Shown here piece after piece: positions 1-59,054 of a stretch of 59,054 nt of DNA. A program made the translations under genes and the position numbers. How positions within the stretch are numbered: position 1 is the stretch's first letter; the number at the start of each line of letters is the position of its first letter. The notes beneath the pieces are model-generated. The model searched no databases. It saw only the letters and a program-made list of their open reading frames with translations, and was not told where the DNA came from. The stretch is from assembly GCA_025362495.1 (NCBI GenBank), contig JANYGI010000105.1, positions 1-59,054 on the forward strand, written 5' to 3'. Source of the stretch: Byssovorax sp. GTDB lineage: Bacteria > Myxococcota_A > Polyangia > Polyangiales > Polyangiaceae.

Positions 1-876
1 GCCCGCGCCGCCGCCGCCGCCCGCGCCGTCGGCGCCACCCGCGCCGGCACCGGCGCCCGAGCCCGTGATCGGGTTGCACATGGTGCCGCAGTACTGGCCG
101 ACCTCGCTCACGCACTGCTCGTCCCAGGTCGTCGCGCAGCAGAAATTGTCGGCCGCGCAGAGCGTCGTGGCGCAGGGATCACAGGTCTTGTCCATGGCGT
201 CGCCGATGGCGCAGACATCGTGGCAAGCGCCGGGCGCGCCGCCGCCGACTCCGCCGCTCCCGACTCCGCTGCTCCCGACGACTCCGTTGCTCCCCGTCGT
301 GTCATCCGGCTCGCACTTGCCGAGAGGCGTGCAGGTGCTGCCGGCCGGGCAAGCCACCGTGGTCGAGCATTCGGCGCAGCGGTGGGCGTTGCACGCCGGG
401 GTCGCGCAGGCGCTGGTGTCGGCGTCGGTGCAGGTGACGCAGCTCTTGGAGGCCGTATCGCAGACCTGATGAAGCGAGTCGCACGCCGCGCAATCGAGGG
501 TCGCCACGCAGGAGATCGTCGGCTTGCCGTTGGGGTCGAGATCGCAGGTCTGGCCGGTGGGGGCGCAGGCCCCGAACGCGGAGCAATACTCGCCCTCGGC
601 ACAGCCGGCCCCGCCGGGATCGCAGGCCACACAGCGATGCTCGGCCGTGAGGCAGGTCGTCTTGCCGTCGGTGCAGCCGCCACACTCGCTGCTGGTGTCG
701 CAGCTATGGAGTCGGCAGACCTCGGTGCCCGTGGGGCCGGGATTGGAGCCGCCGCCCGCGCCGCCCGACCCGTCGTCGGTGATCTTCGTTCCCGTCGCGC
801 AAGCGCCGACGAGGAGCGCCGACAGCGTCGCGGCGACGGTGATACGGAGCGCGCGGGGCAGGGCAGGGAGGGCCAT
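1..876 (-). CDS. Cys-rich lipoprotein, partial (3' end beyond window)
   Basis: The frame is open from an ATG at 876 to the window edge (292 codons), so the C-terminus is missing. The N-terminus is a lipoprotein-type signal (basic ALPRALR, then a hydrophobic stretch ending LLVGAC), which places the mature protein in the cell envelope. The mature part is full of paired Cys in CxxC-like spacings (for example CGGCTDGK, CVACDPGG, CAECSTT) separated by short Gly/Ser/Val-rich linkers, and it ends in a long Gly/Ala run. Such disulfide-rich repeats are common in myxobacterial surface lipoproteins. I recognise no enzymatic domain. It is divergent from the DUF4388 gene at 1049. Confidence 0.72.
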   Translation of the reverse strand, partial: MALPALPRALRITVAATLSALLVGACATGTKITDDGSGGAGGGSNPGPTGTEVCRLHSCDTSSECGGCTDGKTTCLTAEHRCVACDPGGAGCAEGEYCSAFGACAPTGQTCDLDPNGKPTISCVATLDCAACDSLHQVCDTASKSCVTCTDADTSACATPACNAHRCAECSTTVACPAGSTCTPLGKCEPDDTTGSNGVVGSSGVGSGGVGGGAPGACHDVCAIGDAMDKTCDPCATTLCAADNFCCATTWDEQCVSEVGQYCGTMCNPITGSGAGAGAGGADGAGGGGGAG

Positions 877-1048
877 CCCGCGCGCTGTCGCACGGACCGG
901 GCCACCCGCGGGTGATTCCATTTTGCCTTGTTTCCCGGGCCGCTCACCGTCGCGGGCGCCTGCGGACCATGGACCGCGCCGGATCCAGGATCGACCAGAG
1001 CCACCCGGATCTTGGCCCGGCGGCGCCGGCTCGGATATCGGCGGAGTC

Positions 1049-1834
1049 ATGCTGCTGCCTGGCCGCCTCTCGGCCTCCACCCTCGGAGACTTGCTCGGCG
1101 CGCTCCACCGCGAGCGCACGTCGGGGCGGCTCGAGCTCGCCGAGATCCGCGGGCCGCGCGGCCGGAGCGTGCCCGGGCGCACCCATCGAATCCACCTCGC
1201 CGGAGGCCTGGTCACGACGGTGGAGAGCGAGCTCCCCGTGCCGCCCCTCGGAGAGCTGTTGAAGCGCACAGGCGCGCTCGACGATGCCTTGCTGGTCACG
1301 TTGCTCCGACGCATCGACGCCGGCGATCCCCGCTCCAGCGGCGAGATCCTGGTCACCGAGCGGATCGCGGGCGCCGACGTGGTGCGGGCCGCCCTGGAGC
1401 AACAGCGCCGCTTGCGCATCGAGGCGCTCTTCGCGATCGAAGACGCCCAGATCGCCTTCCGGATCGCCCGCCCCGTCGTGAGCGAGAGCTGGGCCGCCCG
1501 CCCGCTCGCGCCGGGCGATTTCCTCCACGGCCGCCCGCGACGCCGCGACGCCGGCAAAGCCCCCTCCCGCGGCCCGCACCAGGCCGCCAACGATGATCGC
1601 GAGCCCCCGCCGTCCGGCCCGCGCGTCACCCTCGTCGCCACCGCGCGTGACCACGCCCTCGCGCTCCTCGGCCTCGGCCAGCGCGCCGAGGCCGCCGACG
1701 TCCGCAAGGCCTTTCGCCGCCTCGCGGGCCAGCTCCACCCCGATCGCTTCGAGTCCGCGCCCGTGGAAGAGCGCCGGAAATCAGCCGCCCAGTTCGCGCG
1801 GATCTCCGCGGCGTATCACGTGCTCGTGGCCTGA
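1049..1834 (+). CDS. DUF4388 (PATAN-like) plus C-terminal J-domain protein
   Basis: 261 aa from the ATG at 1049. The frame is open further upstream, but that part is Arg-rich and not protein-like, so this start is preferred. Residues about 1-75 ([36 protein letters not shown]) resemble the DUF4388 fold common in myxobacterial regulators. The middle is helical and Arg-rich. The last ~70 residues form a J-domain with the HPD tripeptide in LHPDRFES (residue ~230), which in known J-proteins stimulates the ATPase of DnaK-type Hsp70. A cytosolic adaptor coupling a sensory module to Hsp70 is plausible. Its 3' end overlaps the convergent ureG by 19 bp. Confidence 0.7.
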
Positions 1835-2577
1835 TCGGTCCGCGGCGCGATCGCGCTCTGCCACGCCGACACCAGGTGGCCAGTGATCTCCTCCAGCCCG
1901 ACTCCGCGGTTGCACTGGGCGAACACGATCGGCCCGTCGCCGCGCATGCGCCTGGCGTCGCGATCCATCACGCCGAGATCGGCGCCCACGTGCGGCGCGA
2001 GATCGGTCTTGTTGATGATCAGGAGATCCGATTGCGTGATCCCCGGCCCGCCCTTGCGAGGGACCTTGTCGCCGCCGGCCACGTCGATGACATAGACGGT
2101 GTAATCGACGAGCTCGCGGCTGTACTGCGCGGCGAGGTTGTCGCCGCCGCTCTCGACGAAGAGCAGCTCCGGGCTCACGTCCTCCATGAGCTGCTCCAGC
2201 GCGAGCAGGTTGTGGCTGATGTCCTCGCGGATGGCCGCGTGAGGGCAGCCGCCGGTCTCGACGGCGCGGATCGACGCTTCGGGGAGGGCGTTGTTGCGAT
2301 GGAGAAACTCGGCGTCCTCGCGGGTGAAGATGTCGTTGGTGACGACCCCGAGCCGGTATCTATCGCGGAGAGCGCGACAGAGCGCGAGGAGGAGCGCTGT
2401 CTTCCCGCTGCCGACGGGGCCGCCGATACCGATGGTGAACGCGCGCTCCGCGAACGATCGCCGCTTGGGCGCCTCGCGATCGCGGAAGAGCCCGGCGTGC
2501 GACCACACCTCGTGGGTGTGCCCGTGATCGTGATCGTGCGGGTGATCGTGATCGTGCGAATGACCGGGATCGTGCAT
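1816..2577 (-). CDS. ureG: Urease accessory GTPase UreG with His-rich N-terminus
   Basis: 253 aa. The SIMIBI-class GTPase delivers nickel to the urease active site within the UreDFG complex. Visible motifs are the P-loop GPVGSGKT, the metal-binding CPH in [13 protein letters not shown], and the NKTD base-specificity motif. The ATG at 2577 begins a His/Asp-rich tail ([17 protein letters not shown]) of the kind that stores or binds nickel in other UreG/HypB proteins. It is the last gene of the operon, 7 bp after ureF. No ureE is present, and the His-rich tail may supply part of that nickel-handling role (inference). Confidence 0.95.
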
Positions 2578-2584
2578 CAGGGCC

Positions 2585-3247
2585 TCACGAGAGAAAGAGT
2601 CGCGCGTACAGGCGATCGTGGAGCGTGCCGAAGAGATCGAGCAGCGGCGCGGGCTGCGCGGCCTCGTCGATGTCGCGCTCGGCGCAGGCGGCGAGCACCT
2701 GCTCCGAGAGCGGGGCGAGGGCGCGTTGCAGGCGCTGCGCCTCGTGTGGCCCGAGCAGGCCGAGGCGCACCGCGGCCGAGGTGACGCCGCGGAGCGCGAG
2801 GTGCAGATAGAGCCGCTGTGCCTCTTCCAGCGAGGCGCCCACCGCCCGGAGCACGGCGCCGAAGATCGGCGCGTGGTGGCCGTGGATCTCGCGCTTTCGC
2901 ACCTGCCGATCGAGCTCGGCCACCTCGGCCTCGTCGAGCACGCGGGCCGACGTGGCGACGAACGCGCGCCCCTGGGTCCGGCTCCCGCGGCTCTGGACAT
3001 GGCTCGTCAGGAAGGCGTGACAGCGCGCGTCGTGACTGCCAATCTCACGCGGATCCCGGTGCGAGGCGCGCAGGAAGGGCAGGGCGCCGAGGCCGGCTTG
3101 CCAGAGGATCTGCTCGCAGAAGGCCTGGAGCGAGGCCGTCGTCGGCACCTCGCCGAGCTGCGCCGAGGCCTCGAGCCCCGCGGAGTGGGCAAATCCGCCG
3201 GCAGGAAAGGCCGAGTCGCCGAGCTGGAGCAGCAGAAACGGTCGCAT
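2585..3247 (-). CDS. ureF: Urease accessory protein UreF
   Basis: 220 aa. UreF is the helical activation factor that bridges UreD-bound apo-urease and the UreG GTPase. The N-terminal [21 protein letters not shown] is the family signature, and the predicted all-helical body and length fit the family. The ATG at 3247 overlaps the ureC stop by one base (TGATG), indicating translational coupling. A longer open frame upstream is antisense-like Arg/His-rich sequence over ureC and was rejected. Confidence 0.93.
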
Positions 3248-4962
3248 CAGAAGAGGCAATAGCGCTGCGCGAGAGGCAGCCTCGTCGCGGGATCGCCGCG
3301 TAGCCATTCGCCGTCGGCGTGGACCTGGTAGGTCTCGGGATCGACGGTGATCCGCGGCAGAGCGTCGTTGAGGCGCATGTCGCGCTTGCCGAGCCCGCGG
3401 CAGCGCGTGACGGCGACGATCCGCTTGTGGAGCCCGAGCGCGGCCAGATTGCCCTCCTCGGCGGCGCGCTGCGACACGAACGCGATGCTGGTGGCGCCGG
3501 TGGCGCGGCCCATGGCCCCGAACATCGGCCGCATCATCAGCGGTTGCGGCGTCGGGATCGACGCGTTGGCGTCGCCCATCTGGGCCCAGGCGATAAGTCC
3601 TCCCTTGATCACGATCTCCGGCTTGACCCCGAAGAACGCCGGCCGCCAGAGCACGAGATCCGCCAGCTTGCCGAGCTCGACCGAGCCAATCTCGTGCGAC
3701 ATGCCGTGGGCGACAGCGGGGTTGATGGTGTACTTGGCGATGTAACGACGGATCCGGTAATTGTCGTTGTTGCCCACCTCGGCGGCCAGTCGACCACGCT
3801 GCGAGCGCATCTTGTCGGCCGTCTGCCAGGTGCGCGTTATCGTCTCGCCGACGCGGCCCATGGCCTGGCTGTCGCTCGCGATGATGCTGATCGCCCCGAG
3901 ATCGTGGAGGATGTCCTCGGCCGCGATGGTCTCGCCGCGGATCCGGCTCTCGGCGAAGGCCACGTCTTCGGGGATGGTGCGGTCGAGGTGGTGACAGACC
4001 ATGAGCATGTCGAGGTGCTCGTCGAGGGTGTTCACCGTGTGCGGGCGCGTCGGGTTCGTCGAGCTCGGTAATACGTTGGGCTCGCCGCAGACGCGGATGA
4101 TGTCCGGCGCGTGGCCGCCGCCGGCGCCCTCCGAATGGTACGTGTGGATCGTGCGCCCCTTGAAGGCAGCTATCGAGTCGTCGACGTAGCCCGATTCGTT
4201 GAGGGTGTCGGTGTGGATCGTGACCTGGATGTCTTCCCGATCGGCGACGCCGAGGCAGCAATCGATGGCCGAGGGCGACGTCCCCCAGTCCTCGTGGAGC
4301 TTGAGGCCGACGGCGCCGGCGCGGATCTGATCGACGAGCCCGGCCGGATGGGACGAGTTGCCCTTGCCGGTGAGGCCGATGTTGAGCGGGAGCGTGTCGG
4401 TTGCCTGGAGCATCAGCTCGATGTGGCGCGCGCCGGGGCTGCACGTGGTGGCGTTGGTGCCAGTCGCGGGCCCGGTGCCGCCGCCGATGAAGGTGGTGAT
4501 CCCGCTGGCGATCGCCTCGTGGGCCTGCTGCGGACAGATGAAGTGAACATGGGAGTCGACGCCGCCGGCCGTGAGGATCAGGCCCTCTCCGGCGATGGCC
4601 TCGGTGGTCACGCCGACCACCATGTCCGGATCGACGCCGAGCATCACGTCGGGGTTGCCGGCCTTGCCGATGCCGGCGATGCGCCCGTTCTTGATCCCGA
4701 TATCGGCCTTGTAAATGCCAGTCCAGTCGATGACGAGAGCGTTGGTGATCACGCAGTCGAGGGCGCCGCGGCCGTCGAGGCCGGCCATCTGGCCCATGCG
4801 ATCGCGCAGCACCTTGCCGCCGCCGAACTTGCACTCGTCACCGTAGCTCGTGTGATCGCGCTCGACCTCGGCGAGGAGGCCGGTATCGCCGAGGCGGACG
4901 CGATCGCCCGTGGTCGGCCCGAACATGTCGACGTAGTGCTCGCGGCGAATACGATGGCTCAC
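3247..4962 (-). CDS. ureC: Urease subunit alpha UreC
   Basis: 571 aa, the normal size. It is the catalytic subunit of cytosolic urease, hydrolysing urea to ammonia and carbamate at a di-nickel centre. Visible active-site elements: the HVH pair in GGVDSHVHF, the carbamylated lysine in GLKLHEDWG, His in HTDTLNESG and in [16 protein letters not shown], the mobile-flap Cys/His in MVCHHLDRT, and the metal-ligand Asp in [11 protein letters not shown]. All appear intact, so an active enzyme is expected. The start overlaps the ureAB stop by 4 bp (ATGA type). Confidence 0.98.
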
Positions 4963-5714
4963 GGCGCCTCCTTGCCAGTCGTCGTGGGCCTCGGCACGGC
5001 GTGGGCGAGGAGCTCGGCGCGCTCGCTCCCGGGATCGTCGCGCCAGGCGCCGCCCGAGGTGGCGACGAGGCGGACTGTCTTGCTCTCGCCCGGCTCGAAG
5101 CGGACCGCGGCGCCGGCGGGGATGTCGAGTCGCATCCCGGCCGCGAGCGAGCGATCGAAATCGAGGGCGCGGTTGGTGTCGTCGAAGGGATAGTGACTGC
5201 CCACTTGAATCGGTCGATCGCCCCGGTTGACGACGGCGAGCGTCACCTCGCGACGACCCTCGTTGAGGATGATTTCGCCGGGTTTGACGAGGATCTCACC
5301 CGGGAGCGGCGGAGTCGGAACAACCGTGTTGGTCGCGCGGGCCGCGAAGCTCTCGCGCGCGGGGACGGGGAGGAAGCTACCGTGAAGGGCGAGCGCGAGA
5401 TCCCCTTCGTCGAGCGCTATCGGCGAGTGAACGGTGACGAGCTTGGTCCCGTCGGGGAAGGTGCCTTCCACCTGGACATCGTGAATCATCTCCGCGACAC
5501 CCTCCATCACCTCGGCGCGCCCGAGGATGCGGCGGCCCACATCCATGAGCTCGGCGACGCTGCGGCCGTCGCGGCAAAGCTCCAGGATCTGGGTGGCAAT
5601 CAGGGCCACCGCCTCGGGGTAATTGAGGCGAAGCCCGCGGGCGAGGCGCTTTTGAGCGAGGAAGCCTGCGCCGTGGAGGACCAGCTTGTCGAGATCACGA
5701 GGAGAGAGGTGCAT
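4959..5714 (-). CDS. ureAB: Urease gamma-beta fusion (UreA-UreB in one chain)
   Basis: 251 aa. Residues ~1-100 are UreA (gamma): [32 protein letters not shown], and [21 protein letters not shown]. Residues ~130-235 are UreB (beta): [50 protein letters not shown] linker of about 25 residues joins them. Most bacteria make UreA and UreB separately; a gamma-beta fusion is best known from Helicobacter UreA. The four-base overlap with ureC implies coupled synthesis of the two structural chains. Confidence 0.96.
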
Positions 5715-5783
5715 CGTTTTGCCGGCCCTGGAGGATCGGGTGATCCCCGAGCCGGCGCAGTTTTGAGCATCGCGTCGGCGATG

Positions 5784-6596
5784 TCACCACTTTCTCGCAA
5801 AGGGATCGTCGCCGAGGATCTCGGCGAGCCCGGCGAGGTAGCCGCGCGCGGCGGCCGTGACGGCCTCGACGGAGGTCCCGGCGACGCGGACGAGGCAGCC
5901 GTCGTCGCCGATCGGGCTCACGGCCTCGACGATCGCGGCGGCGCGCGAGGGCGCCGGGGCGCGCGCGATCGCCGCGTCGCGGAGGGCGCGCGCGCGCGGG
6001 CCGACGAGGACGATCGTGGCGATCGCATCGAAGCGACCGAGGCGCGCCGCGACCTCGCCGTGCGCGGGATCGAGGATCATCGCGTCGTGGATGAACGGCG
6101 CGCCGCCGCGGGTCACGGCGACGCGCGAGGCGTAGCGCGCGAACTGCCAGCGCTCGCCGCGCGCGCTGCGACCCGCGGTGAACGCGTCGACGAGCACGAG
6201 GGAGGCCCCGTCCGCGAGATCGACCGCGATCGTCTGCTCGTAGCGCGCGTGGGCGAAGCACACGACCGGATCGGGCACGAGCACGAGGAGCGCGCCGACG
6301 TCGACGCGCGCGGCGAGATCTTGCCGGCAAACGCCGCTCGGACAGCGATAGACCTTGGTCGACGCCTGGGTGCCGACGAGGCCCGTCGCGCCCTTGGCGA
6401 GCGTGAGATCGAGGCGAACCGCGTCGCCGTCGACGAGGCCGCCGCCGAAGGTCGCCGCGAACACCCACGCGGCGTGACCGTGATTCCGCGGCGTGAGGAG
6501 GCGAAGCGGGCTGTCGGCCCGAGCGGCGCGGAGCACCGTGGCGGCGCCGGCGAGCTCGAAGGCGAGGTGGCCTGTGCCGCTCTTTGGCTCTGCCAT
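5784..6596 (-). CDS. ureD: Urease accessory protein UreD
   Basis: 270 aa from the ATG at 6596. UreD (UreH) binds apo-urease and recruits UreF/UreG for nickel insertion. Family features visible include GGGLVDGDAVRLDL, TGLVGTQASTKVYR, the VPDPVVCFAHARYEQ motif and LVDAFTAGRSARGERW. It is the first gene of the urease operon, with a 69-bp gap before ureAB that lacks an obvious terminator. Upstream lies a 100-bp divergent region shared with the gene at 6697. An open frame continues upstream of the ATG but looks non-coding. Confidence 0.93.
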   Translation of the reverse strand: MAEPKSGTGHLAFELAGAATVLRAARADSPLRLLTPRNHGHAAWVFAATFGGGLVDGDAVRLDLTLAKGATGLVGTQASTKVYRCPSGVCRQDLAARVDVGALLVLVPDPVVCFAHARYEQTIAVDLADGASLVLVDAFTAGRSARGERWQFARYASRVAVTRGGAPFIHDAMILDPAHGEVAARLGRFDAIATIVLVGPRARALRDAAIARAPAPSRAAAIVEAVSPIGDDGCLVRVAGTSVEAVTAAARGYLAGLAEILGDDPFARKW

Positions 6597-6696
6597 TTCG
6601 CGGGCACCGTACGGAAGATCCTCGCCGTGGACAATCCCGGGCGCGGGCTCGCGCGCGGCGCTTCCGTCGGCGGCCGGCGCGTGACACGGTTCGGGC

Positions 6697-7611
6697 GTGA
6701 ACGAAGCGTCGAGCGCCCCGATCGATCCTGCGTGGCGCGATGGAGCGGTGATCGAGTGCGCGGCCTGCCACCAGCCCATCGCCGTGCAACGCGGCGACGA
6801 GGCCGCGAAATGCCCCGCGTGCGGCGCCCCGTCGGCCGCGCCTCCGCCGGTCATGCCGGTCGACTTCGACGGCGATCTCGATCGGCTGCCCGTCGATCTG
6901 CGCCGCGCTCCGGCGCGCGTGGAGGATCTCGGCGATCGCCCCGGAGCGCCTCGCTTGCCGCGGCTGCGCGAGGCGTTCGAAGAGGCCAAGGCCACGCTCG
7001 GAGGGCCGCACCTCGTCGCCGACGAGCTCCGCGCGACCTGGCTCGCGGCGACGATCGCCCGGATCCGTGGCGCGACGGGCGATCCGGTCCGCGAGCGCGC
7101 TGTGCTCGAAGCGGCGCTGGCGCAGCTCGCGGTGCCGGCCTATCGCGCCCTCGTCATCGCGCGGCTCGCGCGGTCGGCGGCGTTCGCCGGCCACGTCGAG
7201 CTCGCGGATCAGTGGCTGTCGCTCGTCGCGGAGCCGATCGAGATCGGCGCGGTCGACGACGACGTCACGGTCGCCCGCGCGCTCTTGCTCCTCAAGCGCG
7301 GGCGCTTGGCCGAGGTGATCGAGCTGCTGGGCGACGACGACGAAGGCCACGATTTCGCCGGGCTGGTGCGCCCTTTTGCCGATCTGCTCCGCATCGACGC
7401 CCTGGAGCGAAGCCGTCGCGGCTACGCGGCGTACGTGCTCTACCGCAAGGCGATCAAGCGCCACGGGGCGATCCCGCTGCAGGGGCTGGTGATGTATTAC
7501 CGGCTCGGCATGGCGACGCGCCGGAGGATCCTCGCGACTGGCTTCGTGGTGATGCTGGTGATCGTCGCGCTGCTGGCCGTGGCCTATCGACTCGCCACCG
7601 ATCGCGGGTGA
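6697..7611 (+). CDS. Zinc-ribbon, C-terminally membrane-anchored protein of unknown function
   Basis: 304 aa with a GTG start at 6697. The N-terminus carries a zinc ribbon (CAAC-HQ, then CPAC about 20 residues later, residues ~21-43). The middle is an Ala/Arg/Leu-rich helical region, possibly TPR-like, that includes an acidic DDDDEGHDF stretch. The C-terminus has a single transmembrane segment (GFVVMLVIVALLAVAYRLA), suggesting a tail-anchored inner-membrane protein with a cytosolic domain. It is divergent from ureD but shares no obvious urease function. I do not recognise the family. Confidence 0.75.
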   Translation: MNEASSAPIDPAWRDGAVIECAACHQPIAVQRGDEAAKCPACGAPSAAPPPVMPVDFDGDLDRLPVDLRRAPARVEDLGDRPGAPRLPRLREAFEEAKATLGGPHLVADELRATWLAATIARIRGATGDPVRERAVLEAALAQLAVPAYRALVIARLARSAAFAGHVELADQWLSLVAEPIEIGAVDDDVTVARALLLLKRGRLAEVIELLGDDDEGHDFAGLVRPFADLLRIDALERSRRGYAAYVLYRKAIKRHGAIPLQGLVMYYRLGMATRRRILATGFVVMLVIVALLAVAYRLATDRG

Positions 7612-7612
7612 C

Positions 7613-7664
7613 GGGAGACAGGCAGTCTCCTCGCCGCGAGCCGCGCGCTCATCGACGAGGAGAC
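7613..7664. terminator. Competing hairpins between convergent genes
   Basis: GGAGAC (7614-7619) can pair with GTCTCC (7625-7630) over a 5-nt loop. Alternatively GTCTCCTCG (7625-7633) can pair perfectly with CGAGGAGAC (7656-7664) over a 22-nt loop. The two stems share one arm and are mutually exclusive. No T-run follows, so a terminator role for the convergent genes at 6697 and 7696 is an inference. Confidence 0.45.
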
Positions 7665-7695
7665 CGGATCTCAGCCGAGCGAGAGGGCGGGACTC

Positions 7696-9753
7696 TCAGG
7701 CGCGCAGGGCCTTGATCTCCGCCGCGAGCGCGGCGCGCGCCAGGCCGACGGCCGTCTCTGCGGCGGTGATCTCTTCGTCGAGCGCCGACAGCCGCTCTTC
7801 CTGATCGTCGAGCCGCTTCAGGTATTTCTTGGCGAGATCGCTGCTGGCGGGGACAGCCTTGAGGTTCTCGCGCACGCGCGTTTGATCCTCGAGGATCCTC
7901 GCGCGCTCGGCGTTCTTCTCCTTCAGCGCGGTCTGCTTCGCGTCGACGTCGGCGCGCCGATCGATGACCCTGGCGAGCGCGGCGCGGACCCTGTCATCGA
8001 GGCCCGCCGAGGCCGCATACACCACCAGCTGATCGCTCGACGCGTCGGCGAGGCTGACCACTTCGCTCAGCGGCCGCTCGAGGACCACGGTCACCTTCAC
8101 CGTCGCTCCGGCGGGGACCTCGCGCTTCAATCGGTAGGCCTGCGCCGTCGTCTCCACCACCTGGAAATCGTCCGACGTCACGAGGTCGAAGCCGGGGATC
8201 CGCGGGTGCTCGAGGATCACCGTCCGGGGCTCGTCCACCGCGCCGGCGATGGTGTAGACCGTCTTCTTCTGCTCGGTCCGCGTCAGCGTCAGGGTGCCTT
8301 CCGCGACTGTGGCGCGGGTGATCTTCTGATCGTCGGACTCGTCGCGATCGACGGTGACCCGGAGATCGACGGCGTAGCTGACGAAGCGGCTCTGGCCGCT
8401 CGGGAGCAGCGAGAGCTGGGCGTCGCCGGCGTAGGTGAGATCGCCGCCGGCCGCCGCGCGCTCGTAGATCGAGATCACGCCCGGAGGCAGATCCGTCGGA
8501 CCAGGGTTCTTGATCTCGATCGACGAGAGCGGGTGTCGCGCCTCGGTGTCGGGCTGGTACAGCGCTATCCTCTCCACGGGCAGCGAGAGGGTGAGCACCG
8601 GGAGGAGGGCAGTCTGACCCGAGTCGAGGCTCACCGGCGTCGGCAGGTGAAAGGCCACCTGGGTCGCCTCTTCGGTGGCTTCCGCCGGGACGATGTCGGC
8701 CACGCCCGGCGCTTCGACAGCCCGCTTCGGCGCGCCGAACTGGAAGCCTCCGTGGAAACTCGGGCCCGCGAGCGCCACGCCGTCGGACGGCGGCTCGAAG
8801 AACGCGCCGGGCTCGGGCGGAGAGAGCACGCCGCCCTCGTCGCGACGCGGGAGGACGCGGCCAATCACCTCGACCGGCACGGTGGGGCGATTGACGTAGT
8901 ACGTGTCGTAGATGGCCTGCCGGAAGGTGACCGGATTGCCGGAGATCAGCGTCAGATCGACGTCGTTCCACGGCTTTGCGGTGCGGTTCTCGACGACGGC
9001 GAGCCCGGTGAGAGTGGCATTCTCGGCGAGCGAGGCCTCTGGCAGGACGAGCCGGTACGTGCTCTTCCAGAGCGGGACCTCGGCGACGTAGCCGACGCGG
9101 ACGACGCGCTCGCCCTCGCCGTCGAGGTGAATCACGAGCTGGCGGGAGTCGCGCTCGCGCTGCCGCGAGAGGGCGTCGAGGGCGGCGCCGAGCTGCTCTC
9201 GCAGCGCTGGATCCAGGATGGTGAGGCTCTCGATGTCCTCCACCACCAGCGTGTGCAAGGCCCCGTCGGCGAGCACCGAGAGGCGATGACGCGTGATCAC
9301 CTCACCGGTGGTCAGCTTCGACTGCTCTTCGGTGACGGAGACGATCCGGCCGGTGACGACGTTGCCCGCCGACTCGACCTTCACCTCGGCCCCGCGGAGC
9401 GCCGAGAGCAGCGCAGCGGGAGAGTCGAGGGCGGCCTGGGACAGCGGTAGATCGCGGAAAGCGTCGCTCGCGAGCTCCTTTCCCGGGAGGCTGACCTCTC
9501 CCACTTTGCCGACGTCGTCGGAGATGACGAGGCTTTTCAATACGTCGTCCACCTGATCGCGGCGCACGTCGAGGTGGAGGTCAGAAGCCCCCAGAACCGT
9601 GGCTTCGTACTCGAAATAGCCCACGCCTCCCGACGAGAGCAGCACTCTTCGCAAATTCAGATCGGTCGCGGCGCCGGGCGCAGCCGACGCGCCGCCGGCG
9701 CTGAGCGCGGCGGTGATCGCCAGCGCCGCCGCCAGGTGAGCTCCAGGTTTCAT
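7696..9753 (-). CDS. DUF4139 domain secreted/envelope protein
   Basis: 685 aa from the ATG at 9753, which has a good ribosome binding site (GGAGGCGACC). A further in-frame start lies 17 codons upstream but would put extra residues before the signal peptide. Residues 1-25 are a Sec signal ending ASA. The body resembles DUF4139 beta-rich proteins: LSSGGVGYFEYEATV with QVDDVLKSLVI near the start, LWKSTYRLVLPE, NRTAKPWNDVDLTLISGNP, and an Ala/Glu/Lys coiled coil over the last ~100 residues. Close relatives are conserved envelope proteins of unknown role. Confidence 0.85.
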   Translation of the reverse strand: MKPGAHLAAALAITAALSAGGASAAPGAATDLNLRRVLLSSGGVGYFEYEATVLGASDLHLDVRRDQVDDVLKSLVISDDVGKVGEVSLPGKELASDAFRDLPLSQAALDSPAALLSALRGAEVKVESAGNVVTGRIVSVTEEQSKLTTGEVITRHRLSVLADGALHTLVVEDIESLTILDPALREQLGAALDALSRQRERDSRQLVIHLDGEGERVVRVGYVAEVPLWKSTYRLVLPEASLAENATLTGLAVVENRTAKPWNDVDLTLISGNPVTFRQAIYDTYYVNRPTVPVEVIGRVLPRRDEGGVLSPPEPGAFFEPPSDGVALAGPSFHGGFQFGAPKRAVEAPGVADIVPAEATEEATQVAFHLPTPVSLDSGQTALLPVLTLSLPVERIALYQPDTEARHPLSSIEIKNPGPTDLPPGVISIYERAAAGGDLTYAGDAQLSLLPSGQSRFVSYAVDLRVTVDRDESDDQKITRATVAEGTLTLTRTEQKKTVYTIAGAVDEPRTVILEHPRIPGFDLVTSDDFQVVETTAQAYRLKREVPAGATVKVTVVLERPLSEVVSLADASSDQLVVYAASAGLDDRVRAALARVIDRRADVDAKQTALKEKNAERARILEDQTRVRENLKAVPASSDLAKKYLKRLDDQEERLSALDEEITAAETAVGLARAALAAEIKALRA

Positions 9754-9870
9754 GGTCGCCTCCGGGGTGGCGGCGGCAGGTCGGGCCATCGCCTCGACGT
9801 TCATAACGCAGCTCGGGCCATCCCGGGAGCGACGATGTCAACGGAGCGCGGAAGGGCCCGTCAGGCCGTC

Positions 9871-9901
9871 GGATCCGCGGGAATCGGTGTTCCGCGGATC
9901 C
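9871..9901. terminator. Perfect 10-bp stem hairpin
   Basis: GGATCCGCGG (9871-9880) pairs perfectly with CCGCGGATCC (9892-9901) over an 11-nt loop. It lies 25 bp beyond the stop of the minus-strand lipoprotein gene and upstream of the DUF4139 gene. No T-tract is present. It could end the upstream transcript or stabilise its 3' end. Confidence 0.5.
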
Positions 9902-9925
9902 AGCGAGCGGGGCCCCGAAAGCTCG

Positions 9926-11491
9926 TCATTTGGGGATGTTGCCCGGCGACGAAGGCTGGAGGTTCTTCTGGATCGCCTCCAGATCGCAGGCCTGGAGATA
10001 CGTGGTCATCACGGAGGCGCGGCGGGGCAACAGCACCTCGGTCAGGGCAGGGGAGAGGGTGCCGTGCTCGTCGATGTGGACCTCACCGAGGCTGTTCGGC
10101 CACACGAGGCCACAGCCGATCTTCCGGTCGGATCCGAGGAATTGCGTGGGAGCGTGGCAGCCGGCGCAGGTCTGCGTCGCGGCGCGATCGAGGATGGATC
10201 GCGCCGTGAGCGGATCGTCCTTGGGGCAGGCCGACTCGACGTTCATGGCCGCGATTTGCTGGTTGATCCCGGAGAGCAGCGCGCTCGCGTCGCCGCCGCT
10301 CGTGACGTGGCTCCAGTAGCCGGACTGCGCGGCGCCGCCGATGGCGCTCTCGCCGCCGAAGTAGCCGCTCATCATCGACATGCGGATCCTGGCGACGTTC
10401 CTCGCGCCCAGGCTGGGCACCTGCTGCGACACGAACTCGCCGCGGAACTGCGCCGCGAGCGGCGTGTTCGTGGTCGAGTCGAAGAGCTCGGGCAGAGGGG
10501 CGTTCTTCGTCGTCGAGGGGAGGAACGAGATCCGAGCCTCGCTGTTCGTGGAGGCGTTGGTGATGCGGAACTCCCGCATTTCAAAGGGGAACTGCATGTG
10601 CTGGCTCAACCGCACCTGGCCGGTCGTGGCGCCGGTGTAGGGATCGTCGTCGCTCCCGAAGAGGCCATAGCTCGCGGGGGAGACGACGGGGTTGAAGCCG
10701 GGGAGGCCCTTGAAATAGAACTGCTCGAGGCGCTGCGCGAGGACGGCAGGGTCCTTGACCTGATCGAGGCCGGCCCACATCTCGGCGACGGGGCGGCAGG
10801 CGTCGATGTTGCCACCGGAGGGCGACTGGAGCGCCCCCTCGAAGATCAGAAAGACGCGATTGCCAGGATCGGTGCGGCCAGACCACTTGGCGAAGATGAT
10901 CCGGTATTCGCCGCAGCCCTGGAGGCTGGAGGGCATGAGATCGAAGCGGTTGACGACGGCGACGGGAGCGAAGTAGTCGGGCGAGCCCGGAGTGAAGAGC
11001 CCGGCGCTCTTGGCGAGGGCGCCCTCGGCGCGCGGGCAATCGACCGGAGAGCCGTTCTTGAACGCGGGGTTCGTGGGATCGTCACAGTGCGGGACGTCGG
11101 CGAAGGCGCTGCCTTGCAGGGTGTTCTCGGTGTCGAAGAGCTGCTGGACGAGCTGCTCGGGCGTCGTCACCTTGTCGCCGCCGAGGGCGAGCAGCTGCGT
11201 GAGCACGCGCTCGAGCGTGAAGCCCTGGAGCGCGGCCGGATCGGTGACGATCAGCGCGGAGCCGTGGTTCGCGACCGAGAGCTTGGGATTGCATGCCGCG
11301 GCCGGGAGCGTCGGAAACAGGGTGTTATCGGGCGGCGGTGCTGTCGGGAGCCCCGTCGCGGGCGTCTGGCCGAGCGGCTCGTCGTTGCTGCCTGGATCCA
11401 TGGTGACGTTGCACCCGGCGAGTCCGATCCCCGCGAGCGCAGCGGCGGGGACGAATCGAGCAGCGAGCCTTCGGGCGCGTGATGCGTTCAT
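9926..11491 (-). CDS. Lipoprotein with one c-type haem motif
   Basis: 521 aa. The start has a GGAGATCCC ribosome binding site. The N-terminal signal ends in a clean lipobox (GIGLAGCN), so the mature protein is lipid-anchored outside the cytoplasm. One CxxCH motif (TCAGCHAPTQF, residue ~440) could attach a c-type haem. The rest is not recognised; it contains FDLMPSSLQGCGEYRIIFAKWSG and a repeated pattern of polar loops. Similar long lipoproteins with a single CxxCH near the C-terminus occur widely in myxobacteria. It lies downstream of kamE on the same strand, but with a 139-bp gap, so co-transcription is uncertain. Confidence 0.8.
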   Translation of the reverse strand: MNASRARRLAARFVPAAALAGIGLAGCNVTMDPGSNDEPLGQTPATGLPTAPPPDNTLFPTLPAAACNPKLSVANHGSALIVTDPAALQGFTLERVLTQLLALGGDKVTTPEQLVQQLFDTENTLQGSAFADVPHCDDPTNPAFKNGSPVDCPRAEGALAKSAGLFTPGSPDYFAPVAVVNRFDLMPSSLQGCGEYRIIFAKWSGRTDPGNRVFLIFEGALQSPSGGNIDACRPVAEMWAGLDQVKDPAVLAQRLEQFYFKGLPGFNPVVSPASYGLFGSDDDPYTGATTGQVRLSQHMQFPFEMREFRITNASTNSEARISFLPSTTKNAPLPELFDSTTNTPLAAQFRGEFVSQQVPSLGARNVARIRMSMMSGYFGGESAIGGAAQSGYWSHVTSGGDASALLSGINQQIAAMNVESACPKDDPLTARSILDRAATQTCAGCHAPTQFLGSDRKIGCGLVWPNSLGEVHIDEHGTLSPALTEVLLPRRASVMTTYLQACDLEAIQKNLQPSSPGNIPK

Positions 11492-11630
11492 GGGATCTCC
11501 AGTCAGGATCGCGTCGCTGAAGCAGGGAGCGAGCCGCGCTCGACCAGAGTATGCGGTGACGGTGTGCGGTCAAGCACACTGGTAAAATCCAGTGTTGACG
11601 CTCGGTTGCGAGGCGTCGACCCGCCCGCGA

Positions 11631-12365
11631 CTACGTCCGTCCGACGAGGCGCTCGACCAGGTACGAAGCGACGGTGAGGGGCTTGGTCCCGGGGCCGAAC
11701 CCGGCGTCGAAGCCGAGATCGACGGCGAGCTGATGATCGATGCGCGGGCCGCCGAGGAGGAGGATGAACCTGTCGCGCAGGCCCTCTTTGACCATCAGCT
11801 CGACCAGCGCGGCCGAGTTTTCCTTGTGGCAGTTGCGCTGCGTGATCACCTGAGAGACGAGGATGGCGTCGGCGCCGAGGGCGCTCGCGCGGGCGATGAG
11901 CTCGTGGTTCTCGACCTGGGCGCCGAGGTTGTGGGCGTCGAAGCTCTTGTAGCTTTCGAGGCCTTTTTCCCCGGCGAAACCCTTGTAATTGAGGATCGCG
12001 TCGATGCCGACGGTGTGGGCGTCGCTGCCGGTGCAGGCGCCGACGACGACGATCTTGCGGCCCAATTTTTTCGCCGAGGCCTCGATCTCTTCGCGCGTGA
12101 GGGGCTGCGCGGCGAGCTCTTCGACGTGGATGTCGGCCAGGTTTACCGTGTGGGGCGAGCGGCCGTAAGCGACGAAATACGTGTGCTCCTTCGCGCACTG
12201 CTCCATGGTGGCGATGAGCGCGTCCTTGAGGCCGTGGGCCTCGGCGAAGCGCTTGGCGGCCTCGCGCGCGCGATCGCCCGGGAGGATCTCCAGGGTGAAC
12301 GACATCTGCACCATGCCGTCCCCCTCGCGGTCGCCGTACGCTCGAAGCAGCTTGTTCTCGGCCAT
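11631..12365 (-). CDS. kamE: Lysine 5,6-aminomutase beta subunit (B12-binding)
   Basis: 244 aa from the ATG at 12365 (a GTG lies one codon upstream). This is the cobalamin-binding subunit of the adenosylcobalamin- and PLP-dependent aminomutase that moves the terminal amino group of D-lysine or beta-lysine to the adjacent carbon. The base-off B12 motif DxHxxG is seen as DAHTVG, with the matching Ser (ILVSQVITQRN) and GG (LLLGGPRID) positions of the Rossmann fold. The Lys in ESYKSFDAHNLG is likely the PLP Schiff-base lysine of KamE (assigned by analogy). It follows kamD by 47 bp and is probably co-transcribed. Confidence 0.92.
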   Translation of the reverse strand: MAENKLLRAYGDREGDGMVQMSFTLEILPGDRAREAAKRFAEAHGLKDALIATMEQCAKEHTYFVAYGRSPHTVNLADIHVEELAAQPLTREEIEASAKKLGRKIVVVGACTGSDAHTVGIDAILNYKGFAGEKGLESYKSFDAHNLGAQVENHELIARASALGADAILVSQVITQRNCHKENSAALVELMVKEGLRDRFILLLGGPRIDHQLAVDLGFDAGFGPGTKPLTVASYLVERLVGRT

Positions 12366-12412
12366 CACACGCCTTTACCAAACTCGCGGCCGGGTTGCCA
12401 CGAAGGCGGGAA

Positions 12413-13957
12413 TCAGGGTTTTTCGAGGACGTCGAGGATCGGGTTCACGTACTCGGGGTGGCGCTCGGCGACGCCCTTGTAGCCTTTGCCGCCCGTGCGG
12501 GTGCGCTTGACGTCGCCGAAGGCGCCGCGGCCGATGGCGTCCCAGATGGTGTCGCGCTTGACCTCTGCGAGCTGCTGGTGCGCGCTGGCGAGGACCTCGC
12601 GGGCGCGGGTCTCGACGATGCCGTCGGGCTTCCACTGGATCTCGTCGCCGAGGTGCCGCGCGGTGCCGAAGACGTAGCGGGCGCTCTTGAGCGAGAGATA
12701 ACGATCCATGAGCAGGGGCGTGTGGATGGCCTCGCTGAACATGCCGAGCAGCTCGATCGACTGGTTGGTGGCGACGCCGACGAGGTTGAACATCGCGTCG
12801 TGGACGTGGCTGTGAAAGATGTCGCCCGTCTTGAACTTGGTGGGCGGCATCCACTTGATCGGGTGGCGATCGAAGATCTGACGGACGAGCTGCGCCTGCG
12901 AGATTTCGAGGAGGAAGCTGTCTTCGAGCCAGGGGTTGATCTCGAAGGCGTGGCCGAGCCCCATCTGCTCTTCCTTGAGCCCCGCGCGGAGGGCGAAGGC
13001 CTCGTTGACGAACTGCGACGCGAGGACGGTGTGGGCCTTCTCGACGGCGTCCGCGGTGGTGAGGTAGTTGTCCTCGCCGGTGTTGATGGTGATGCCGGAG
13101 CGGGCGATGATCCGCCGCGAGAAGTACTGATCGACGAACGTCCGCTGCATGTTGATGTCGCGGAAGAGGATGCCGTACATGGCGTCGTTGAGGAGCATGT
13201 CGAGGCGCTCCACCGCGGCCATCCAGGCGATCTCGCTCATGCAGAGGCCGGACGAGTAGTTGGTCTGGGCGCAGTACTGGCCCGTCTCGCGGCTGGCTTC
13301 GTCGCAGGCGTCGCGGATGATCTTGAAGTTGGCCTGGGTGGCGAAGGTGCCGCCGTAGCCCTCGGTCGTGGGGCCCTCGGGGACGTAGTCGAGGAGGGAC
13401 TGCGCCGTCGCGCGGATCACGGCGATGATGTCGGCGCCGGCGAAGCGCGCGGCCTTCGCTTGCAGGGCGTCGTCGTAGATGTTGCCCGTGGCGACGATGA
13501 CGTACTTGAGCGGCGTCGCGCCGACCTGGTGCCGGGCCTTGAAGGCCTCGCGATCGACGCGGGCGCGGTCGATGCGCGCGATGGCCTCGGCCGTGGCGGA
13601 CTCGAGCGCGTGGCGCGCCGCCGCGGGCGTGACGCTGCCGTCGTCGTCGAGCTCGCCGCCGTAGGCGATGGCCTCGGCGGCCTCTTGCACCGAGGCGGCG
13701 CCGAGGACGAGGCCGCGCCCGAGGAAGTAGGCGACGCCGCGGCCGGTGAGGCCCTTTTCATGGAGGCGATCCACGAGCTTGTTCGCGAGCGGCGTGCCCT
13801 CGGCGTCGGCCCCGACGACGCCGTAGGCGCGGGCGACGGTGCGCTCGACGCCGACGGTGGTGTGCCGATCGATGAAATGCTGGACGTCGTCGGCGATGTC
13901 CGCGGCGAACCCGCGACAAGCCGCGACGATCGCGGGATCCATGGGGACGTTGGCCAT
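12413..13957 (-). CDS. kamD: Lysine 5,6-aminomutase alpha subunit
   Basis: 514 aa, the usual size for KamD. It forms the TIM-barrel catalytic subunit that pairs with KamE. Recognisable stretches are DDVQHFIDRHTTVGVERTVAR near the start, then GVAYFLGRGLVLGAASVQEA, KYVIVATGNIYDDALQAKAA, and HSHVHDAMFNLVGVATNQ. The start has an AGGGGA ribosome binding site. Other genes of the fermentative lysine pathway (kdd, kce, kal) and the KamB/KamC-type accessory genes are not in the window, so the pathway served here is unknown. Confidence 0.92.
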   Translation of the reverse strand: MANVPMDPAIVAACRGFAADIADDVQHFIDRHTTVGVERTVARAYGVVGADAEGTPLANKLVDRLHEKGLTGRGVAYFLGRGLVLGAASVQEAAEAIAYGGELDDDGSVTPAAARHALESATAEAIARIDRARVDREAFKARHQVGATPLKYVIVATGNIYDDALQAKAARFAGADIIAVIRATAQSLLDYVPEGPTTEGYGGTFATQANFKIIRDACDEASRETGQYCAQTNYSSGLCMSEIAWMAAVERLDMLLNDAMYGILFRDINMQRTFVDQYFSRRIIARSGITINTGEDNYLTTADAVEKAHTVLASQFVNEAFALRAGLKEEQMGLGHAFEINPWLEDSFLLEISQAQLVRQIFDRHPIKWMPPTKFKTGDIFHSHVHDAMFNLVGVATNQSIELLGMFSEAIHTPLLMDRYLSLKSARYVFGTARHLGDEIQWKPDGIVETRAREVLASAHQQLAEVKRDTIWDAIGRGAFGDVKRTRTGGKGYKGVAERHPEYVNPILDVLEKP

Positions 13958-14039
13958 CGTGCGGTCCCCTGCTCCCGTGAGGAGTCGGCGTCAACTTCTC
14001 CGGGATCACCCGCCTGACGCGTGCCGGCGCTGTCGGGTA

Positions 14040-14095
14040 AGACGCCATCTCGGAGGATGGTCTCCGGGTTTTTCGGCTCCGGTCTTTTTTCGGGG
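14040..14095. other. Structured, T-tract-rich segment between kamD and the divergent lipoprotein
   Basis: CCATC (14045-14049) pairs with GATGG (14056-14060), extended by AGA/TCT after a 2-nt bulge. Two GC-rich stretches each followed by T5-T6 (CCGGGTTTTT and CCGGTCTTTTTT) come next. It lies just upstream of the plus-strand lipoprotein start and in the 5' region of kamD. A leader or attenuator-like element is possible; I see no B12- or lysine-riboswitch core. Confidence 0.25.
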
Positions 14096-14104
14096 GGTGA
14101 GCAC

Positions 14105-15541
14105 ATGGCTCGACGACTCTGGCTGTTCGGGGTTCTCGCGGCGACGGCGCTGGGCTGCGCGGGTGAGCCGGGGGCGCCCGGCGCCAAGGGCGACCCGGGA
14201 CCGAAGGGCGACGACGGCGCGCCGAGCGGAGGGAGCGAGGCGGCCTCGCTGAGCGCGGTGGTGCCCGCCTCGGTGTTCCTCGCGCGCGCCGTCGAGGTGA
14301 CGTTGAGCGGCGCGGGCACGGCCTGGACCGAGAAGACCACGGCGGACTTCGGCCCGGGCATCGAGGTCGCCAAGCTGACCGTGGCGAGCCCGACCGCGCT
14401 CGTGGCCAGCCTCGTCGTGGCGGCGGACGCGGCGACCGGCCCGCGCGACGTGAAGGTCGTCGAGGGCGCGGAAGAGCTGGTTTACAAGGGTGCTTTTCGC
14501 GTCGACGCGCCGCTCCGGTTGACGCTGGTGGGCGAGCCGGCGCAGGGGAGCATCTTCGTCGTGCACGCGCGCGGGCTCGATTTCGAGACGCCGTTCGACG
14601 TGACCCAGTCGGGCAGCGTCTTCACGCCCACGTACCCGGACCTGTCGCTGACGACGTCGCCGGGCGTCAGCGCGGCGGTCACGAACGCCAGCGAGTACGT
14701 GGTGGACTATCAGGTGTTCGTCGACGTCGACGCCGCCGCGAGCCCGGTGACGGCCGACCTCGTCAGCGGGCCCGAGGGCGATCAGGTCGAGTTCCCGTTC
14801 CCCGCGGCGTTCGCGATCTCCGCCCGCGCTCCGACGCCGCTCCTCGCAGGGAAAACGAAGAAGATCACGCTCGCTCACCCCGGCGACAGCGCGCTGCTCT
14901 CGTACACGCCGAGCGCCGCGAAGCTGATGATCATCGACGTCGGATCGAGCACCGCCGACATGAACGCGACGCCGGCCGGGTACTTCCTGCCCGCGAGCGG
15001 GAAGTTCGCTGACCGCTTCGCGACCGCGTCGGGCGCGACGTTCGCGTCGAGCTCGATCACGCCCTATTACGCGGTGTATACCGACTATTTTGCGTACGCG
15101 GGGTACGAGCTCGACGTCACCGCGACCGAGACCGCCGCGATGGGCGGCGCCGAGACCGAGCCCAACGACAGCAAGAACCTGGCGATCACCAACGGCGCGG
15201 TGTCGGCGCCGTGGGTGACGAAGTCGGCGACGCTGAAGGACGCGTCGGACGAGGACTGGTACGCGGTGAGCCTCGGCGCGACCGACGTGGGCAAATCGAT
15301 CCGCGTGCAGACGAGCGGCCTCGATCCGCGCACCGACACGGTGGTGGACATCTTCGAGGAGCAGGGAAACACGCTGATTCCCATGGGGCCGAAGGGGAAC
15401 CCGAGCGACGACGCGGGCTACCTCGACGAGCTGACGAGCATCCCGACGGCGTCGATGGGCACGTATTTCGTGAAGGTGTCGGCGTCGCCGTACTTCGATC
15501 CGGCGCACATCGTTTACGACGTGATCATCCGGCTAGAGTGA
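14105..15541 (+). CDS. Lipoprotein with collagen-like repeats and a C-terminal PPC-like domain
   Basis: 478 aa from the ATG at 14105, preceded by a GGGGGGTGA ribosome binding site. The signal ends in a lipobox (ATALGC). Immediately after it comes a short Gly-X-Y run (GEPGAPGAKGDPGPKGDDG), as in bacterial collagen-like proteins. A beta-rich middle (IPT/Ig-like, with VVPASVFLARAVEVTLSG) follows. The last ~130 residues fit a bacterial pre-peptidase C-terminal (PPC) domain: AETEPNDSKN, DEDWYAVSL, DTVVDIFEE, TYFVKVSAS. Probably an exposed surface protein; no catalytic residues seen. Confidence 0.78.
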   Translation: MARRLWLFGVLAATALGCAGEPGAPGAKGDPGPKGDDGAPSGGSEAASLSAVVPASVFLARAVEVTLSGAGTAWTEKTTADFGPGIEVAKLTVASPTALVASLVVAADAATGPRDVKVVEGAEELVYKGAFRVDAPLRLTLVGEPAQGSIFVVHARGLDFETPFDVTQSGSVFTPTYPDLSLTTSPGVSAAVTNASEYVVDYQVFVDVDAAASPVTADLVSGPEGDQVEFPFPAAFAISARAPTPLLAGKTKKITLAHPGDSALLSYTPSAAKLMIIDVGSSTADMNATPAGYFLPASGKFADRFATASGATFASSSITPYYAVYTDYFAYAGYELDVTATETAAMGGAETEPNDSKNLAITNGAVSAPWVTKSATLKDASDEDWYAVSLGATDVGKSIRVQTSGLDPRTDTVVDIFEEQGNTLIPMGPKGNPSDDAGYLDELTSIPTASMGTYFVKVSASPYFDPAHIVYDVIIRLE

Positions 15542-15550
15542 GCGGCGCTG

Positions 15551-16762
15551 TCAGGCGATGGCGCGGAGCGCGGCGAGGAGCTCGTCGAGCGAGGCGCCGT
15601 CGCTCTGCGCGAGCGCGGCCGTCGATCGGGCGAGCGCCGCGGTGAGGGTCTTCGCGTCCGACTCGATCGGCGTGGCCATGATCGCGGCGGCCTCGGCGCG
15701 CGTGACCTCGGCGGCGAGGGCCTCGAGCTCGCTCTGACCTTCGCCACGGGAGCGCGCGCTGCGTGCCACGGCGCCCGCGGCCTCGGCGACCTCGGCGATC
15801 GTCGCGCGCGCGGCGTGGCGGACCTGGACGACCTCGACGCGCTCGAGGACCGCGGTGAACGCGCCGCGGAGCGCGGCGAGATCGGTCGTGGAGAGCGTCC
15901 ACGGATCTTCCGCGGAGCCGGCGGAGATGCAGGTCGGCCGCCGCGCCGCGAGCCCGTCGAGCGCGCCCTGAGCCGCGGTGACCTCGTCCAGGAACGCACG
16001 GATCGCGGCGGCCGCCGGATCGAGGCGAGCCTTGATTTCGAGGCTGGATGCGCCGTGTGCGCGATCGAGGTGCTCGAGGCCGAGCGTGACCTCGCTCGGG
16101 CGTCGGCGCGCGAGGCGGCGGAGGGGCTCGTTGCAGGCGAGGCGATACGCGGCGACCTCGGCGGCGACGAGGACGCGCTGGCCCAGCTCGAGCTTGGTGG
16201 CGATCTCGTCGTGGGCCTGGCGGATCTCGGCGCCGAGCGGCGTGGCGGTCTCGACGCCGAGCGCGCGACGCTTCTCGACGAGGCCGTCGCGCGCGGAAGC
16301 GAGGCCGCCGAGGGCGATCTTGAGGCGATCGAGCGCGGCGTCGGCGTCGGCGATCTCGTCGACGAGGTCGCCTCCTTCGAGGCGCCGCGCGGCCCTGGCT
16401 TCGAGGCGGCGGGCGCTCGCGTGGCGTCCGGCGGTGAGGGCGTCGAGGCGACGACGACGGCCCGCAGCGAGCGCCGTGAGGCCGTTCGCCGTCGCGAGGA
16501 GCGCGCACGCTACCGACGATCCCAGCGCCGTCGAGGCGGCGATCGCCACCGCGAACGTGGGCACGAGCTCGCCGCCCGAGCCGGGCGCGCCGACGCGCAG
16601 CCCCACGATCGCCAGGCCCGCCGTGAGCAGCGCCGCGGCGATCCCCAGGCGCTTCGCCGCGCGATCGGCGGGCCCGAGCGCCGCGCGCGCGCCGCGCAGC
16701 GCCGTGAAGATCGTCATCGCGACGTAGGTCGCCGCGGTGCAGCCGACGATCAGCAGCACCAC
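15551..16762 (-). CDS. Membrane-anchored helical (coiled-coil) protein of unknown function
   Basis: 403 aa from a GTG at 16762. It has two N-terminal transmembrane segments (VLLIVGCTAATYVAMTIF and a second around residues 75-100), followed by ~300 residues of Ala/Glu/Arg-rich helix that is probably coiled coil. The reading frame continues upstream to the stop of the preceding gene and encodes further hydrophobic sequence (IALFGFLAGTLATGL). A CTG at 16819 overlapping that stop (CTGA) may therefore be the true start. It is translated in the same direction as the giant FecR-VIT-VWA gene and probably co-expressed with it. Confidence 0.6.
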   Translation of the reverse strand: MVLLIVGCTAATYVAMTIFTALRGARAALGPADRAAKRLGIAAALLTAGLAIVGLRVGAPGSGGELVPTFAVAIAASTALGSSVACALLATANGLTALAAGRRRRLDALTAGRHASARRLEARAARRLEGGDLVDEIADADAALDRLKIALGGLASARDGLVEKRRALGVETATPLGAEIRQAHDEIATKLELGQRVLVAAEVAAYRLACNEPLRRLARRRPSEVTLGLEHLDRAHGASSLEIKARLDPAAAAIRAFLDEVTAAQGALDGLAARRPTCISAGSAEDPWTLSTTDLAALRGAFTAVLERVEVVQVRHAARATIAEVAEAAGAVARSARSRGEGQSELEALAAEVTRAEAAAIMATPIESDAKTLTAALARSTAALAQSDGASLDELLAALRAIA

Positions 16763-16815
16763 CGAGAGCCCTGTCGCGAGCGTGCCCGCCAGGAAGCCGA
16801 AGAGGGCGATCTCGA

Positions 16816-19800
16816 TCAGAGAACGATCTCCTTCTCGGCGTTCGACAGCGTCCCCGGGTGGAGCTTGACCTGGAACGTTTTACCGTCCCACGTCAGCGTC
16901 TCGACCGTGAAATCGACGCCGCGCTTCGGCGGATCGCCTTGCCAGCGGACGACCCAGCGCACCCTCGGGAGATCGCCGAGCGGGAGTCGCGTCGCGGTCA
17001 CGCCCGCGGGGGCGGCCTCGGTCTTCTCGCCGAGAGGGGCCTCCTTTTCGCCGTCGAGCGTGACGAGCGCGAGCGCGGCGGCGTAGTCCTCCCAGATCAG
17101 GATCGAGAGGGCGCCCGGGCTGTCGAAGAGGCCGAGCTCCTTGAGCTTGCGGCCGACGCTGTCGGCCTGACCCGCGGGGGCCTGGGCGTCGGCGAGGAGG
17201 CGGCCGAGGCGCGCCGCCGAGAGCAGGCGAGCCCACGCGCGAGGATCGCTCGGGCCCGGCGTGCCTTCGGCCGAGGAGACCTGACGCTGGAGGCGGAGCG
17301 CCTCGTCGACGCGCCCGCTGCCGGCCGCGGCGGCGGCGAGGCGGAGCCACCCGAGCGCGTCTTGCGGGCCGGGCGTGCAGAGCTCGCCGCCCTGTCCACC
17401 CGGCGCCGGGGCCGCGCACGACGCGCTGTCCGCGAGCGTCTTGTACTGGCGATACGCCGCGGGATACCAGCCGTGCCGCAGGTACACGTCGCCGAGGAGG
17501 CGGCGCGAGTCGGCGCTCTGCGGATCGAACTCGACGATCTCCGAGTAGGTGCGGATGGCGTCGTCTTCGTAGCCGCTCGACGCGAGGACGTCGCCGAGCT
17601 CGAGCGACAGCGCCGGGCTCATGAAGCCGCGATCGCGGAGGCGGCGCCCGAGCGCGAGCGCCTCGTCCTTCTGGCCGGCGTCGGCGAGCGCATGGACGAG
17701 GCGGACCTCGCCCTGGGGATCGTCTTTGTGGCTCTGCACCTCGACGCGCAGGCGCGCCACGCGATCGCTCGGCCCGGGGATCGCCGCGAGATCGTTGTCG
17801 ATCGCGTCCCACGAGGTCTCGCCGCTGAAGAGCGCGCGGCGCACCACCACGACCGTCGCCGGATCGACGCTGCGGCGGAGGATCGTCTGGGCGACGAAGC
17901 GCTGCGTCTCGCGATCATCGGCGAAGTGCGCGAGCAGCGCCTCGACGGCGTGGGCGTCGCGCGCCTTGACCTGGATGAGCTGGAGCAGCGCGGCCTGCGC
18001 GCGCCAGTCGGGGAGCTCGCAGGTGACTCGCGCGCCGTCGTAGCGCGCGAGGAGATCGACCACCGCGTCGGTGCGCCGCAGGCGGTTCGACCAGATCACG
18101 ATCCGTTCGGCCAGGGGGCGTCGCGCGGAGTCGCTGCAGTTGCCGATGCTCGCGGTCTTCGAGAGCGTCGTCGCCTCGCGCGGCGGAGGAGGCACAGCCT
18201 TCACGGGCGCAGGAGGAGGCGGCGGCTCGCGGCGCGCGAGGGGGTCGAAGCGGCTCTGCGGTGACGGAGGCAGCGCGGCGGGCGCCTTCGCGAGGGCGGG
18301 CGCGACGCCGCTACCGGCGATGGTCATCGCGGGCTTGCCGGCGACGCCTTGCCCCCGGAACGCGAGGCCGCCGGGTGCGCCGGCTCCCCGCGTGGCGGCC
18401 GACTGGCCGATCGAGTCGAGCCCGATCGCGGACTTGTCGTCGGCGCGCGGACCGTCGGGCGCGGGGGACGACGGATCGGCCTCCTGCTTCGCTTTGACGT
18501 CGGCGGCGCCCTCGGCCATCGCCACCGGCGCCGCGGCCGCGGCCCGCGGCGGCGGCGGCATCGTCGCCTCCACGTGCTCCTCGCGCTGCTCCGACGCCGG
18601 CGCGGCGTCGCTCTTCGCGCAGCCCATACCCAGAACGGGCCACAGCGGCGCCATCGCGGCGACGATGTCGCGCTCCGTTGACGGCGTCAACGACGTGAGC
18701 CGCACGCCCCGCAGCGGCGAGCTACGGCGGCGGATCCCCTGCTGCGCGTAGGCCTGCTCGCTCTCGAGGGCGAGGGTGCTCGTGAACGGCGTCACCAGCC
18801 CGTACTCCAGCCCGAGCTCGACGATCTTGCCGCGGTGCTCCTCGGGATCCGCGGAAGAGCCGAGCAGGCGCCGCATCTTCTCGGCGGCCCACAGCCGCGG
18901 CACCAGCGCCGCGCCCACGCCCGCGTCGAGCTCGATCCGGTACTCGCGCGCGAAGTCCTGACCGCCGATGCGGCCCTTCATGGTGGCCTTTTCGGGGAGC
19001 GCGTGGTGCGTGCGCGCGAGGAGCACGACCTCCTCGCCGCGCGAGACCTTGCCCGCGGCGCTGAGCATCGGCTCGTCGAGGCCGGCGCCGAGGTCCATCG
19101 TCAGATCGGTGATCGTCGGCGTCTTGATCGCGCCGGCGAGGCGGAGCACCTCGGAGGTCGAGCCCTCGACGTCGTCGATGCGAAACGCCTGACCGCCGCC
19201 GACGCGCGCCAGCTCGTGCAGCAGCGCGTGGTTGGCGTTGGGGCCGACGCCGACCGTGAAAAAGCGGGCCCGCGACGCCGCGAGCGATCGGCGCAGGCGC
19301 TCGGCGAGGCGGTCGCCGGAGACCTCGCCCGACGTCGCGAGCCCGTCGCCGATGTAGATCACCGCGGGCTGCTCCGTGCCGTGGACGCGGCCGAGGGCGG
19401 CGTCGAACAGCGCCCCGAGATCGGTGGCGCCGCCGGCCGCGTGCTCGGCGAGCCGCTCGAGCGCGGCGGCGATCTCTTTCTCGCTCGCGTCGGCGAGGCC
19501 GTCCTTCGGGTAGAGCACCGTCGGCTTCGTATCGAGCGCGATCAGCGTGAAATGATCCTGCGGCGACATGGCGCGGAGGATGGCCTCGGCGGCCGCCGTC
19601 TTCTGCTGGCGCGACGACTCGTCGGCCGACGCCGAGGTGTCGACCACGACCGCGAGATCGGTGGGCAGCTCCTTCACGCCGGCCCAGTCGATGTCGGGCG
19701 CGTAGCGGGCCATCAGGTAGTCGGCGCGATCGCCGCCGGCCGAGAACCTGGCCACGCGGAGCGCCCCGCTGTTCGTCTTGAGCTGGCCTTCGAGCTGGAA

Positions 19801-21096
19801 ATCAGCGCGCGGCGCGAAGCCGCTGCGGCGCATCGTCACGCGGCGCCCGCCGTCTTCCACGACGGCGTCGGCGAGCGTCGCGAGGGGCATCCCCACGCCG
19901 GCGTCGCCGAGATCGACCGCCAGGGACAGCTCGCCGATCGTGCCTGCGTCGCCGCCCGGGGCGCCGGGCCGCGCCTCGTCGCTCGGGCGCATCGGGTACA
20001 CGTACTCGAAGCGCCCGCCGTGGGTCGTGACGAGCTCCACGTACCGGAGCACGACGCGTCGCGAGCCCGACGCCGGCACCGGGAAGATCCGCGCGCGGTA
20101 GCTGCGGCCGTCGATCCACTCGAGCAGCGCGGGCTCGTGCGCCGAGGCGATCGCCGCGGCGTAGCGCGCCGACGCCTCCTGCTTCTCGATCACCTCGCCC
20201 TCGATCAGGTTGCCGTCGGTCTCGACCGCGAACGATGTGACCACGGCGCGCTCGGGGATCGTGAACCAGTACCACCCCTCGACCTGACGACCGCCGGGGT
20301 TGCCGAAGGTCTGATCGACCTCGGTCTCGGCGAGGCCGTCGCGGATCACCGCGTGCACCGTCTGCCGGCTGATCTCGAGCGTGCGCGCCGGGGTGCCCGC
20401 GGGCGCCGCGCGATCGACGCCATAGATCCGGCCGCTGCCGGTGCCTTCGCCCGCGAGCGGACGGTGATCGGCCATGCCGCCCGTCCAGTCTTCCCAGTAC
20501 GAAACAGCCGTGATCTTCGGTGGATTCTTGCCCGTCACCGTGGCTTGCTCGCCGGCGTTGACCTCGACACGGCCGCCCGGCGCCTCGACGACGGCGAGGC
20601 CGCGCGCGACGTAGACCGAGGTGGCGTCGCCCTCGCGCTTGAGCGAGAGGCCGGCGCCCGCGGCCGACACCGTCACGTCGCCGAGCTTGTGCACGAGGCC
20701 GCCGCGCTCCGAGGCCGGAGCGTCGAGCCACGCCTCGCCTTGATCGAGCGAAATACCCTGCGATTCAAGCGAAACGCGCGTATCGCCGCGGAGGAAAATC
20801 GCCGAGCCGTCCGAGAGCCGGATCAGCGCCCGCGCGCCCTTGCCCGTCGCGAGCTTCGCGCCCGTCGGCAGCGGCACGCCGGAGATCACCGTCGGCGACG
20901 CCGCGCCTTGCTCGAGCCGCACCTCGCCGGCCGCGAGCTCGAGGCGCGCCTCGATCGTCGCGCTGCGCACCGGCTTCGGCGTCCGCGCGAGGAGGATGCC
21001 GACGATGCAGGCCGCGAGCACCACCAGCCCGAGCCCGATCCGAAACGAGAGAGAATGCCGACGCACGGCACCTCGAACGCCACCCAGCATCTCCAT
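16816..21096 (-). CDS. FecR-VIT-VWA-TPR multidomain membrane protein
   Basis: 1426 aa from the ATG at 21096, chosen for its GGAGG ribosome binding site; a longer frame upstream is Arg-rich. One transmembrane segment (GLGLVVLAACIVGILLA) anchors it. Then come: a FecR-like domain (residues ~55-190, AGEVRLEQG and LSDGSAIFLRGDTRVSL); a VIT domain (~220-345, VDQTFGNPGGRQVEGWYWF); a VWA domain with an intact metal-ion-dependent adhesion site (DTSAS at ~486); a Pro/Ala linker (~830-970); and TPR-like helices (~1130-1300). VIT-VWA proteins are mostly protein-binding envelope factors. The combination with FecR and TPR in one chain is unusual. Confidence 0.88.
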   Translation of the reverse strand: MEMLGGVRGAVRRHSLSFRIGLGLVVLAACIVGILLARTPKPVRSATIEARLELAAGEVRLEQGAASPTVISGVPLPTGAKLATGKGARALIRLSDGSAIFLRGDTRVSLESQGISLDQGEAWLDAPASERGGLVHKLGDVTVSAAGAGLSLKREGDATSVYVARGLAVVEAPGGRVEVNAGEQATVTGKNPPKITAVSYWEDWTGGMADHRPLAGEGTGSGRIYGVDRAAPAGTPARTLEISRQTVHAVIRDGLAETEVDQTFGNPGGRQVEGWYWFTIPERAVVTSFAVETDGNLIEGEVIEKQEASARYAAAIASAHEPALLEWIDGRSYRARIFPVPASGSRRVVLRYVELVTTHGGRFEYVYPMRPSDEARPGAPGGDAGTIGELSLAVDLGDAGVGMPLATLADAVVEDGGRRVTMRRSGFAPRADFQLEGQLKTNSGALRVARFSAGGDRADYLMARYAPDIDWAGVKELPTDLAVVVDTSASADESSRQQKTAAAEAILRAMSPQDHFTLIALDTKPTVLYPKDGLADASEKEIAAALERLAEHAAGGATDLGALFDAALGRVHGTEQPAVIYIGDGLATSGEVSGDRLAERLRRSLAASRARFFTVGVGPNANHALLHELARVGGGQAFRIDDVEGSTSEVLRLAGAIKTPTITDLTMDLGAGLDEPMLSAAGKVSRGEEVVLLARTHHALPEKATMKGRIGGQDFAREYRIELDAGVGAALVPRLWAAEKMRRLLGSSADPEEHRGKIVELGLEYGLVTPFTSTLALESEQAYAQQGIRRRSSPLRGVRLTSLTPSTERDIVAAMAPLWPVLGMGCAKSDAAPASEQREEHVEATMPPPPRAAAAAPVAMAEGAADVKAKQEADPSSPAPDGPRADDKSAIGLDSIGQSAATRGAGAPGGLAFRGQGVAGKPAMTIAGSGVAPALAKAPAALPPSPQSRFDPLARREPPPPPAPVKAVPPPPREATTLSKTASIGNCSDSARRPLAERIVIWSNRLRRTDAVVDLLARYDGARVTCELPDWRAQAALLQLIQVKARDAHAVEALLAHFADDRETQRFVAQTILRRSVDPATVVVVRRALFSGETSWDAIDNDLAAIPGPSDRVARLRVEVQSHKDDPQGEVRLVHALADAGQKDEALALGRRLRDRGFMSPALSLELGDVLASSGYEDDAIRTYSEIVEFDPQSADSRRLLGDVYLRHGWYPAAYRQYKTLADSASCAAPAPGGQGGELCTPGPQDALGWLRLAAAAAGSGRVDEALRLQRQVSSAEGTPGPSDPRAWARLLSAARLGRLLADAQAPAGQADSVGRKLKELGLFDSPGALSILIWEDYAAALALVTLDGEKEAPLGEKTEAAPAGVTATRLPLGDLPRVRWVVRWQGDPPKRGVDFTVETLTWDGKTFQVKLHPGTLSNAEKEIVL

Positions 21097-21248
21097 GTCA
21101 CGCCTCCGAGCCACACCCCGACGTCTCGGTCGCGGAATAGTTCCACCGCGTCGGTCGACGCCGCGGCGATCGTATCGGAATTCTCGAGGCCGCGGGAAGG
21201 TCGCGACCACCTCACCTAGCCTGCGTCGGATCGTCTATGTTTCGCGGC

Positions 21249-21362
21249 ATGGGCGAGCCCGACGTCTGGATCGAGAGCGCGCGCGTCAAGCTGATGCGCC
21301 GTCGACTCGGCGGGTGGCTCGGCGAGATCGCGATCGTGCTCGCGGTGCTCCTCCTTGGATGA
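21249..21362 (+). CDS. Short membrane ORF overlapping the next gene (possible 5' part of a split gene)
   Basis: 37 codons: MGEPDVWIESARVKLMRRR, then a hydrophobic stretch ending VLAVLLLG and a TGA. The stop overlaps the next start as ATGA at 21359. The sequence looks coding (GC-rich wobble positions, amphipathic start and transmembrane segment) and reads naturally into the next protein's first membrane segment. A single-base shift may have split one gene, with ATGA coupling still allowing expression. Confidence 0.5.
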   Translation: MGEPDVWIESARVKLMRRRLGGWLGEIAIVLAVLLLG

Positions 21363-22117
21363 CGTTCCTGCTCGGCCCGATCGCCGTGCTGCCGTTGACG
21401 AGGGCGATCCTCGGGCTCGCGCCGCTGCGACCCGGGGTGCCCGCGTTCGTCATCTCCTGCGCGGTCTTCGTCCTGCTCTTCGTCGCGCTCTTCCAGCTCG
21501 TGCGCGCCGCGTGGGGCCCGGCGAAATTGATCGTCGGCGCCGATGGGATCGTCGTCGATCGCGCTCTCCGCGACGAGTTCGTGCCCTTCGGCCGGCTCAC
21601 GTCGGTGACCATGAAGCACGACCGCGTGACGCTCTTGCTCGACGATGGATCGCGCGCCCGCGCCCGCGCCCGCCACCTCGACGACGATCAGCGCGACGAG
21701 CTCCGCGCGCGCATCGACGCGGCGATCGCCGCCTTTCATCGCGGCGAGGGCGACCTCGAGGCGCTCTCGCAGCTCGATCGCGGCGGACGATCTCTCGACG
21801 CCTGGCACGCCTCGCTGCGCGCGCTGCTCGATCGCCAGGGCAGCTACCGCGAGGTCGGCCTCACGCGCGAGCAGCTCCTCGCCGTCCTCGAGAGCCCCGC
21901 GGCTCCTGCGGAGCGCCGCGTCGCCGCCGCGGTCTCGCTCTCCGCCGCCGCCGAGCCGGAGATCGCCGCGCGGATCCGCGCCGCCGCCGAGGCCTGCGCC
22001 AGGCCGCAGGTGCGGATCGCCCTCGCCGGCGTGGCCGGAGGCGAGATCGACGACGCGGCGATCGAGTCGGCCATCGCCGAGGATGAGGCCGCGCGGGCCT
22101 CAGCCGTCGTACGCTGA
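21359..22117 (+). CDS. Membrane protein with a PH-like domain
   Basis: 252 aa. Two transmembrane helices at the start (FLLGPIAVLPLTRAIL and a second ending VLLFVALFQL) are followed by a domain resembling bacterial PH-like modules (LIVGADGIVVDRALRDEFVPF, LTSVTMKHDRVTLLLDDGS). The last third is Ala-rich helical, with HEAT-like character (AAPAERRVAAAVSLSAAAEPE). The start overlaps the stop of the preceding short ORF. The 3' end overlaps the convergent gene at 22100 by 18 bp. Function unknown. Confidence 0.7.
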   Translation: MTFLLGPIAVLPLTRAILGLAPLRPGVPAFVISCAVFVLLFVALFQLVRAAWGPAKLIVGADGIVVDRALRDEFVPFGRLTSVTMKHDRVTLLLDDGSRARARARHLDDDQRDELRARIDAAIAAFHRGEGDLEALSQLDRGGRSLDAWHASLRALLDRQGSYREVGLTREQLLAVLESPAAPAERRVAAAVSLSAAAEPEIAARIRAAAEACARPQVRIALAGVAGGEIDDAAIESAIAEDEAARASAVVR

Positions 22118-22777
22118 GGCCGGCGCGGCCGAGTCGCGCCGCAGCTTCGACGCCCAGAAATACAGGGCGATCGGCCACGCCGAGAAGAACACCGCCCCGA
22201 GGAGCACGCCGATCGCCGTCGTGATCATCGTGATCGACGAAGCCGCCTGCTTCACGTCGAACGGCGCCGCGGAGCCCTTCGGAATCGTCGGCATCAGATC
22301 GATGATCGTCCGCTGGTACGCCATCGTCGCCGGCACGGTGACCGCGATCTGGATCACGAGCGAGACGGCCACCGCGCCGAGCGCGCAGAGCGACCACACC
22401 TTCGCCGCCGCGAGCGCCGTCGCGTCGCCCTTGCGAATGCGGAGCGCGATCCAGATCAGGAACGACGTCGCGAGCAGGAACGGCAGCGTGCGCAGCGCCT
22501 CCCAGAGCTGGATCTCCGCCATGAACTTCTGCGCGGCGTCGGTGATACCGGCCATCGGCACGGCGCTCTTGGTGCCCGCCAGCATGCTGCGCTGCGCGCC
22601 GACCATCGCCTCGCTCAGCAGCGGGCTGACGAGGCGAAAGAGGCAGTAGAGCAGCTCGCAGATCCCGAGCCCGAGGCTGACGTTGCCGAGGGTCTCGAAG
22701 CGCTTGGCGAAGGGGTGCGCGCCCGGCTGCTGTCCGGGGTACGTCTGGGGCCAGAGGGGCGGTGCGGAGTGTGTCAT
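22100..22777 (-). CDS. Polytopic membrane protein of unknown function
   Basis: 225 aa. A Pro/Gln-rich N-terminus (PPLWPQTYPGQQPGA) precedes about four transmembrane segments: VSLGLGICELLYCLFRLV, LRTLPFLLATSFLIWIAL, VWSLCALGAVAVSLVIQIAV and AIGVLLGAVFFSAWPIALY. It has no recognised family motif. It shares an upstream region with the tRNA-Gly gene, which is transcribed the other way. The protein starts 80 bp from the tRNA. Confidence 0.7.
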   Translation of the reverse strand: MTHSAPPLWPQTYPGQQPGAHPFAKRFETLGNVSLGLGICELLYCLFRLVSPLLSEAMVGAQRSMLAGTKSAVPMAGITDAAQKFMAEIQLWEALRTLPFLLATSFLIWIALRIRKGDATALAAAKVWSLCALGAVAVSLVIQIAVTVPATMAYQRTIIDLMPTIPKGSAAPFDVKQAASSITMITTAIGVLLGAVFFSAWPIALYFWASKLRRDSAAPASAYDG

Positions 22778-22811
22778 CGACGGCCATCCTACGGTGGCCG
22801 CGAAAGATCGC

Positions 22812-22840
22812 TTGACGAAATGCGGGTCCGCGGATATACC
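22812..22840 (+). promoter_or_regulatory. Sigma70-type promoter of tRNA-Gly
   Basis: TTGACG (22812-22817) and TATACC (22835-22840) are separated by 17 bp, matching housekeeping sigma spacing. The predicted start of transcription, about 7-10 bp downstream, lies just before the tRNA. This is the clearest promoter in the window. Confidence 0.65.
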
Positions 22841-22854
22841 CGCGGCCCTCGGAG

Positions 22855-22931
<77 letters not shown>

Positions 22932-22941
22932 GATCGTCGTG

Positions 22942-22979
22942 AAAAAGGCCGGATCCTGCTGGAGCAGGCCGGCCTTTTT
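22942..22979. terminator. Strong bidirectional rho-independent terminator
   Basis: AAAAAGGCCGG (22942-22952) pairs with CCGGCCTTTTT (22969-22979), and inside it CCTGC pairs with GCAGG. The A-run and T-run flank the GC stem symmetrically, so it can stop both the tRNA transcript (plus) and the metG/aminotransferase transcript (minus). Confidence 0.85.
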
Positions 22980-23001
22980 CCTTCCATCGCCCGGCAGCGC
23001 G

Positions 23002-24756
23002 CTACGTCGCGCCGAGGTGGAACCCGCCGTGCGTCTGGGCCTCGCGCCCCTGGAGCTCGCACAGCACCTCGCCGGGGAGCGGGAACCAGCGCAGCCGATC
23101 GATCGCCGGATCGATCGCCGGATCGTCGAGCAGCGGCGGCGCCGCCTTGAACTCGCTCACGGCCTGCTCGACGATGCGCTCGGCCTCGCCGAGGTAGCCC
23201 GCGAGCACCCACTCCGGCTCCGTCGAGTGGCGCGAGCGAAACTCCAGCTTGCCGCAGCGGTACGAGAGATCCGTCAGCCGCATCGCCTCGGTCGGGCGGC
23301 CGCGGCGCGGCGTCCACTGGCCGGTGGCGAGATCGAAGCGGTAGTGCGGGAGCAGCTTCCAGCCGTGGCTGGCGACGAAGTGCACCGCGTCGAGGAGGAA
23401 CTGCACCACCGGCTCGGAGAGGAAATAGTTGAAATTGACGCGGACCCAGCCCGGTTTCACGCCCTCGGTCCCGGCCATGATCGCGCACTCGAAATCCTTC
23501 GAGGTGGTCAGATCGATGCCCAGCAAACGGTGGCCGTAGGGGCCGGCGCACGAGCAGCCGCCGCGGGCCTGGATCCCGAAGAGATCGTTGAGCAGCGCCA
23601 CGACGAAGTTGTGGTGGAGGGCGCCGTCGCCGTGCTTCACGACGAACGAGACGATCGAGAGGCGCCACGCCCGCTTGTTGCCGAGGATGCGCAGGCTCGG
23701 GTTGGCGCTCCACGACTCGATCGCCCGCTGGATGAAGGCCTCCTCGTGCTCGCGGATCAGATCGACGCCGACGGCCTCCTTGAGCTGGAAAACAAGGCCT
23801 GCGCGGATCGACTCGAGGATCGCCGGCGTGCCGCCCTCCTCGCGGTGCACCGGATCGGCGAGGTAGCGGTGCTCCTTGGTGTTGACGTAGGCGACGGTGC
23901 CGCCGCCGGGCTGCGTGGGGACGCGGTTCGTGAACAGGGATTTCTTCGCGACGAGCACGCCGGGCGTGCCGGGGCCGCCGATGAACTTGTGCGGTGAGAG
24001 GAAAATCGCGTCCTTCGAGCAGTCTTCGCCGGGCTTACCGACGGGGTTCATCTCGATCTGCACGTAGGGCCCCGCGGCGGCGAAATCCCAGAACGAGAGC
24101 GCCCCGTGGCGATGGAGCAGCGCGCTCACGGCCTGGATCTTCGAGCCGATCCCGGTGACGTTGGACGCGGCGGAGAAGCTCCCGATCCGCAGCGGCCGCG
24201 AGGCGTGGGCGACGAGCTCGCGCTCGAGGTGGGCGAGATCGATCCGCCCGTCGGAGTCCTCGTCGATGGTCACGATGTCGGCGATCGACTCGCGCCACGG
24301 GAGCTCGTTCGAGTGGTGCTCGTACGGACCGATGAAGACCACGGGCCGCTCGTTCGCGGGGATCAGCGCCTCGAGGCCGTAGCGCGCGTCGAGGTCGGCC
24401 GGCACGCGCAGGTTGAGCACGTCGACCAGCTTGTTGATCGCCGCCGTCGCGCCCGAGCCGCAGAAGATCACGCAGTCGTCGTCGCTTCCGCCCACGGATT
24501 TGCGGATGATCTCGCGCGCGTCCTCGCGGAAGCGCGTCGTCTGCCGGCCGGTGCCCGAGGTCTCGGTGTGGGTGTTGGCGTAGAGCGGCATCACCTCGTG
24601 GCGGATGAAATCCTCGATGAACTCGAGCGATCTCCCCGACGCGGTGTAGTCGGCGTAGGTGACCCGGCGCGGGCCGTAAGGCCCGTTCAGCACCTGATCA
24701 TCGCCGATGATCGCGCTGCGGATCGTGTCGATCAGGCGCCGCCGGGCTTCGTTCAT
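23002..24756 (-). CDS. PLP-dependent aminotransferase class V family protein
   Basis: 584 aa, longer than ordinary cysteine desulfurases (~400 aa). The fold-type I core is visible: YADYTASGRSLEFIEDFI, YANTHTETSGTG, FCGSGATAAINKL, GPYEHHSNELPWRES, and the PLP lysine in LSPHKFIGGPGTPGVL. A later GGCSCAGPYGHRLLG segment resembles the region holding the persulfide cysteine of desulfurases, so either a desulfurase-like or another C-S/C-N lyase role is possible. Ends in an extra ~130-residue domain. It lies 22 bp downstream of metG and is probably in one transcript with it. Cytosolic. Confidence 0.85.
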   Translation of the reverse strand: MNEARRRLIDTIRSAIIGDDQVLNGPYGPRRVTYADYTASGRSLEFIEDFIRHEVMPLYANTHTETSGTGRQTTRFREDAREIIRKSVGGSDDDCVIFCGSGATAAINKLVDVLNLRVPADLDARYGLEALIPANERPVVFIGPYEHHSNELPWRESIADIVTIDEDSDGRIDLAHLERELVAHASRPLRIGSFSAASNVTGIGSKIQAVSALLHRHGALSFWDFAAAGPYVQIEMNPVGKPGEDCSKDAIFLSPHKFIGGPGTPGVLVAKKSLFTNRVPTQPGGGTVAYVNTKEHRYLADPVHREEGGTPAILESIRAGLVFQLKEAVGVDLIREHEEAFIQRAIESWSANPSLRILGNKRAWRLSIVSFVVKHGDGALHHNFVVALLNDLFGIQARGGCSCAGPYGHRLLGIDLTTSKDFECAIMAGTEGVKPGWVRVNFNYFLSEPVVQFLLDAVHFVASHGWKLLPHYRFDLATGQWTPRRGRPTEAMRLTDLSYRCGKLEFRSRHSTEPEWVLAGYLGEAERIVEQAVSEFKAAPPLLDDPAIDPAIDRLRWFPLPGEVLCELQGREAQTHGGFHLGAT

Positions 24757-24778
24757 CGTCCGCTCCTGCTGCCGGGAT

Positions 24779-26791
24779 TCAGCTCACCTTCGCGCCGGCG
24801 ATCTTCTCGCCGTCGACGCCGAGCACCTTGAGGCTAGCCTCGTCCGAGGCCGCGAGGATCATCCCTTCGGACACGAGGCCCTTGCCGAAGTCGCGCGGAG
24901 CGAGGTTGCAGAGCACGACCACCCGCTTTCCCAGGATCTGCTCGGGCGTGTACGCCGCGGCGAGCCCGGCCACGATCCGCCGCGGAGCCGCGTCCCCGGT
25001 GTCGACGCGCAGATCGAGGAGCTTATCCTTCTTCTTCACCTTCTCGGCCGCCACGACGATGCCGACGCGGAGATCGAGCCTGGCGAAGTCTTCGTAGCTG
25101 ATCGTCGGCATGGCCTCGATCGGCGCGCGGACCCTGGGTTCGGTCGCCTCGGCAGGCGCCGCGGTGACGGTGGTCTCGGTCGTTGACGGTGTGGTCGCGG
25201 GGGCAGCTTCGGTCACGTCGGTGCTCTTCGGGGGTGGGGAAAAGGCCTTGATCAGCGCCTCGATCTTCTCGGGCTCCATGCGGGGGAAGAGCTGGTCGCC
25301 GCCCTTCACGACGAGGCCTTCGGGCCGCACCGGGAGGGTGAACGGCCAGAGCGCCTCGTGCTTGCTCCAGTCGATCGGCGCGAGGGCGAGCTGCTCGCGC
25401 ACCCGCGCTGCGACCTGTGGCATCACCGGCGCGAGCAGCACGCTCGCCACCTCGAGCACGACCAAGAGCGGCGACATGATCGTGGCGACGCGCTTCAGAT
25501 CGCCCTTCTTGTGCGCGATCCACGGGGCCGTATCGTTGATGTACGTGTTGGCCAGCGTCAGCACCTCGAAGATTATGGTGATGGCCCCGGTGGGGTTGAG
25601 ATCGTCGAAGGCCTTCGCCGCGGCGTCGACGGTGCGGGTGACGGCCTGGAGGAGATCCGCCTCCGGCTGCCCGGGCTCGCCCGCCGGGAGCACCTCTTTC
25701 GTGAACGGCTTGACGCGATTGAGCAGGTTCCCGAGGTTGTTGCCGAGCTCCGACTCGTAGCGCTGCAGGACGTCTTTGATCGCGAAATCGCCGTCTTGCC
25801 CGAAGGCGATCGCGCGCATCAGGCAGTAGCGCACCGTGTCCACACCCACCGTGGGCGAGATGGCCTCTGCCAGCTCGACGGGGCTGATGGTGTTGCGCAG
25901 CGTCTTCGACATCTTCTCGCCGCAGTAGGTGAGAAAGCCGTGCGCGAAGATCTGCTTCGGCAGCTCGATCCCCGCCGCCATCAGGAACGCGGGCCAGAAG
26001 ATGGCGTGAAAGCGGAGGATGTCCTTGCCGACGAAATGGATGGCCGGCCAGAAGCGCGTGTTGTCCTCGGGGGCCGAGAGCGACGTCATGTAATTCGAGA
26101 GCGCGTCGAACCACACGTACATCACGTGACGATCGTCGCCCGGTACCGGGACACCCCAGTTGAAGGTGGTGCGCGACACCGAGAGATCCTGCAAACCCTC
26201 CTTCACGAAGCTCTTCACCTCGTTGAAGCGGCCGGCCGGACGCACGAAGTCGGGGTGGGCTTCGTAGTAGGCGAGGAGCTTGTCCTGGAAGGCCGAGAGC
26301 TTGAAGAAGTAGCTCTCTTCCTTCACGGTCTCGACAGGCGTCTTGTGGACCGGACAGAGGCCCGGAGTGAGAGCGAGCTCCTTCTCCGTGTAATAGGCCT
26401 CGCAGGCCACGCAATAGAGGCCCTCGTAGTGGCCGAGGTAGATGTGGCCGGCGTCCTTGATCGTCGACCAGAGCTTCTGCGCCCCGCGCATGTGCCGCTC
26501 TTCGGTGGTGCGGATGAAGTCGTCCGGCGCGCAGCCGAGGCGAGGCCACGCGGCGCGGAACTTCGCCGACAGGCCATCGGCGTACACCTGCGGATCGAGG
26601 CCTTGCTCGGCCGCGACGCGCTGGATCTTGAGGCCGTGCTCGTCGGTGCCGGTGAGGAAGCGCGTCTCGTCGCCGCGGAGGCGGTGATAGCGCGCGAGCA
26701 CATCGGCCGCGATCGTGGTGTAGGCCGTCCCGAGGTGGGGGACGTCGTTGATGTAGTAGATCGGCGTCGTGACGTAGAATCGGTTCGTCAT
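24779..26791 (-). CDS. metG: Methionyl-tRNA synthetase
   Basis: 670 aa from the ATG at 26791. It charges tRNA-Met with methionine. The class I signatures are present: the HIGH-like HLGT at the start (YYINDVPHLGTAYT) and KMSKT (GEKMSKTLRN) in place of KMSKS. A zinc knuckle (CVAC and CPVHK) and the MFDALSNYMTS-like substrate region are visible. A Thr/Ala-rich linker (~residues 530-560) joins the C-terminal EMAP/OB tRNA-binding domain (YEDFARLDLRVGIVVAAEKV). Full length. Transcribed ahead of the class V aminotransferase. Confidence 0.97.
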   Translation of the reverse strand: MTNRFYVTTPIYYINDVPHLGTAYTTIAADVLARYHRLRGDETRFLTGTDEHGLKIQRVAAEQGLDPQVYADGLSAKFRAAWPRLGCAPDDFIRTTEERHMRGAQKLWSTIKDAGHIYLGHYEGLYCVACEAYYTEKELALTPGLCPVHKTPVETVKEESYFFKLSAFQDKLLAYYEAHPDFVRPAGRFNEVKSFVKEGLQDLSVSRTTFNWGVPVPGDDRHVMYVWFDALSNYMTSLSAPEDNTRFWPAIHFVGKDILRFHAIFWPAFLMAAGIELPKQIFAHGFLTYCGEKMSKTLRNTISPVELAEAISPTVGVDTVRYCLMRAIAFGQDGDFAIKDVLQRYESELGNNLGNLLNRVKPFTKEVLPAGEPGQPEADLLQAVTRTVDAAAKAFDDLNPTGAITIIFEVLTLANTYINDTAPWIAHKKGDLKRVATIMSPLLVVLEVASVLLAPVMPQVAARVREQLALAPIDWSKHEALWPFTLPVRPEGLVVKGGDQLFPRMEPEKIEALIKAFSPPPKSTDVTEAAPATTPSTTETTVTAAPAEATEPRVRAPIEAMPTISYEDFARLDLRVGIVVAAEKVKKKDKLLDLRVDTGDAAPRRIVAGLAAAYTPEQILGKRVVVLCNLAPRDFGKGLVSEGMILAASDEASLKVLGVDGEKIAGAKVS

Positions 26792-26874
26792 CGGGGGCCT
26801 GCGTTCTAGCACGCGCAGGGCCCGAGGTGTGGCAAGCTGCCGCCGGCCCCGATAAGCCGGGCGAGGAGGATTCG

Positions 26875-27720
26875 ATGGGTTTGCTCGATGGAAAAGTCGC
26901 GATCGTCACCGGAGCGGGCGGCGGGATCGGCCGGGCCGAGGCGCTGCTCCTGGCCAGCGAGGGCGCGCAGATCGTCGTCAACGATCTCGGCGGAGCGCGC
27001 GATGGAACCGGCTCGAGCGAGTCGGCCGCGGGCAAGGTCGTCGCCGAGATCGAGGCGGCCGGCGGCAGGGCCGTGGCGAGCTTCGACGACGTGTCCACGC
27101 CGAGCGGCGCGGAGAAGATCATCGCCGCTGCGGTGACGGCGTTCGGTCGGCTCGACGTGCTGGTCAACAACGCCGGCATCCTCCGCGACAAATCGCTGCT
27201 GAAGATGGACGAGGCCATGTGGGACGCGGTGATCGCCGTGCACCTCAAGGGCACGTTCCTCTGCACGCAGGCCGCCGCGAAGCAGATGGTGAGCCAGGGC
27301 GGGGGAGGGCGCATCGTCAACACCACCAGCGTCTCGGGCATGATGGGCAACTTCGGCCAGGCCAACTACGCGGCCGCGAAGGCTGGTATTTACGGCCTCA
27401 CGCGCACCGCGGCGATCGAGCTGCAGAAGCACCGGATCACCGTCAACGCGCTCGCGCCGATCGCCAAGACGCGCCTGACGGAAGACTTGCCGATGTTCCA
27501 GACGGCGACCGACTCGCTCACGCCGGATCACGTCGCGCCCGCGGCGCTGTTCCTCGGATCCGATCTCTGCGGCGATCGCACCGGGCACGTGCTCGCCGTC
27601 GCCGGAGCGCAGATGTACATCTACAAAGTCGTGCAGAGCGCCGGGAAATTCAAGGACGAGAACGGCGTGTGGACGGCGCAAGAGATCGCCGACAACTGGG
27701 ACGCGATCGCAAAAATCTGA
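26875..27720 (+). CDS. SDR family oxidoreductase
   Basis: 281 aa from the ATG at 26875, which has a GAGGAGGA ribosome binding site; an earlier in-frame start is unlikely. Classical short-chain dehydrogenase: TGAGGGIG cofactor loop, NNAG, the catalytic Ser (TTSVSGMMG) and YAAAK. The NDLGG after beta-strand 2 favours NAD(H). Strong resemblance to multifunctional-protein-type 3-hydroxyacyl-CoA/hydroxysteroid dehydrogenases is suggested by GLLDGKVAIVTGAGGGIG and VVNDLGGARDGTG. Substrate not predictable. It diverges from metG across 83 bp. Confidence 0.92.
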   Translation: MGLLDGKVAIVTGAGGGIGRAEALLLASEGAQIVVNDLGGARDGTGSSESAAGKVVAEIEAAGGRAVASFDDVSTPSGAEKIIAAAVTAFGRLDVLVNNAGILRDKSLLKMDEAMWDAVIAVHLKGTFLCTQAAAKQMVSQGGGGRIVNTTSVSGMMGNFGQANYAAAKAGIYGLTRTAAIELQKHRITVNALAPIAKTRLTEDLPMFQTATDSLTPDHVAPAALFLGSDLCGDRTGHVLAVAGAQMYIYKVVQSAGKFKDENGVWTAQEIADNWDAIAKI

Positions 27721-27753
27721 CACGAGTGGCCCCGCCCGCTGACGTGGCCATGG

Positions 27754-27781
27754 AAATCCCTTGCATTCGCCGAGGGATTTT
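27754..27781 (+). terminator. Likely terminator after the SDR gene
   Basis: AAATCCCT (27754-27761) pairs with AGGGATTT (27773-27780) over an 11-nt loop and is followed by TCATT. It is AT-richer than the surroundings and sits 34 bp after the SDR stop. Confidence 0.5.
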
Positions 27782-27917
27782 CATTGCGCGACACGATTGC
27801 ACACAATTTGAGCCCGATTTGCGCCACGCCGCCCATTGCTGGTCGAGAAGCGCGATGCTAGCGTCGGGTTCGCCCGTACCGGCTCGGTCGGTGGGCCAGT
27901 GAGGTCCCCGGGCAGTC

Positions 27918-29693
27918 ATGTCGCGCGACGCCAACATCCCGCTCGTCCTCTGGATCACCGCCGCGATGGTGGCGCATCTGGCGGGCGGCGGGAGCGCAGT
28001 CCAGGTGGCCCAGGTCCAGCAGGATCGGGCTGATCTCCGCGCCATCGCGCGCGGCATGCGCGAGCAGCTGCACCCGGCCGACACCACGTTCGAGATCCTC
28101 GGCGACAGCACCGAGCCCTCGCCCGACACCAGGGTCGCCGCGCCCGAAAAAGCCAGCGACGATCCGACGACGAAGGACGATCCCGATCCCGACGCGCCGC
28201 CGGATCCGACGAAGCCCGAGCCCCAGAAAATCAAGCCGCCGACGCCGAAGAAGGTCGAGCCGCCGAAGCTGCTGCCGCCGCCGGATCCTTCGCCTCCGCC
28301 GCCTCCGCCGCCCCCTCCGCCGTTGCTCCCGAAGATCGCGCCCCCCACGCCGGCCGTGCCCGCGGCGCCGGCTCCGCCTCCGCCGCCGATGGAGGCCGAT
28401 CACCGCATCGCCGTGCGGCAGAACGTCGCGAAGGATCAGCCCGACAACCCCGCGGCGAACCGCCTCGCCGATCAGGCGAACCACGTCGACCAGGAGACGA
28501 TCGCGAAGATCCGCGCGCACGATCAAGATGATCCCACGCCGACGGCGGGCGCATCGAAGGGGCCGAAGTCGGTCGAGCCGGGCAACGACGATCACGACAA
28601 AATCGCGGACAGCGAAGAGAAAAAGGGCGACGTGAAGCACGCGCCCGGCGAGAACGCCGCCGAGAGCACGACGGCCGAGCACAACACGCCGCCGTCGCCG
28701 CGGCCGGGCCCGCAGGTCGACAAGGCGCCGCCTCCGCCGAGCGCTCCCGGCGGTCGTGGTCAGGGCGCGCGCGCGGCGCTGCCGGCTCCGCCCTCGGCGC
28801 CGCCGCCGACCGCGGGCGGCGCTGGGCCGGCTTCGCCCGAGGTCACCGCGTCCGATCGCGGCACGTACACGCTCGATCCCGCCAACCCCGGCGGCAACGG
28901 GAAGAGCCGTGTCGCGGGGAAGAAGCGCAACCAGAAGTCGTGGGACACGCCGGTGCACGTGGGCTCGATCGGCCTCGGCGGCAGCGGCACCCCCGGCGGG
29001 CCGAACCTCAACCTGACGATGGCCGGCGTCGAGTCCGTCGTCGGCAAAGAGAAGTTCAAGACCGAGCGCGAGGCCGACGGCGCCGCGCGGCGCAGCGCCC
29101 GCCTCGGCTCCTACGAGAAGAACAAATTCGACCGGTTTCGCGCGGCGATCGAGAACTACGAGCCCTCCGTGAAGGAAGGCAACCAGACGTCGCTCAACGC
29201 CGCGGCGTCGCCGTTCGCCACGTACCTCAACACCATCCACAACCGGCTCCACCCGATCTTCGCGGAAGAGTTCCTCGACTCGCTCGACTCGCTCCCGAAG
29301 ACGCACGCGCTCAACGGCGAGCTCGTGACGGTGCTCGAGGTCGTGCTCAGCCCGGCCGAGGGGCGGATCGTGCGGATGGGCGTCGTCCGCGCCAGCGGCG
29401 TCACCGCCTTCGACGTGGTCTCGCTCAGCTCGGTCAGCCGCGCGCAGCCCTTCGGCAAGGCCCCGGACATCATCGTCTCGCCCGACGGCAACGTGTACTT
29501 GCACTGGGAGTTTCACCGCGATCGCAACGACGCGTGCACCACGCGCAACGCGTTCCCGTACCTGCTCAAGGCCAGGCCGCCGGCCCCGCCCGGGCCCGCC
29601 CCGCTCGCTCCGCGCAAGGGCCTCGGCGCTCCTCCCGGCGACGATACTCCCGGCGGCGTCCCCGCGCCGATGTTGCCGCTGCGCGCTCATTAG
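27918..29693 (+). CDS. TonB-like energy-transducer family protein
   Basis: 591 aa. One N-terminal membrane anchor (LVLWITAAMVAHLAG) is followed by a Gln/Asp-rich segment. A long Pro/Lys-rich periplasm-spanning region (residues ~70-160, with PPPP runs) and an acidic/polar linker come next. The C-terminal ~100 residues fit a TonB-C-type domain: LVTVLEVVLSPAEGRIVRM, VVRASGVTAFDVVSLSS, and VYLHWEFHRD. No exbB/exbD or receptor gene is adjacent, so its proton-motive partner is elsewhere. The gene order suggests possible co-transcription with the YbjN-like gene, but a 67-bp gap intervenes. Confidence 0.8.
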   Translation: MSRDANIPLVLWITAAMVAHLAGGGSAVQVAQVQQDRADLRAIARGMREQLHPADTTFEILGDSTEPSPDTRVAAPEKASDDPTTKDDPDPDAPPDPTKPEPQKIKPPTPKKVEPPKLLPPPDPSPPPPPPPPPPLLPKIAPPTPAVPAAPAPPPPPMEADHRIAVRQNVAKDQPDNPAANRLADQANHVDQETIAKIRAHDQDDPTPTAGASKGPKSVEPGNDDHDKIADSEEKKGDVKHAPGENAAESTTAEHNTPPSPRPGPQVDKAPPPPSAPGGRGQGARAALPAPPSAPPPTAGGAGPASPEVTASDRGTYTLDPANPGGNGKSRVAGKKRNQKSWDTPVHVGSIGLGGSGTPGGPNLNLTMAGVESVVGKEKFKTEREADGAARRSARLGSYEKNKFDRFRAAIENYEPSVKEGNQTSLNAAASPFATYLNTIHNRLHPIFAEEFLDSLDSLPKTHALNGELVTVLEVVLSPAEGRIVRMGVVRASGVTAFDVVSLSSVSRAQPFGKAPDIIVSPDGNVYLHWEFHRDRNDACTTRNAFPYLLKARPPAPPGPAPLAPRKGLGAPPGDDTPGGVPAPMLPLRAH

Positions 29694-29760
29694 GCGCCCG
29701 GTGTCGCGGGACGCGAGGCACCTCGATCGCTTTCCGGCAAACCTTGGTAGAGTGCCGCGC

Positions 29761-30291
29761 ATGTCGAAGGAAGGCACCGCGGTCAAGGTCACCGTCGCGC
29801 GCATCGAGGAGACACTGGCCGGATCGCCGGCGTTCACGCGGGTCGAGCCGTGCTTCTACGTCGTGCGGCAAGGCACGGCCTACGTGTACATCCACGTGCT
29901 CCCGTGGGAGCCGGATCGCGCGCTGGTGCGGCTCGTCGCTCAGCTCGCGCGCGGCGTCGAGATGACGCCCGACCTGGCGATCAAGCTCCTCCGCCTCAAC
30001 GCGCGCCTCCGCTTCGGCGCGTTCGGCTACGTCGCGCAGGGCGCGTGCGTCGTGTTCGCTCACACGCTGCTCGGCGGCGAGACCCTCGACGCCGCCGAGA
30101 TCACCACGGCCGTGCGCGATCTCTCCATGCTCGCCGACGATTTCGACGACATGATCGTCGAGGAGGCCGGCGGAAAGCGCATGCAAGATCTCATCGACGC
30201 CTCGGCCGCGGCCGCCCTGTTCTCGGAGCTCGACGCTCCGGTGAGCTCGCTCGCGGGCAGCCCCGGATCCCGCGCGAGGGACAAGGGTTGA
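29761..30291 (+). CDS. YbjN-like / type III chaperone-like small protein
   Basis: 176 aa from the ATG at 29761; an upstream open frame looks non-coding. The pattern (KVTVARIEETLAGSPAFTRV, YVVRQGTAYVYIHVLPWEPD, LLRLNARLRFGAFGYVAQG, TLLGGETLDAAEI) matches the YbjN/SycE-type fold that in other bacteria occurs in secretion chaperones and in stand-alone stress-linked proteins. The acidic D-rich stretch (LADDFDDMIVEEAGG) is near the end. The next gene overlaps its stop (TTGA). Confidence 0.75.
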   Translation: MSKEGTAVKVTVARIEETLAGSPAFTRVEPCFYVVRQGTAYVYIHVLPWEPDRALVRLVAQLARGVEMTPDLAIKLLRLNARLRFGAFGYVAQGACVVFAHTLLGGETLDAAEITTAVRDLSMLADDFDDMIVEEAGGKRMQDLIDASAAAALFSELDAPVSSLAGSPGSRARDKG

Positions 30292-31397
30292 GCGCCCCGG
30301 AGCCCGTCACGTCGATCCCCGAGGCTCGGGTGCCGCCGCCCGCGGCCGGCCCCGCGCGCGGCGGCGTTCCGGTCTTGCGGCTCGCTCCGCCGTTCGCGGC
30401 GCTGGCGATCGTCGCGTCGCTCCTCGGTCGGGCGATCGGGCCGTCGATGGAAGGTCTCGCCGTGGGCCTCGGCGCGGTGAGCAGCGCCGTTCACCGCGCC
30501 GGCGACGTGCTCTCGCAGGTGCTCGCCGTCGCAGCGATCGTCCTCGCGATGGCCGAGATCCTCGTCGCCTCGCGGAGCCGCGTGCCCGCGTCGGTGCGCC
30601 TCGGATCGATCGGCCTCGGCGGCGCGGTCGTCCTCGGCTGCTTCCTCGCGTCGCCGCGGCGCGAGTCGCTGCCCGATCTCCTGGTCGTGCTGATGAGCGT
30701 CTCGGCGATCGTCTTCGTGCTCATCGCGGGCGCGAGCGCGCTGAAACCCTCGTTTTCAAGGGCCGCGGGGCTGGTGCTCGGGCTCGTCGGCGCGGGCTCG
30801 CTCGTGCGTCTGGTCGCCGTCGCCATCGCCGCGCGGGCCGGTACGGGCGCCACGTGGAACGTCGGCGTCGTCGCCGGCGCCGTGTCCACGGTCGGCTTCC
30901 TCGCCGGCGTGGTCGCGCTCGCGGTCGCGGCCGCGTGGATCGCCTCGCGCTCGCGCAAGCTCGCCAGCCCGGGCACGCTGATCCCCCTCGCGCTCGCGCT
31001 CTTCTTCACGCAGCGCGCGCTCCACGCCGACGGCGAGGACGCGGGCGCGTTCAGCGTGCTCCTGCACCGCTCCGTCGAGCGGCTGCTGGTTCGCCCGCTG
31101 CCCCTGGTGCCGATGGGCTTCCAGGTCTTCGTGGCGGTGCTCGCGCCGCTCCTGGCGATCGCCGCGCTGGTCTCTCGGCCCGCGCGCGGGGCGTCGGCCG
31201 CGGCGCTCGCGCCCCCGGCGATCGGCGCTTCGATCGCCCTCGCGCTGCTGATGCGCGACGCCGCCGACCTGCCCCTCGGCGCGCTGGCGCTGGTGATCGC
31301 CGCCCTCACAGCGGCCCTCGCCGCGCACGACGAGCGCGCGGTGTGGGACACGATCGGCCCGGCGAATCGACCGTCCGACGACCGGCCCGCTCGCTAG
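30288..31397 (+). CDS. Polytopic membrane protein
   Basis: 369 aa if the TTG at 30288 is used; it overlaps the previous stop (TTGA), consistent with coupling. There are about eight to nine hydrophobic segments (for example FAALAIVASLLGRAIG, LAVAAIVLAMAEILVA, LLVVLMSVSAIVFVLIAGA, VVAGAVSTVGFLAGVVALAV, IPLALALFFTQ, VFVAVLAPLLAIAALV). No transporter signature is visible, and I do not recognise the family. The C-terminus ends in a polar Arg/Asp-rich tail. Confidence 0.7.
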   Translation: MSAPEPVTSIPEARVPPPAAGPARGGVPVLRLAPPFAALAIVASLLGRAIGPSMEGLAVGLGAVSSAVHRAGDVLSQVLAVAAIVLAMAEILVASRSRVPASVRLGSIGLGGAVVLGCFLASPRRESLPDLLVVLMSVSAIVFVLIAGASALKPSFSRAAGLVLGLVGAGSLVRLVAVAIAARAGTGATWNVGVVAGAVSTVGFLAGVVALAVAAAWIASRSRKLASPGTLIPLALALFFTQRALHADGEDAGAFSVLLHRSVERLLVRPLPLVPMGFQVFVAVLAPLLAIAALVSRPARGASAAALAPPAIGASIALALLMRDAADLPLGALALVIAALTAALAAHDERAVWDTIGPANRPSDDRPAR

Positions 31398-31686
31398 CGT
31401 CGCCCCCCCGGAACTCGCACCATTTGCGCCACGTGGCGGCGGTGCGCCGCGCAGAATTGCCTGGTTTACCGCAGGAAATCGCAAAACGCGCGCCGCTTGC
31501 ACTGCGGGGCGCACCGTGCCCTGGCACCCGCCGCGGCGAGGCGCGGTGTCGCGTTGATGCGTCATGTTGACGCAGCCATTCTCGTTCAGTAAGGCATCCG
31601 CCTGCTCACGCACTCGCAAGAGACCCGCTCGCTGAGAGCGGCAGAACGCCGGGGCTACCTCGTAGTCCGGCACGGAGGATCCTCGC
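31398..31686 (+). promoter_or_regulatory. 289-bp upstream region of the respiratory locus
   Basis: No gene is visible. A possible promoter has TTGACG at 31568-31573 followed 17 bp later by TAAGGC (31591-31596), a weak -10. A GGAGG lies just before the cupredoxin start at 31687. Confidence 0.3.
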
Positions 31687-32553
31687 ATGCATCGTCGTGA
31701 AATCGCTTCGCTCGTCGCCCTCTCCACCCTCGCCCTCACGGTCGGCGTCGGTTGCCCCGAGGACCCGAAGCCCACGCCGCCGAAGCCCACCACCACCGAC
31801 ACCGCCAAGCCGGCGATGACGACCACGGCCAAGCCGACCACCACCGCGCCGGTCGTCAACACCAAGGCCGGCCCCCTGGGCACGGCGACGATCAAGGGCG
31901 TCGTCAACTTCTCGGGCAAGGCGCCCGAGATGAAGGTGCCGAAGAAGCGCAAAGACGCCGAGTTCTGCAAGACGAAGGAAGTGAAGTACAACTCCGTCCT
32001 CGTCGACGGCGGCAAGCTCGCCGAGACCTTCGTTCGCCTCGCGAACGACAGCGTCAAGGGCGAGTACCCGGCCCCCGCCAAGCACGGCGAGATCGCCCAG
32101 TCCGACTGCATGTACTCGCCCCGCATCCAGGGTGTCATCGCGGGCCAAGAGATCGACATCAAGAACCAGGACGGGACGCTCCACAACGTCCACACGTTCA
32201 AGGGCACCGAGACCTGGTTCAACCAGGCTCAGCCCAAGGGCTCGCCGGAAATCTCGAAGGAGCTCGAGGAGGCGAAGGTCATCAAGTTCACCTGCGACGT
32301 GCACCCCTGGATGCGCGGCTTCGTGGTCGTGAGCTCGCACCCGTTCTTCGCCGTCACCGGCAAGGACGGCACGTTCTCGATCGACAAGGTCCCCGCCGGC
32401 AAGTACGACATCGAGGCCTGGCACCCGCACTACGGCCTGAAGAAGGCCACCGTCGAGGTCGCCGATGGCAAGTCGGCCGAGGTCACGTTCGCGTACGACG
32501 GCACCGAGAAGGAGCCCGACGAGAACAAGGACGAGATGAAGGATCTCTTCTGA
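31687..32553 (+). CDS. Cupredoxin-like lipoprotein (copper protein candidate)
   Basis: 288 aa. A signal peptide ends in a lipobox (LTVGVGC), followed by a Pro/Thr/Lys linker (~residues 25-60). The middle holds type-1 copper ligands in cupredoxin order: His in HNVHTF, then Cys, His and Met in TCDVHPWMRGF. The C-terminal ~80 residues resemble a carboxypeptidase-regulatory-like beta domain (GTFSIDKVPAGKYDIEAWH). It probably carries electrons or copper in the periplasm, anchored to the membrane. It opens the oxidase locus, and a strong hairpin follows it, so it may also be expressed alone at a higher level. Confidence 0.85.
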   Translation: MHRREIASLVALSTLALTVGVGCPEDPKPTPPKPTTTDTAKPAMTTTAKPTTTAPVVNTKAGPLGTATIKGVVNFSGKAPEMKVPKKRKDAEFCKTKEVKYNSVLVDGGKLAETFVRLANDSVKGEYPAPAKHGEIAQSDCMYSPRIQGVIAGQEIDIKNQDGTLHNVHTFKGTETWFNQAQPKGSPEISKELEEAKVIKFTCDVHPWMRGFVVVSSHPFFAVTGKDGTFSIDKVPAGKYDIEAWHPHYGLKKATVEVADGKSAEVTFAYDGTEKEPDENKDEMKDLF

Positions 32554-32557
32554 GAGC

Positions 32558-32580
32558 CTTGGTGTCCTGACGACACCAAG
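32558..32580 (+). terminator. Hairpin after the cupredoxin gene
   Basis: CTTGGTGTC (32558-32566) pairs perfectly with GACACCAAG (32572-32580) over a 5-nt loop, 4 bp after the stop. No T-run follows; it could be a terminator or a 3' stabiliser. Confidence 0.55.
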
Positions 32581-32608
32581 CGAGGACCAGAATTCCTGAT
32601 CCTTACAG

Positions 32609-32642
32609 TCGGCCCCTGTTCTCTCTCGGGAGCGGGGGCCGA
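32609..32642 (+). terminator. Second GC hairpin downstream of the cupredoxin gene
   Basis: TCGGCCCC (32609-32616) pairs with GGGGCCGA (32635-32642), with further weak pairing inside. It is followed by GCTGTTTC, a short T-rich stretch. With the preceding hairpin it likely limits read-through into ctaB. Confidence 0.5.
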
Positions 32643-32676
32643 GCTGTTTCGGGGGAGCCCGACTCGCGGGGTTGGT

Positions 32677-32691
32677 GCGGCAAATTGCCGC
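32677..32691. promoter_or_regulatory. 15-bp palindrome upstream of ctaB
   Basis: GCGGCAA-A-TTGCCGC is a perfect inverted repeat about 110 bp before ctaB. A second 8-bp palindrome, GAAATTTC, lies at 32703-32710. This is a candidate operator for the oxidase assembly genes; the regulator is unknown. Confidence 0.4.
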
Positions 32692-32800
32692 GTTTCGTCG
32701 GGGAAATTTCGCTTCGAGTCTATTGCTCCGGCGGGATGCTTCCACTAGGAGAGGTGCGGCACTCGCGCATGCTGTACTCCCGCCCTCTTCCGGTGATCGT

Positions 32801-33772
32801 TTGAACGCCCGCGTCGACGTGGTTGTTGACGAGGCCGCGCCCTCGAGCGCGCGCAGGGGTCGGCTCCTGCTCGATCTGGTGGCGCTGACCAAGCCGCGCA
32901 TCACGGCCATGGTGGTGATCACCATGCTCGGCGGGATGTGGCTGGCCACGCGATCCGGCGGCCCGCAGCGCCCCGCGCTGACGCTGGCGCTCGCGGTGAT
33001 CGGCACCGTGCTCGTCGTGTCGGGCGCCAGCGCGCTCAACATGTACATCGAGCGCGACTCGGACCGCTTCATGGCGCGCACGAAGAACCGGCCGCTCCCC
33101 TCGGGCCGCATGGCGCCGGAGATCGCGCTGTGGTTCGGGCTCGCCCTCTCGGCGCTCGCGGTCCCGCTGCTCACCTTCGCGGTAAACGCGCTGACGGGGC
33201 TGCTCGCGGCGCTCGCCCTCGTGAGCTACGTGCTCGTGTACACGCCGCTCAAGCGCACGACGACGCTCTCGCTCCCGGTCGGCGCCGTCCCAGGGGCCAT
33301 TCCTCCGCTGCTCGGGTGGACGGCCGTGACGGGCCACCTCGAGTGGCCGGGCGTGCTGCTGTTCAGCGTGATGTTCCTCTGGCAAATCCCGCATTTCCTC
33401 GCGATTGCCACTTTCCGTCGCGAGGACTATCGGCGCGCCGGCCTCAAGATCTTGCCGGTGGAACGCGGCGATCGCGTCACGCGGCATCATATCGTCGCGT
33501 ACCTCGTGGCGCTGGTCGCGGTCACACTGATGCTGGTTCCGTTCGGCGTCGGCGGCTCGTTCTACATGGCCTCGGCAATCGCGCTCGGCGCGGTGTTCCT
33601 CGGCTTCGGCGCGTACGGGCTGCGTCCCTCGGCCGGAGCGCGCTGGGCGCGTGGGCTGTTCATCACCTCGATTCTGTATCTCGTGCTCCTGCTCGGCGCG
33701 CTGGCGCTCAACCCCTCTCCCTCGGGCGCGGCGCACAGCCCCGATTCTCAGGCGTCCCTCGGAGGCCCCTGA
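32801..33772 (+). CDS. ctaB: Protoheme IX farnesyltransferase (haem o synthase)
   Basis: 323 aa if started at the TTG at 32801; a GTG at 32819 is an alternative, and the longer upstream frame is unlikely. This inner-membrane UbiA-family prenyltransferase makes haem o, the precursor of haem a for the oxidase. The Asp-rich motif is the hallmark: NMYIERDSDRFMARTKNRPLP. A second region, YTPLKRTT, and FLWQIPHFLAIATFRREDYRRAG also fit CtaB. About eight to nine transmembrane helices. Its stop overlaps a possible small ORF (CTGA). Needed for the downstream terminal oxidase. Confidence 0.93.
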   Translation: MNARVDVVVDEAAPSSARRGRLLLDLVALTKPRITAMVVITMLGGMWLATRSGGPQRPALTLALAVIGTVLVVSGASALNMYIERDSDRFMARTKNRPLPSGRMAPEIALWFGLALSALAVPLLTFAVNALTGLLAALALVSYVLVYTPLKRTTTLSLPVGAVPGAIPPLLGWTAVTGHLEWPGVLLFSVMFLWQIPHFLAIATFRREDYRRAGLKILPVERGDRVTRHHIVAYLVALVAVTLMLVPFGVGGSFYMASAIALGAVFLGFGAYGLRPSAGARWARGLFITSILYLVLLLGALALNPSPSGAAHSPDSQASLGGP

Positions 33773-33882
33773 CTCTCCCGCCCGAGGCCGAGCCGCTTCG
33801 TCCCCGCTGGGCCTGGGTCGTGTTCGCGGTGCTCGCCCTCGTGATCCCGCTGATCGGCTTCTGGCTCGAACACCGGCGCTGA
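33769..33882 (+). CDS. Possible 37-residue single-membrane-span peptide
   Basis: A CTG at 33769 overlaps the ctaB stop (CTGA). The frame reads LTLPPEAEPLRPRWAWV, followed by a clear transmembrane segment (VFAVLALVIPLIGFWLE) and HRR. Small one-span subunits are common in oxidase loci. The non-standard start and short length keep this tentative; a GTG just before the hydrophobic stretch is another start. Confidence 0.4.
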   Translation: MTLPPEAEPLRPRWAWVVFAVLALVIPLIGFWLEHRR

Positions 33883-33950
33883 TGCCTCACCGCCGTTCCA
33901 CGGCTACCTTGCTTGACAGGCCCGGTGCCGGGGCCTAAGCGTCACCGCCA

Positions 33951-34664
33951 ATGACGACCGAAGCAGCACCCGGGCCGCGCACCGAGACGAACCCCACGGG
34001 GACTCGGGGCGGAGAGCACTGGTTCTCGGCGCTGGTCGGCAAACCCTGGTTCTGGATCCTCGGCATCGCGCTGATCATCGCCGGCCCGCTCGGGCGCGCG
34101 TTCAGCCATCGCATCCCGCCGCCTCCGGAGATGAAGATCCCGCTCCCCGCGTTCGAGCTCACCGACGAGCACGGCCAGCCCTTCGGCACCGAGCAGCTCA
34201 AGGGCCGCGTCTGGGTCGCGGACTTCGTCTTCACGAGCTGCCCCACGGTGTGCCCCAAGCTCACCGCGCGCATGGCCGACATCCAGCACCGATCACGGCA
34301 CCTCGGCGAGGCCTTTCACCTGGTCACGTTCTCCGTCGATCCCGAGAACGACACGCCGGAGCGCCTCGCCGCGTACGCCGCCGCGTACCACGCCAACGGC
34401 GCGCGCTGGTCGTTCCTCACCGGCCCGCTCGACAAGATCGAGAACACCGTCCTCCGAGGCTTCAAGATCGCGATGGGCAAAGAGCCGAGCGAGCCCGGAT
34501 CCACGCTGATGTCGATCTTCCACGGCGAGAACCTCGTGCTCGTGGATCAGGCGGGCAACATCCGCGGCTACTACGAGGCCAACGAGGTCGGCGAGGGCGA
34601 GCTCCTGCGCGTCGCCGGCATCCTCGCCAACATGCCCGACGGCGAAACGACCCGCGCTCCCTGA
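33951..34664 (+). CDS. SCO1/SenC family copper chaperone
   Basis: 237 aa. A single N-terminal membrane anchor (FWILGIALIIAGPLG) precedes a thioredoxin-fold domain. The copper ligands are present: CxxxC in TSCPTVCPK and the conserved His in SIFHGENLVLVD. SCO proteins deliver copper to, or reduce, the CuA site of cytochrome oxidase subunit II in the periplasm. The gene lies upstream of the COX genes, as in many proteobacterial loci. Confidence 0.94.
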   Translation: MTTEAAPGPRTETNPTGTRGGEHWFSALVGKPWFWILGIALIIAGPLGRAFSHRIPPPPEMKIPLPAFELTDEHGQPFGTEQLKGRVWVADFVFTSCPTVCPKLTARMADIQHRSRHLGEAFHLVTFSVDPENDTPERLAAYAAAYHANGARWSFLTGPLDKIENTVLRGFKIAMGKEPSEPGSTLMSIFHGENLVLVDQAGNIRGYYEANEVGEGELLRVAGILANMPDGETTRAP

Positions 34665-34939
34665 AGCGGTTCGCGACCTTGTTCGCGACGCTCTGTCTCT
34701 CGTCGTTCATCTCGCAGACCGCGTCTCTCGCGCGCGCACACGCACGAAGACGCGCACGAGGACGACGACGGACGAGACGGGAGACGACCGACGTACGACG
34801 CGTGGGTGCTGACCGCGCTCTCGCCGGAGCCGCTCTCGGGAGCCGTAGCGTCACGTTCGGGAGCTTGGAACGCGCAGTGGTTGCGCGGGCGCGCTTGCTT
34901 CGCGGATCGACGCGCGCGATCTCCATTCGCCGTTGTTGA
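34661..34939 (+). pseudogene. Possible degraded or frameshifted small secreted protein
   Basis: A CTG overlapping the SCO stop (CTGA) starts a frame reading LKRFATLFATLCLSSFIS and ending ARAHA, which looks like a signal peptide. After that the frame becomes Arg-rich and unlike protein. The neighbouring frame instead reads HEDAHEDDDGRDGRRP and YDAWVLTALSPEPLSG, as if a one-base shift near 34740 had broken a His/Asp-rich periplasmic protein. Very tentative: neither frame has a standard start. Confidence 0.2.
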
Positions 34940-34998
34940 CGCGAGCCTGCGTCCCCCGCTAGAACGGCGCAGAACTCCAGGAAAGGGACACGTCAGGG
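34665..34998 (+). other. 334-bp region before COX3
   Basis: Apart from the tentative broken ORF described at 34661, I see no gene. The stretch is rich in CG/AC repeats (CGCGCGCACACGCACGAAGACGC). It contains GAACTCCAGGAAAGGGA just upstream of the COX3 start at 34999, which provides its ribosome binding site. A promoter for the core oxidase operon is likely here but not resolvable by eye. Confidence 0.3.
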
Positions 34999-35646
34999 AT
35001 GAGCGCGACCGTTGCGGAGCACGGTGAACATCACGGTCCGGCCGAGTGGTCGAAGGACGCGCACTACGGGCGCGCCTCGGCTGGCAAGATCGCGATGTGG
35101 ATCTTCCTGTTGTCGGACGGCTTCTCGTTCGGCGGCCTACTACTCGCGTACGGCATCCTCCGCGCAGGCGCGAAGGCGTGGCCTCCGGACGCGTCGCTGC
35201 ACGAGCCCCACCTCGGCATCAATTTCACCGCCGGGCTGACGTTCCTTCTCATCTGCTCCAGCGTGACGATGGTGCTCGCGCACGACGCCGCGGTGCACGG
35301 TGATCGCAAGAAGATCATTCGCTACCTGGCCCTCACGGTGCTCGGCGGCGTCGGCTTCCTCTGCGGCCAGATGCAGGAGTACTTCGGCCTCTTCCACGGC
35401 GAGGGCCTGATCAAAGAGGGCCTCGTCTTCGGCGGCTCGGCCTACGCCAACACGTTCTTCGTGATCACCAGCTTCCACGGGCTGCACGTGCTCACCGGGA
35501 CGATCTACCTCTTCATCACGCTCATCGCCGCGATTCGCGGCAAATACGACAACGGAAACCACGACGGGATCGAGATCGCGGGCCTCTTCTGGCACTTCGT
35601 CGATCTGGTCTGGATCCTGGTCTTCACGTTCATCTACCTGCTGTAG
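34999..35646 (+). CDS. ctaE: Cytochrome c oxidase subunit III (copy 1)
   Basis: 215 aa. A membrane subunit of the haem-copper oxidase that binds lipids and supports proton uptake by subunit I. Five to seven transmembrane helices are visible. Family signatures: GKIAMWIFLLSDGFSFGGLL, FFVITSFHGLHVLTGTIYL and EIAGLFWHFVDLVWILVF. It is the first core oxidase gene, preceded by a good ribosome binding site. A shorter, divergent second COX3 is encoded at 39059. Confidence 0.95.
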   Translation: MSATVAEHGEHHGPAEWSKDAHYGRASAGKIAMWIFLLSDGFSFGGLLLAYGILRAGAKAWPPDASLHEPHLGINFTAGLTFLLICSSVTMVLAHDAAVHGDRKKIIRYLALTVLGGVGFLCGQMQEYFGLFHGEGLIKEGLVFGGSAYANTFFVITSFHGLHVLTGTIYLFITLIAAIRGKYDNGNHDGIEIAGLFWHFVDLVWILVFTFIYLL

Positions 35647-35654
35647 GCGGAGCC

Positions 35655-36149
35655 ATGGCGGACAAAGGCAAGAAGAGCAAGGGCGCGGGCGAGGCGGCGA
35701 ACAACGCTGCTCCCGTCGCGGACAAGTCACCGGCCAAGGCCGCTCCGGTCGCGCACGCGAAGGAAGCCCTCGCCGTGGCGGCCGCATCGCACGACGAGCA
35801 CGACGGCCACGACCACGCGCCCGGGGGCCACGCTGCCGCCGCGCACGGTCCGGGCGCGGCGCTCGCAGCGCATCCATCGCACGTGAAAGAGTACCTGGTC
35901 ATCTTCGTGATCCTCGCGGTGCTCACGCTGCTCGAGGTCGTGCTCGCGCAGATGGGGATCTCGAAGCACCTCCTCGCGGTCGCGCTCGTCGGCCTCGCGC
36001 TGACGAAGGCCGCCATCGTCGCGCTCTATTACATGCACCTCAAGAGCGAGACGAAGGTCCTCAAGCTGACGGTGGCGATCCCTCTGGCCGCGCCGACGAT
36101 CTACGCCATCGTGCTCATGACCGAGGCCGCGTGGCGGCTCACCCGATGA
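35655..36149 (+). CDS. Cytochrome c oxidase subunit IV with Ala/His-rich extension
   Basis: 164 aa. The first ~80 residues are a Lys/Ala- then His/Asp/Gly-rich tail (HDEHDGHDHAPGGHA), unusual for this small subunit and possibly metal-binding. The rest is a bacterial COX4-type module with three transmembrane helices (EYLVIFVILAVLTLLEVVL, LLAVALVGLALTKAAIVALYYMHLK, LAAPTIYAIVLMTEAAWRL). The YYMHLK motif is typical of this family. Its stop overlaps the next start (ATGA), indicating coupling. Confidence 0.88.
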   Translation: MADKGKKSKGAGEAANNAAPVADKSPAKAAPVAHAKEALAVAAASHDEHDGHDHAPGGHAAAAHGPGAALAAHPSHVKEYLVIFVILAVLTLLEVVLAQMGISKHLLAVALVGLALTKAAIVALYYMHLKSETKVLKLTVAIPLAAPTIYAIVLMTEAAWRLTR

Positions 36150-36421
36150 GGGCGACTTCAGCGCTGAGCGCGGGCTGGGTCGCGTTGTTGACATCGTTGA
36201 CGCCGGCCCTGGCGGCCGCGTGCCCGTACTGCGCCTCGACGCAGAACAGCGGCAACGGGCAGACGATCGCGCTCGGCGCGTTCATCGCGCTCCCGTTCCT
36301 CGTCACCGGGGTGATCCTCAAGGTAATTCAATCCGAGCGCGCCTCGCACGGCGCGCCCGGTACGCACAAAGAGACGTCGAATCAGTCGAGCCAGAGCGGT
36401 TCGCGGAGGATAGCGGAATGA
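36146..36421 (+). CDS. Small CPYC membrane protein between COX4 and COX2
   Basis: 91 aa from the ATG at 36146, which overlaps the COX4 stop (ATGA); its own stop overlaps the COX2 start (ATGA). An N-terminal signal (ALSAGWVALLTSLTPALA) ends at AAA, so the CPYC motif that follows begins the mature chain on the outside. One transmembrane helix (ALGAFIALPFLVTGVILKV) and a short polar tail follow. The tight coupling on both sides makes it a probable oxidase subunit or assembly factor, perhaps acting on the CuA cysteines. Family not recognised. Confidence 0.8.
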   Translation: MRATSALSAGWVALLTSLTPALAAACPYCASTQNSGNGQTIALGAFIALPFLVTGVILKVIQSERASHGAPGTHKETSNQSSQSGSRRIAE

Positions 36422-37266
36422 CTGCACGACGGCTCCTGCGGGCCGTGACGGGCCTCGCGATGGGCGCGGGCGCCCTTCTGACGGCTCCGTTCGCGTTCGC
36501 GGCGGCTCCCCAACCCGGCTCGGGCTACGGCCTGCCTGTCGACGTGTCGGCCGAAGGCCACCGGATCGACTGGCTGATCGGGGTCACCAACGTCCTCACG
36601 GGCATCCTCTTCGTGCTCATGCTCGGGTGGATCCTCTACGCGGCGATTGGCCACAACGAGAAGCGCCACGTCGCCGCTCACGATCACGGCGACAGCCGCA
36701 AATCGATCTTCCTCGTCCTCGGGATCGCCGGCTCGATCTTCTTCGTGGTCGACGGCAACCTGTTCTTCAACTCCACGACCGATCTCGAAGAGGTGTTTCA
36801 CAACTTCGACAAGGTGGAGAAGGACCCGGCCACGATCCGCGTCGAGATCAACGCTCACCAGTGGGCGTGGGACACGCGCAGCGCCGGCCCCGACGGGAAG
36901 TTCAACACCAAGGACGACATCGTCTCGCTCAACGACATCAAGATCCCGGTCGACACCCCGGTGATCTTCGAGGTCGCCTCGACCGACGTCCTCCACGCCT
37001 TCAACCTCCCGAACTTCCGCGCCAAGGTCGACGCCGTCCCCGGCCAGATCAACCGCTTCTGGACCCAGGGCAAGACGGTCGGCGAGTACGAGATCGGCTG
37101 CGCTCAGCACTGCGGGACGAACCACTACAAGATGAAGGGTGTAATCACCGTGCTCTCGAAGGAAGACTACGCGCGCTGGGCCAAAGAGGCCTCGGAGAAC
37201 TCGGCGCGGCTCTTTGACGAGAACGACAAGGACGCCCACTGGGGCTGGGACTGGAAGGGCAACTGA
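36418..37266 (+). CDS. ctaC: Cytochrome c oxidase subunit II
   Basis: 282 aa from the ATG at 36418. The signal peptide ends AFAAAP; two transmembrane helices and a periplasmic cupredoxin domain follow. CuA ligands are all seen: His in STDVLHAFNLP, and CAQHCGTNHYKM with the two Cys, His and Met. In this motif the residue between the cysteines that is Glu in mitochondrial-type enzymes is Gln. The electron-entry aromatic region reads NAHQWAWDTR. An insert of the form DGKFNTKDDIVSLNDI precedes the domain core. No fused cytochrome c; a separate cytochrome is encoded at 39697. Confidence 0.96.
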   Translation: MTARRLLRAVTGLAMGAGALLTAPFAFAAAPQPGSGYGLPVDVSAEGHRIDWLIGVTNVLTGILFVLMLGWILYAAIGHNEKRHVAAHDHGDSRKSIFLVLGIAGSIFFVVDGNLFFNSTTDLEEVFHNFDKVEKDPATIRVEINAHQWAWDTRSAGPDGKFNTKDDIVSLNDIKIPVDTPVIFEVASTDVLHAFNLPNFRAKVDAVPGQINRFWTQGKTVGEYEIGCAQHCGTNHYKMKGVITVLSKEDYARWAKEASENSARLFDENDKDAHWGWDWKGN

Positions 37267-37269
37267 GCC

Positions 37270-39054
37270 ATGGAACAACACATCCATCCCGAGCCCAAAG
37301 CCTTCATCTGGAAGTACGTCTTCTCGATTGACCACAAGGTCATCGCGAAGCAGTTCCTCTGGACGGGGCTGATGTTCCTCGCCCTCGGCGGCACGCTGGC
37401 GATGATGATCCGCTGGCAGTGGGCCTACCCGAAGACGGCGGTCCCGGTCGTCGGCGCTCTGTTCCTCTCCCACACGGGCGGGGCGATCACGCCGCCGACG
37501 TACACCAGCATCTTCACGATGCACGGCCTGATCATGATCTTCTGGGCGATCACGCCCATCCTGATCGGCGCGTTCGGCAACTTCTGCATCCCGCTGATGA
37601 TCGGCGCTCGGGACATGGCGTTCCCGAAGCTGAATATGTACTCGTACTGGATGTTCTTCGCCTCGAGCGTCCTCGTGATCCTCTCGTTCACGTCGCAGCT
37701 CGGCGCTGCCTCGGCCGGGTGGACCACGTATCCGCCGCTGTCGACGAACGTGGGCGCCCCGGGCTGGGGACAGACGTACATGGCGCTCGCCATCTTCGCG
37801 ACCGGCGTGTCGACGATCATGGGCGGCATCAACTACATCGTCACCGTCATCCGCTATCGCGCGCCGGGGATGACCTGGTTCCGCCTGCCGCTGACGATCT
37901 GGGGAATGTGGCTCACGGCGATCCTCAACGTGCTCTTCGTCCCCGTGCTCGGCTCTGCGGCGCTCCTGCTCTCCCTCGACCGTCTCGCTGGCACCCACTT
38001 TTTCGTGGCAGGCGCGGCTGTCGGGATCCAGGGCGGCGATCCGATGCTGTTCCAGCACCTGTTCTGGATCTTCGGGCACCCCGAGGTTTACATCCTGATC
38101 CTGCCCGTCTGGGGCATCGTCGGTGACATCCTCTCGTTCTTCTCGCGCAAACCGGCCTTCTGGTACAAGGGCTCCGTCTTCGCGATGATCGCGGTCACGG
38201 TCCTCTCGGCGGTCGTCTACGGCCACCACATGTACCAGACCGGCATGGCGCCGCTCCTCGGCCTCGGCTTCGAGATGCTGACCCTCGCGATCAGCGTCCC
38301 CGCCGTCGTGCTCTTCGTGAACTGGCTCAACACCATCTGGAAGGGCTCGCTCCGTCTGGAAGTGCCGATGCTGTTCGCGCTCGGCATGGTGTTCGTCTTC
38401 GGCGCCGGCGGCCTGACTGGCCTCCTCCTCGGGACGATCTCCACGGACATCTACCTCCACGACACGATGTACGTCGTCGGTCACTTCCACCTGACGATGG
38501 CCGCCGCTTCGTTCCTCGGGAGCTTCTCGGCGCTCTACTTCTGGTTCCCCAAGATGTACGGGAAGCAGATGGACCAGAACCTCGGCAAGGTGCACTTCTG
38601 GGGCTCGGTCGTCTTCATCACGCTGGTGTTCGGCGGACAGCTGGTCGCCGGCTACTCGGGGCAGCATCGCCGCCTCTTCGAGCCTTACCAGTACACGTAC
38701 ATCCGGCACCTCGCGCCGCTCAACCGCTGGACGAGCTTCGCGGCCTTCGCCCTCGGCGCGACCCAGCTCATCTTCGTCGTCAACTTCATCAAGAGCATCT
38801 TGATGGGGAAGAAGGCCGAGCAGAACCCCTGGCACGTCTCGACCCTGGAGTGGACGCACTGCGCCTCTCCGCCCATCTATCACAACTTCGACATCGTCCC
38901 GACGGTCGTGCGCGGCGCGCACGAGTACGCGGATCCGGCGGTGAAGAAGAAGTTTGGTCGCGACTACCTCGATCAGGTGGAGCCGGGCCTCAGCGCCGTG
39001 GACGAGGACTCCTCGGCCGGGATGCCCGAGCCCGAGGCCATCGGCGCCGAGTAG
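37270..39054 (+). CDS. ctaD: Cytochrome c oxidase subunit I
   Basis: 594 aa with 12+ helices. The catalytic subunit reduces O2 to water. Low-spin haem His in FTMHGLIMIF; CuB and cross-linked Tyr/His in FGHPEVYILILP; CuB pair in YGHHMY; high-spin haem His in VGHFHLTMA. The D-channel is preserved: GARDMAFPKLN and the Glu in GHPEVY. In the K-channel helix, the position holding Lys in the usual VPTGIK motif is Leu here (VPAVVLFV, 38296-38319), and the preceding Thr is Ala. A Glu occurs one turn or more earlier (GFEML). A C-terminal tail of ~70 residues is cytosolic or peripheral. Confidence 0.97.
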   Translation: MEQHIHPEPKAFIWKYVFSIDHKVIAKQFLWTGLMFLALGGTLAMMIRWQWAYPKTAVPVVGALFLSHTGGAITPPTYTSIFTMHGLIMIFWAITPILIGAFGNFCIPLMIGARDMAFPKLNMYSYWMFFASSVLVILSFTSQLGAASAGWTTYPPLSTNVGAPGWGQTYMALAIFATGVSTIMGGINYIVTVIRYRAPGMTWFRLPLTIWGMWLTAILNVLFVPVLGSAALLLSLDRLAGTHFFVAGAAVGIQGGDPMLFQHLFWIFGHPEVYILILPVWGIVGDILSFFSRKPAFWYKGSVFAMIAVTVLSAVVYGHHMYQTGMAPLLGLGFEMLTLAISVPAVVLFVNWLNTIWKGSLRLEVPMLFALGMVFVFGAGGLTGLLLGTISTDIYLHDTMYVVGHFHLTMAAASFLGSFSALYFWFPKMYGKQMDQNLGKVHFWGSVVFITLVFGGQLVAGYSGQHRRLFEPYQYTYIRHLAPLNRWTSFAAFALGATQLIFVVNFIKSILMGKKAEQNPWHVSTLEWTHCASPPIYHNFDIVPTVVRGAHEYADPAVKKKFGRDYLDQVEPGLSAVDEDSSAGMPEPEAIGAE

Positions 39055-39058
39055 CCCC

Positions 39059-39643
39059 ATGGGAGACGTCGTCGAGCTCCGCCCCCGGGCACGCGAGGAT
39101 TTCACCTCGGTGATCGGGATGATGATCGCCCTCGGTGCCTGGGCGATGATGTTTGGCGCGCTCTTCTTCATGTACGCCGGGATGCGCTCCCACGCGCTGA
39201 TGTGGCCGCCTCCCGGCGTCCCTCGTCTCCCGATCGGTCTCCCCGCCCTGAACACCGCGGTGCTGCTCGCCTCGAGCGGCGCTTTCTCTCTGGGTCTCCG
39301 CTCGCTCCGCAAGGGCGAGCGGCGCGCCCTCTCGGCCTGGCTCGCCGCCGCGGCGGCGCTCGGCACCACGTTCCTCGCCCTCCAGGTCGTGGTGTGGCGC
39401 GACGTCTGGGCCTCCGGGCTCCAGCCCTCGACCGGAGCGTACGGGTCGGTGTTTTACGGCCTCACGGCGCTCCACGCGGTCCACGTCGCCGCGGGGATCC
39501 TGGTGATCCTGCTCGTCCTCGTGCGGTCGCTCCTCGGGAAATACACCGAGCACAACGTGATGCCAGTCCGCCTCCCGGGCATGTTCTGGCACTTCGTCGA
39601 CGCTGTCTGGGTATTGATGTTCGTTTCGCTGTACCTCCTCTGA
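39059..39643 (+). CDS. Cytochrome c oxidase subunit III-like (copy 2)
   Basis: 194 aa, starting 4 bp after the COX1 stop, so co-translated with it. Shares the COX3 signatures GSVFYGLTALHAVHVAAGI and PGMFWHFVDAVWVLMFVSLYLL with the copy at 34999, and has about five transmembrane helices. The two differ in the N-terminal half, and this one lacks the long polar start. Either both subunits occupy the complex (an expanded subunit III) or one replaces the other under some condition; this cannot be decided from sequence. Confidence 0.92.
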   Translation: MGDVVELRPRAREDFTSVIGMMIALGAWAMMFGALFFMYAGMRSHALMWPPPGVPRLPIGLPALNTAVLLASSGAFSLGLRSLRKGERRALSAWLAAAAALGTTFLALQVVVWRDVWASGLQPSTGAYGSVFYGLTALHAVHVAAGILVILLVLVRSLLGKYTEHNVMPVRLPGMFWHFVDAVWVLMFVSLYLL

Positions 39644-39696
39644 TTCACGCAGGGGCCGCTCGCGGCCTCGCCATGGACCAACGGATAGAGCCCTCG

Positions 39697-40908
39697 ATGA
39701 ACCGCTCCTTCAAATCGATTCGCAGCGCGCGCAGCCTCGCGAGCCTGGCCAGCGCGGCCAATCTGGCTCTCACCGTCGTCGCCGGGGCCGCAGCGCTGCT
39801 CGCCGGCGCGTGCGCGCCCGACAAGATGCCTTTTCCCGAAGGGGAGACGCACACGTTCGCGACGCTGAACGAGGACGGGTCGGCCAAGCCGGACGGCCTC
39901 GCGGTCTCGGCCCACGATCTCAACCTCGGGTATCAGTCGTACACGCGCTACTGCTACGCGTGTCACGGCGTGAAGGGCGATGGACACGGCCCGGCCTCGT
40001 ACGGCCTGCGCCCGCCGCCGCGCAACTTCACCCTCGGCATCTTCAAGTTCGCGCGCCTCCGCTCCAGCGACGAGCTGCCGAACGACGCCGACCTGAAGTA
40101 CATCGTCAAGAATGGCCTCCACGGCTCGGCGATGCTGGCGTGGGACATACCCGACGAGGAGCTCGGTCGCGTCCTCAACTACATCAAGACCTTCGCCCCG
40201 CAGAAGTGGGAGAAGACCAAGAAGAACGGCGATCACGTCAAGACGCTCGAGGTCTTCGAGGCTCCCGCCGATCCCTGGGCCAGCAAGGAGGTCGAGGCCA
40301 TCGCCCGCGGTCAGGAGCTCTACCACCTCAAGGCCGAGTGCCTGAACTGCCACCCTTCGTACCTGGGCAAGGAAGACTTGTTCAAGCTCTCGACGGTGGC
40401 GGCGAAGCGCGAGCCCGACACCTTCAAGGCCATCGGCGGCTTCCGCGACGATCCCCATGGCTCGGTCGCCAAGGACTCGGCCGAGTACGCCGTTCGCCTG
40501 CTCCCGCCCGACTTCACCTTCAACCAGGTGCGGTCGATCCACCCGGGCTCGGAGATCAACGATCTCTTCCGCCTGATCTCGTTCGGCGTGTACCCGATCA
40601 TGCCGGCCTGGAAGGGATCGCTCGAAGACAAGGACATCTGGGCGATTGCCCACTATGTCAAATCGCTCATCGATCTCCGCTCCAACCCGGCCGCCGCCGC
40701 GAAGCTGAAGGACGGGTTCGAGGCGCAGAAGGGCTTCGAGATCCCGAAGGCGCCCGAGCCGGCGCCGGTCGTCGACGCGACGCCGACGGACACGGCGCCC
40801 GCCGATCCGAAGGCCACCGGCGCCAGGAAGGACGATCCGAAGGCCGTCGATCCGAAGGCCAAGGATCCGAAGACCAGCGGCGTGAAGAAGGCTCCCGTCA
40901 CGCAGTAG
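39697..40908 (+). CDS. Di-haem c-type cytochrome lipoprotein
   Basis: 403 aa from the ATG at 39697, preceded by GGATAGAG; an ATG at 39673 is in frame but lacks a ribosome binding site. The signal peptide ends LLAGAC, so the protein is probably lipid-anchored. Two CxxCH sites bind haem c: YCYACHGVKGDGHGPAS (~residue 90) and ECLNCHPSYLG (~residue 222). A Met/His sixth ligand for each can be proposed but not fixed. The C-terminal tail is Lys/Asp/Pro-rich. Its place at the end of the oxidase operon suggests it donates electrons to CuA. Confidence 0.93.
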   Translation: MNRSFKSIRSARSLASLASAANLALTVVAGAAALLAGACAPDKMPFPEGETHTFATLNEDGSAKPDGLAVSAHDLNLGYQSYTRYCYACHGVKGDGHGPASYGLRPPPRNFTLGIFKFARLRSSDELPNDADLKYIVKNGLHGSAMLAWDIPDEELGRVLNYIKTFAPQKWEKTKKNGDHVKTLEVFEAPADPWASKEVEAIARGQELYHLKAECLNCHPSYLGKEDLFKLSTVAAKREPDTFKAIGGFRDDPHGSVAKDSAEYAVRLLPPDFTFNQVRSIHPGSEINDLFRLISFGVYPIMPAWKGSLEDKDIWAIAHYVKSLIDLRSNPAAAAKLKDGFEAQKGFEIPKAPEPAPVVDATPTDTAPADPKATGARKDDPKAVDPKAKDPKTSGVKKAPVTQ

Positions 40909-40932
40909 CCAAGAGGCTCTCTCGCCCGCGAG

Positions 40933-40962
40933 GAGGGCAGCGTCGACACCGGCGCTGCCCTC
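40933..40962 (+). terminator. Terminator of the oxidase operon
   Basis: GAGGGCAGCG (40933-40942) pairs perfectly with CGCTGCCCTC (40953-40962), loop 10 nt, followed by ACGCATTTTG. It is 25 bp beyond the cytochrome stop. Confidence 0.75.
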
Positions 40963-41037
40963 ACGCATTTTGTCGGACCGGGGCTCACGCGGCTCCGTCT
41001 TTCCCGAACAGACGGCCGGCGTGAAGCCACGAAGATA

Positions 41038-41062
41038 GGTGTCCGCCGCGAGCGCGGACACC
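41038..41062. other. Perfect 9-bp hairpin upstream of the GH18-like gene
   Basis: GGTGTCCGC (41038-41046) pairs with GCGGACACC (41054-41062), loop 7 nt. It lies about 54 bp before the start at 41116. Possible operator or leader hairpin. Confidence 0.4.
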
Positions 41063-41115
41063 CGCGTTGCTCACCGACGATTGCACGAGGATGCCTGGGA
41101 GCTACCGTCCTCGCG

Positions 41116-42312
41116 ATGAGATCAATACGCTCGCTTCGACTCGCGACACTGGCAATCTCGCTGACTGGCATTCTTGGCGCGTCGTGCTCTCCCGAGCTCC
41201 CGGAGTCCACCGCGCGCTCGCAGATGGAGCACCGGCTCCAGGGACCGCGCCCTCACGCGCTCTGTGGCTGGCTCTACGAGCACCCCGACGACGCCGACAC
41301 CGAGGTCGCTTACGACACCTTCGCCGCTCACGCCGACGACTTCGACGCCGTTCACCCGAAGTGGTGGCGCGTCGGCTCGCCGACCACGATCGTCAACCAC
41401 GTGCGGGGCACGAGTACGCCGTATCGCGGCTTCCACGACCGACGCGTGCTCGATCACACCACGCCCGGCGGGGCCCACACCCGGCTGATTCCCCTCGTCG
41501 CGGCGACGGCGCCCGGCGACGCGGCCTTCGTTCACCGGATGATCAACGATCCCGATCTCCGCGCCGCGCACGTGGCCGCGCTCACCGACGTCGCCGTCGA
41601 CAACGGCTATGATGGCCTCGATCTCGACTACGAGCACCTCGCCGCGGCCATGGAGAGCACCCCGCCTCACGTGTCGATGGCCCACGAGCGCGCCGCGATG
41701 TCGGCCTTCATCGCCGCCGTCGCCGACGCGCTCCACGCCCACGGCAAAGAGCTCTCGCTCGCCATCCCCGTCAACACCTCGGGCAGCTCCGGCTTCGATC
41801 TCGAGGCCATCTCGGCGGCCGCCGACGAGATCCACGTGATGGGCTACGACTTCCACTACGAGGGCGGCGATCACCCGGGGCCGACTGCCCCGCTCGGCTG
41901 GCTCCAGGGCTTCATCGATCACGTCGCGTCGATGGATGGCGGACAGCGCGCCTCCCGCTTCATCCTCGGCCTCCCCAACTACGGCAACTACGGCGCTCCC
42001 GGCGGCGAGGTCCTTGGCTGTGAGCCGCTCTCTCACTGCTACGATCTCTTCGACGGTGGCTATGCCACCACCACCGACGAGCTCGAGCGCCACGGCCAGG
42101 GAGACGTCGATCCCGGCCGCTCCCCCAACGTGGCCCTGCGCGGCGGCGAGCACCTCTATTTCGAGGACCTCGCGTCGCTCGAAGAGAAGGTCGCGGCCGC
42201 GAAGGCAGGTGGCTTTGGCGGGATCAGCTACTGGGGTATCGGCGGCGAGCCGACGGTGCCGGGGCCGCGCACGTTCTTCCAGATGGTGCGGAGTCACTTC
42301 CCGCGCCCGTGA
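41116..42312 (+). CDS. GH18 chitinase-like lipoprotein
   Basis: 398 aa. The signal peptide ends in a lipobox-like LGASCS, implying lipid anchoring outside the cytoplasm. The body is a TIM-barrel of glycoside hydrolase family 18 type: the catalytic DxxDxE motif is intact as DGLDLDYEHL, preceded by an SGG-equivalent strand (RLIPLVAATAPG). IHVMGYDFHYEG and ISYWGIGGEP match later barrel strands. Family members cleave chitin or peptidoglycan-like glycans or act as lectins; the substrate is not predictable. The 3' end lies 7 bp from the convergent DUF1501 remnant. Confidence 0.85.
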   Translation: MRSIRSLRLATLAISLTGILGASCSPELPESTARSQMEHRLQGPRPHALCGWLYEHPDDADTEVAYDTFAAHADDFDAVHPKWWRVGSPTTIVNHVRGTSTPYRGFHDRRVLDHTTPGGAHTRLIPLVAATAPGDAAFVHRMINDPDLRAAHVAALTDVAVDNGYDGLDLDYEHLAAAMESTPPHVSMAHERAAMSAFIAAVADALHAHGKELSLAIPVNTSGSSGFDLEAISAAADEIHVMGYDFHYEGGDHPGPTAPLGWLQGFIDHVASMDGGQRASRFILGLPNYGNYGAPGGEVLGCEPLSHCYDLFDGGYATTTDELERHGQGDVDPGRSPNVALRGGEHLYFEDLASLEEKVAAAKAGGFGGISYWGIGGEPTVPGPRTFFQMVRSHFPRP

Positions 42313-42319
42313 GCCACAA

Positions 42320-42955
42320 TCACCCCGATAGCAGCGCTCCGTCGTACTCCCCGTAACCACCGGGGATGAAGAAGTCTTTGCCCGGCGCGAGGCCGAAGGC
42401 CCTGATCACCGTGGCAGCGATGTCCTGCGACGTCGGTGCCCGGACGACCTTGGTCCCGGCCTCATCGATGATCGGCACCGGCGCGCCGAGCGGCGAGCCC
42501 TGCGCCGTCTCGTCGTAGCCGCGGCGCATCTGATTGCCCTTCACGTTGCCGCCGACCAGGATACCGCACGTCGCCGGGTGGTGGTCCGTCCCGTCCTCGC
42601 CGCTGTGCGCGAACGTCCGCCCGAAATCGCTGTAGATGTAGACCAGCGTCTCGTCGAGGAGGGTGCCAGTCCCCGACGAGGCGGGGGTGAGCGACATCTC
42701 GTTCAGCATCTGCCCCACCGCCTCGAGGGCGATGCGGAGGTGGCTCGTCTGGGCCCGCGCGCCGCCGGAGAAGTGCACGTCGAAGCTGGTATTGCCGATG
42801 CTCGTGGCCCGGAGCGTCAGGCTCGTCACCAGATCCGATTTGAGCAATCGCAGCGCGAAATCGTAGGATCCACCCGAGCGGACACTGCCGCAGGTGTCGG
42901 CCGAGCCGATGCACGCCGTCGCGAGCGAGCCGCCCGAATAGAGCGGATCGCACGA
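42320..42955 (-). pseudogene. DUF1501-type protein, 3' remnant only
   Basis: An open frame of ~211 codons encoding the C-terminal part of a DUF1501 (sulfatase-fold-related, secreted) protein: CDPLYSGGSLATACIGSADTC, YIYSDFGRTFAHSGEDGTDHHP, and FFIPGGYGEYDG. Intact relatives are about twice as long. There is no in-frame standard start or upstream signal. It begins abruptly at about 42950, exactly where the neighbouring gene's reading frame loses sense. The metal-site-like D/H residues of the C-terminal half remain. Non-functional unless the locus is reconstructed by another copy. Confidence 0.75.
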
Positions 42956-43265
42956 AATACGGGCACGCGCCGACGTAGCCAGTCCGCGCGTCCTTGCCCG
43001 CTTCGAGCGGCAGGAACACGCCCTCGTAGACGCGGTCGACCTCGGCCGGCGACGCGTCGACGGCGAGGGAATGCAGGAACCAGTAGTGGAGGATCGATTT
43101 CACCTGCGCGGGATCGGTGCTGCCCACCGCGATGTTCGCGCTCGCGGGCAGGAGCGCCGCGTTCGGCGTCTTCGCCAGGGCCTTGCCACACCAGCGCTGC
43201 GACACCTGGGTCATCGTCCCGACGAAGCTCGGCGAGACGGTGCTATCGGCCTTCATCTGCACCAT
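42954..43265 (-). pseudogene. 5' fragment of a gene fused out of frame to the DUF1501 remnant
   Basis: From the ATG at 43265 the frame encodes a protein-like ~104 residues (VQMKADSTVSPSFVGTMTQ, LHYWFLHSLAVDASPAEVDR, ending GYVGACPYFV). After ~42954 the frame continues to 42462 but becomes Arg/Gly-rich and is antisense-like. The break coincides with the DUF1501 remnant's beginning, so the 3' end of this gene and the 5' end of the DUF1501 gene are both missing. The start overlaps the upstream gene by 23 bp. Confidence 0.65.
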
Positions 43266-44976
43266 CCTCGGTCGTCGGATCGATGTCGCGGCCCATCACC
43301 CGCTCGTGGACGCGGCGGACCACGCATTTGTCGAAGGCCCCGGCGGCGACGATGATCTTGGCGAAGCCGAGCGGGCCAATCGTGCCGTCGCCGACCTGCC
43401 CGAGCAGGGTGTCCTCGGTAGGCAAGAAGTCGAGGAAGAGCGAATAGGGGTTCGCCGTGGCCTCGGCCTCGGTCGCGGGGGTCAGCCGCGAGCCCGGTCG
43501 ATACCACTTGTTCCACTGGGCGAAGGGCTCGCCGCCGTAGGGCCAGGCGCCGGTGCGCCAGGCCGGATCCCACTGCCAGCGAGAGGCGACGCCGGGCATG
43601 TAGTACTGCGCGCCGTAGCCCTCGAAGGCGTTGCCGGCCTTGCCGAAGCGCTTGAAGTGGATCGCCGTGCCGTCGATGCGAACATGGCAGTTCTGGCACG
43701 GCCCCTCGCGTCCGGGATCGGTCTTGTACGGGTTCCATTTCACGGAGCTCGCGGGCGGGAGGAGCTGCTCGCAGGCCAGCGCCTCGAGGGCCCGGGCGGC
43801 GCGGAGGCGCTCGCGCGGATAGGCGTCGAGGAACCCAAGCGAGGTGAGCATCCCGGCCGAGGGGATCCCCTTGGCGGGCCCCGGCTCCTTCCGCGGATCG
43901 AACTTGTAGTTGCGATCGGCGAGGAAGAACGTGTTGCGCTTGGAGATGGTGTACTGCCGCCATCCGGTGGGATCCCCGCTGTCGTGCGCAGGATCGGTGA
44001 GCGCTCCATTGAACAGGCCGGGACGCCACCAGCTCTCGTCGGCGAGGGCCTGGAGATCGCCGCCGGCGACGGATTGCATCACATAGGCAGCCTGGAGCTC
44101 CGTCGGTCCGACCGAGTAGTCCGAGAGCACCAGATCGGTCGCCGGCAGATCGTGCCAGACGATGTGAGCAAAGAGCCGCGCCGGCTCCTCCGAGAGCAAG
44201 CGACGCTGCCCGCCCGGGTTCCCCAGGATGAACGCGCCCCACCCCGGGTAGGTGCCGGGATCGAGCCAGCAGCTCGCCGCGTTGGGCCCGCAACCGCACG
44301 TCCCCTCGGGCCGATCGTCGCATTGAATGTCGACCGGGTTCCCGTTGACGCTGGTCTTGCCCTGGTTGGTCACGTTGGCCGAGCTGCCGAGCAGGGTCAC
44401 CATGGTACCAGGCGCCCACCAGGGCTCGACGGTGACGCTCGGTGTCGGATCGGCCGAGCAGGCCTGAGCGGCGGAGACGTCGTCACGGTAGTAATGAAGG
44501 CTCCCGGCCCGGGCCGTCGCCGCCTCGCAGGCGATGAGCACGCGCTGCTGCTTCGGTCCGTACTCCGGCGCGTCGGCGGTGCGATCGACGGCAGGCAGGT
44601 TGAGCCAGGCGCGCGCCATCTCGAAGGTGATCTGGTAGAAGCGCGCGTCCGAGAGTGAAGCATCGATGAAGGCGTCGACGTAGGCGATCTGCTCGTCGGG
44701 CGTGGGCTTGGCGAGGAGCGCGGCGAGCTCGGCGTCGGTCGGGGGCACGCCGAGGAGGACGATACTGGCCCTCCGCAGGAGGCGAAGCGGGGTGAGATCG
44801 TCCTTCGGCTCGACGCGAGTCCCGCCGTCGGCGCCGCCGTTACCGTCGCTGCCACCGCAGCTCTCGTCGCCGGTGGACGACGACGTGGGCGAGTTGCTCT
44901 CTCCCCCGCAGGCCACGGGGATCAGCGCCAGCGCGAACAGGCACGCTGCGGTGGATGGGAGATGACGACGTCTCAT
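43243..44976 (-). CDS. Large lipoprotein with one CxxCH, paired with the DUF1501-type gene
   Basis: 577 aa. The signal ends in ALIPVACGG, a lipobox. A Ser/Gly/Asp linker precedes the body. The N-terminal half carries the LRRASIVLLGVPPTDAEL pattern typical of large secreted proteins (DUF1592/DUF1549-type) that are encoded next to DUF1501 genes in planctomycetes and myxobacteria. One c-type haem motif occurs (CQNCHVRIDG, residue ~425), and the C-terminus has FDKCVVRRVHERVMGRDIDP. Full length as far as can be judged. Its partners downstream (42320-43265) are damaged. Confidence 0.78.
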   Translation of the reverse strand: MRRRHLPSTAACLFALALIPVACGGESNSPTSSSTGDESCGGSDGNGGADGGTRVEPKDDLTPLRLLRRASIVLLGVPPTDAELAALLAKPTPDEQIAYVDAFIDASLSDARFYQITFEMARAWLNLPAVDRTADAPEYGPKQQRVLIACEAATARAGSLHYYRDDVSAAQACSADPTPSVTVEPWWAPGTMVTLLGSSANVTNQGKTSVNGNPVDIQCDDRPEGTCGCGPNAASCWLDPGTYPGWGAFILGNPGGQRRLLSEEPARLFAHIVWHDLPATDLVLSDYSVGPTELQAAYVMQSVAGGDLQALADESWWRPGLFNGALTDPAHDSGDPTGWRQYTISKRNTFFLADRNYKFDPRKEPGPAKGIPSAGMLTSLGFLDAYPRERLRAARALEALACEQLLPPASSVKWNPYKTDPGREGPCQNCHVRIDGTAIHFKRFGKAGNAFEGYGAQYYMPGVASRWQWDPAWRTGAWPYGGEPFAQWNKWYRPGSRLTPATEAEATANPYSLFLDFLPTEDTLLGQVGDGTIGPLGFAKIIVAAGAFDKCVVRRVHERVMGRDIDPTTEDGADEGR

Positions 44977-45043
44977 GCGACCACCTTACGCAGGGTCGGT
45001 CGCGCCGTGTCTTACAGAGCCTGCGCGGATCGCGGGCGCGGGG

Positions 45044-46282
45044 TCACAGGCTGTCTGCCTGGCGCGTCGCAAGCGTTATCTGCGACAGCGGATCCCCCGG
45101 CAGCGTGGCGATCGTGGTGGTCGCGGCGGCGTCGCCGCGGACGCGGGCCACGTTGATCGTGCCGTCGACGCTGCCGGACGCGTAGGCGAAGATCGCGTCG
45201 TCGCCGCAGATCCCCGGCGCAGCGGCGAGCTCTTGCCCGATGACGACGTCGGTGGCGACGGCGATCGATGTCCCCCAGCCGGTCACGGGTGAGAAGCGGA
45301 TCACGTCGAGCTTGCCCGCCGTGCTGACGACGCCGACGAGCACGTCGCCGTCGGCCGTGGCGGTGACGGCGTTGCTCACGCTCTGCTCGGGAAGCTTGAG
45401 CGGCAGTGGCGTGGACCACACGCCGGCGTGGAAGATCGCGGCGGCGAGATCGATGTACGACGTGGCGTAGATGGCGACGACGTCGCCGCCCGGCAGCGCG
45501 GCGAGGTGGGGCGGCGCGGCGGGGATCTCGCCGCCCGTCCACACCAGCAGCTCGGCGTGGCAGTGCGTGGGTCCCCACGTGGCCGTCGCGTCGAGCGTGA
45601 CCTCGCAGAGCGCGTGGCTCGGGGCGACGCCGACCAGGAGCGTGGCGCTGCCCGCCGCAGCAGCCGCGCTCGGGAGGAACGACGTCGTCTGCCAGGGGGT
45701 CCAGTCGAACGCGTCGGGATCGTAGTACGCGAGGCTCGTCCCCTGATCGTCGCGCCCGACGAGGATCGACGGACCGACCGGGAAGATCGGCGCCGCCGCG
45801 TGGGGATGCCAGGCGACGACGTCGTGGGTCTCGAACGCCACGCCGTCTTGCGTGCCCACGAAATGGGCGTGGTCGGCGCCGCCGCTCTGCTCGGTCCAGA
45901 GCACCTCGAGCCGTCGGTAAACATCGACGTAGGCCACGCTCTGGAACGCGTGGCCCGGCACCGCGCCGGGGACCTGGCTCCACGCGCCCTCGATCTGCAC
46001 GGCGACGGCGGTCTGCGTGCCCGACGTCCCCGCGACGATGGCGCCTTCGCCGGGGCGGCAGTGGAGATCGCCGATCACGCCGCTGCTGCTGCTGCTGCTC
46101 GACGTGCTCGCCGACGCGGTGCTCGTCGCGGCGATCCCGCTGCTGGTCGCGCCTCCCGCGCCGGTGGACGCGGCGCTCGCGGCGATGTCGACCTGGGTGC
46201 TGCACGCGGCGCTCGCGGCGCCTCCGGCGAGGAGAACGATCGGGAAGATGCGGCGATGAATCGAGGAAGAGAAGCGGATCAT
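45044..46282 (-). CDS. Ser-rich lipoprotein with beta-propeller-like repeats
   Basis: 412 aa from the ATG at 46282, which has a GGAGACCACC ribosome binding site. The signal ends ASAACS (lipobox-like). A low-complexity Ala/Thr/Gly then Ser-rich linker (residues ~35-70, ending in a run of eight Ser) follows; this style is typical of Polyangiaceae surface lipoproteins. The rest is beta-rich with recurring blades (AVQIEGAWSQVPGAV, AYYDPDAFDWTPWQ, LPGGDVVAIYATSY, ADGDVLVGVVST), possibly a propeller. No catalytic motif. It diverges from the AfsR-like regulator across the operator-like region at 46346. A longer antisense frame upstream was rejected. Confidence 0.75.
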   Translation of the reverse strand: MIRFSSSIHRRIFPIVLLAGGAASAACSTQVDIAASAASTGAGGATSSGIAATSTASASTSSSSSSSGVIGDLHCRPGEGAIVAGTSGTQTAVAVQIEGAWSQVPGAVPGHAFQSVAYVDVYRRLEVLWTEQSGGADHAHFVGTQDGVAFETHDVVAWHPHAAAPIFPVGPSILVGRDDQGTSLAYYDPDAFDWTPWQTTSFLPSAAAAAGSATLLVGVAPSHALCEVTLDATATWGPTHCHAELLVWTGGEIPAAPPHLAALPGGDVVAIYATSYIDLAAAIFHAGVWSTPLPLKLPEQSVSNAVTATADGDVLVGVVSTAGKLDVIRFSPVTGWGTSIAVATDVVIGQELAAAPGICGDDAIFAYASGSVDGTINVARVRGDAAATTTIATLPGDPLSQITLATRQADSL

Positions 46283-46345
46283 GGTGGTCTCCTGGGCGCC
46301 GCGGCGCGGGCCGCGGCAGGCTCCGTAGTGGAGGCCAGATCCCGG

Positions 46346-46372
46346 TTTAACGCCCGTTAAGCGCGCGTTAAA
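46346..46372. promoter_or_regulatory. Operator-like array of CGTTAA half-sites
   Basis: TTTAACGC (46346-46353) and GCGTTAAA (46365-46372) form an inverted repeat. A third half-site, CGTTAA (46355-46360), lies between, exactly 11 bp (one helical turn) from the CGTTAA at 46366-46371. The array sits just ahead of the regulator start at 46376/46394 and in the divergent promoter region of the Ser-rich lipoprotein. Confidence 0.5.
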
Positions 46373-46393
46373 TCGGTGTACGCTCCGGCGCCC

Positions 46394-49181
46394 ATGGCCT
46401 CGCCGCTGCTGGAGAGACGAGCGCGCGCGGCCAGCGACAGCGTGCGGGAGAGCCCCTCGTCGTTCGTCGGGCGCGCCGGCGATCTCTCGGCGATCCAGGC
46501 GCGCTTCGACGACGGCGCGCGCCTCGTGACGGTGCTCTCGCCGGGCGGGATGGGCAAGACGCGGGCGGCGACGCGCTACGCGCGGCTCCACGACGACGAC
46601 TTCGCGGCGCACGGCGGCGGCGGCGCGTGGTTCTGCGATCTCACCGACGCGGCCTCCGTCGACGCGATCTGCGGCGTGGTCGTGGCCGAGCTCGGCGTGC
46701 CCCTCGGGCGGCGCGTGGAGGAGCGCGTGCTCATCGACGATGTCGGCCGCGCGATCGCTCGCAAGAAGCGGGTGCTCATCGTCCTCGACAACCTCGAGCA
46801 CCTCGCGAAGGAGGCCGCCCGCGTCGTGCGCGCGTGGATGATCCTGGCGCCCGACGCGCGCTTCCTCGCCACCTCGCGCGCGGTCCTCGGCGTCCCCGGC
46901 GAGCACCTCGTGCACCTCGAGCCGCTGTCGCTGCCGCGGCCGGGGCAGGGGAGGGCGGAGATCCTGGCGACCGAGAGCGTCGATCTCTTCGTGCGCCGCG
47001 CGCGGGAGGTACGCCCCGATTTCGATCCGGCGGCGGGCGCGAGCGAGATCGACGTCGAGGCGCTCGCCGCGGTCGTCCGCGCGACCGATGGAATCCCGCT
47101 CGCGATCGAGCTCGCCGCGGCGCGCGTCGCGGTGCTCTCGCTCGATCAGCTCGAGCGCCGCCTCGCCGCGCCCCTCGATCTGCTGGTGCGCCGCGACGAC
47201 ACCGGCAAGCACGCGTCGATGCGGCGCGTGGTGGTCGACTCGTTCGCGCAGCTCGACGAGCGCACGCGGGCGCGCCTCGGCGCGGCGTCGGTGTTCCGCG
47301 GCGGCTTCACGATCGAGGCGGCGGAGGACGTGCTCGACGGGCCGCGCGAGGCCGTGCTCGCGACGCTCGACGCCCTCGTGGCGCGCTCGCTGCTGCGCGG
47401 TCGCGAGGCCGCGGGGGAGCTTCGTTTCTCGTGCTTCGAAGCGATCCGCGAGCTGGGCGCGGAGGAGCTCGCCGCGCGTCCCGGGGCGCGCGAGCGGGCC
47501 GCCGCGGCGCACGCGCGCCACTACGCTCGGGTGGGCGACGCGCTCGCCGACGAGGCCGCGACGGCGGGCGGATCCGCGGCGCGGGCGCGGCTCGCGCGCG
47601 AGCTCGACAACCTCGTCGCGGCGCACGCGTGGGCGATCGCCGAAGCGAAGCTCGACCCCGCGGGAGAAGGCTCTTCGCTCGCGCTGTCGCTCGCCGTCGC
47701 GCTCGCGCCGGTGCTGGTCGCGCGGGGCCAGCTCGCGCTCTGCCTTCGCGTCCTCGACGCGTCGATCGGCGGGGCTTCGTGGCCCGATCTGCAGCTCCGG
47801 TGGTTGCCCGCGGCCCTGGTGGCTCGCGGGATCGCCCGGCGCGAAATCGGTGAGTGGGACCGGGCCAAGCGCGATCTCGAGGAGGCGCTCGTGGTCGCCG
47901 AGGCCACCGGCGACGGCGCGCTCGAGGCGCACGCGTGCATGCGCTGGGGCGAGCTGGTCGAGGCGCTCGGCGAGACGGCCGAGGCGCGCGCGTACTTCGC
48001 CCGCGGGCTCGATCGCCTCGCGCAGGCGCCCTGCGATCGCGCGCGCCGCGCCCGTGAGGCCGAGCTGCGCGCGCGCCTCGGCCACGCCCACCGCCGCGAG
48101 GGCGATCTCGACGCGGCCGAGCGCGAGACCCGGCGCGCTCTGGCGCTCTTCCGCGAGGCCGGCTGCGACGACGTGCTGCCGACGGCGCTGTACGAAGCGG
48201 GCGTGATCGCGCTCTTCCGGCTCCGCTACGCCGAGGCCCGCGCCTGCTTCGACGAGGCGCTGAGCCTCGCGCGCGCCGGCGGCCGGCGGCCTGCGGCAGG
48301 CGGAGGGCATGCTGTCGAGCGCCCTCGGGATCCTCGTGCAGGAGCAGGGCAACGTCGACGAAGCGCTCGCCCACCACGCCGGCGCGGTGCGGCTGTTCCG
48401 CGCGATCGGGAGCCGCCTCCGCGAGGGCAGCGCGCTCTATTACCTGGGCGCCGCGTTCCTCGAGCGCGGCGACGCGGGCGAGGCCTCGAAGCTGCTCGCG
48501 CAGGCGTTCGACGTGATGCGCGCCGGCGGGATGCCGCGCTACGAGGTGCTGATCGCGGGCTGCCTCGCCGTGGCGTCGTCCGACGCCGGCGACGTCGACG
48601 GCGCGCTCGCGTGGCTCGGGCGGGCGCGCGCGGCGGCCTCGGCGTGCGCGTCGGAGCCGGCGCTGCAGGCCACGCTGGGCATCCACGAGGCGCACGTGGC
48701 GCAGCGCGGGGCCGACGCCGCGACGCGCCTCGCGCTCGTGGCGAAGGCCCGCGCGCTCGCCGCGGATCAGTCGAACGACGACGTGCGCCTCGCGCTCCGC
48801 TTGCTCCTCGCGCAGCCCGAGCTCGGCCCGCGCGCGCCGGCCTCGGCGCTGGCGATCGCGCGCGACGGCGGCGGCTTCCGGCTGCCCGGCGCGGCCACGA
48901 GCGTCGATCTCTCGCGGCGCGCCCCGCTGCGGCGGATCCTGATCGCGCTGGCGACCTCGCGCGTCGAGGCGCCGGGCGAGCCGCTGTCGATGGATGATCT
49001 GGTCCGCGCCGGGTGGCCGGGAGAGCGGATTGGCTCCGACGCCGCGGCCAACCGCGTCCGCGTCGCGCTGGCGACCCTGCGCAAGCTGGGTCTGCGGGAG
49101 GCGATCGTCACGGGTCAGGGTGGGTATCTGCTGGATCCGGCGATGGCCGTCGTTCTCGAACCGGCCTCCGACGGCGAGTGA
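46394..49181 (+). pseudogene. AfsR/MalT-like STAND ATPase regulator, frameshifted
   Basis: A transcription-regulator architecture split between two frames. From the ATG at 46394 (a GTG at 46376 is also possible): a STAND/NB-ARC ATPase with Walker A SPGGMGKTRAA (~residue 49), Walker B VLIVLDNLEHL, and a GIPLAIELAAARV motif; then TPR-like helices. Sense is lost in a GC repeat near 48280-48300, and the protein continues in the frame starting around 48288 (ATG 48309) with more TPRs. It ends in a winged-helix DNA-binding domain (LRRILIALATSRVEAPG, LDPAMAVVLEPA). The two pieces together would make ~925 aa. A natural frameshift or a sequencing error; functional status uncertain. Confidence 0.7.
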
Positions 49182-49254
49182 GTCGGGCAAGGCTCGCGTG
49201 CCGGGCCGGATCTCGGGTCGTCCCGCGGCGGATCCTCGGCTAGGGTCCCGGCGC

Positions 49255-51174
49255 ATGACCGCCGGGCGCTCGCACAGCCTCCTCGTCGCCGACGAGCCGG
49301 ATCGCGCGCGGCTCCGCGAGCTTCAGCAGAGCCTCGACGCGCTGCTCGACGCGATCGTCGGCCTCGAGCTCGCGCTCGACGAGGCCCGCGCCGAGCTCGC
49401 GCGGTTCGAGCGCGACTACGAGGCGCGCCTCCACGCCGAGGGCGCGGAGATGACGCGCGTGCAGGGCGTGATCCGTCAGCTCGAGCGCTGGGCGGCGCTG
49501 CTCGATCGGTATCGCGCGGCCGATCTCACGGCGCGCGCCGAGCGCCTCGACGCCCAGCGCGATCGCGAGACACAGCGCCTCGACGCCGAGCGCGCGCCCG
49601 CCGCAGCGCCGCCGAGCGAGGCCGCGTCGCGCGCGATCGCGCTCGCCTCGGGGCCGGGTGCCGAGCCCGCGCCCGCCGATCGTGACGCGCCCGCGGCCCG
49701 CGTCGACGATCGCCTGAAGGCCGTCTACCGCGCGCTCGTGCGCCGCTGCCACCCCGATCTCGCGCAGACCGAGGAGGATCGCGTCCGCCTCGGCGCGCTG
49801 ATGGCGCGCATCAACGGCCTCTACGCCGAGGGCGATCTCCGCCGCCTCGAGCGCCTCGCCGAGCAGACGCGCGACGCCGGCGTCGACGTCGACGTCGGCG
49901 ACCGGAGCCTGGCCGAGCGGATCGCCGCGATCGAAGCGCGCGTGGCCTGGCTCGCGGTGGTGCGCGACAACCTGACGAACGAGCTCGCCTCGCTCGCGCG
50001 CTGCCCCACCGGTGAGCTGCGCGCGAAGGTCGACGAGGCCCGCCGCGAAGGCCGCGATCTCGTGGGCGAGCTGCGCCTCGATTTGCAGCGCGAGGCCCGT
50101 CGGGCTCGCGGCGACGTCCGCGCCGCGGTACGGATCCTCGACGAAGCCGTGGACCGCTACAACAAGCAGAACGCGCTCGCGAGCGTGGCGCCGTCGTCGG
50201 CGGGGGCGCTCTCGCGGGTGTTCGATCCCTACGACGACAAGCGCTTCGTCCGCCTCGGCCTCGAGCAGCTCGCGGCGCTGCAGCTCGCGCCCGCCGCGCT
50301 GCGCGAGGCCGCGTGGCTCACCGATCTCGCCGAGCAGAGCCCGCCGCTCGTGGCCTTGATCCTGATGACGTACGCCGCTGAGCTCTCGCCGACGCCGCTG
50401 CCCGGCCTGGAGACGTACGACGACATCGCCTTGCGTTTCCGGCATTTCGCGGGCGACGCGGCGATCACCATCGACGACGGGCTGGTCGAGCTCGCCGAGC
50501 GCGTCGAGTACGGTCTCCGGCGCACCAGCGCGCGACGCGCTCACGCGGGGCTCCGCTTTCGATCGGCGCTGACGCGCCAGGCGATCCCGGGCGCGCTCCG
50601 CTCGCACGCGGTCCGCCGCGTCTTCAAGGCCGTGCTCGCGGTCCTCGACGAGCGGATCACCTGCCCGTCGTGCGCGGGCGAGGTCTTCGGCGTGCCGCTG
50701 CTCCGCACGCGCGGCCTCGACGATCTGCGCTCGCTGGTGTGCCCCGCCTGCGGCCACACCGTGAAGAGCTACTGGATGCCCAAGGGCAAAGACGTCCAGG
50801 CGATCCTCAACGACGCGTTCCTCGAGCTCGAGCTGGTGAGCGAGTGGTCGCTCCGGCTCGCGCAGACCAGCGTGGCGATCCAGCTCGTCGACGCGCAGCT
50901 CGACACGATGACGGTGGGCGATCTCAAGGCCCGGCTCTTCAGCGACATCTTCGAGAAGAACCACCTCGGCGTCGAGCGCGCCCACGTCGCGCTGGAGCAA
51001 GCGGGCGTGCCCGTCGCGGAAGAGACGTCGCTCCTCGACGTCGACGAGCGGACGTTCACGGTGACGTTCACGCCCGAGGCCAGCGTGCCCGTGGCCGACG
51101 CGGTGGAAATCCTGCGGCACCGGATCCGCACGCGATTTCAGCCGGATCCGGCGCCGACGCGGCCCGGCGGCTGA
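49255..51174 (+). CDS. J-domain and zinc-ribbon protein
   Basis: 639 aa from the ATG at 49255; the upstream frame is part of the regulator's shadow. Residues ~15-120 are a coiled coil (LRELQQSLDALLDAIVGLELAL). A J-domain follows, with the HPD motif in RRCHPDLAQTEEDR (~166), the site that stimulates Hsp70. A long helical region leads to a zinc ribbon (CPSC at ~470 and CPAC at ~497, in a CPAC-GHTVKSY context). The C-terminal ~150 residues are mixed. It sits 71 bp upstream of the SNF2 helicase on the same strand. An adaptor bringing DnaK to a nucleic-acid machine is an inference. Confidence 0.75.
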   Translation: MTAGRSHSLLVADEPDRARLRELQQSLDALLDAIVGLELALDEARAELARFERDYEARLHAEGAEMTRVQGVIRQLERWAALLDRYRAADLTARAERLDAQRDRETQRLDAERAPAAAPPSEAASRAIALASGPGAEPAPADRDAPAARVDDRLKAVYRALVRRCHPDLAQTEEDRVRLGALMARINGLYAEGDLRRLERLAEQTRDAGVDVDVGDRSLAERIAAIEARVAWLAVVRDNLTNELASLARCPTGELRAKVDEARREGRDLVGELRLDLQREARRARGDVRAAVRILDEAVDRYNKQNALASVAPSSAGALSRVFDPYDDKRFVRLGLEQLAALQLAPAALREAAWLTDLAEQSPPLVALILMTYAAELSPTPLPGLETYDDIALRFRHFAGDAAITIDDGLVELAERVEYGLRRTSARRAHAGLRFRSALTRQAIPGALRSHAVRRVFKAVLAVLDERITCPSCAGEVFGVPLLRTRGLDDLRSLVCPACGHTVKSYWMPKGKDVQAILNDAFLELELVSEWSLRLAQTSVAIQLVDAQLDTMTVGDLKARLFSDIFEKNHLGVERAHVALEQAGVPVAEETSLLDVDERTFTVTFTPEASVPVADAVEILRHRIRTRFQPDPAPTRPGG

Positions 51175-51245
51175 GCGTGGCCGGGCGCGGACCCGACCAA
51201 GTCCCTTGTGCCTGCGGCCGAACTGCGCGATCCCGCCCACCTGCC

Positions 51246-53834
51246 ATGCGCGCCATCCATCTCGAACCCGAGCGTCACGACGAGCCCGTCTGCGCGTCCT
51301 ACGAGGACGAGGCCGCTGTCCGGCGCTACGAGCGCGAGGTCCGGGTCCACCGCGCGTTCAACGAGCCGTTCGCGGTGACGCCGCTCGATGCGCGGGTCGA
51401 CGGCGCGTACCGGGTTTCGACGATCAACCACCACGACTATTTCGTGGACCTCGTCGACGGCAGCGGCGCTCATGACACCTGCACCTGCCCCGATTTCCTC
51501 GCCAACGAGCTGGGCACCTGCAAGCACGTCGAGGTCGTCCGGCGGATGATCGAGGGGCGGCGGACCCTGCGGAAGGCGTACGAGCGCCTCGGCGACGATC
51601 CTCCCGAGCCGGTCGTCACCGTCGACGCCGACGCCGGGCTCCGCCTCGTGACAGCGGGGGCGTGGCCCGCCGATCTGCGCGCGCGCTACGCGCGATGGCT
51701 GCGGAGCAACCCGCCGCTCATCGCGGACGGCGAGCCGCTCACCCCCGGTCGCCTCGCCGACGGGATCCGCGTCGTTCACGCGGCGCCCCGCGCCCTCGCG
51801 CTCATCAGCGAGCGCGCTCGTCGCGCCGCGACCCGCAAGACGATCGATCGGGCCATCGCCGCCGGTCGCATCGATCCGGACGTGCTCCGCCGCCCGCTCT
51901 TCCCGTACCAGCGCGACGGCGTGCTCCACCTCGTCCGCTCCGGCCGCGGGATGCTCGCCGACGACATGGGCCTCGGCAAGACGATGCAGGCGATCGCCGC
52001 GTCCGAGCTGCTCCGCGCCCGCGGCGAGGTGAAGCGGATCCTCATCGTCACGGCGGCGTCGCTCAAGCACCAGTGGGCGCAGGAGATCGAGCGCTGCACC
52101 GGCGAGCGCGCGGAGATCGTCAGCAGCGGCGCGGCCTCGCGGCGCCGCGCGCTCGAGGCCGGCGCGGCCTACACGATCCTCAACTACGAGCAGACCTGGC
52201 GCGAGCTCTCGATACTCCGCGAGCTCTCGGCCGACGTGCTGATCCTCGACGAGGCGCAGCGCGCCCGGAACTTCCGCACCAAGACCGCGGCCACGCTCCG
52301 GGCGATCCCCTCGCGGTTCCTCTTCCTCCTCACGGGCACGCCGATCGAGAACCGGCTCGACGATCTCTACTCGCTGCTCCAGCTCGTCGATCCCACGATC
52401 CTCGGCCCGCTCTGGCGCTTCAACCTCGACTTCCACGTGCAGAACGAGCGCGGCCGGATCTCGGGCTACAAGAACCTCTCGGCGCTCCGCGCGCGAGTCG
52501 CGCCCTGGATCCTCCGCCGCCGCAAGGACGAGGTGGCGCTCCAGCTCCCGCCGCTGATGGAGCAGACCCGCTACACCGCGATGTCGCGCGAGCAGATGGA
52601 GCTCGAGAGCGGCTACCGCGCCGACGCCGCGCAGCTCCTCGCCATCGCCGAGCGCCGCCCGCTGCGCAAGGAGGAGCACGAGCGCCTGATGATGTTCCTG
52701 CTCAAGGCGCGGCAGGCCTGCAACGCGCTCGAGCTCTGCGATCCGGGCCGCAAGAAGCGCTCGTCGCCGAAGCTCGACGAGCTCGAGGCGCTCCTCACCG
52801 AGATCGCTTCCGAGGGGACGAGCAAGGTCCTGGTCTTCTCCGAGTGGGTGAAGATGCTGGAGCTCGCGGCGGAGCGCCTCGATCGCCTCGGCCTCGGGTA
52901 CGCGATGCTCCACGGCTCGATCCCGACCGAGAAGCGGCCCGCCCTGCTCGAGCGCTTCCGCGACGATCCCGAGGTGCGCGTGCTGCTCTCGACCGACGCC
53001 GGCGGCGTGGGGCTGAACCTCCAGGTCGCGACCTTCGTGATCCACCTCGATCTGCCCTGGAACCCGGCGCGGCTCGATCAGCGGACCGCGCGCGCCCACC
53101 GGCTCGGGCAAGCCCACGGCGTGCTGGTCACGTACCTCTGCGCGGAGACGGGGATCGAGCGAGGCATCGAGGGGACGCTGGGCCGCAAGCGCGCGGTGCG
53201 CTCGGCGGCGCTGGACCAGACGGCGAACGAGGAGGAGATCGAGGCGCCGAGCTTCTCGGTGTTCCTCCGCCAGATGCACGACGTATTGACGGCGGTCGAC
53301 CCTGACGCGAACCGTCCCTTCGCCGAGGGAGCGATCGACGAGGCGCCGGGCCCGGCGGTGCTCGCGCTGCCCGAGGCCGCGTCGACGGGCGCGATCCTCG
53401 CGCTGCCCGCGGCCGCGCTGCTCGCCTCGCCCGACGTGCCGCCGGAGCCGGCGCCGAGCGTCGCGGAGCCAGAGGCGTCGCCGTCGCCGCCGCGCCCGGA
53501 GGCGCCGGCGCAGAACCGGCTACGCCTGGCGCGGGTGGTGCTCGACGCCGGGTTCTTCGGCGACGCGGTGCGGGCCGCGTACGAGGCGCTCTCCGCCGCG
53601 GTGGCGGGGCTCGCCGAGGGCCCGCGCCCCGAGACCCACGCGGCCCTGGTGGCGTGCCTCTATCGCGATCTGCTGCCGCACGGGAAGGTGCCGGCGGCGG
53701 TGCCCGCGGCGCTGGCCCGCCTCCACGATCTGAGCACCCTCGAGCAGCTCGGCGTCGCGGTGGATCCGGCGCTGGCGCGCGAGGCCGTCGTCGAGGCGGA
53801 GGCGTGGATCTCGCGCGTCGCGGGCGGCGCCTGA
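51246..53834 (+). CDS. SWIM zinc-finger SNF2-type helicase/translocase
   Basis: 862 aa. N-terminal SWIM zinc finger CxCx(n)CxH (CTCPDFLANELGTCKH, residues ~78-92) binds nucleic acid or protein. The superfamily II core has Walker A (ADDMGLGKTMQ, ~239), DEAQ-type Walker B (ILDEAQRARN), motif III LTGTPIEN, motif V STDAGGVGLN and motif VI QRTARAHRLGQ. All appear intact, so it should be an ATP-driven DNA or nucleoprotein translocase. The last ~200 residues are a Pro/Ala-rich linker and an alpha-helical domain. Frequently such proteins remodel DNA-protein complexes; a defence or repair role is possible. Ends 10 bp from a convergent gene. Confidence 0.92.
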   Translation: MRAIHLEPERHDEPVCASYEDEAAVRRYEREVRVHRAFNEPFAVTPLDARVDGAYRVSTINHHDYFVDLVDGSGAHDTCTCPDFLANELGTCKHVEVVRRMIEGRRTLRKAYERLGDDPPEPVVTVDADAGLRLVTAGAWPADLRARYARWLRSNPPLIADGEPLTPGRLADGIRVVHAAPRALALISERARRAATRKTIDRAIAAGRIDPDVLRRPLFPYQRDGVLHLVRSGRGMLADDMGLGKTMQAIAASELLRARGEVKRILIVTAASLKHQWAQEIERCTGERAEIVSSGAASRRRALEAGAAYTILNYEQTWRELSILRELSADVLILDEAQRARNFRTKTAATLRAIPSRFLFLLTGTPIENRLDDLYSLLQLVDPTILGPLWRFNLDFHVQNERGRISGYKNLSALRARVAPWILRRRKDEVALQLPPLMEQTRYTAMSREQMELESGYRADAAQLLAIAERRPLRKEEHERLMMFLLKARQACNALELCDPGRKKRSSPKLDELEALLTEIASEGTSKVLVFSEWVKMLELAAERLDRLGLGYAMLHGSIPTEKRPALLERFRDDPEVRVLLSTDAGGVGLNLQVATFVIHLDLPWNPARLDQRTARAHRLGQAHGVLVTYLCAETGIERGIEGTLGRKRAVRSAALDQTANEEEIEAPSFSVFLRQMHDVLTAVDPDANRPFAEGAIDEAPGPAVLALPEAASTGAILALPAAALLASPDVPPEPAPSVAEPEASPSPPRPEAPAQNRLRLARVVLDAGFFGDAVRAAYEALSAAVAGLAEGPRPETHAALVACLYRDLLPHGKVPAAVPAALARLHDLSTLEQLGVAVDPALAREAVVEAEAWISRVAGGA

Positions 53835-53844
53835 GCTGCCCCTC

Positions 53845-54546
53845 TCACTGCACCAGGCCGACGACCAGGTTCAGCGCCAGGGCCACGACGGCGGTGTTGT
53901 ACACGAACGAGAGCAGCGAGTGGCCGAGCACCGTCCGGCGGATGGCGCTGCTCTGGATCGTGACGTCGGAGACCTGGAAGCACATGCCGACCGTGAACGC
54001 GAAGTAGGCGAAATCGAAGTCGTCCGGCGGCTCGTCGCCCGGGAAATTCAGGCCGTCGGACTTCGCGCCCTCGCCGTCGCGGTAGTGCAGGTGCGCGTAG
54101 CGCAGCGTGTACGCGCTGTGGCTGAGCACCCACGAGCTGACGACGGCGACGAGGCAGAGGCCGACGAGGAGCGCCTCCTCGCTGTGCGCCACGGTCTTCG
54201 CGCGCCGGAGGAGCACCACGGCGGCGAAGAGGCTGAACGTGCTCGCGAGCAGCACGATGGCCCACGCGGCGTTGCGGCCGGGATCCTCGGCGGCGGCGCG
54301 GCGCTGCGTCTCCTTCGCGTCGGCGCGCGCGATGATCCACCACGTGAGCGAGAGCAGGATCACGGCCGCGACGTCCCACGCGGCGACGGCCGGAACCGCC
54401 CAGCCGAGGTCGGGGTAGACGAACGACAGGACTGCTCCGGTGCCCACGCCGGTGACCAGCGCGAGCGGCAATCGCAGCCGCGCGCGCCGGAGATCGTGCG
54501 TCGGGAACGCGGTGTCGCGGGCGGGCTTGGGGGCTTTGCTGGGCAT
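53845..54546 (-). CDS. DUF1345 membrane protein
   Basis: 233 aa. Five or so transmembrane helices. Close agreement with the DUF1345 family through RYAHLHYRDGEGAKSDGLNF, DFAYFAFTVGMCFQVSDVTI and LLSFVYNTAVVALALNLVV. The family is widespread in bacteria and of unknown function. It lies 10 bp from the end of the convergent SNF2 gene and is separated from the thioesterase by 86 bp of divergent region. Confidence 0.9.
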   Translation of the reverse strand: MPSKAPKPARDTAFPTHDLRRARLRLPLALVTGVGTGAVLSFVYPDLGWAVPAVAAWDVAAVILLSLTWWIIARADAKETQRRAAAEDPGRNAAWAIVLLASTFSLFAAVVLLRRAKTVAHSEEALLVGLCLVAVVSSWVLSHSAYTLRYAHLHYRDGEGAKSDGLNFPGDEPPDDFDFAYFAFTVGMCFQVSDVTIQSSAIRRTVLGHSLLSFVYNTAVVALALNLVVGLVQ

Positions 54547-54632
54547 GGTCGGGGCGGGAACCTAGTCGAGTCGAAGGCGGCGCGCACGAAGCGCGGCGTC
54601 GGCTCGACGGGGCCGGTGGTAGCCTGCGCGCC

Positions 54633-55106
54633 ATGGCGGACACGGAGACCGAGGACTTTGCGCAGATCATCGAGGCGGCGACCGGCGAGGGCTGGTCGCG
54701 CGCCAACGGCCTCCGGCTCGTGCGCGCGACCCGCGACGAGGTGGCCGCCGAGATGACGATCCAGACCTGCCACCTGCAGGCCTATGGCATCGTCCACGGC
54801 GGCGTCTACGCCGGCATCATCGAGTCGTTGGCCTCGATCGGCGCGGCGATTCACGCCATGAGCGAGGGCAAGAGCGTGGTCGGTCTCGAGAACCACACCT
54901 CGTTCCTGCGGGCGACCCGCGAAGGCACGCTCCACGGCGTCGCCACGCCGCTCTCGCGCGGCCGCCGCAGCCCGGTGTGGGAGTGCTCGATCCGCGACGA
55001 CCAGCAGCGCCTCGTGGCGACAGGCCGAGTGCGCTTGCTGGTGCTCGATGCGGGCGCGGAGATCGCGGGAGCGAAAGTGGCAGTCGGCGGCGAGAAGGGG
55101 CCTTAG
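54633..55106 (+). CDS. PaaI-like hotdog thioesterase
   Basis: 157 aa. A single hotdog domain: the GIVHGGVYAGIIESLASIGA stretch carries the catalytic-helix motif (HGG...), and GLENHTSFLRATREGTLHGVA and RRSPVWECSIRDDQQRLVATG fit the strands. Such enzymes hydrolyse acyl-CoA or aryl-acyl-CoA thioesters in the cytosol. Substrate not predictable. Converges on the lipase foldase gene with 31 bp between stops. Confidence 0.9.
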   Translation: MADTETEDFAQIIEAATGEGWSRANGLRLVRATRDEVAAEMTIQTCHLQAYGIVHGGVYAGIIESLASIGAAIHAMSEGKSVVGLENHTSFLRATREGTLHGVATPLSRGRRSPVWECSIRDDQQRLVATGRVRLLVLDAGAEIAGAKVAVGGEKGP

Positions 55107-55137
55107 CGAGCTGCCGGCGCGGCTACCTGACCCCGTC

Positions 55138-57475
<2,338 letters not shown>

Positions 57476-57727
57476 CTAGGCCGCCGAGGGCCGGGCACGG
57501 GTAATCTCACCGACGAAGCCCCGCGCGGCGAGCCGAGCCTGGAGCTCGTCCGGCGAGCACTGGAGTCGCCAGGCCGACGAGACCACCACCCGCGCGCCCG
57601 AGCGGGCGACGACGCGGTTGAGGCACGCCACCGCGGCGGGATCGAGATCGCCGAGCTGGTGCGGCCCGGCGGCGAGGAAGGCCGCGCTGTCGAGCACGCC
57701 GTCGAAGTCGAGGAAGATCACCTTCAT
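57476..57727 (-). CDS. Truncated HAD-domain protein
   Basis: 83 aa, about half the size of the HAD-domain proteins it resembles. The start is diagnostic: KVIFLDFDGVLDSAAF (HAD motif I, DxDG), followed by LDPAAVACLNRVVARSGARVVVSSAWR (motif II, with the Ser). The chain stops soon after GFVGEITRARP, before the lysine and the second acidic motif that complete the HAD active site. Either a truncated gene or a regulatory fragment. Downstream of the PAP2 gene, same strand, gap 43 bp. Confidence 0.7.
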   Translation of the reverse strand: MKVIFLDFDGVLDSAAFLAAGPHQLGDLDPAAVACLNRVVARSGARVVVSSAWRLQCSPDELQARLAARGFVGEITRARPSAA

Positions 57728-57770
57728 GCCGCGAGCCGTGGCACGAGATACCGAGCATGCCAGTCGATCA

Positions 57771-58772
57771 TCACTCGACGATGACCACGGCGCCGGCGCC
57801 GCGGTCGAGGACCATGGGCGCGAAGCGCACGTGAAGATCGAGCGGAGTAGAGGCGGTGACGGGGCTCGATTTCAGCTCGGCGGTGTGCATCCAGGGGACG
57901 AGGAGGCCGAGCCCGACGCCGGTGATCGAGCCGGTGATCACGTCGGTCCAGAAATGGTCGCCCGCGTAGGTGCGGAGCACGCCCGTCATGGCCGCGAGCG
58001 AGTACGTGCCAATCCACAGCGGGGCGATCCAGGGGCTGTGCGGGTGGCGTATCATGTAAAGGCGGCTGTACGCGGTCGCCATCGCGAACGAGGCGGCGGT
58101 GTGCCCGGAGGGGAAGGAGAAGGCGTTGTTCGGCTCGAGCCGGGTGGCGTCGCTGAGGGACGTATCGTATGTGCGCGGGCGCGGACGGCGGATGATGAAG
58201 CTGAAGACGTTGTTGGTGACGAGCACCAGCGAGAGCGTCTCGAGGAGGACCAGATCGTCCTTGGCGGTGCCGGCCAGCCCATCCGAGGGGTGGGACGCGA
58301 GGAGATCGATCGCTCCCAGCACGAACGGGAGCCCCATGCTCGTGAAGAAGCCGGCGTTGGAGAACTGCAACGCCACCTCCGAGTGGTGCCCGATCACCGT
58401 GCGATCGAGGGGGTTGACGTCGGAAGGCTTGCAGTTCAGGCCGCACCAGGGCCGGATGGTCTCGTTCGCGAAGAGGCGAGGCAGGCCGCCGATCACCATG
58501 GCTCCGGCCGTGATCCCGGCGTCGAGCGGGAGGTTGACCCGGAAGGGAGAGTGGTTTGGATCCTCGGGCGTGATCGGAGCCACCGGGGTGACTGGCGCTG
58601 TCGGGGCGACAGGCGGTGTCGGAGCGACGGGCTTGAGCTCGACGGCGGCCGGCGGCGCGACCGTTTCATCGGCGTGGGCGGTTCGTGGGGTGAGCGCGGA
58701 GAGCGCCGACACGAGCGTCAGGAGGCCAGTCCCTCGCGAGGGTTTCCAGCGGTCGCGGGCGGCGCAGATCAA
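57771..58772 (-). CDS. PAP2-type membrane phosphatase (lipoprotein-like or secreted)
   Basis: 333 aa from a TTG at 58772; an upstream in-frame stop excludes a longer start. A signal peptide ends at TAHADE. A Pro/Val/Thr-rich linker (APTPPVAPTAPVTPVAP) follows, then several membrane helices. The PAP2 signatures are all present: RRPRPRTYD (motif I region), FPSGHTAAS (motif II) and VLRTYAGDHFWTDV (motif III with Arg, His and Asp). Family members dephosphorylate lipid phosphates such as undecaprenyl pyrophosphate at the outer face of the membrane. Substrate not predictable. Confidence 0.9.
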   Translation of the reverse strand: MICAARDRWKPSRGTGLLTLVSALSALTPRTAHADETVAPPAAVELKPVAPTPPVAPTAPVTPVAPITPEDPNHSPFRVNLPLDAGITAGAMVIGGLPRLFANETIRPWCGLNCKPSDVNPLDRTVIGHHSEVALQFSNAGFFTSMGLPFVLGAIDLLASHPSDGLAGTAKDDLVLLETLSLVLVTNNVFSFIIRRPRPRTYDTSLSDATRLEPNNAFSFPSGHTAASFAMATAYSRLYMIRHPHSPWIAPLWIGTYSLAAMTGVLRTYAGDHFWTDVITGSITGVGLGLLVPWMHTAELKSSPVTASTPLDLHVRFAPMVLDRGAGAVVIVE

Positions 58773-58915
58773 CGACCATCTCTCTCAACATCATTCCCAC
58801 GGTAAGCGACGGATCGCCGTCATCGCAAGCCCCTCGCGGCTGAAGCAAGATCGTGTCGAGATGGCGATCGTGGGACCATCGCGAGAGGCCGCGCCCACCG
58901 GTCTGTTCGGCGCTC

Positions 58916-59054
58916 TCACAGCGATGGCAGCGAGAAGTGGAAGCGAGCGCCCTTGCCCGGCTCGCTCTCGACCCCGATCTCGCCGCCGTGAGCATCGACG
59001 ATGCTCTTCGCGATGTAGAGTCCGAGCCCGCTCCCGTCGGACCGCCGCTCGCCC
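58916..59054 (-). CDS. Histidine kinase, C-terminal fragment (5' beyond window)
   Basis: The frame enters from the window edge and ends at 58916. It encodes the last ~45 residues of a HATPase_c domain: the G2 box [18 protein letters not shown] and [17 protein letters not shown]. This is the ATP-binding lid and last beta strand of a sensor histidine kinase. The sensor and dimerisation parts are outside the window. Confidence 0.85.

Follow-up and report, generated by a model that had tools for sequence, protein, structure and literature searches.

A family-A cytochrome c oxidase of Byssovorax sp. without the K-channel residues, and a serine and an aspartate that accompany their loss

Reduction of the active site in family-A oxidases is considered to depend strictly on the K-channel. 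In the accessible part of PMC3084760 this channel serves as a mark of type A, and the four oxidases out of 1216 that were found there without channel residues were all B-like. The 59,054-nt stretch of a Byssovorax sp. contig analysed here (hereafter, the window) encodes a cytochrome c oxidase in which a first-pass annotation had noticed that the K-channel Lys and Thr were replaced while the D-channel was kept, and for which it had supposed a different proton route. Thus, two questions arise: is the K-channel truly gone from this oxidase, and what might then bring protons to its active site? The oxidase genes form a cluster on the + strand (32672-40908), running from a UbiA-type prenyltransferase through a protein with two CxxCH motifs, as delineated by open reading frames and Pfam profiles:

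32672..33772, + strand: UbiA-family prenyltransferase (PF01040), by its position heme O synthase (CtaB)
33951..34664, + strand: SCO1/SenC copper chaperone (PF02630)
34999..35646, + strand: COX3 (PF00510)
35655..36149, + strand: COX4-like protein (PF03626)
36418..37266, + strand: COX2 (CoxB-like), with the CuA motif CAQHCGTNHYKM and without the K-entrance Glu
37270..39054, + strand: COX1 (CtaD-like), 594 aa, K-channel residues absent
39061..39643, + strand: second COX3-like membrane protein, with a C-terminal FWHFVD.VW.L like that of COX3, as judged by eye; no Pfam match
39675..40908, + strand: protein with two CxxCH motifs (CYACH, CLNCH), a probable diheme cytochrome c; no Pfam match

The COX1 frame, which runs from ATG to TAG and encodes GHHMYQTGMAPLLGLGFEMLTLAISVPAVVLFVNW, scored 426 bits against PF00115 and 544 bits against the NCBIfam CtaD model, the latter lying under the model cut-off of 671. 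All six His ligands and the helix VI cross-link Tyr of family A are present. An AlphaFold model, built from 17 rows (aligned COX1 sequences) and having a mean pLDDT of 73 with weak loops, gave a predicted-structure match to Rhodobacter sphaeroides COX1 at Z 41 and 2.5 Å over 501 residues; solved A-type COX1 structures scored from Z 41 to 35 among the best 50 entries listed. In a tree built without a B or C outgroup, the window COX1 is placed inside a 51-row clade holding Lys-type A1 rows. Overall, we conclude that the window oxidase is a family-A (A1-like) cytochrome c oxidase. With the A1-type aa3 enzymes of Paracoccus, Rhodobacter and mitochondria it shares the fold, the ligands, the cross-link Tyr, the D-channel with its Glu and a CuA-bearing subunit II; unlike them, it has neither the K-channel Lys, Thr and Ser nor the entrance Glu, while Ser342 of COX1 and Asp112 of COX2, hereafter Asp112(II), are new. 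The residues discussed below are the following, placed by alignment unless stated otherwise:

36751..36753, + strand: Asp112(II), intramembrane Asp of COX2 helix 2
37612..37614, + strand: Asp115, D-channel entrance Asp (D124/D132)
38083..38085, + strand: Glu272, end of the D-channel (E278/E286)
38089..38091, + strand: Tyr274, cross-link Tyr (Y280/Y288)
38122..38124, + strand: Gly285, at the K-channel Ser position (S291/S299)
38272..38274, + strand: Glu335, Glu of GFEML
38293..38295, + strand: Ser342 (Rhodobacter A356), found by counting six back from the Lys position
38302..38304, + strand: Ala345, at the K-channel Thr position (T351/T359)
38311..38313, + strand: Leu348, at the K-channel Lys position (Paracoccus K354, Rhodobacter K362)

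All three K-channel residues that Table 2 of PMC3084760 gives for family A (K354, T351 and S291 in Paracoccus numbers, from the part of the paper at hand) are missing from the window COX1, being replaced by Leu348, Ala345 and Gly285. The first two exchanges, located in VPAVVL (38296-38313), are those proposed at first pass, and they were borne out by a 141-row alignment that puts the Lys column on Leu348; the loss of the Ser had been overlooked, as had that of the K-entrance Glu of COX2, where a Ser occupies the alignment column. The helix had been aligned without gaps; in the alignment with mycobacterial PDB chains, a gap of one residue occurs twice, each time in the loop preceding the helix. 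Furthermore, the modelled helix 329-356 has no Lys at all, so that no shift of the alignment would restore the K-channel Lys. None of the 30 rows of the window's clade keeps this Lys, so its loss is not a matter of chance. It could still be supposed that the Lys lies elsewhere through misalignment, or that the gene has decayed and is non-functional; given the Lys-free modelled helix, the intact frame and the conservation of every ligand across K-less rows, we consider this very improbable. At the sequence level, Leu348, Ala345, Gly285 and the missing entrance Glu show that the K-channel of the window oxidase has been dismantled.

The COX1 rows came from 39 relatives, 289 genomes of the class, 188 genomes of the phylum (group C query, see below), plasmids and named genomes, the last giving at least 80 loci; the genome searches are samples read among the matches listed, and the distribution that they outline is incomplete. 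Three rows were removed as copies (L003, L071 and L077). The 141-row set leaves out matches below 30% identity or 450 aligned residues (including L004, L005 and the partial L064 and L065), and the 164-row set those below 26% or 400. Among at least 164 usable rows, 115 carry Lys, 46 carry Leu, Met, Phe, Ala or Thr (the K-less rows), two carry Gln and one Tyr. The 45 K-less rows of the 141-row set fall into three groups. Group A (30 rows) includes the window, other Polyangia, Corallococcus L073 and the Bacteriovoracaceae and Halobacteriovorax rows L069, L070, L072 and L076; group B (12 rows) is a second Polyangia clade with HHQFVAGIDPR; group C (three beta/gamma-proteobacterial rows) comprises Methylophilus L090, Proteobacteria L126 and the gamma symbiont L107. 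When 274 genomes from the same class as L090 were searched, at least 29 further loci came to light; among the matches listed, L185 and L190 are K-less and the other 27 keep Lys. Two genomes (G129 and G088) have two COX1 copies of the K-less clade each, again among the matches listed.

The cross-link Tyr is present in all 141 aligned rows, and in every one of the 45 K-less rows the heme and CuB histidines and both propionate arginines are unchanged as well. Since metal ligands, arginines and Tyr are all intact, we take the K-less oxidases to be working oxidases. As for the D-channel, its reported retention holds for the window COX1, which has D115, N104, N122, S125, N188 and E272 (of GHPEV), with Thr182 in place of Ser193 and Phe in place of Tyr35 as departures; D-channel landmarks are likewise retained in 42 of the 45 K-less rows. 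It does not hold for three rows of the window's clade, L058, L062 and L073, that have lost the D-channel Asp. At the position of window Asp115 these rows carry Asn, Asn and Gln, and the Asn below it (Asn131, window Asn122) is Gly, Ser and Ser, respectively. With the K-channel missing and the D-channel and ligands kept, either the Tyr receives its protons by some other path during the reductive phase, or this phase no longer needs a K-channel. According to the accessible part of PMC12901375, the K319M exchange (bovine numbers) stops the reduction of heme a3 in ordinary family-A oxidases, whereas the steps served by the D-channel still proceed; this implies that K-less oxidases need some replacement.

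The replacement hinted at in the first-pass annotation was Glu335. However, this residue is found in only 7 of the 30 clade rows; 11 others have another Glu (PAE, position 346) and 12 have neither, so Glu335 was rejected as a general substitute. Of all COX1 columns, the cleanest marker of the K-less state is Ser342, which occurs in 45/45 K-less rows versus 1/96 others in the 141-row set, and in 46/46 versus 3/115 Lys rows in the 164-row set. Ser at this position together with Lys was seen in six rows (L138, L165, L166, L189, L197 and L206), the last three belonging to the 27 gammaproteobacterial Lys-bearing sisters. Because these three carry both residues, Ser at position 342 can apparently precede the loss of Lys. 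The Gln or Tyr variants from Caballeronia (L167), Roseomonas (L169) and Halobaculum (L170) have Ala at this site and no COX2 Asp, which suggests that there are other ways of altering the K-channel.

The second residue common to all K-less groups is the Asp of COX2 helix 2; like Ser342, it had no place in the first-pass annotation. Every K-less row whose COX2 could be read (44/44) has it, as do the later-found L190 and L185 (46/46 in all), the COX2 of K-less L052 and L057 not having been found. No acid lies 5 to 17 residues past the entrance Glu in any of the 97 usable Lys-type COX2s, and the Asp is absent from all 27 gammaproteobacterial Lys-type sisters. The Asp stands 15 residues past the entrance position in those rows where the motif anchors it, namely most of group B together with L090, L126, L185 and L190; in L107 the spacing, read by eye, is 14. 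The 97 usable sequences derive from 105 Lys-type picks, of which six had no readable stretch and two were set aside: L165, having no proper COX2 stretch, and L134, for which an incorrect frame had been taken and whose true COX2 reads LEILWTVIPVIILAVIAVPT and has no acid. Four of 88 Lys-type rows had been picked out by a simpler count of the motif, namely three off-site motif matches and one Lys at 17 (L035), with no helix acid among them. The entrance column itself holds Glu in all but one of the usable Lys-type rows (96 of 97) and an acid in 11 of the 44 K-less rows (Glu in six, Asp in five; placement in group A is unsure); the reading that the entrance Glu is always lost from K-less rows was corrected for this reason.

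How many times did this set arise? Group C is nested among Lys-type relatives, and in an AU test on 50 hand-chosen rows a single clade of A, B and C was rejected (dlnL 276, p-AU 3.9e-5), which means at least two origins. Uniting A and B costs 7.5 log-likelihood units (p 0.22) and was not rejected; thus, these two groups may share one loss of Lys. Four changes were counted on the 50-row set and three in another count, L107 being not firmly joined to the other group C rows on the 50-row set and joined to them (96) in the 141-row tree. The K-less set thus has two origins at the least, and perhaps three or four. The comparative evidence shows that Ser342 and Asp112(II) were gained along with the K-channel loss in at least two lineages, although the independent pairs on supported branches number two, too few for a sign test.

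Where would these two residues lie? According to the accessible part of PMC9687966, Rhodobacter A356, the counterpart of Ser342, marks one corner of the K-channel volume used in simulations, and two points flanking E101(II) are 23.4 and 19.1 Å from Tyr288. By arithmetic rather than from a structure, 15 residues past E101 at 1.5 Å each come to ~22 Å, so Asp112(II) is expected at about the level of the cross-link Tyr in the membrane, and 15 turns of 100 degrees leave it 60 degrees off, roughly on the E101 face of the helix. By the same counting, it is closer to the periplasmic than to the cytoplasmic end of helix 2.

Keeping this in mind, we tentatively favour, with slightly less than even confidence, the scenario in which the classical K-channel was dismantled and Ser342 and Asp112(II) became part of a substitute route near the interface of subunits I and II. 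Ser342 (helix VIII) would belong to the wall of the old K-channel, directly below the cross-link Tyr, and Asp112(II) would lie at the same membrane depth, their closeness being counted along the helices rather than measured. Most likely, the two would assume part of the work of the K-channel: the proton for active-site reduction would pass from Asp112(II) to Ser342 and, with water, to Tyr274, while the D-channel would continue to serve the oxidative phase and pumping, as its conserved residues suggest. The substitute path is favoured because a hydroxyl in the old channel wall and a subunit II acid at the same depth were gained jointly. Hence, the idea of a different proton route outlived its proposed Glu, and the repeated joint appearance of the Ser and the Asp makes it more likely. 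Several points stand against it: the Ser is not specific, being found in six Lys-type rows; L167, L169 and L170 do without both residues; the independent pairs are two; and no conserved continuous polar chain leads from the cytoplasm to Asp112(II), group C having only hydrophobic residues below the Asp.

This last point, together with the D-channel landmarks in 42 of 45 K-less rows, would suit a scenario in which all protons use the D-channel alone, and a retuned active site can accept its first electron without the K-channel. Ser342 and Asp112(II) would then be fillers with a structural role, such as polar packing in place of the lost Lys and Thr or for the heme a3 tail. We regard this as possible but rather unlikely, as a deeply buried acid within a membrane helix, gained at least twice, would be a costly filler, and in L058, L062 and L073 no entrance acid would be left. 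The latter three rows, in which the landmark acid seems to be gone from both classical entrances, still carry the subunit II Asp and Ser342, which makes them the sharpest test of the substitute route. It is tempting to suppose that a path at the I/II interface, through the COX2 helix 2 Asp and the COX1 helix VIII Ser, is a further proton input that took the place of the K-channel on two or more occasions and may serve in these three rows without either classical entrance acid; we hold this broader idea to be doubtful.

The position of Asp112(II), by counting in the periplasmic half of helix 2, and the Gly or Asn that follows it in the window's group, also bring to mind the entry of protons from the periplasmic side, with the reductive-phase chemistry partly non-electrogenic. 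Cytochrome c-dependent NO reductases work in this way, taking up periplasmic-side protons in non-electrogenic chemistry. Such entry would be costly in energy, nothing speaks for it directly, and the D-channel with its Glu is kept; we find it improbable.

Might the loss of fast proton delivery simply be tolerated in a slow or special-purpose oxidase (for oxygen scavenging or sensing) while other oxidases perform bulk respiration? The source genome has five PF00115 genes including the window COX1, and the two best aligned of the other four (L001 and L002) are A2-like (YSHPAVY) and keep the K-channel Lys. However, the draft genome of group A row L069 shows one PF00115 gene, a K-less one, which would be its sole heme-copper oxidase, and conservation over the 30 rows is strong; this explanation is therefore quite unlikely in our opinion.

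Among known systems, B-type (ba3) oxidases resemble the window enzyme in having no Lys at the K position. However, they have no D-channel and use Thr, Ser and Tyr in the K path (PMC3084760, same part), whereas the window oxidase keeps the D-channel and has Ala, Leu and Gly in that path; an alternative K-channel of the B type was rejected on these grounds. In archaeal family A, the canonical K-channel was also lost: the available part of PMC8239418 describes K-channel variants there, one hypothesis implying seven losses. Unlike the window, the archaeal variant among our rows (Halobaculum L170, Tyr) is without Ser342 and the COX2 Asp. CoxMNOP, or COX operon type a-III, with two COX3-like genes, is among the nearest relatives in the 51-row clade. 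Near COX1 and COX2, the window has COX3 at 34999 and a putative second COX3-like gene, the Pfam-negative frame at 39061, in a gene order unlike that of L161 and L162. However, all seven CoxN-type rows (L037, L038 and L160-L164) keep Lys, unlike the window COX1, and a simple loss of Lys from a Lys-bearing rhizobial CoxN was rejected. The accessible parts of PMC4013037, PMC6431628 and PMC5492768, which treat operon types and CoxMNOP, describe no K-channel loss. Thus, loss of the K-channel by itself has already been published for family A, while the Ser/Asp set appears to be undescribed, no account of it having been found in a search that covered mainly open-access papers. We believe that natural enzymes which have the D-channel but lack the K-channel altogether, and in which separate lineages show two identical replacements, make the debate on the purpose of the K-channel directly testable, Ser342(I) and Asp112(II) being the two residues to begin with.

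Finally, we would like to comment on some minor features. Near the active site, group A has Trp281, Tyr317, Gly404 and Asn220 as group-specific residues; the changes from Phe/Met to Trp281 and from Trp to Tyr317 are found in all 30 rows, and Trp281 recurs in two of the three group C rows. In COX2, the usual Glu of the CuA motif CxExC, which we take to be an Mg ligand, is Gln in 24 of the 28 group A motifs read, and is kept in four Bacteriovoracaceae/Halobacteriovorax rows and in all rows of groups B and C. Directly downstream of the oxidase cluster, the window encodes a glycosyl hydrolase family 18 protein (41116-42312).
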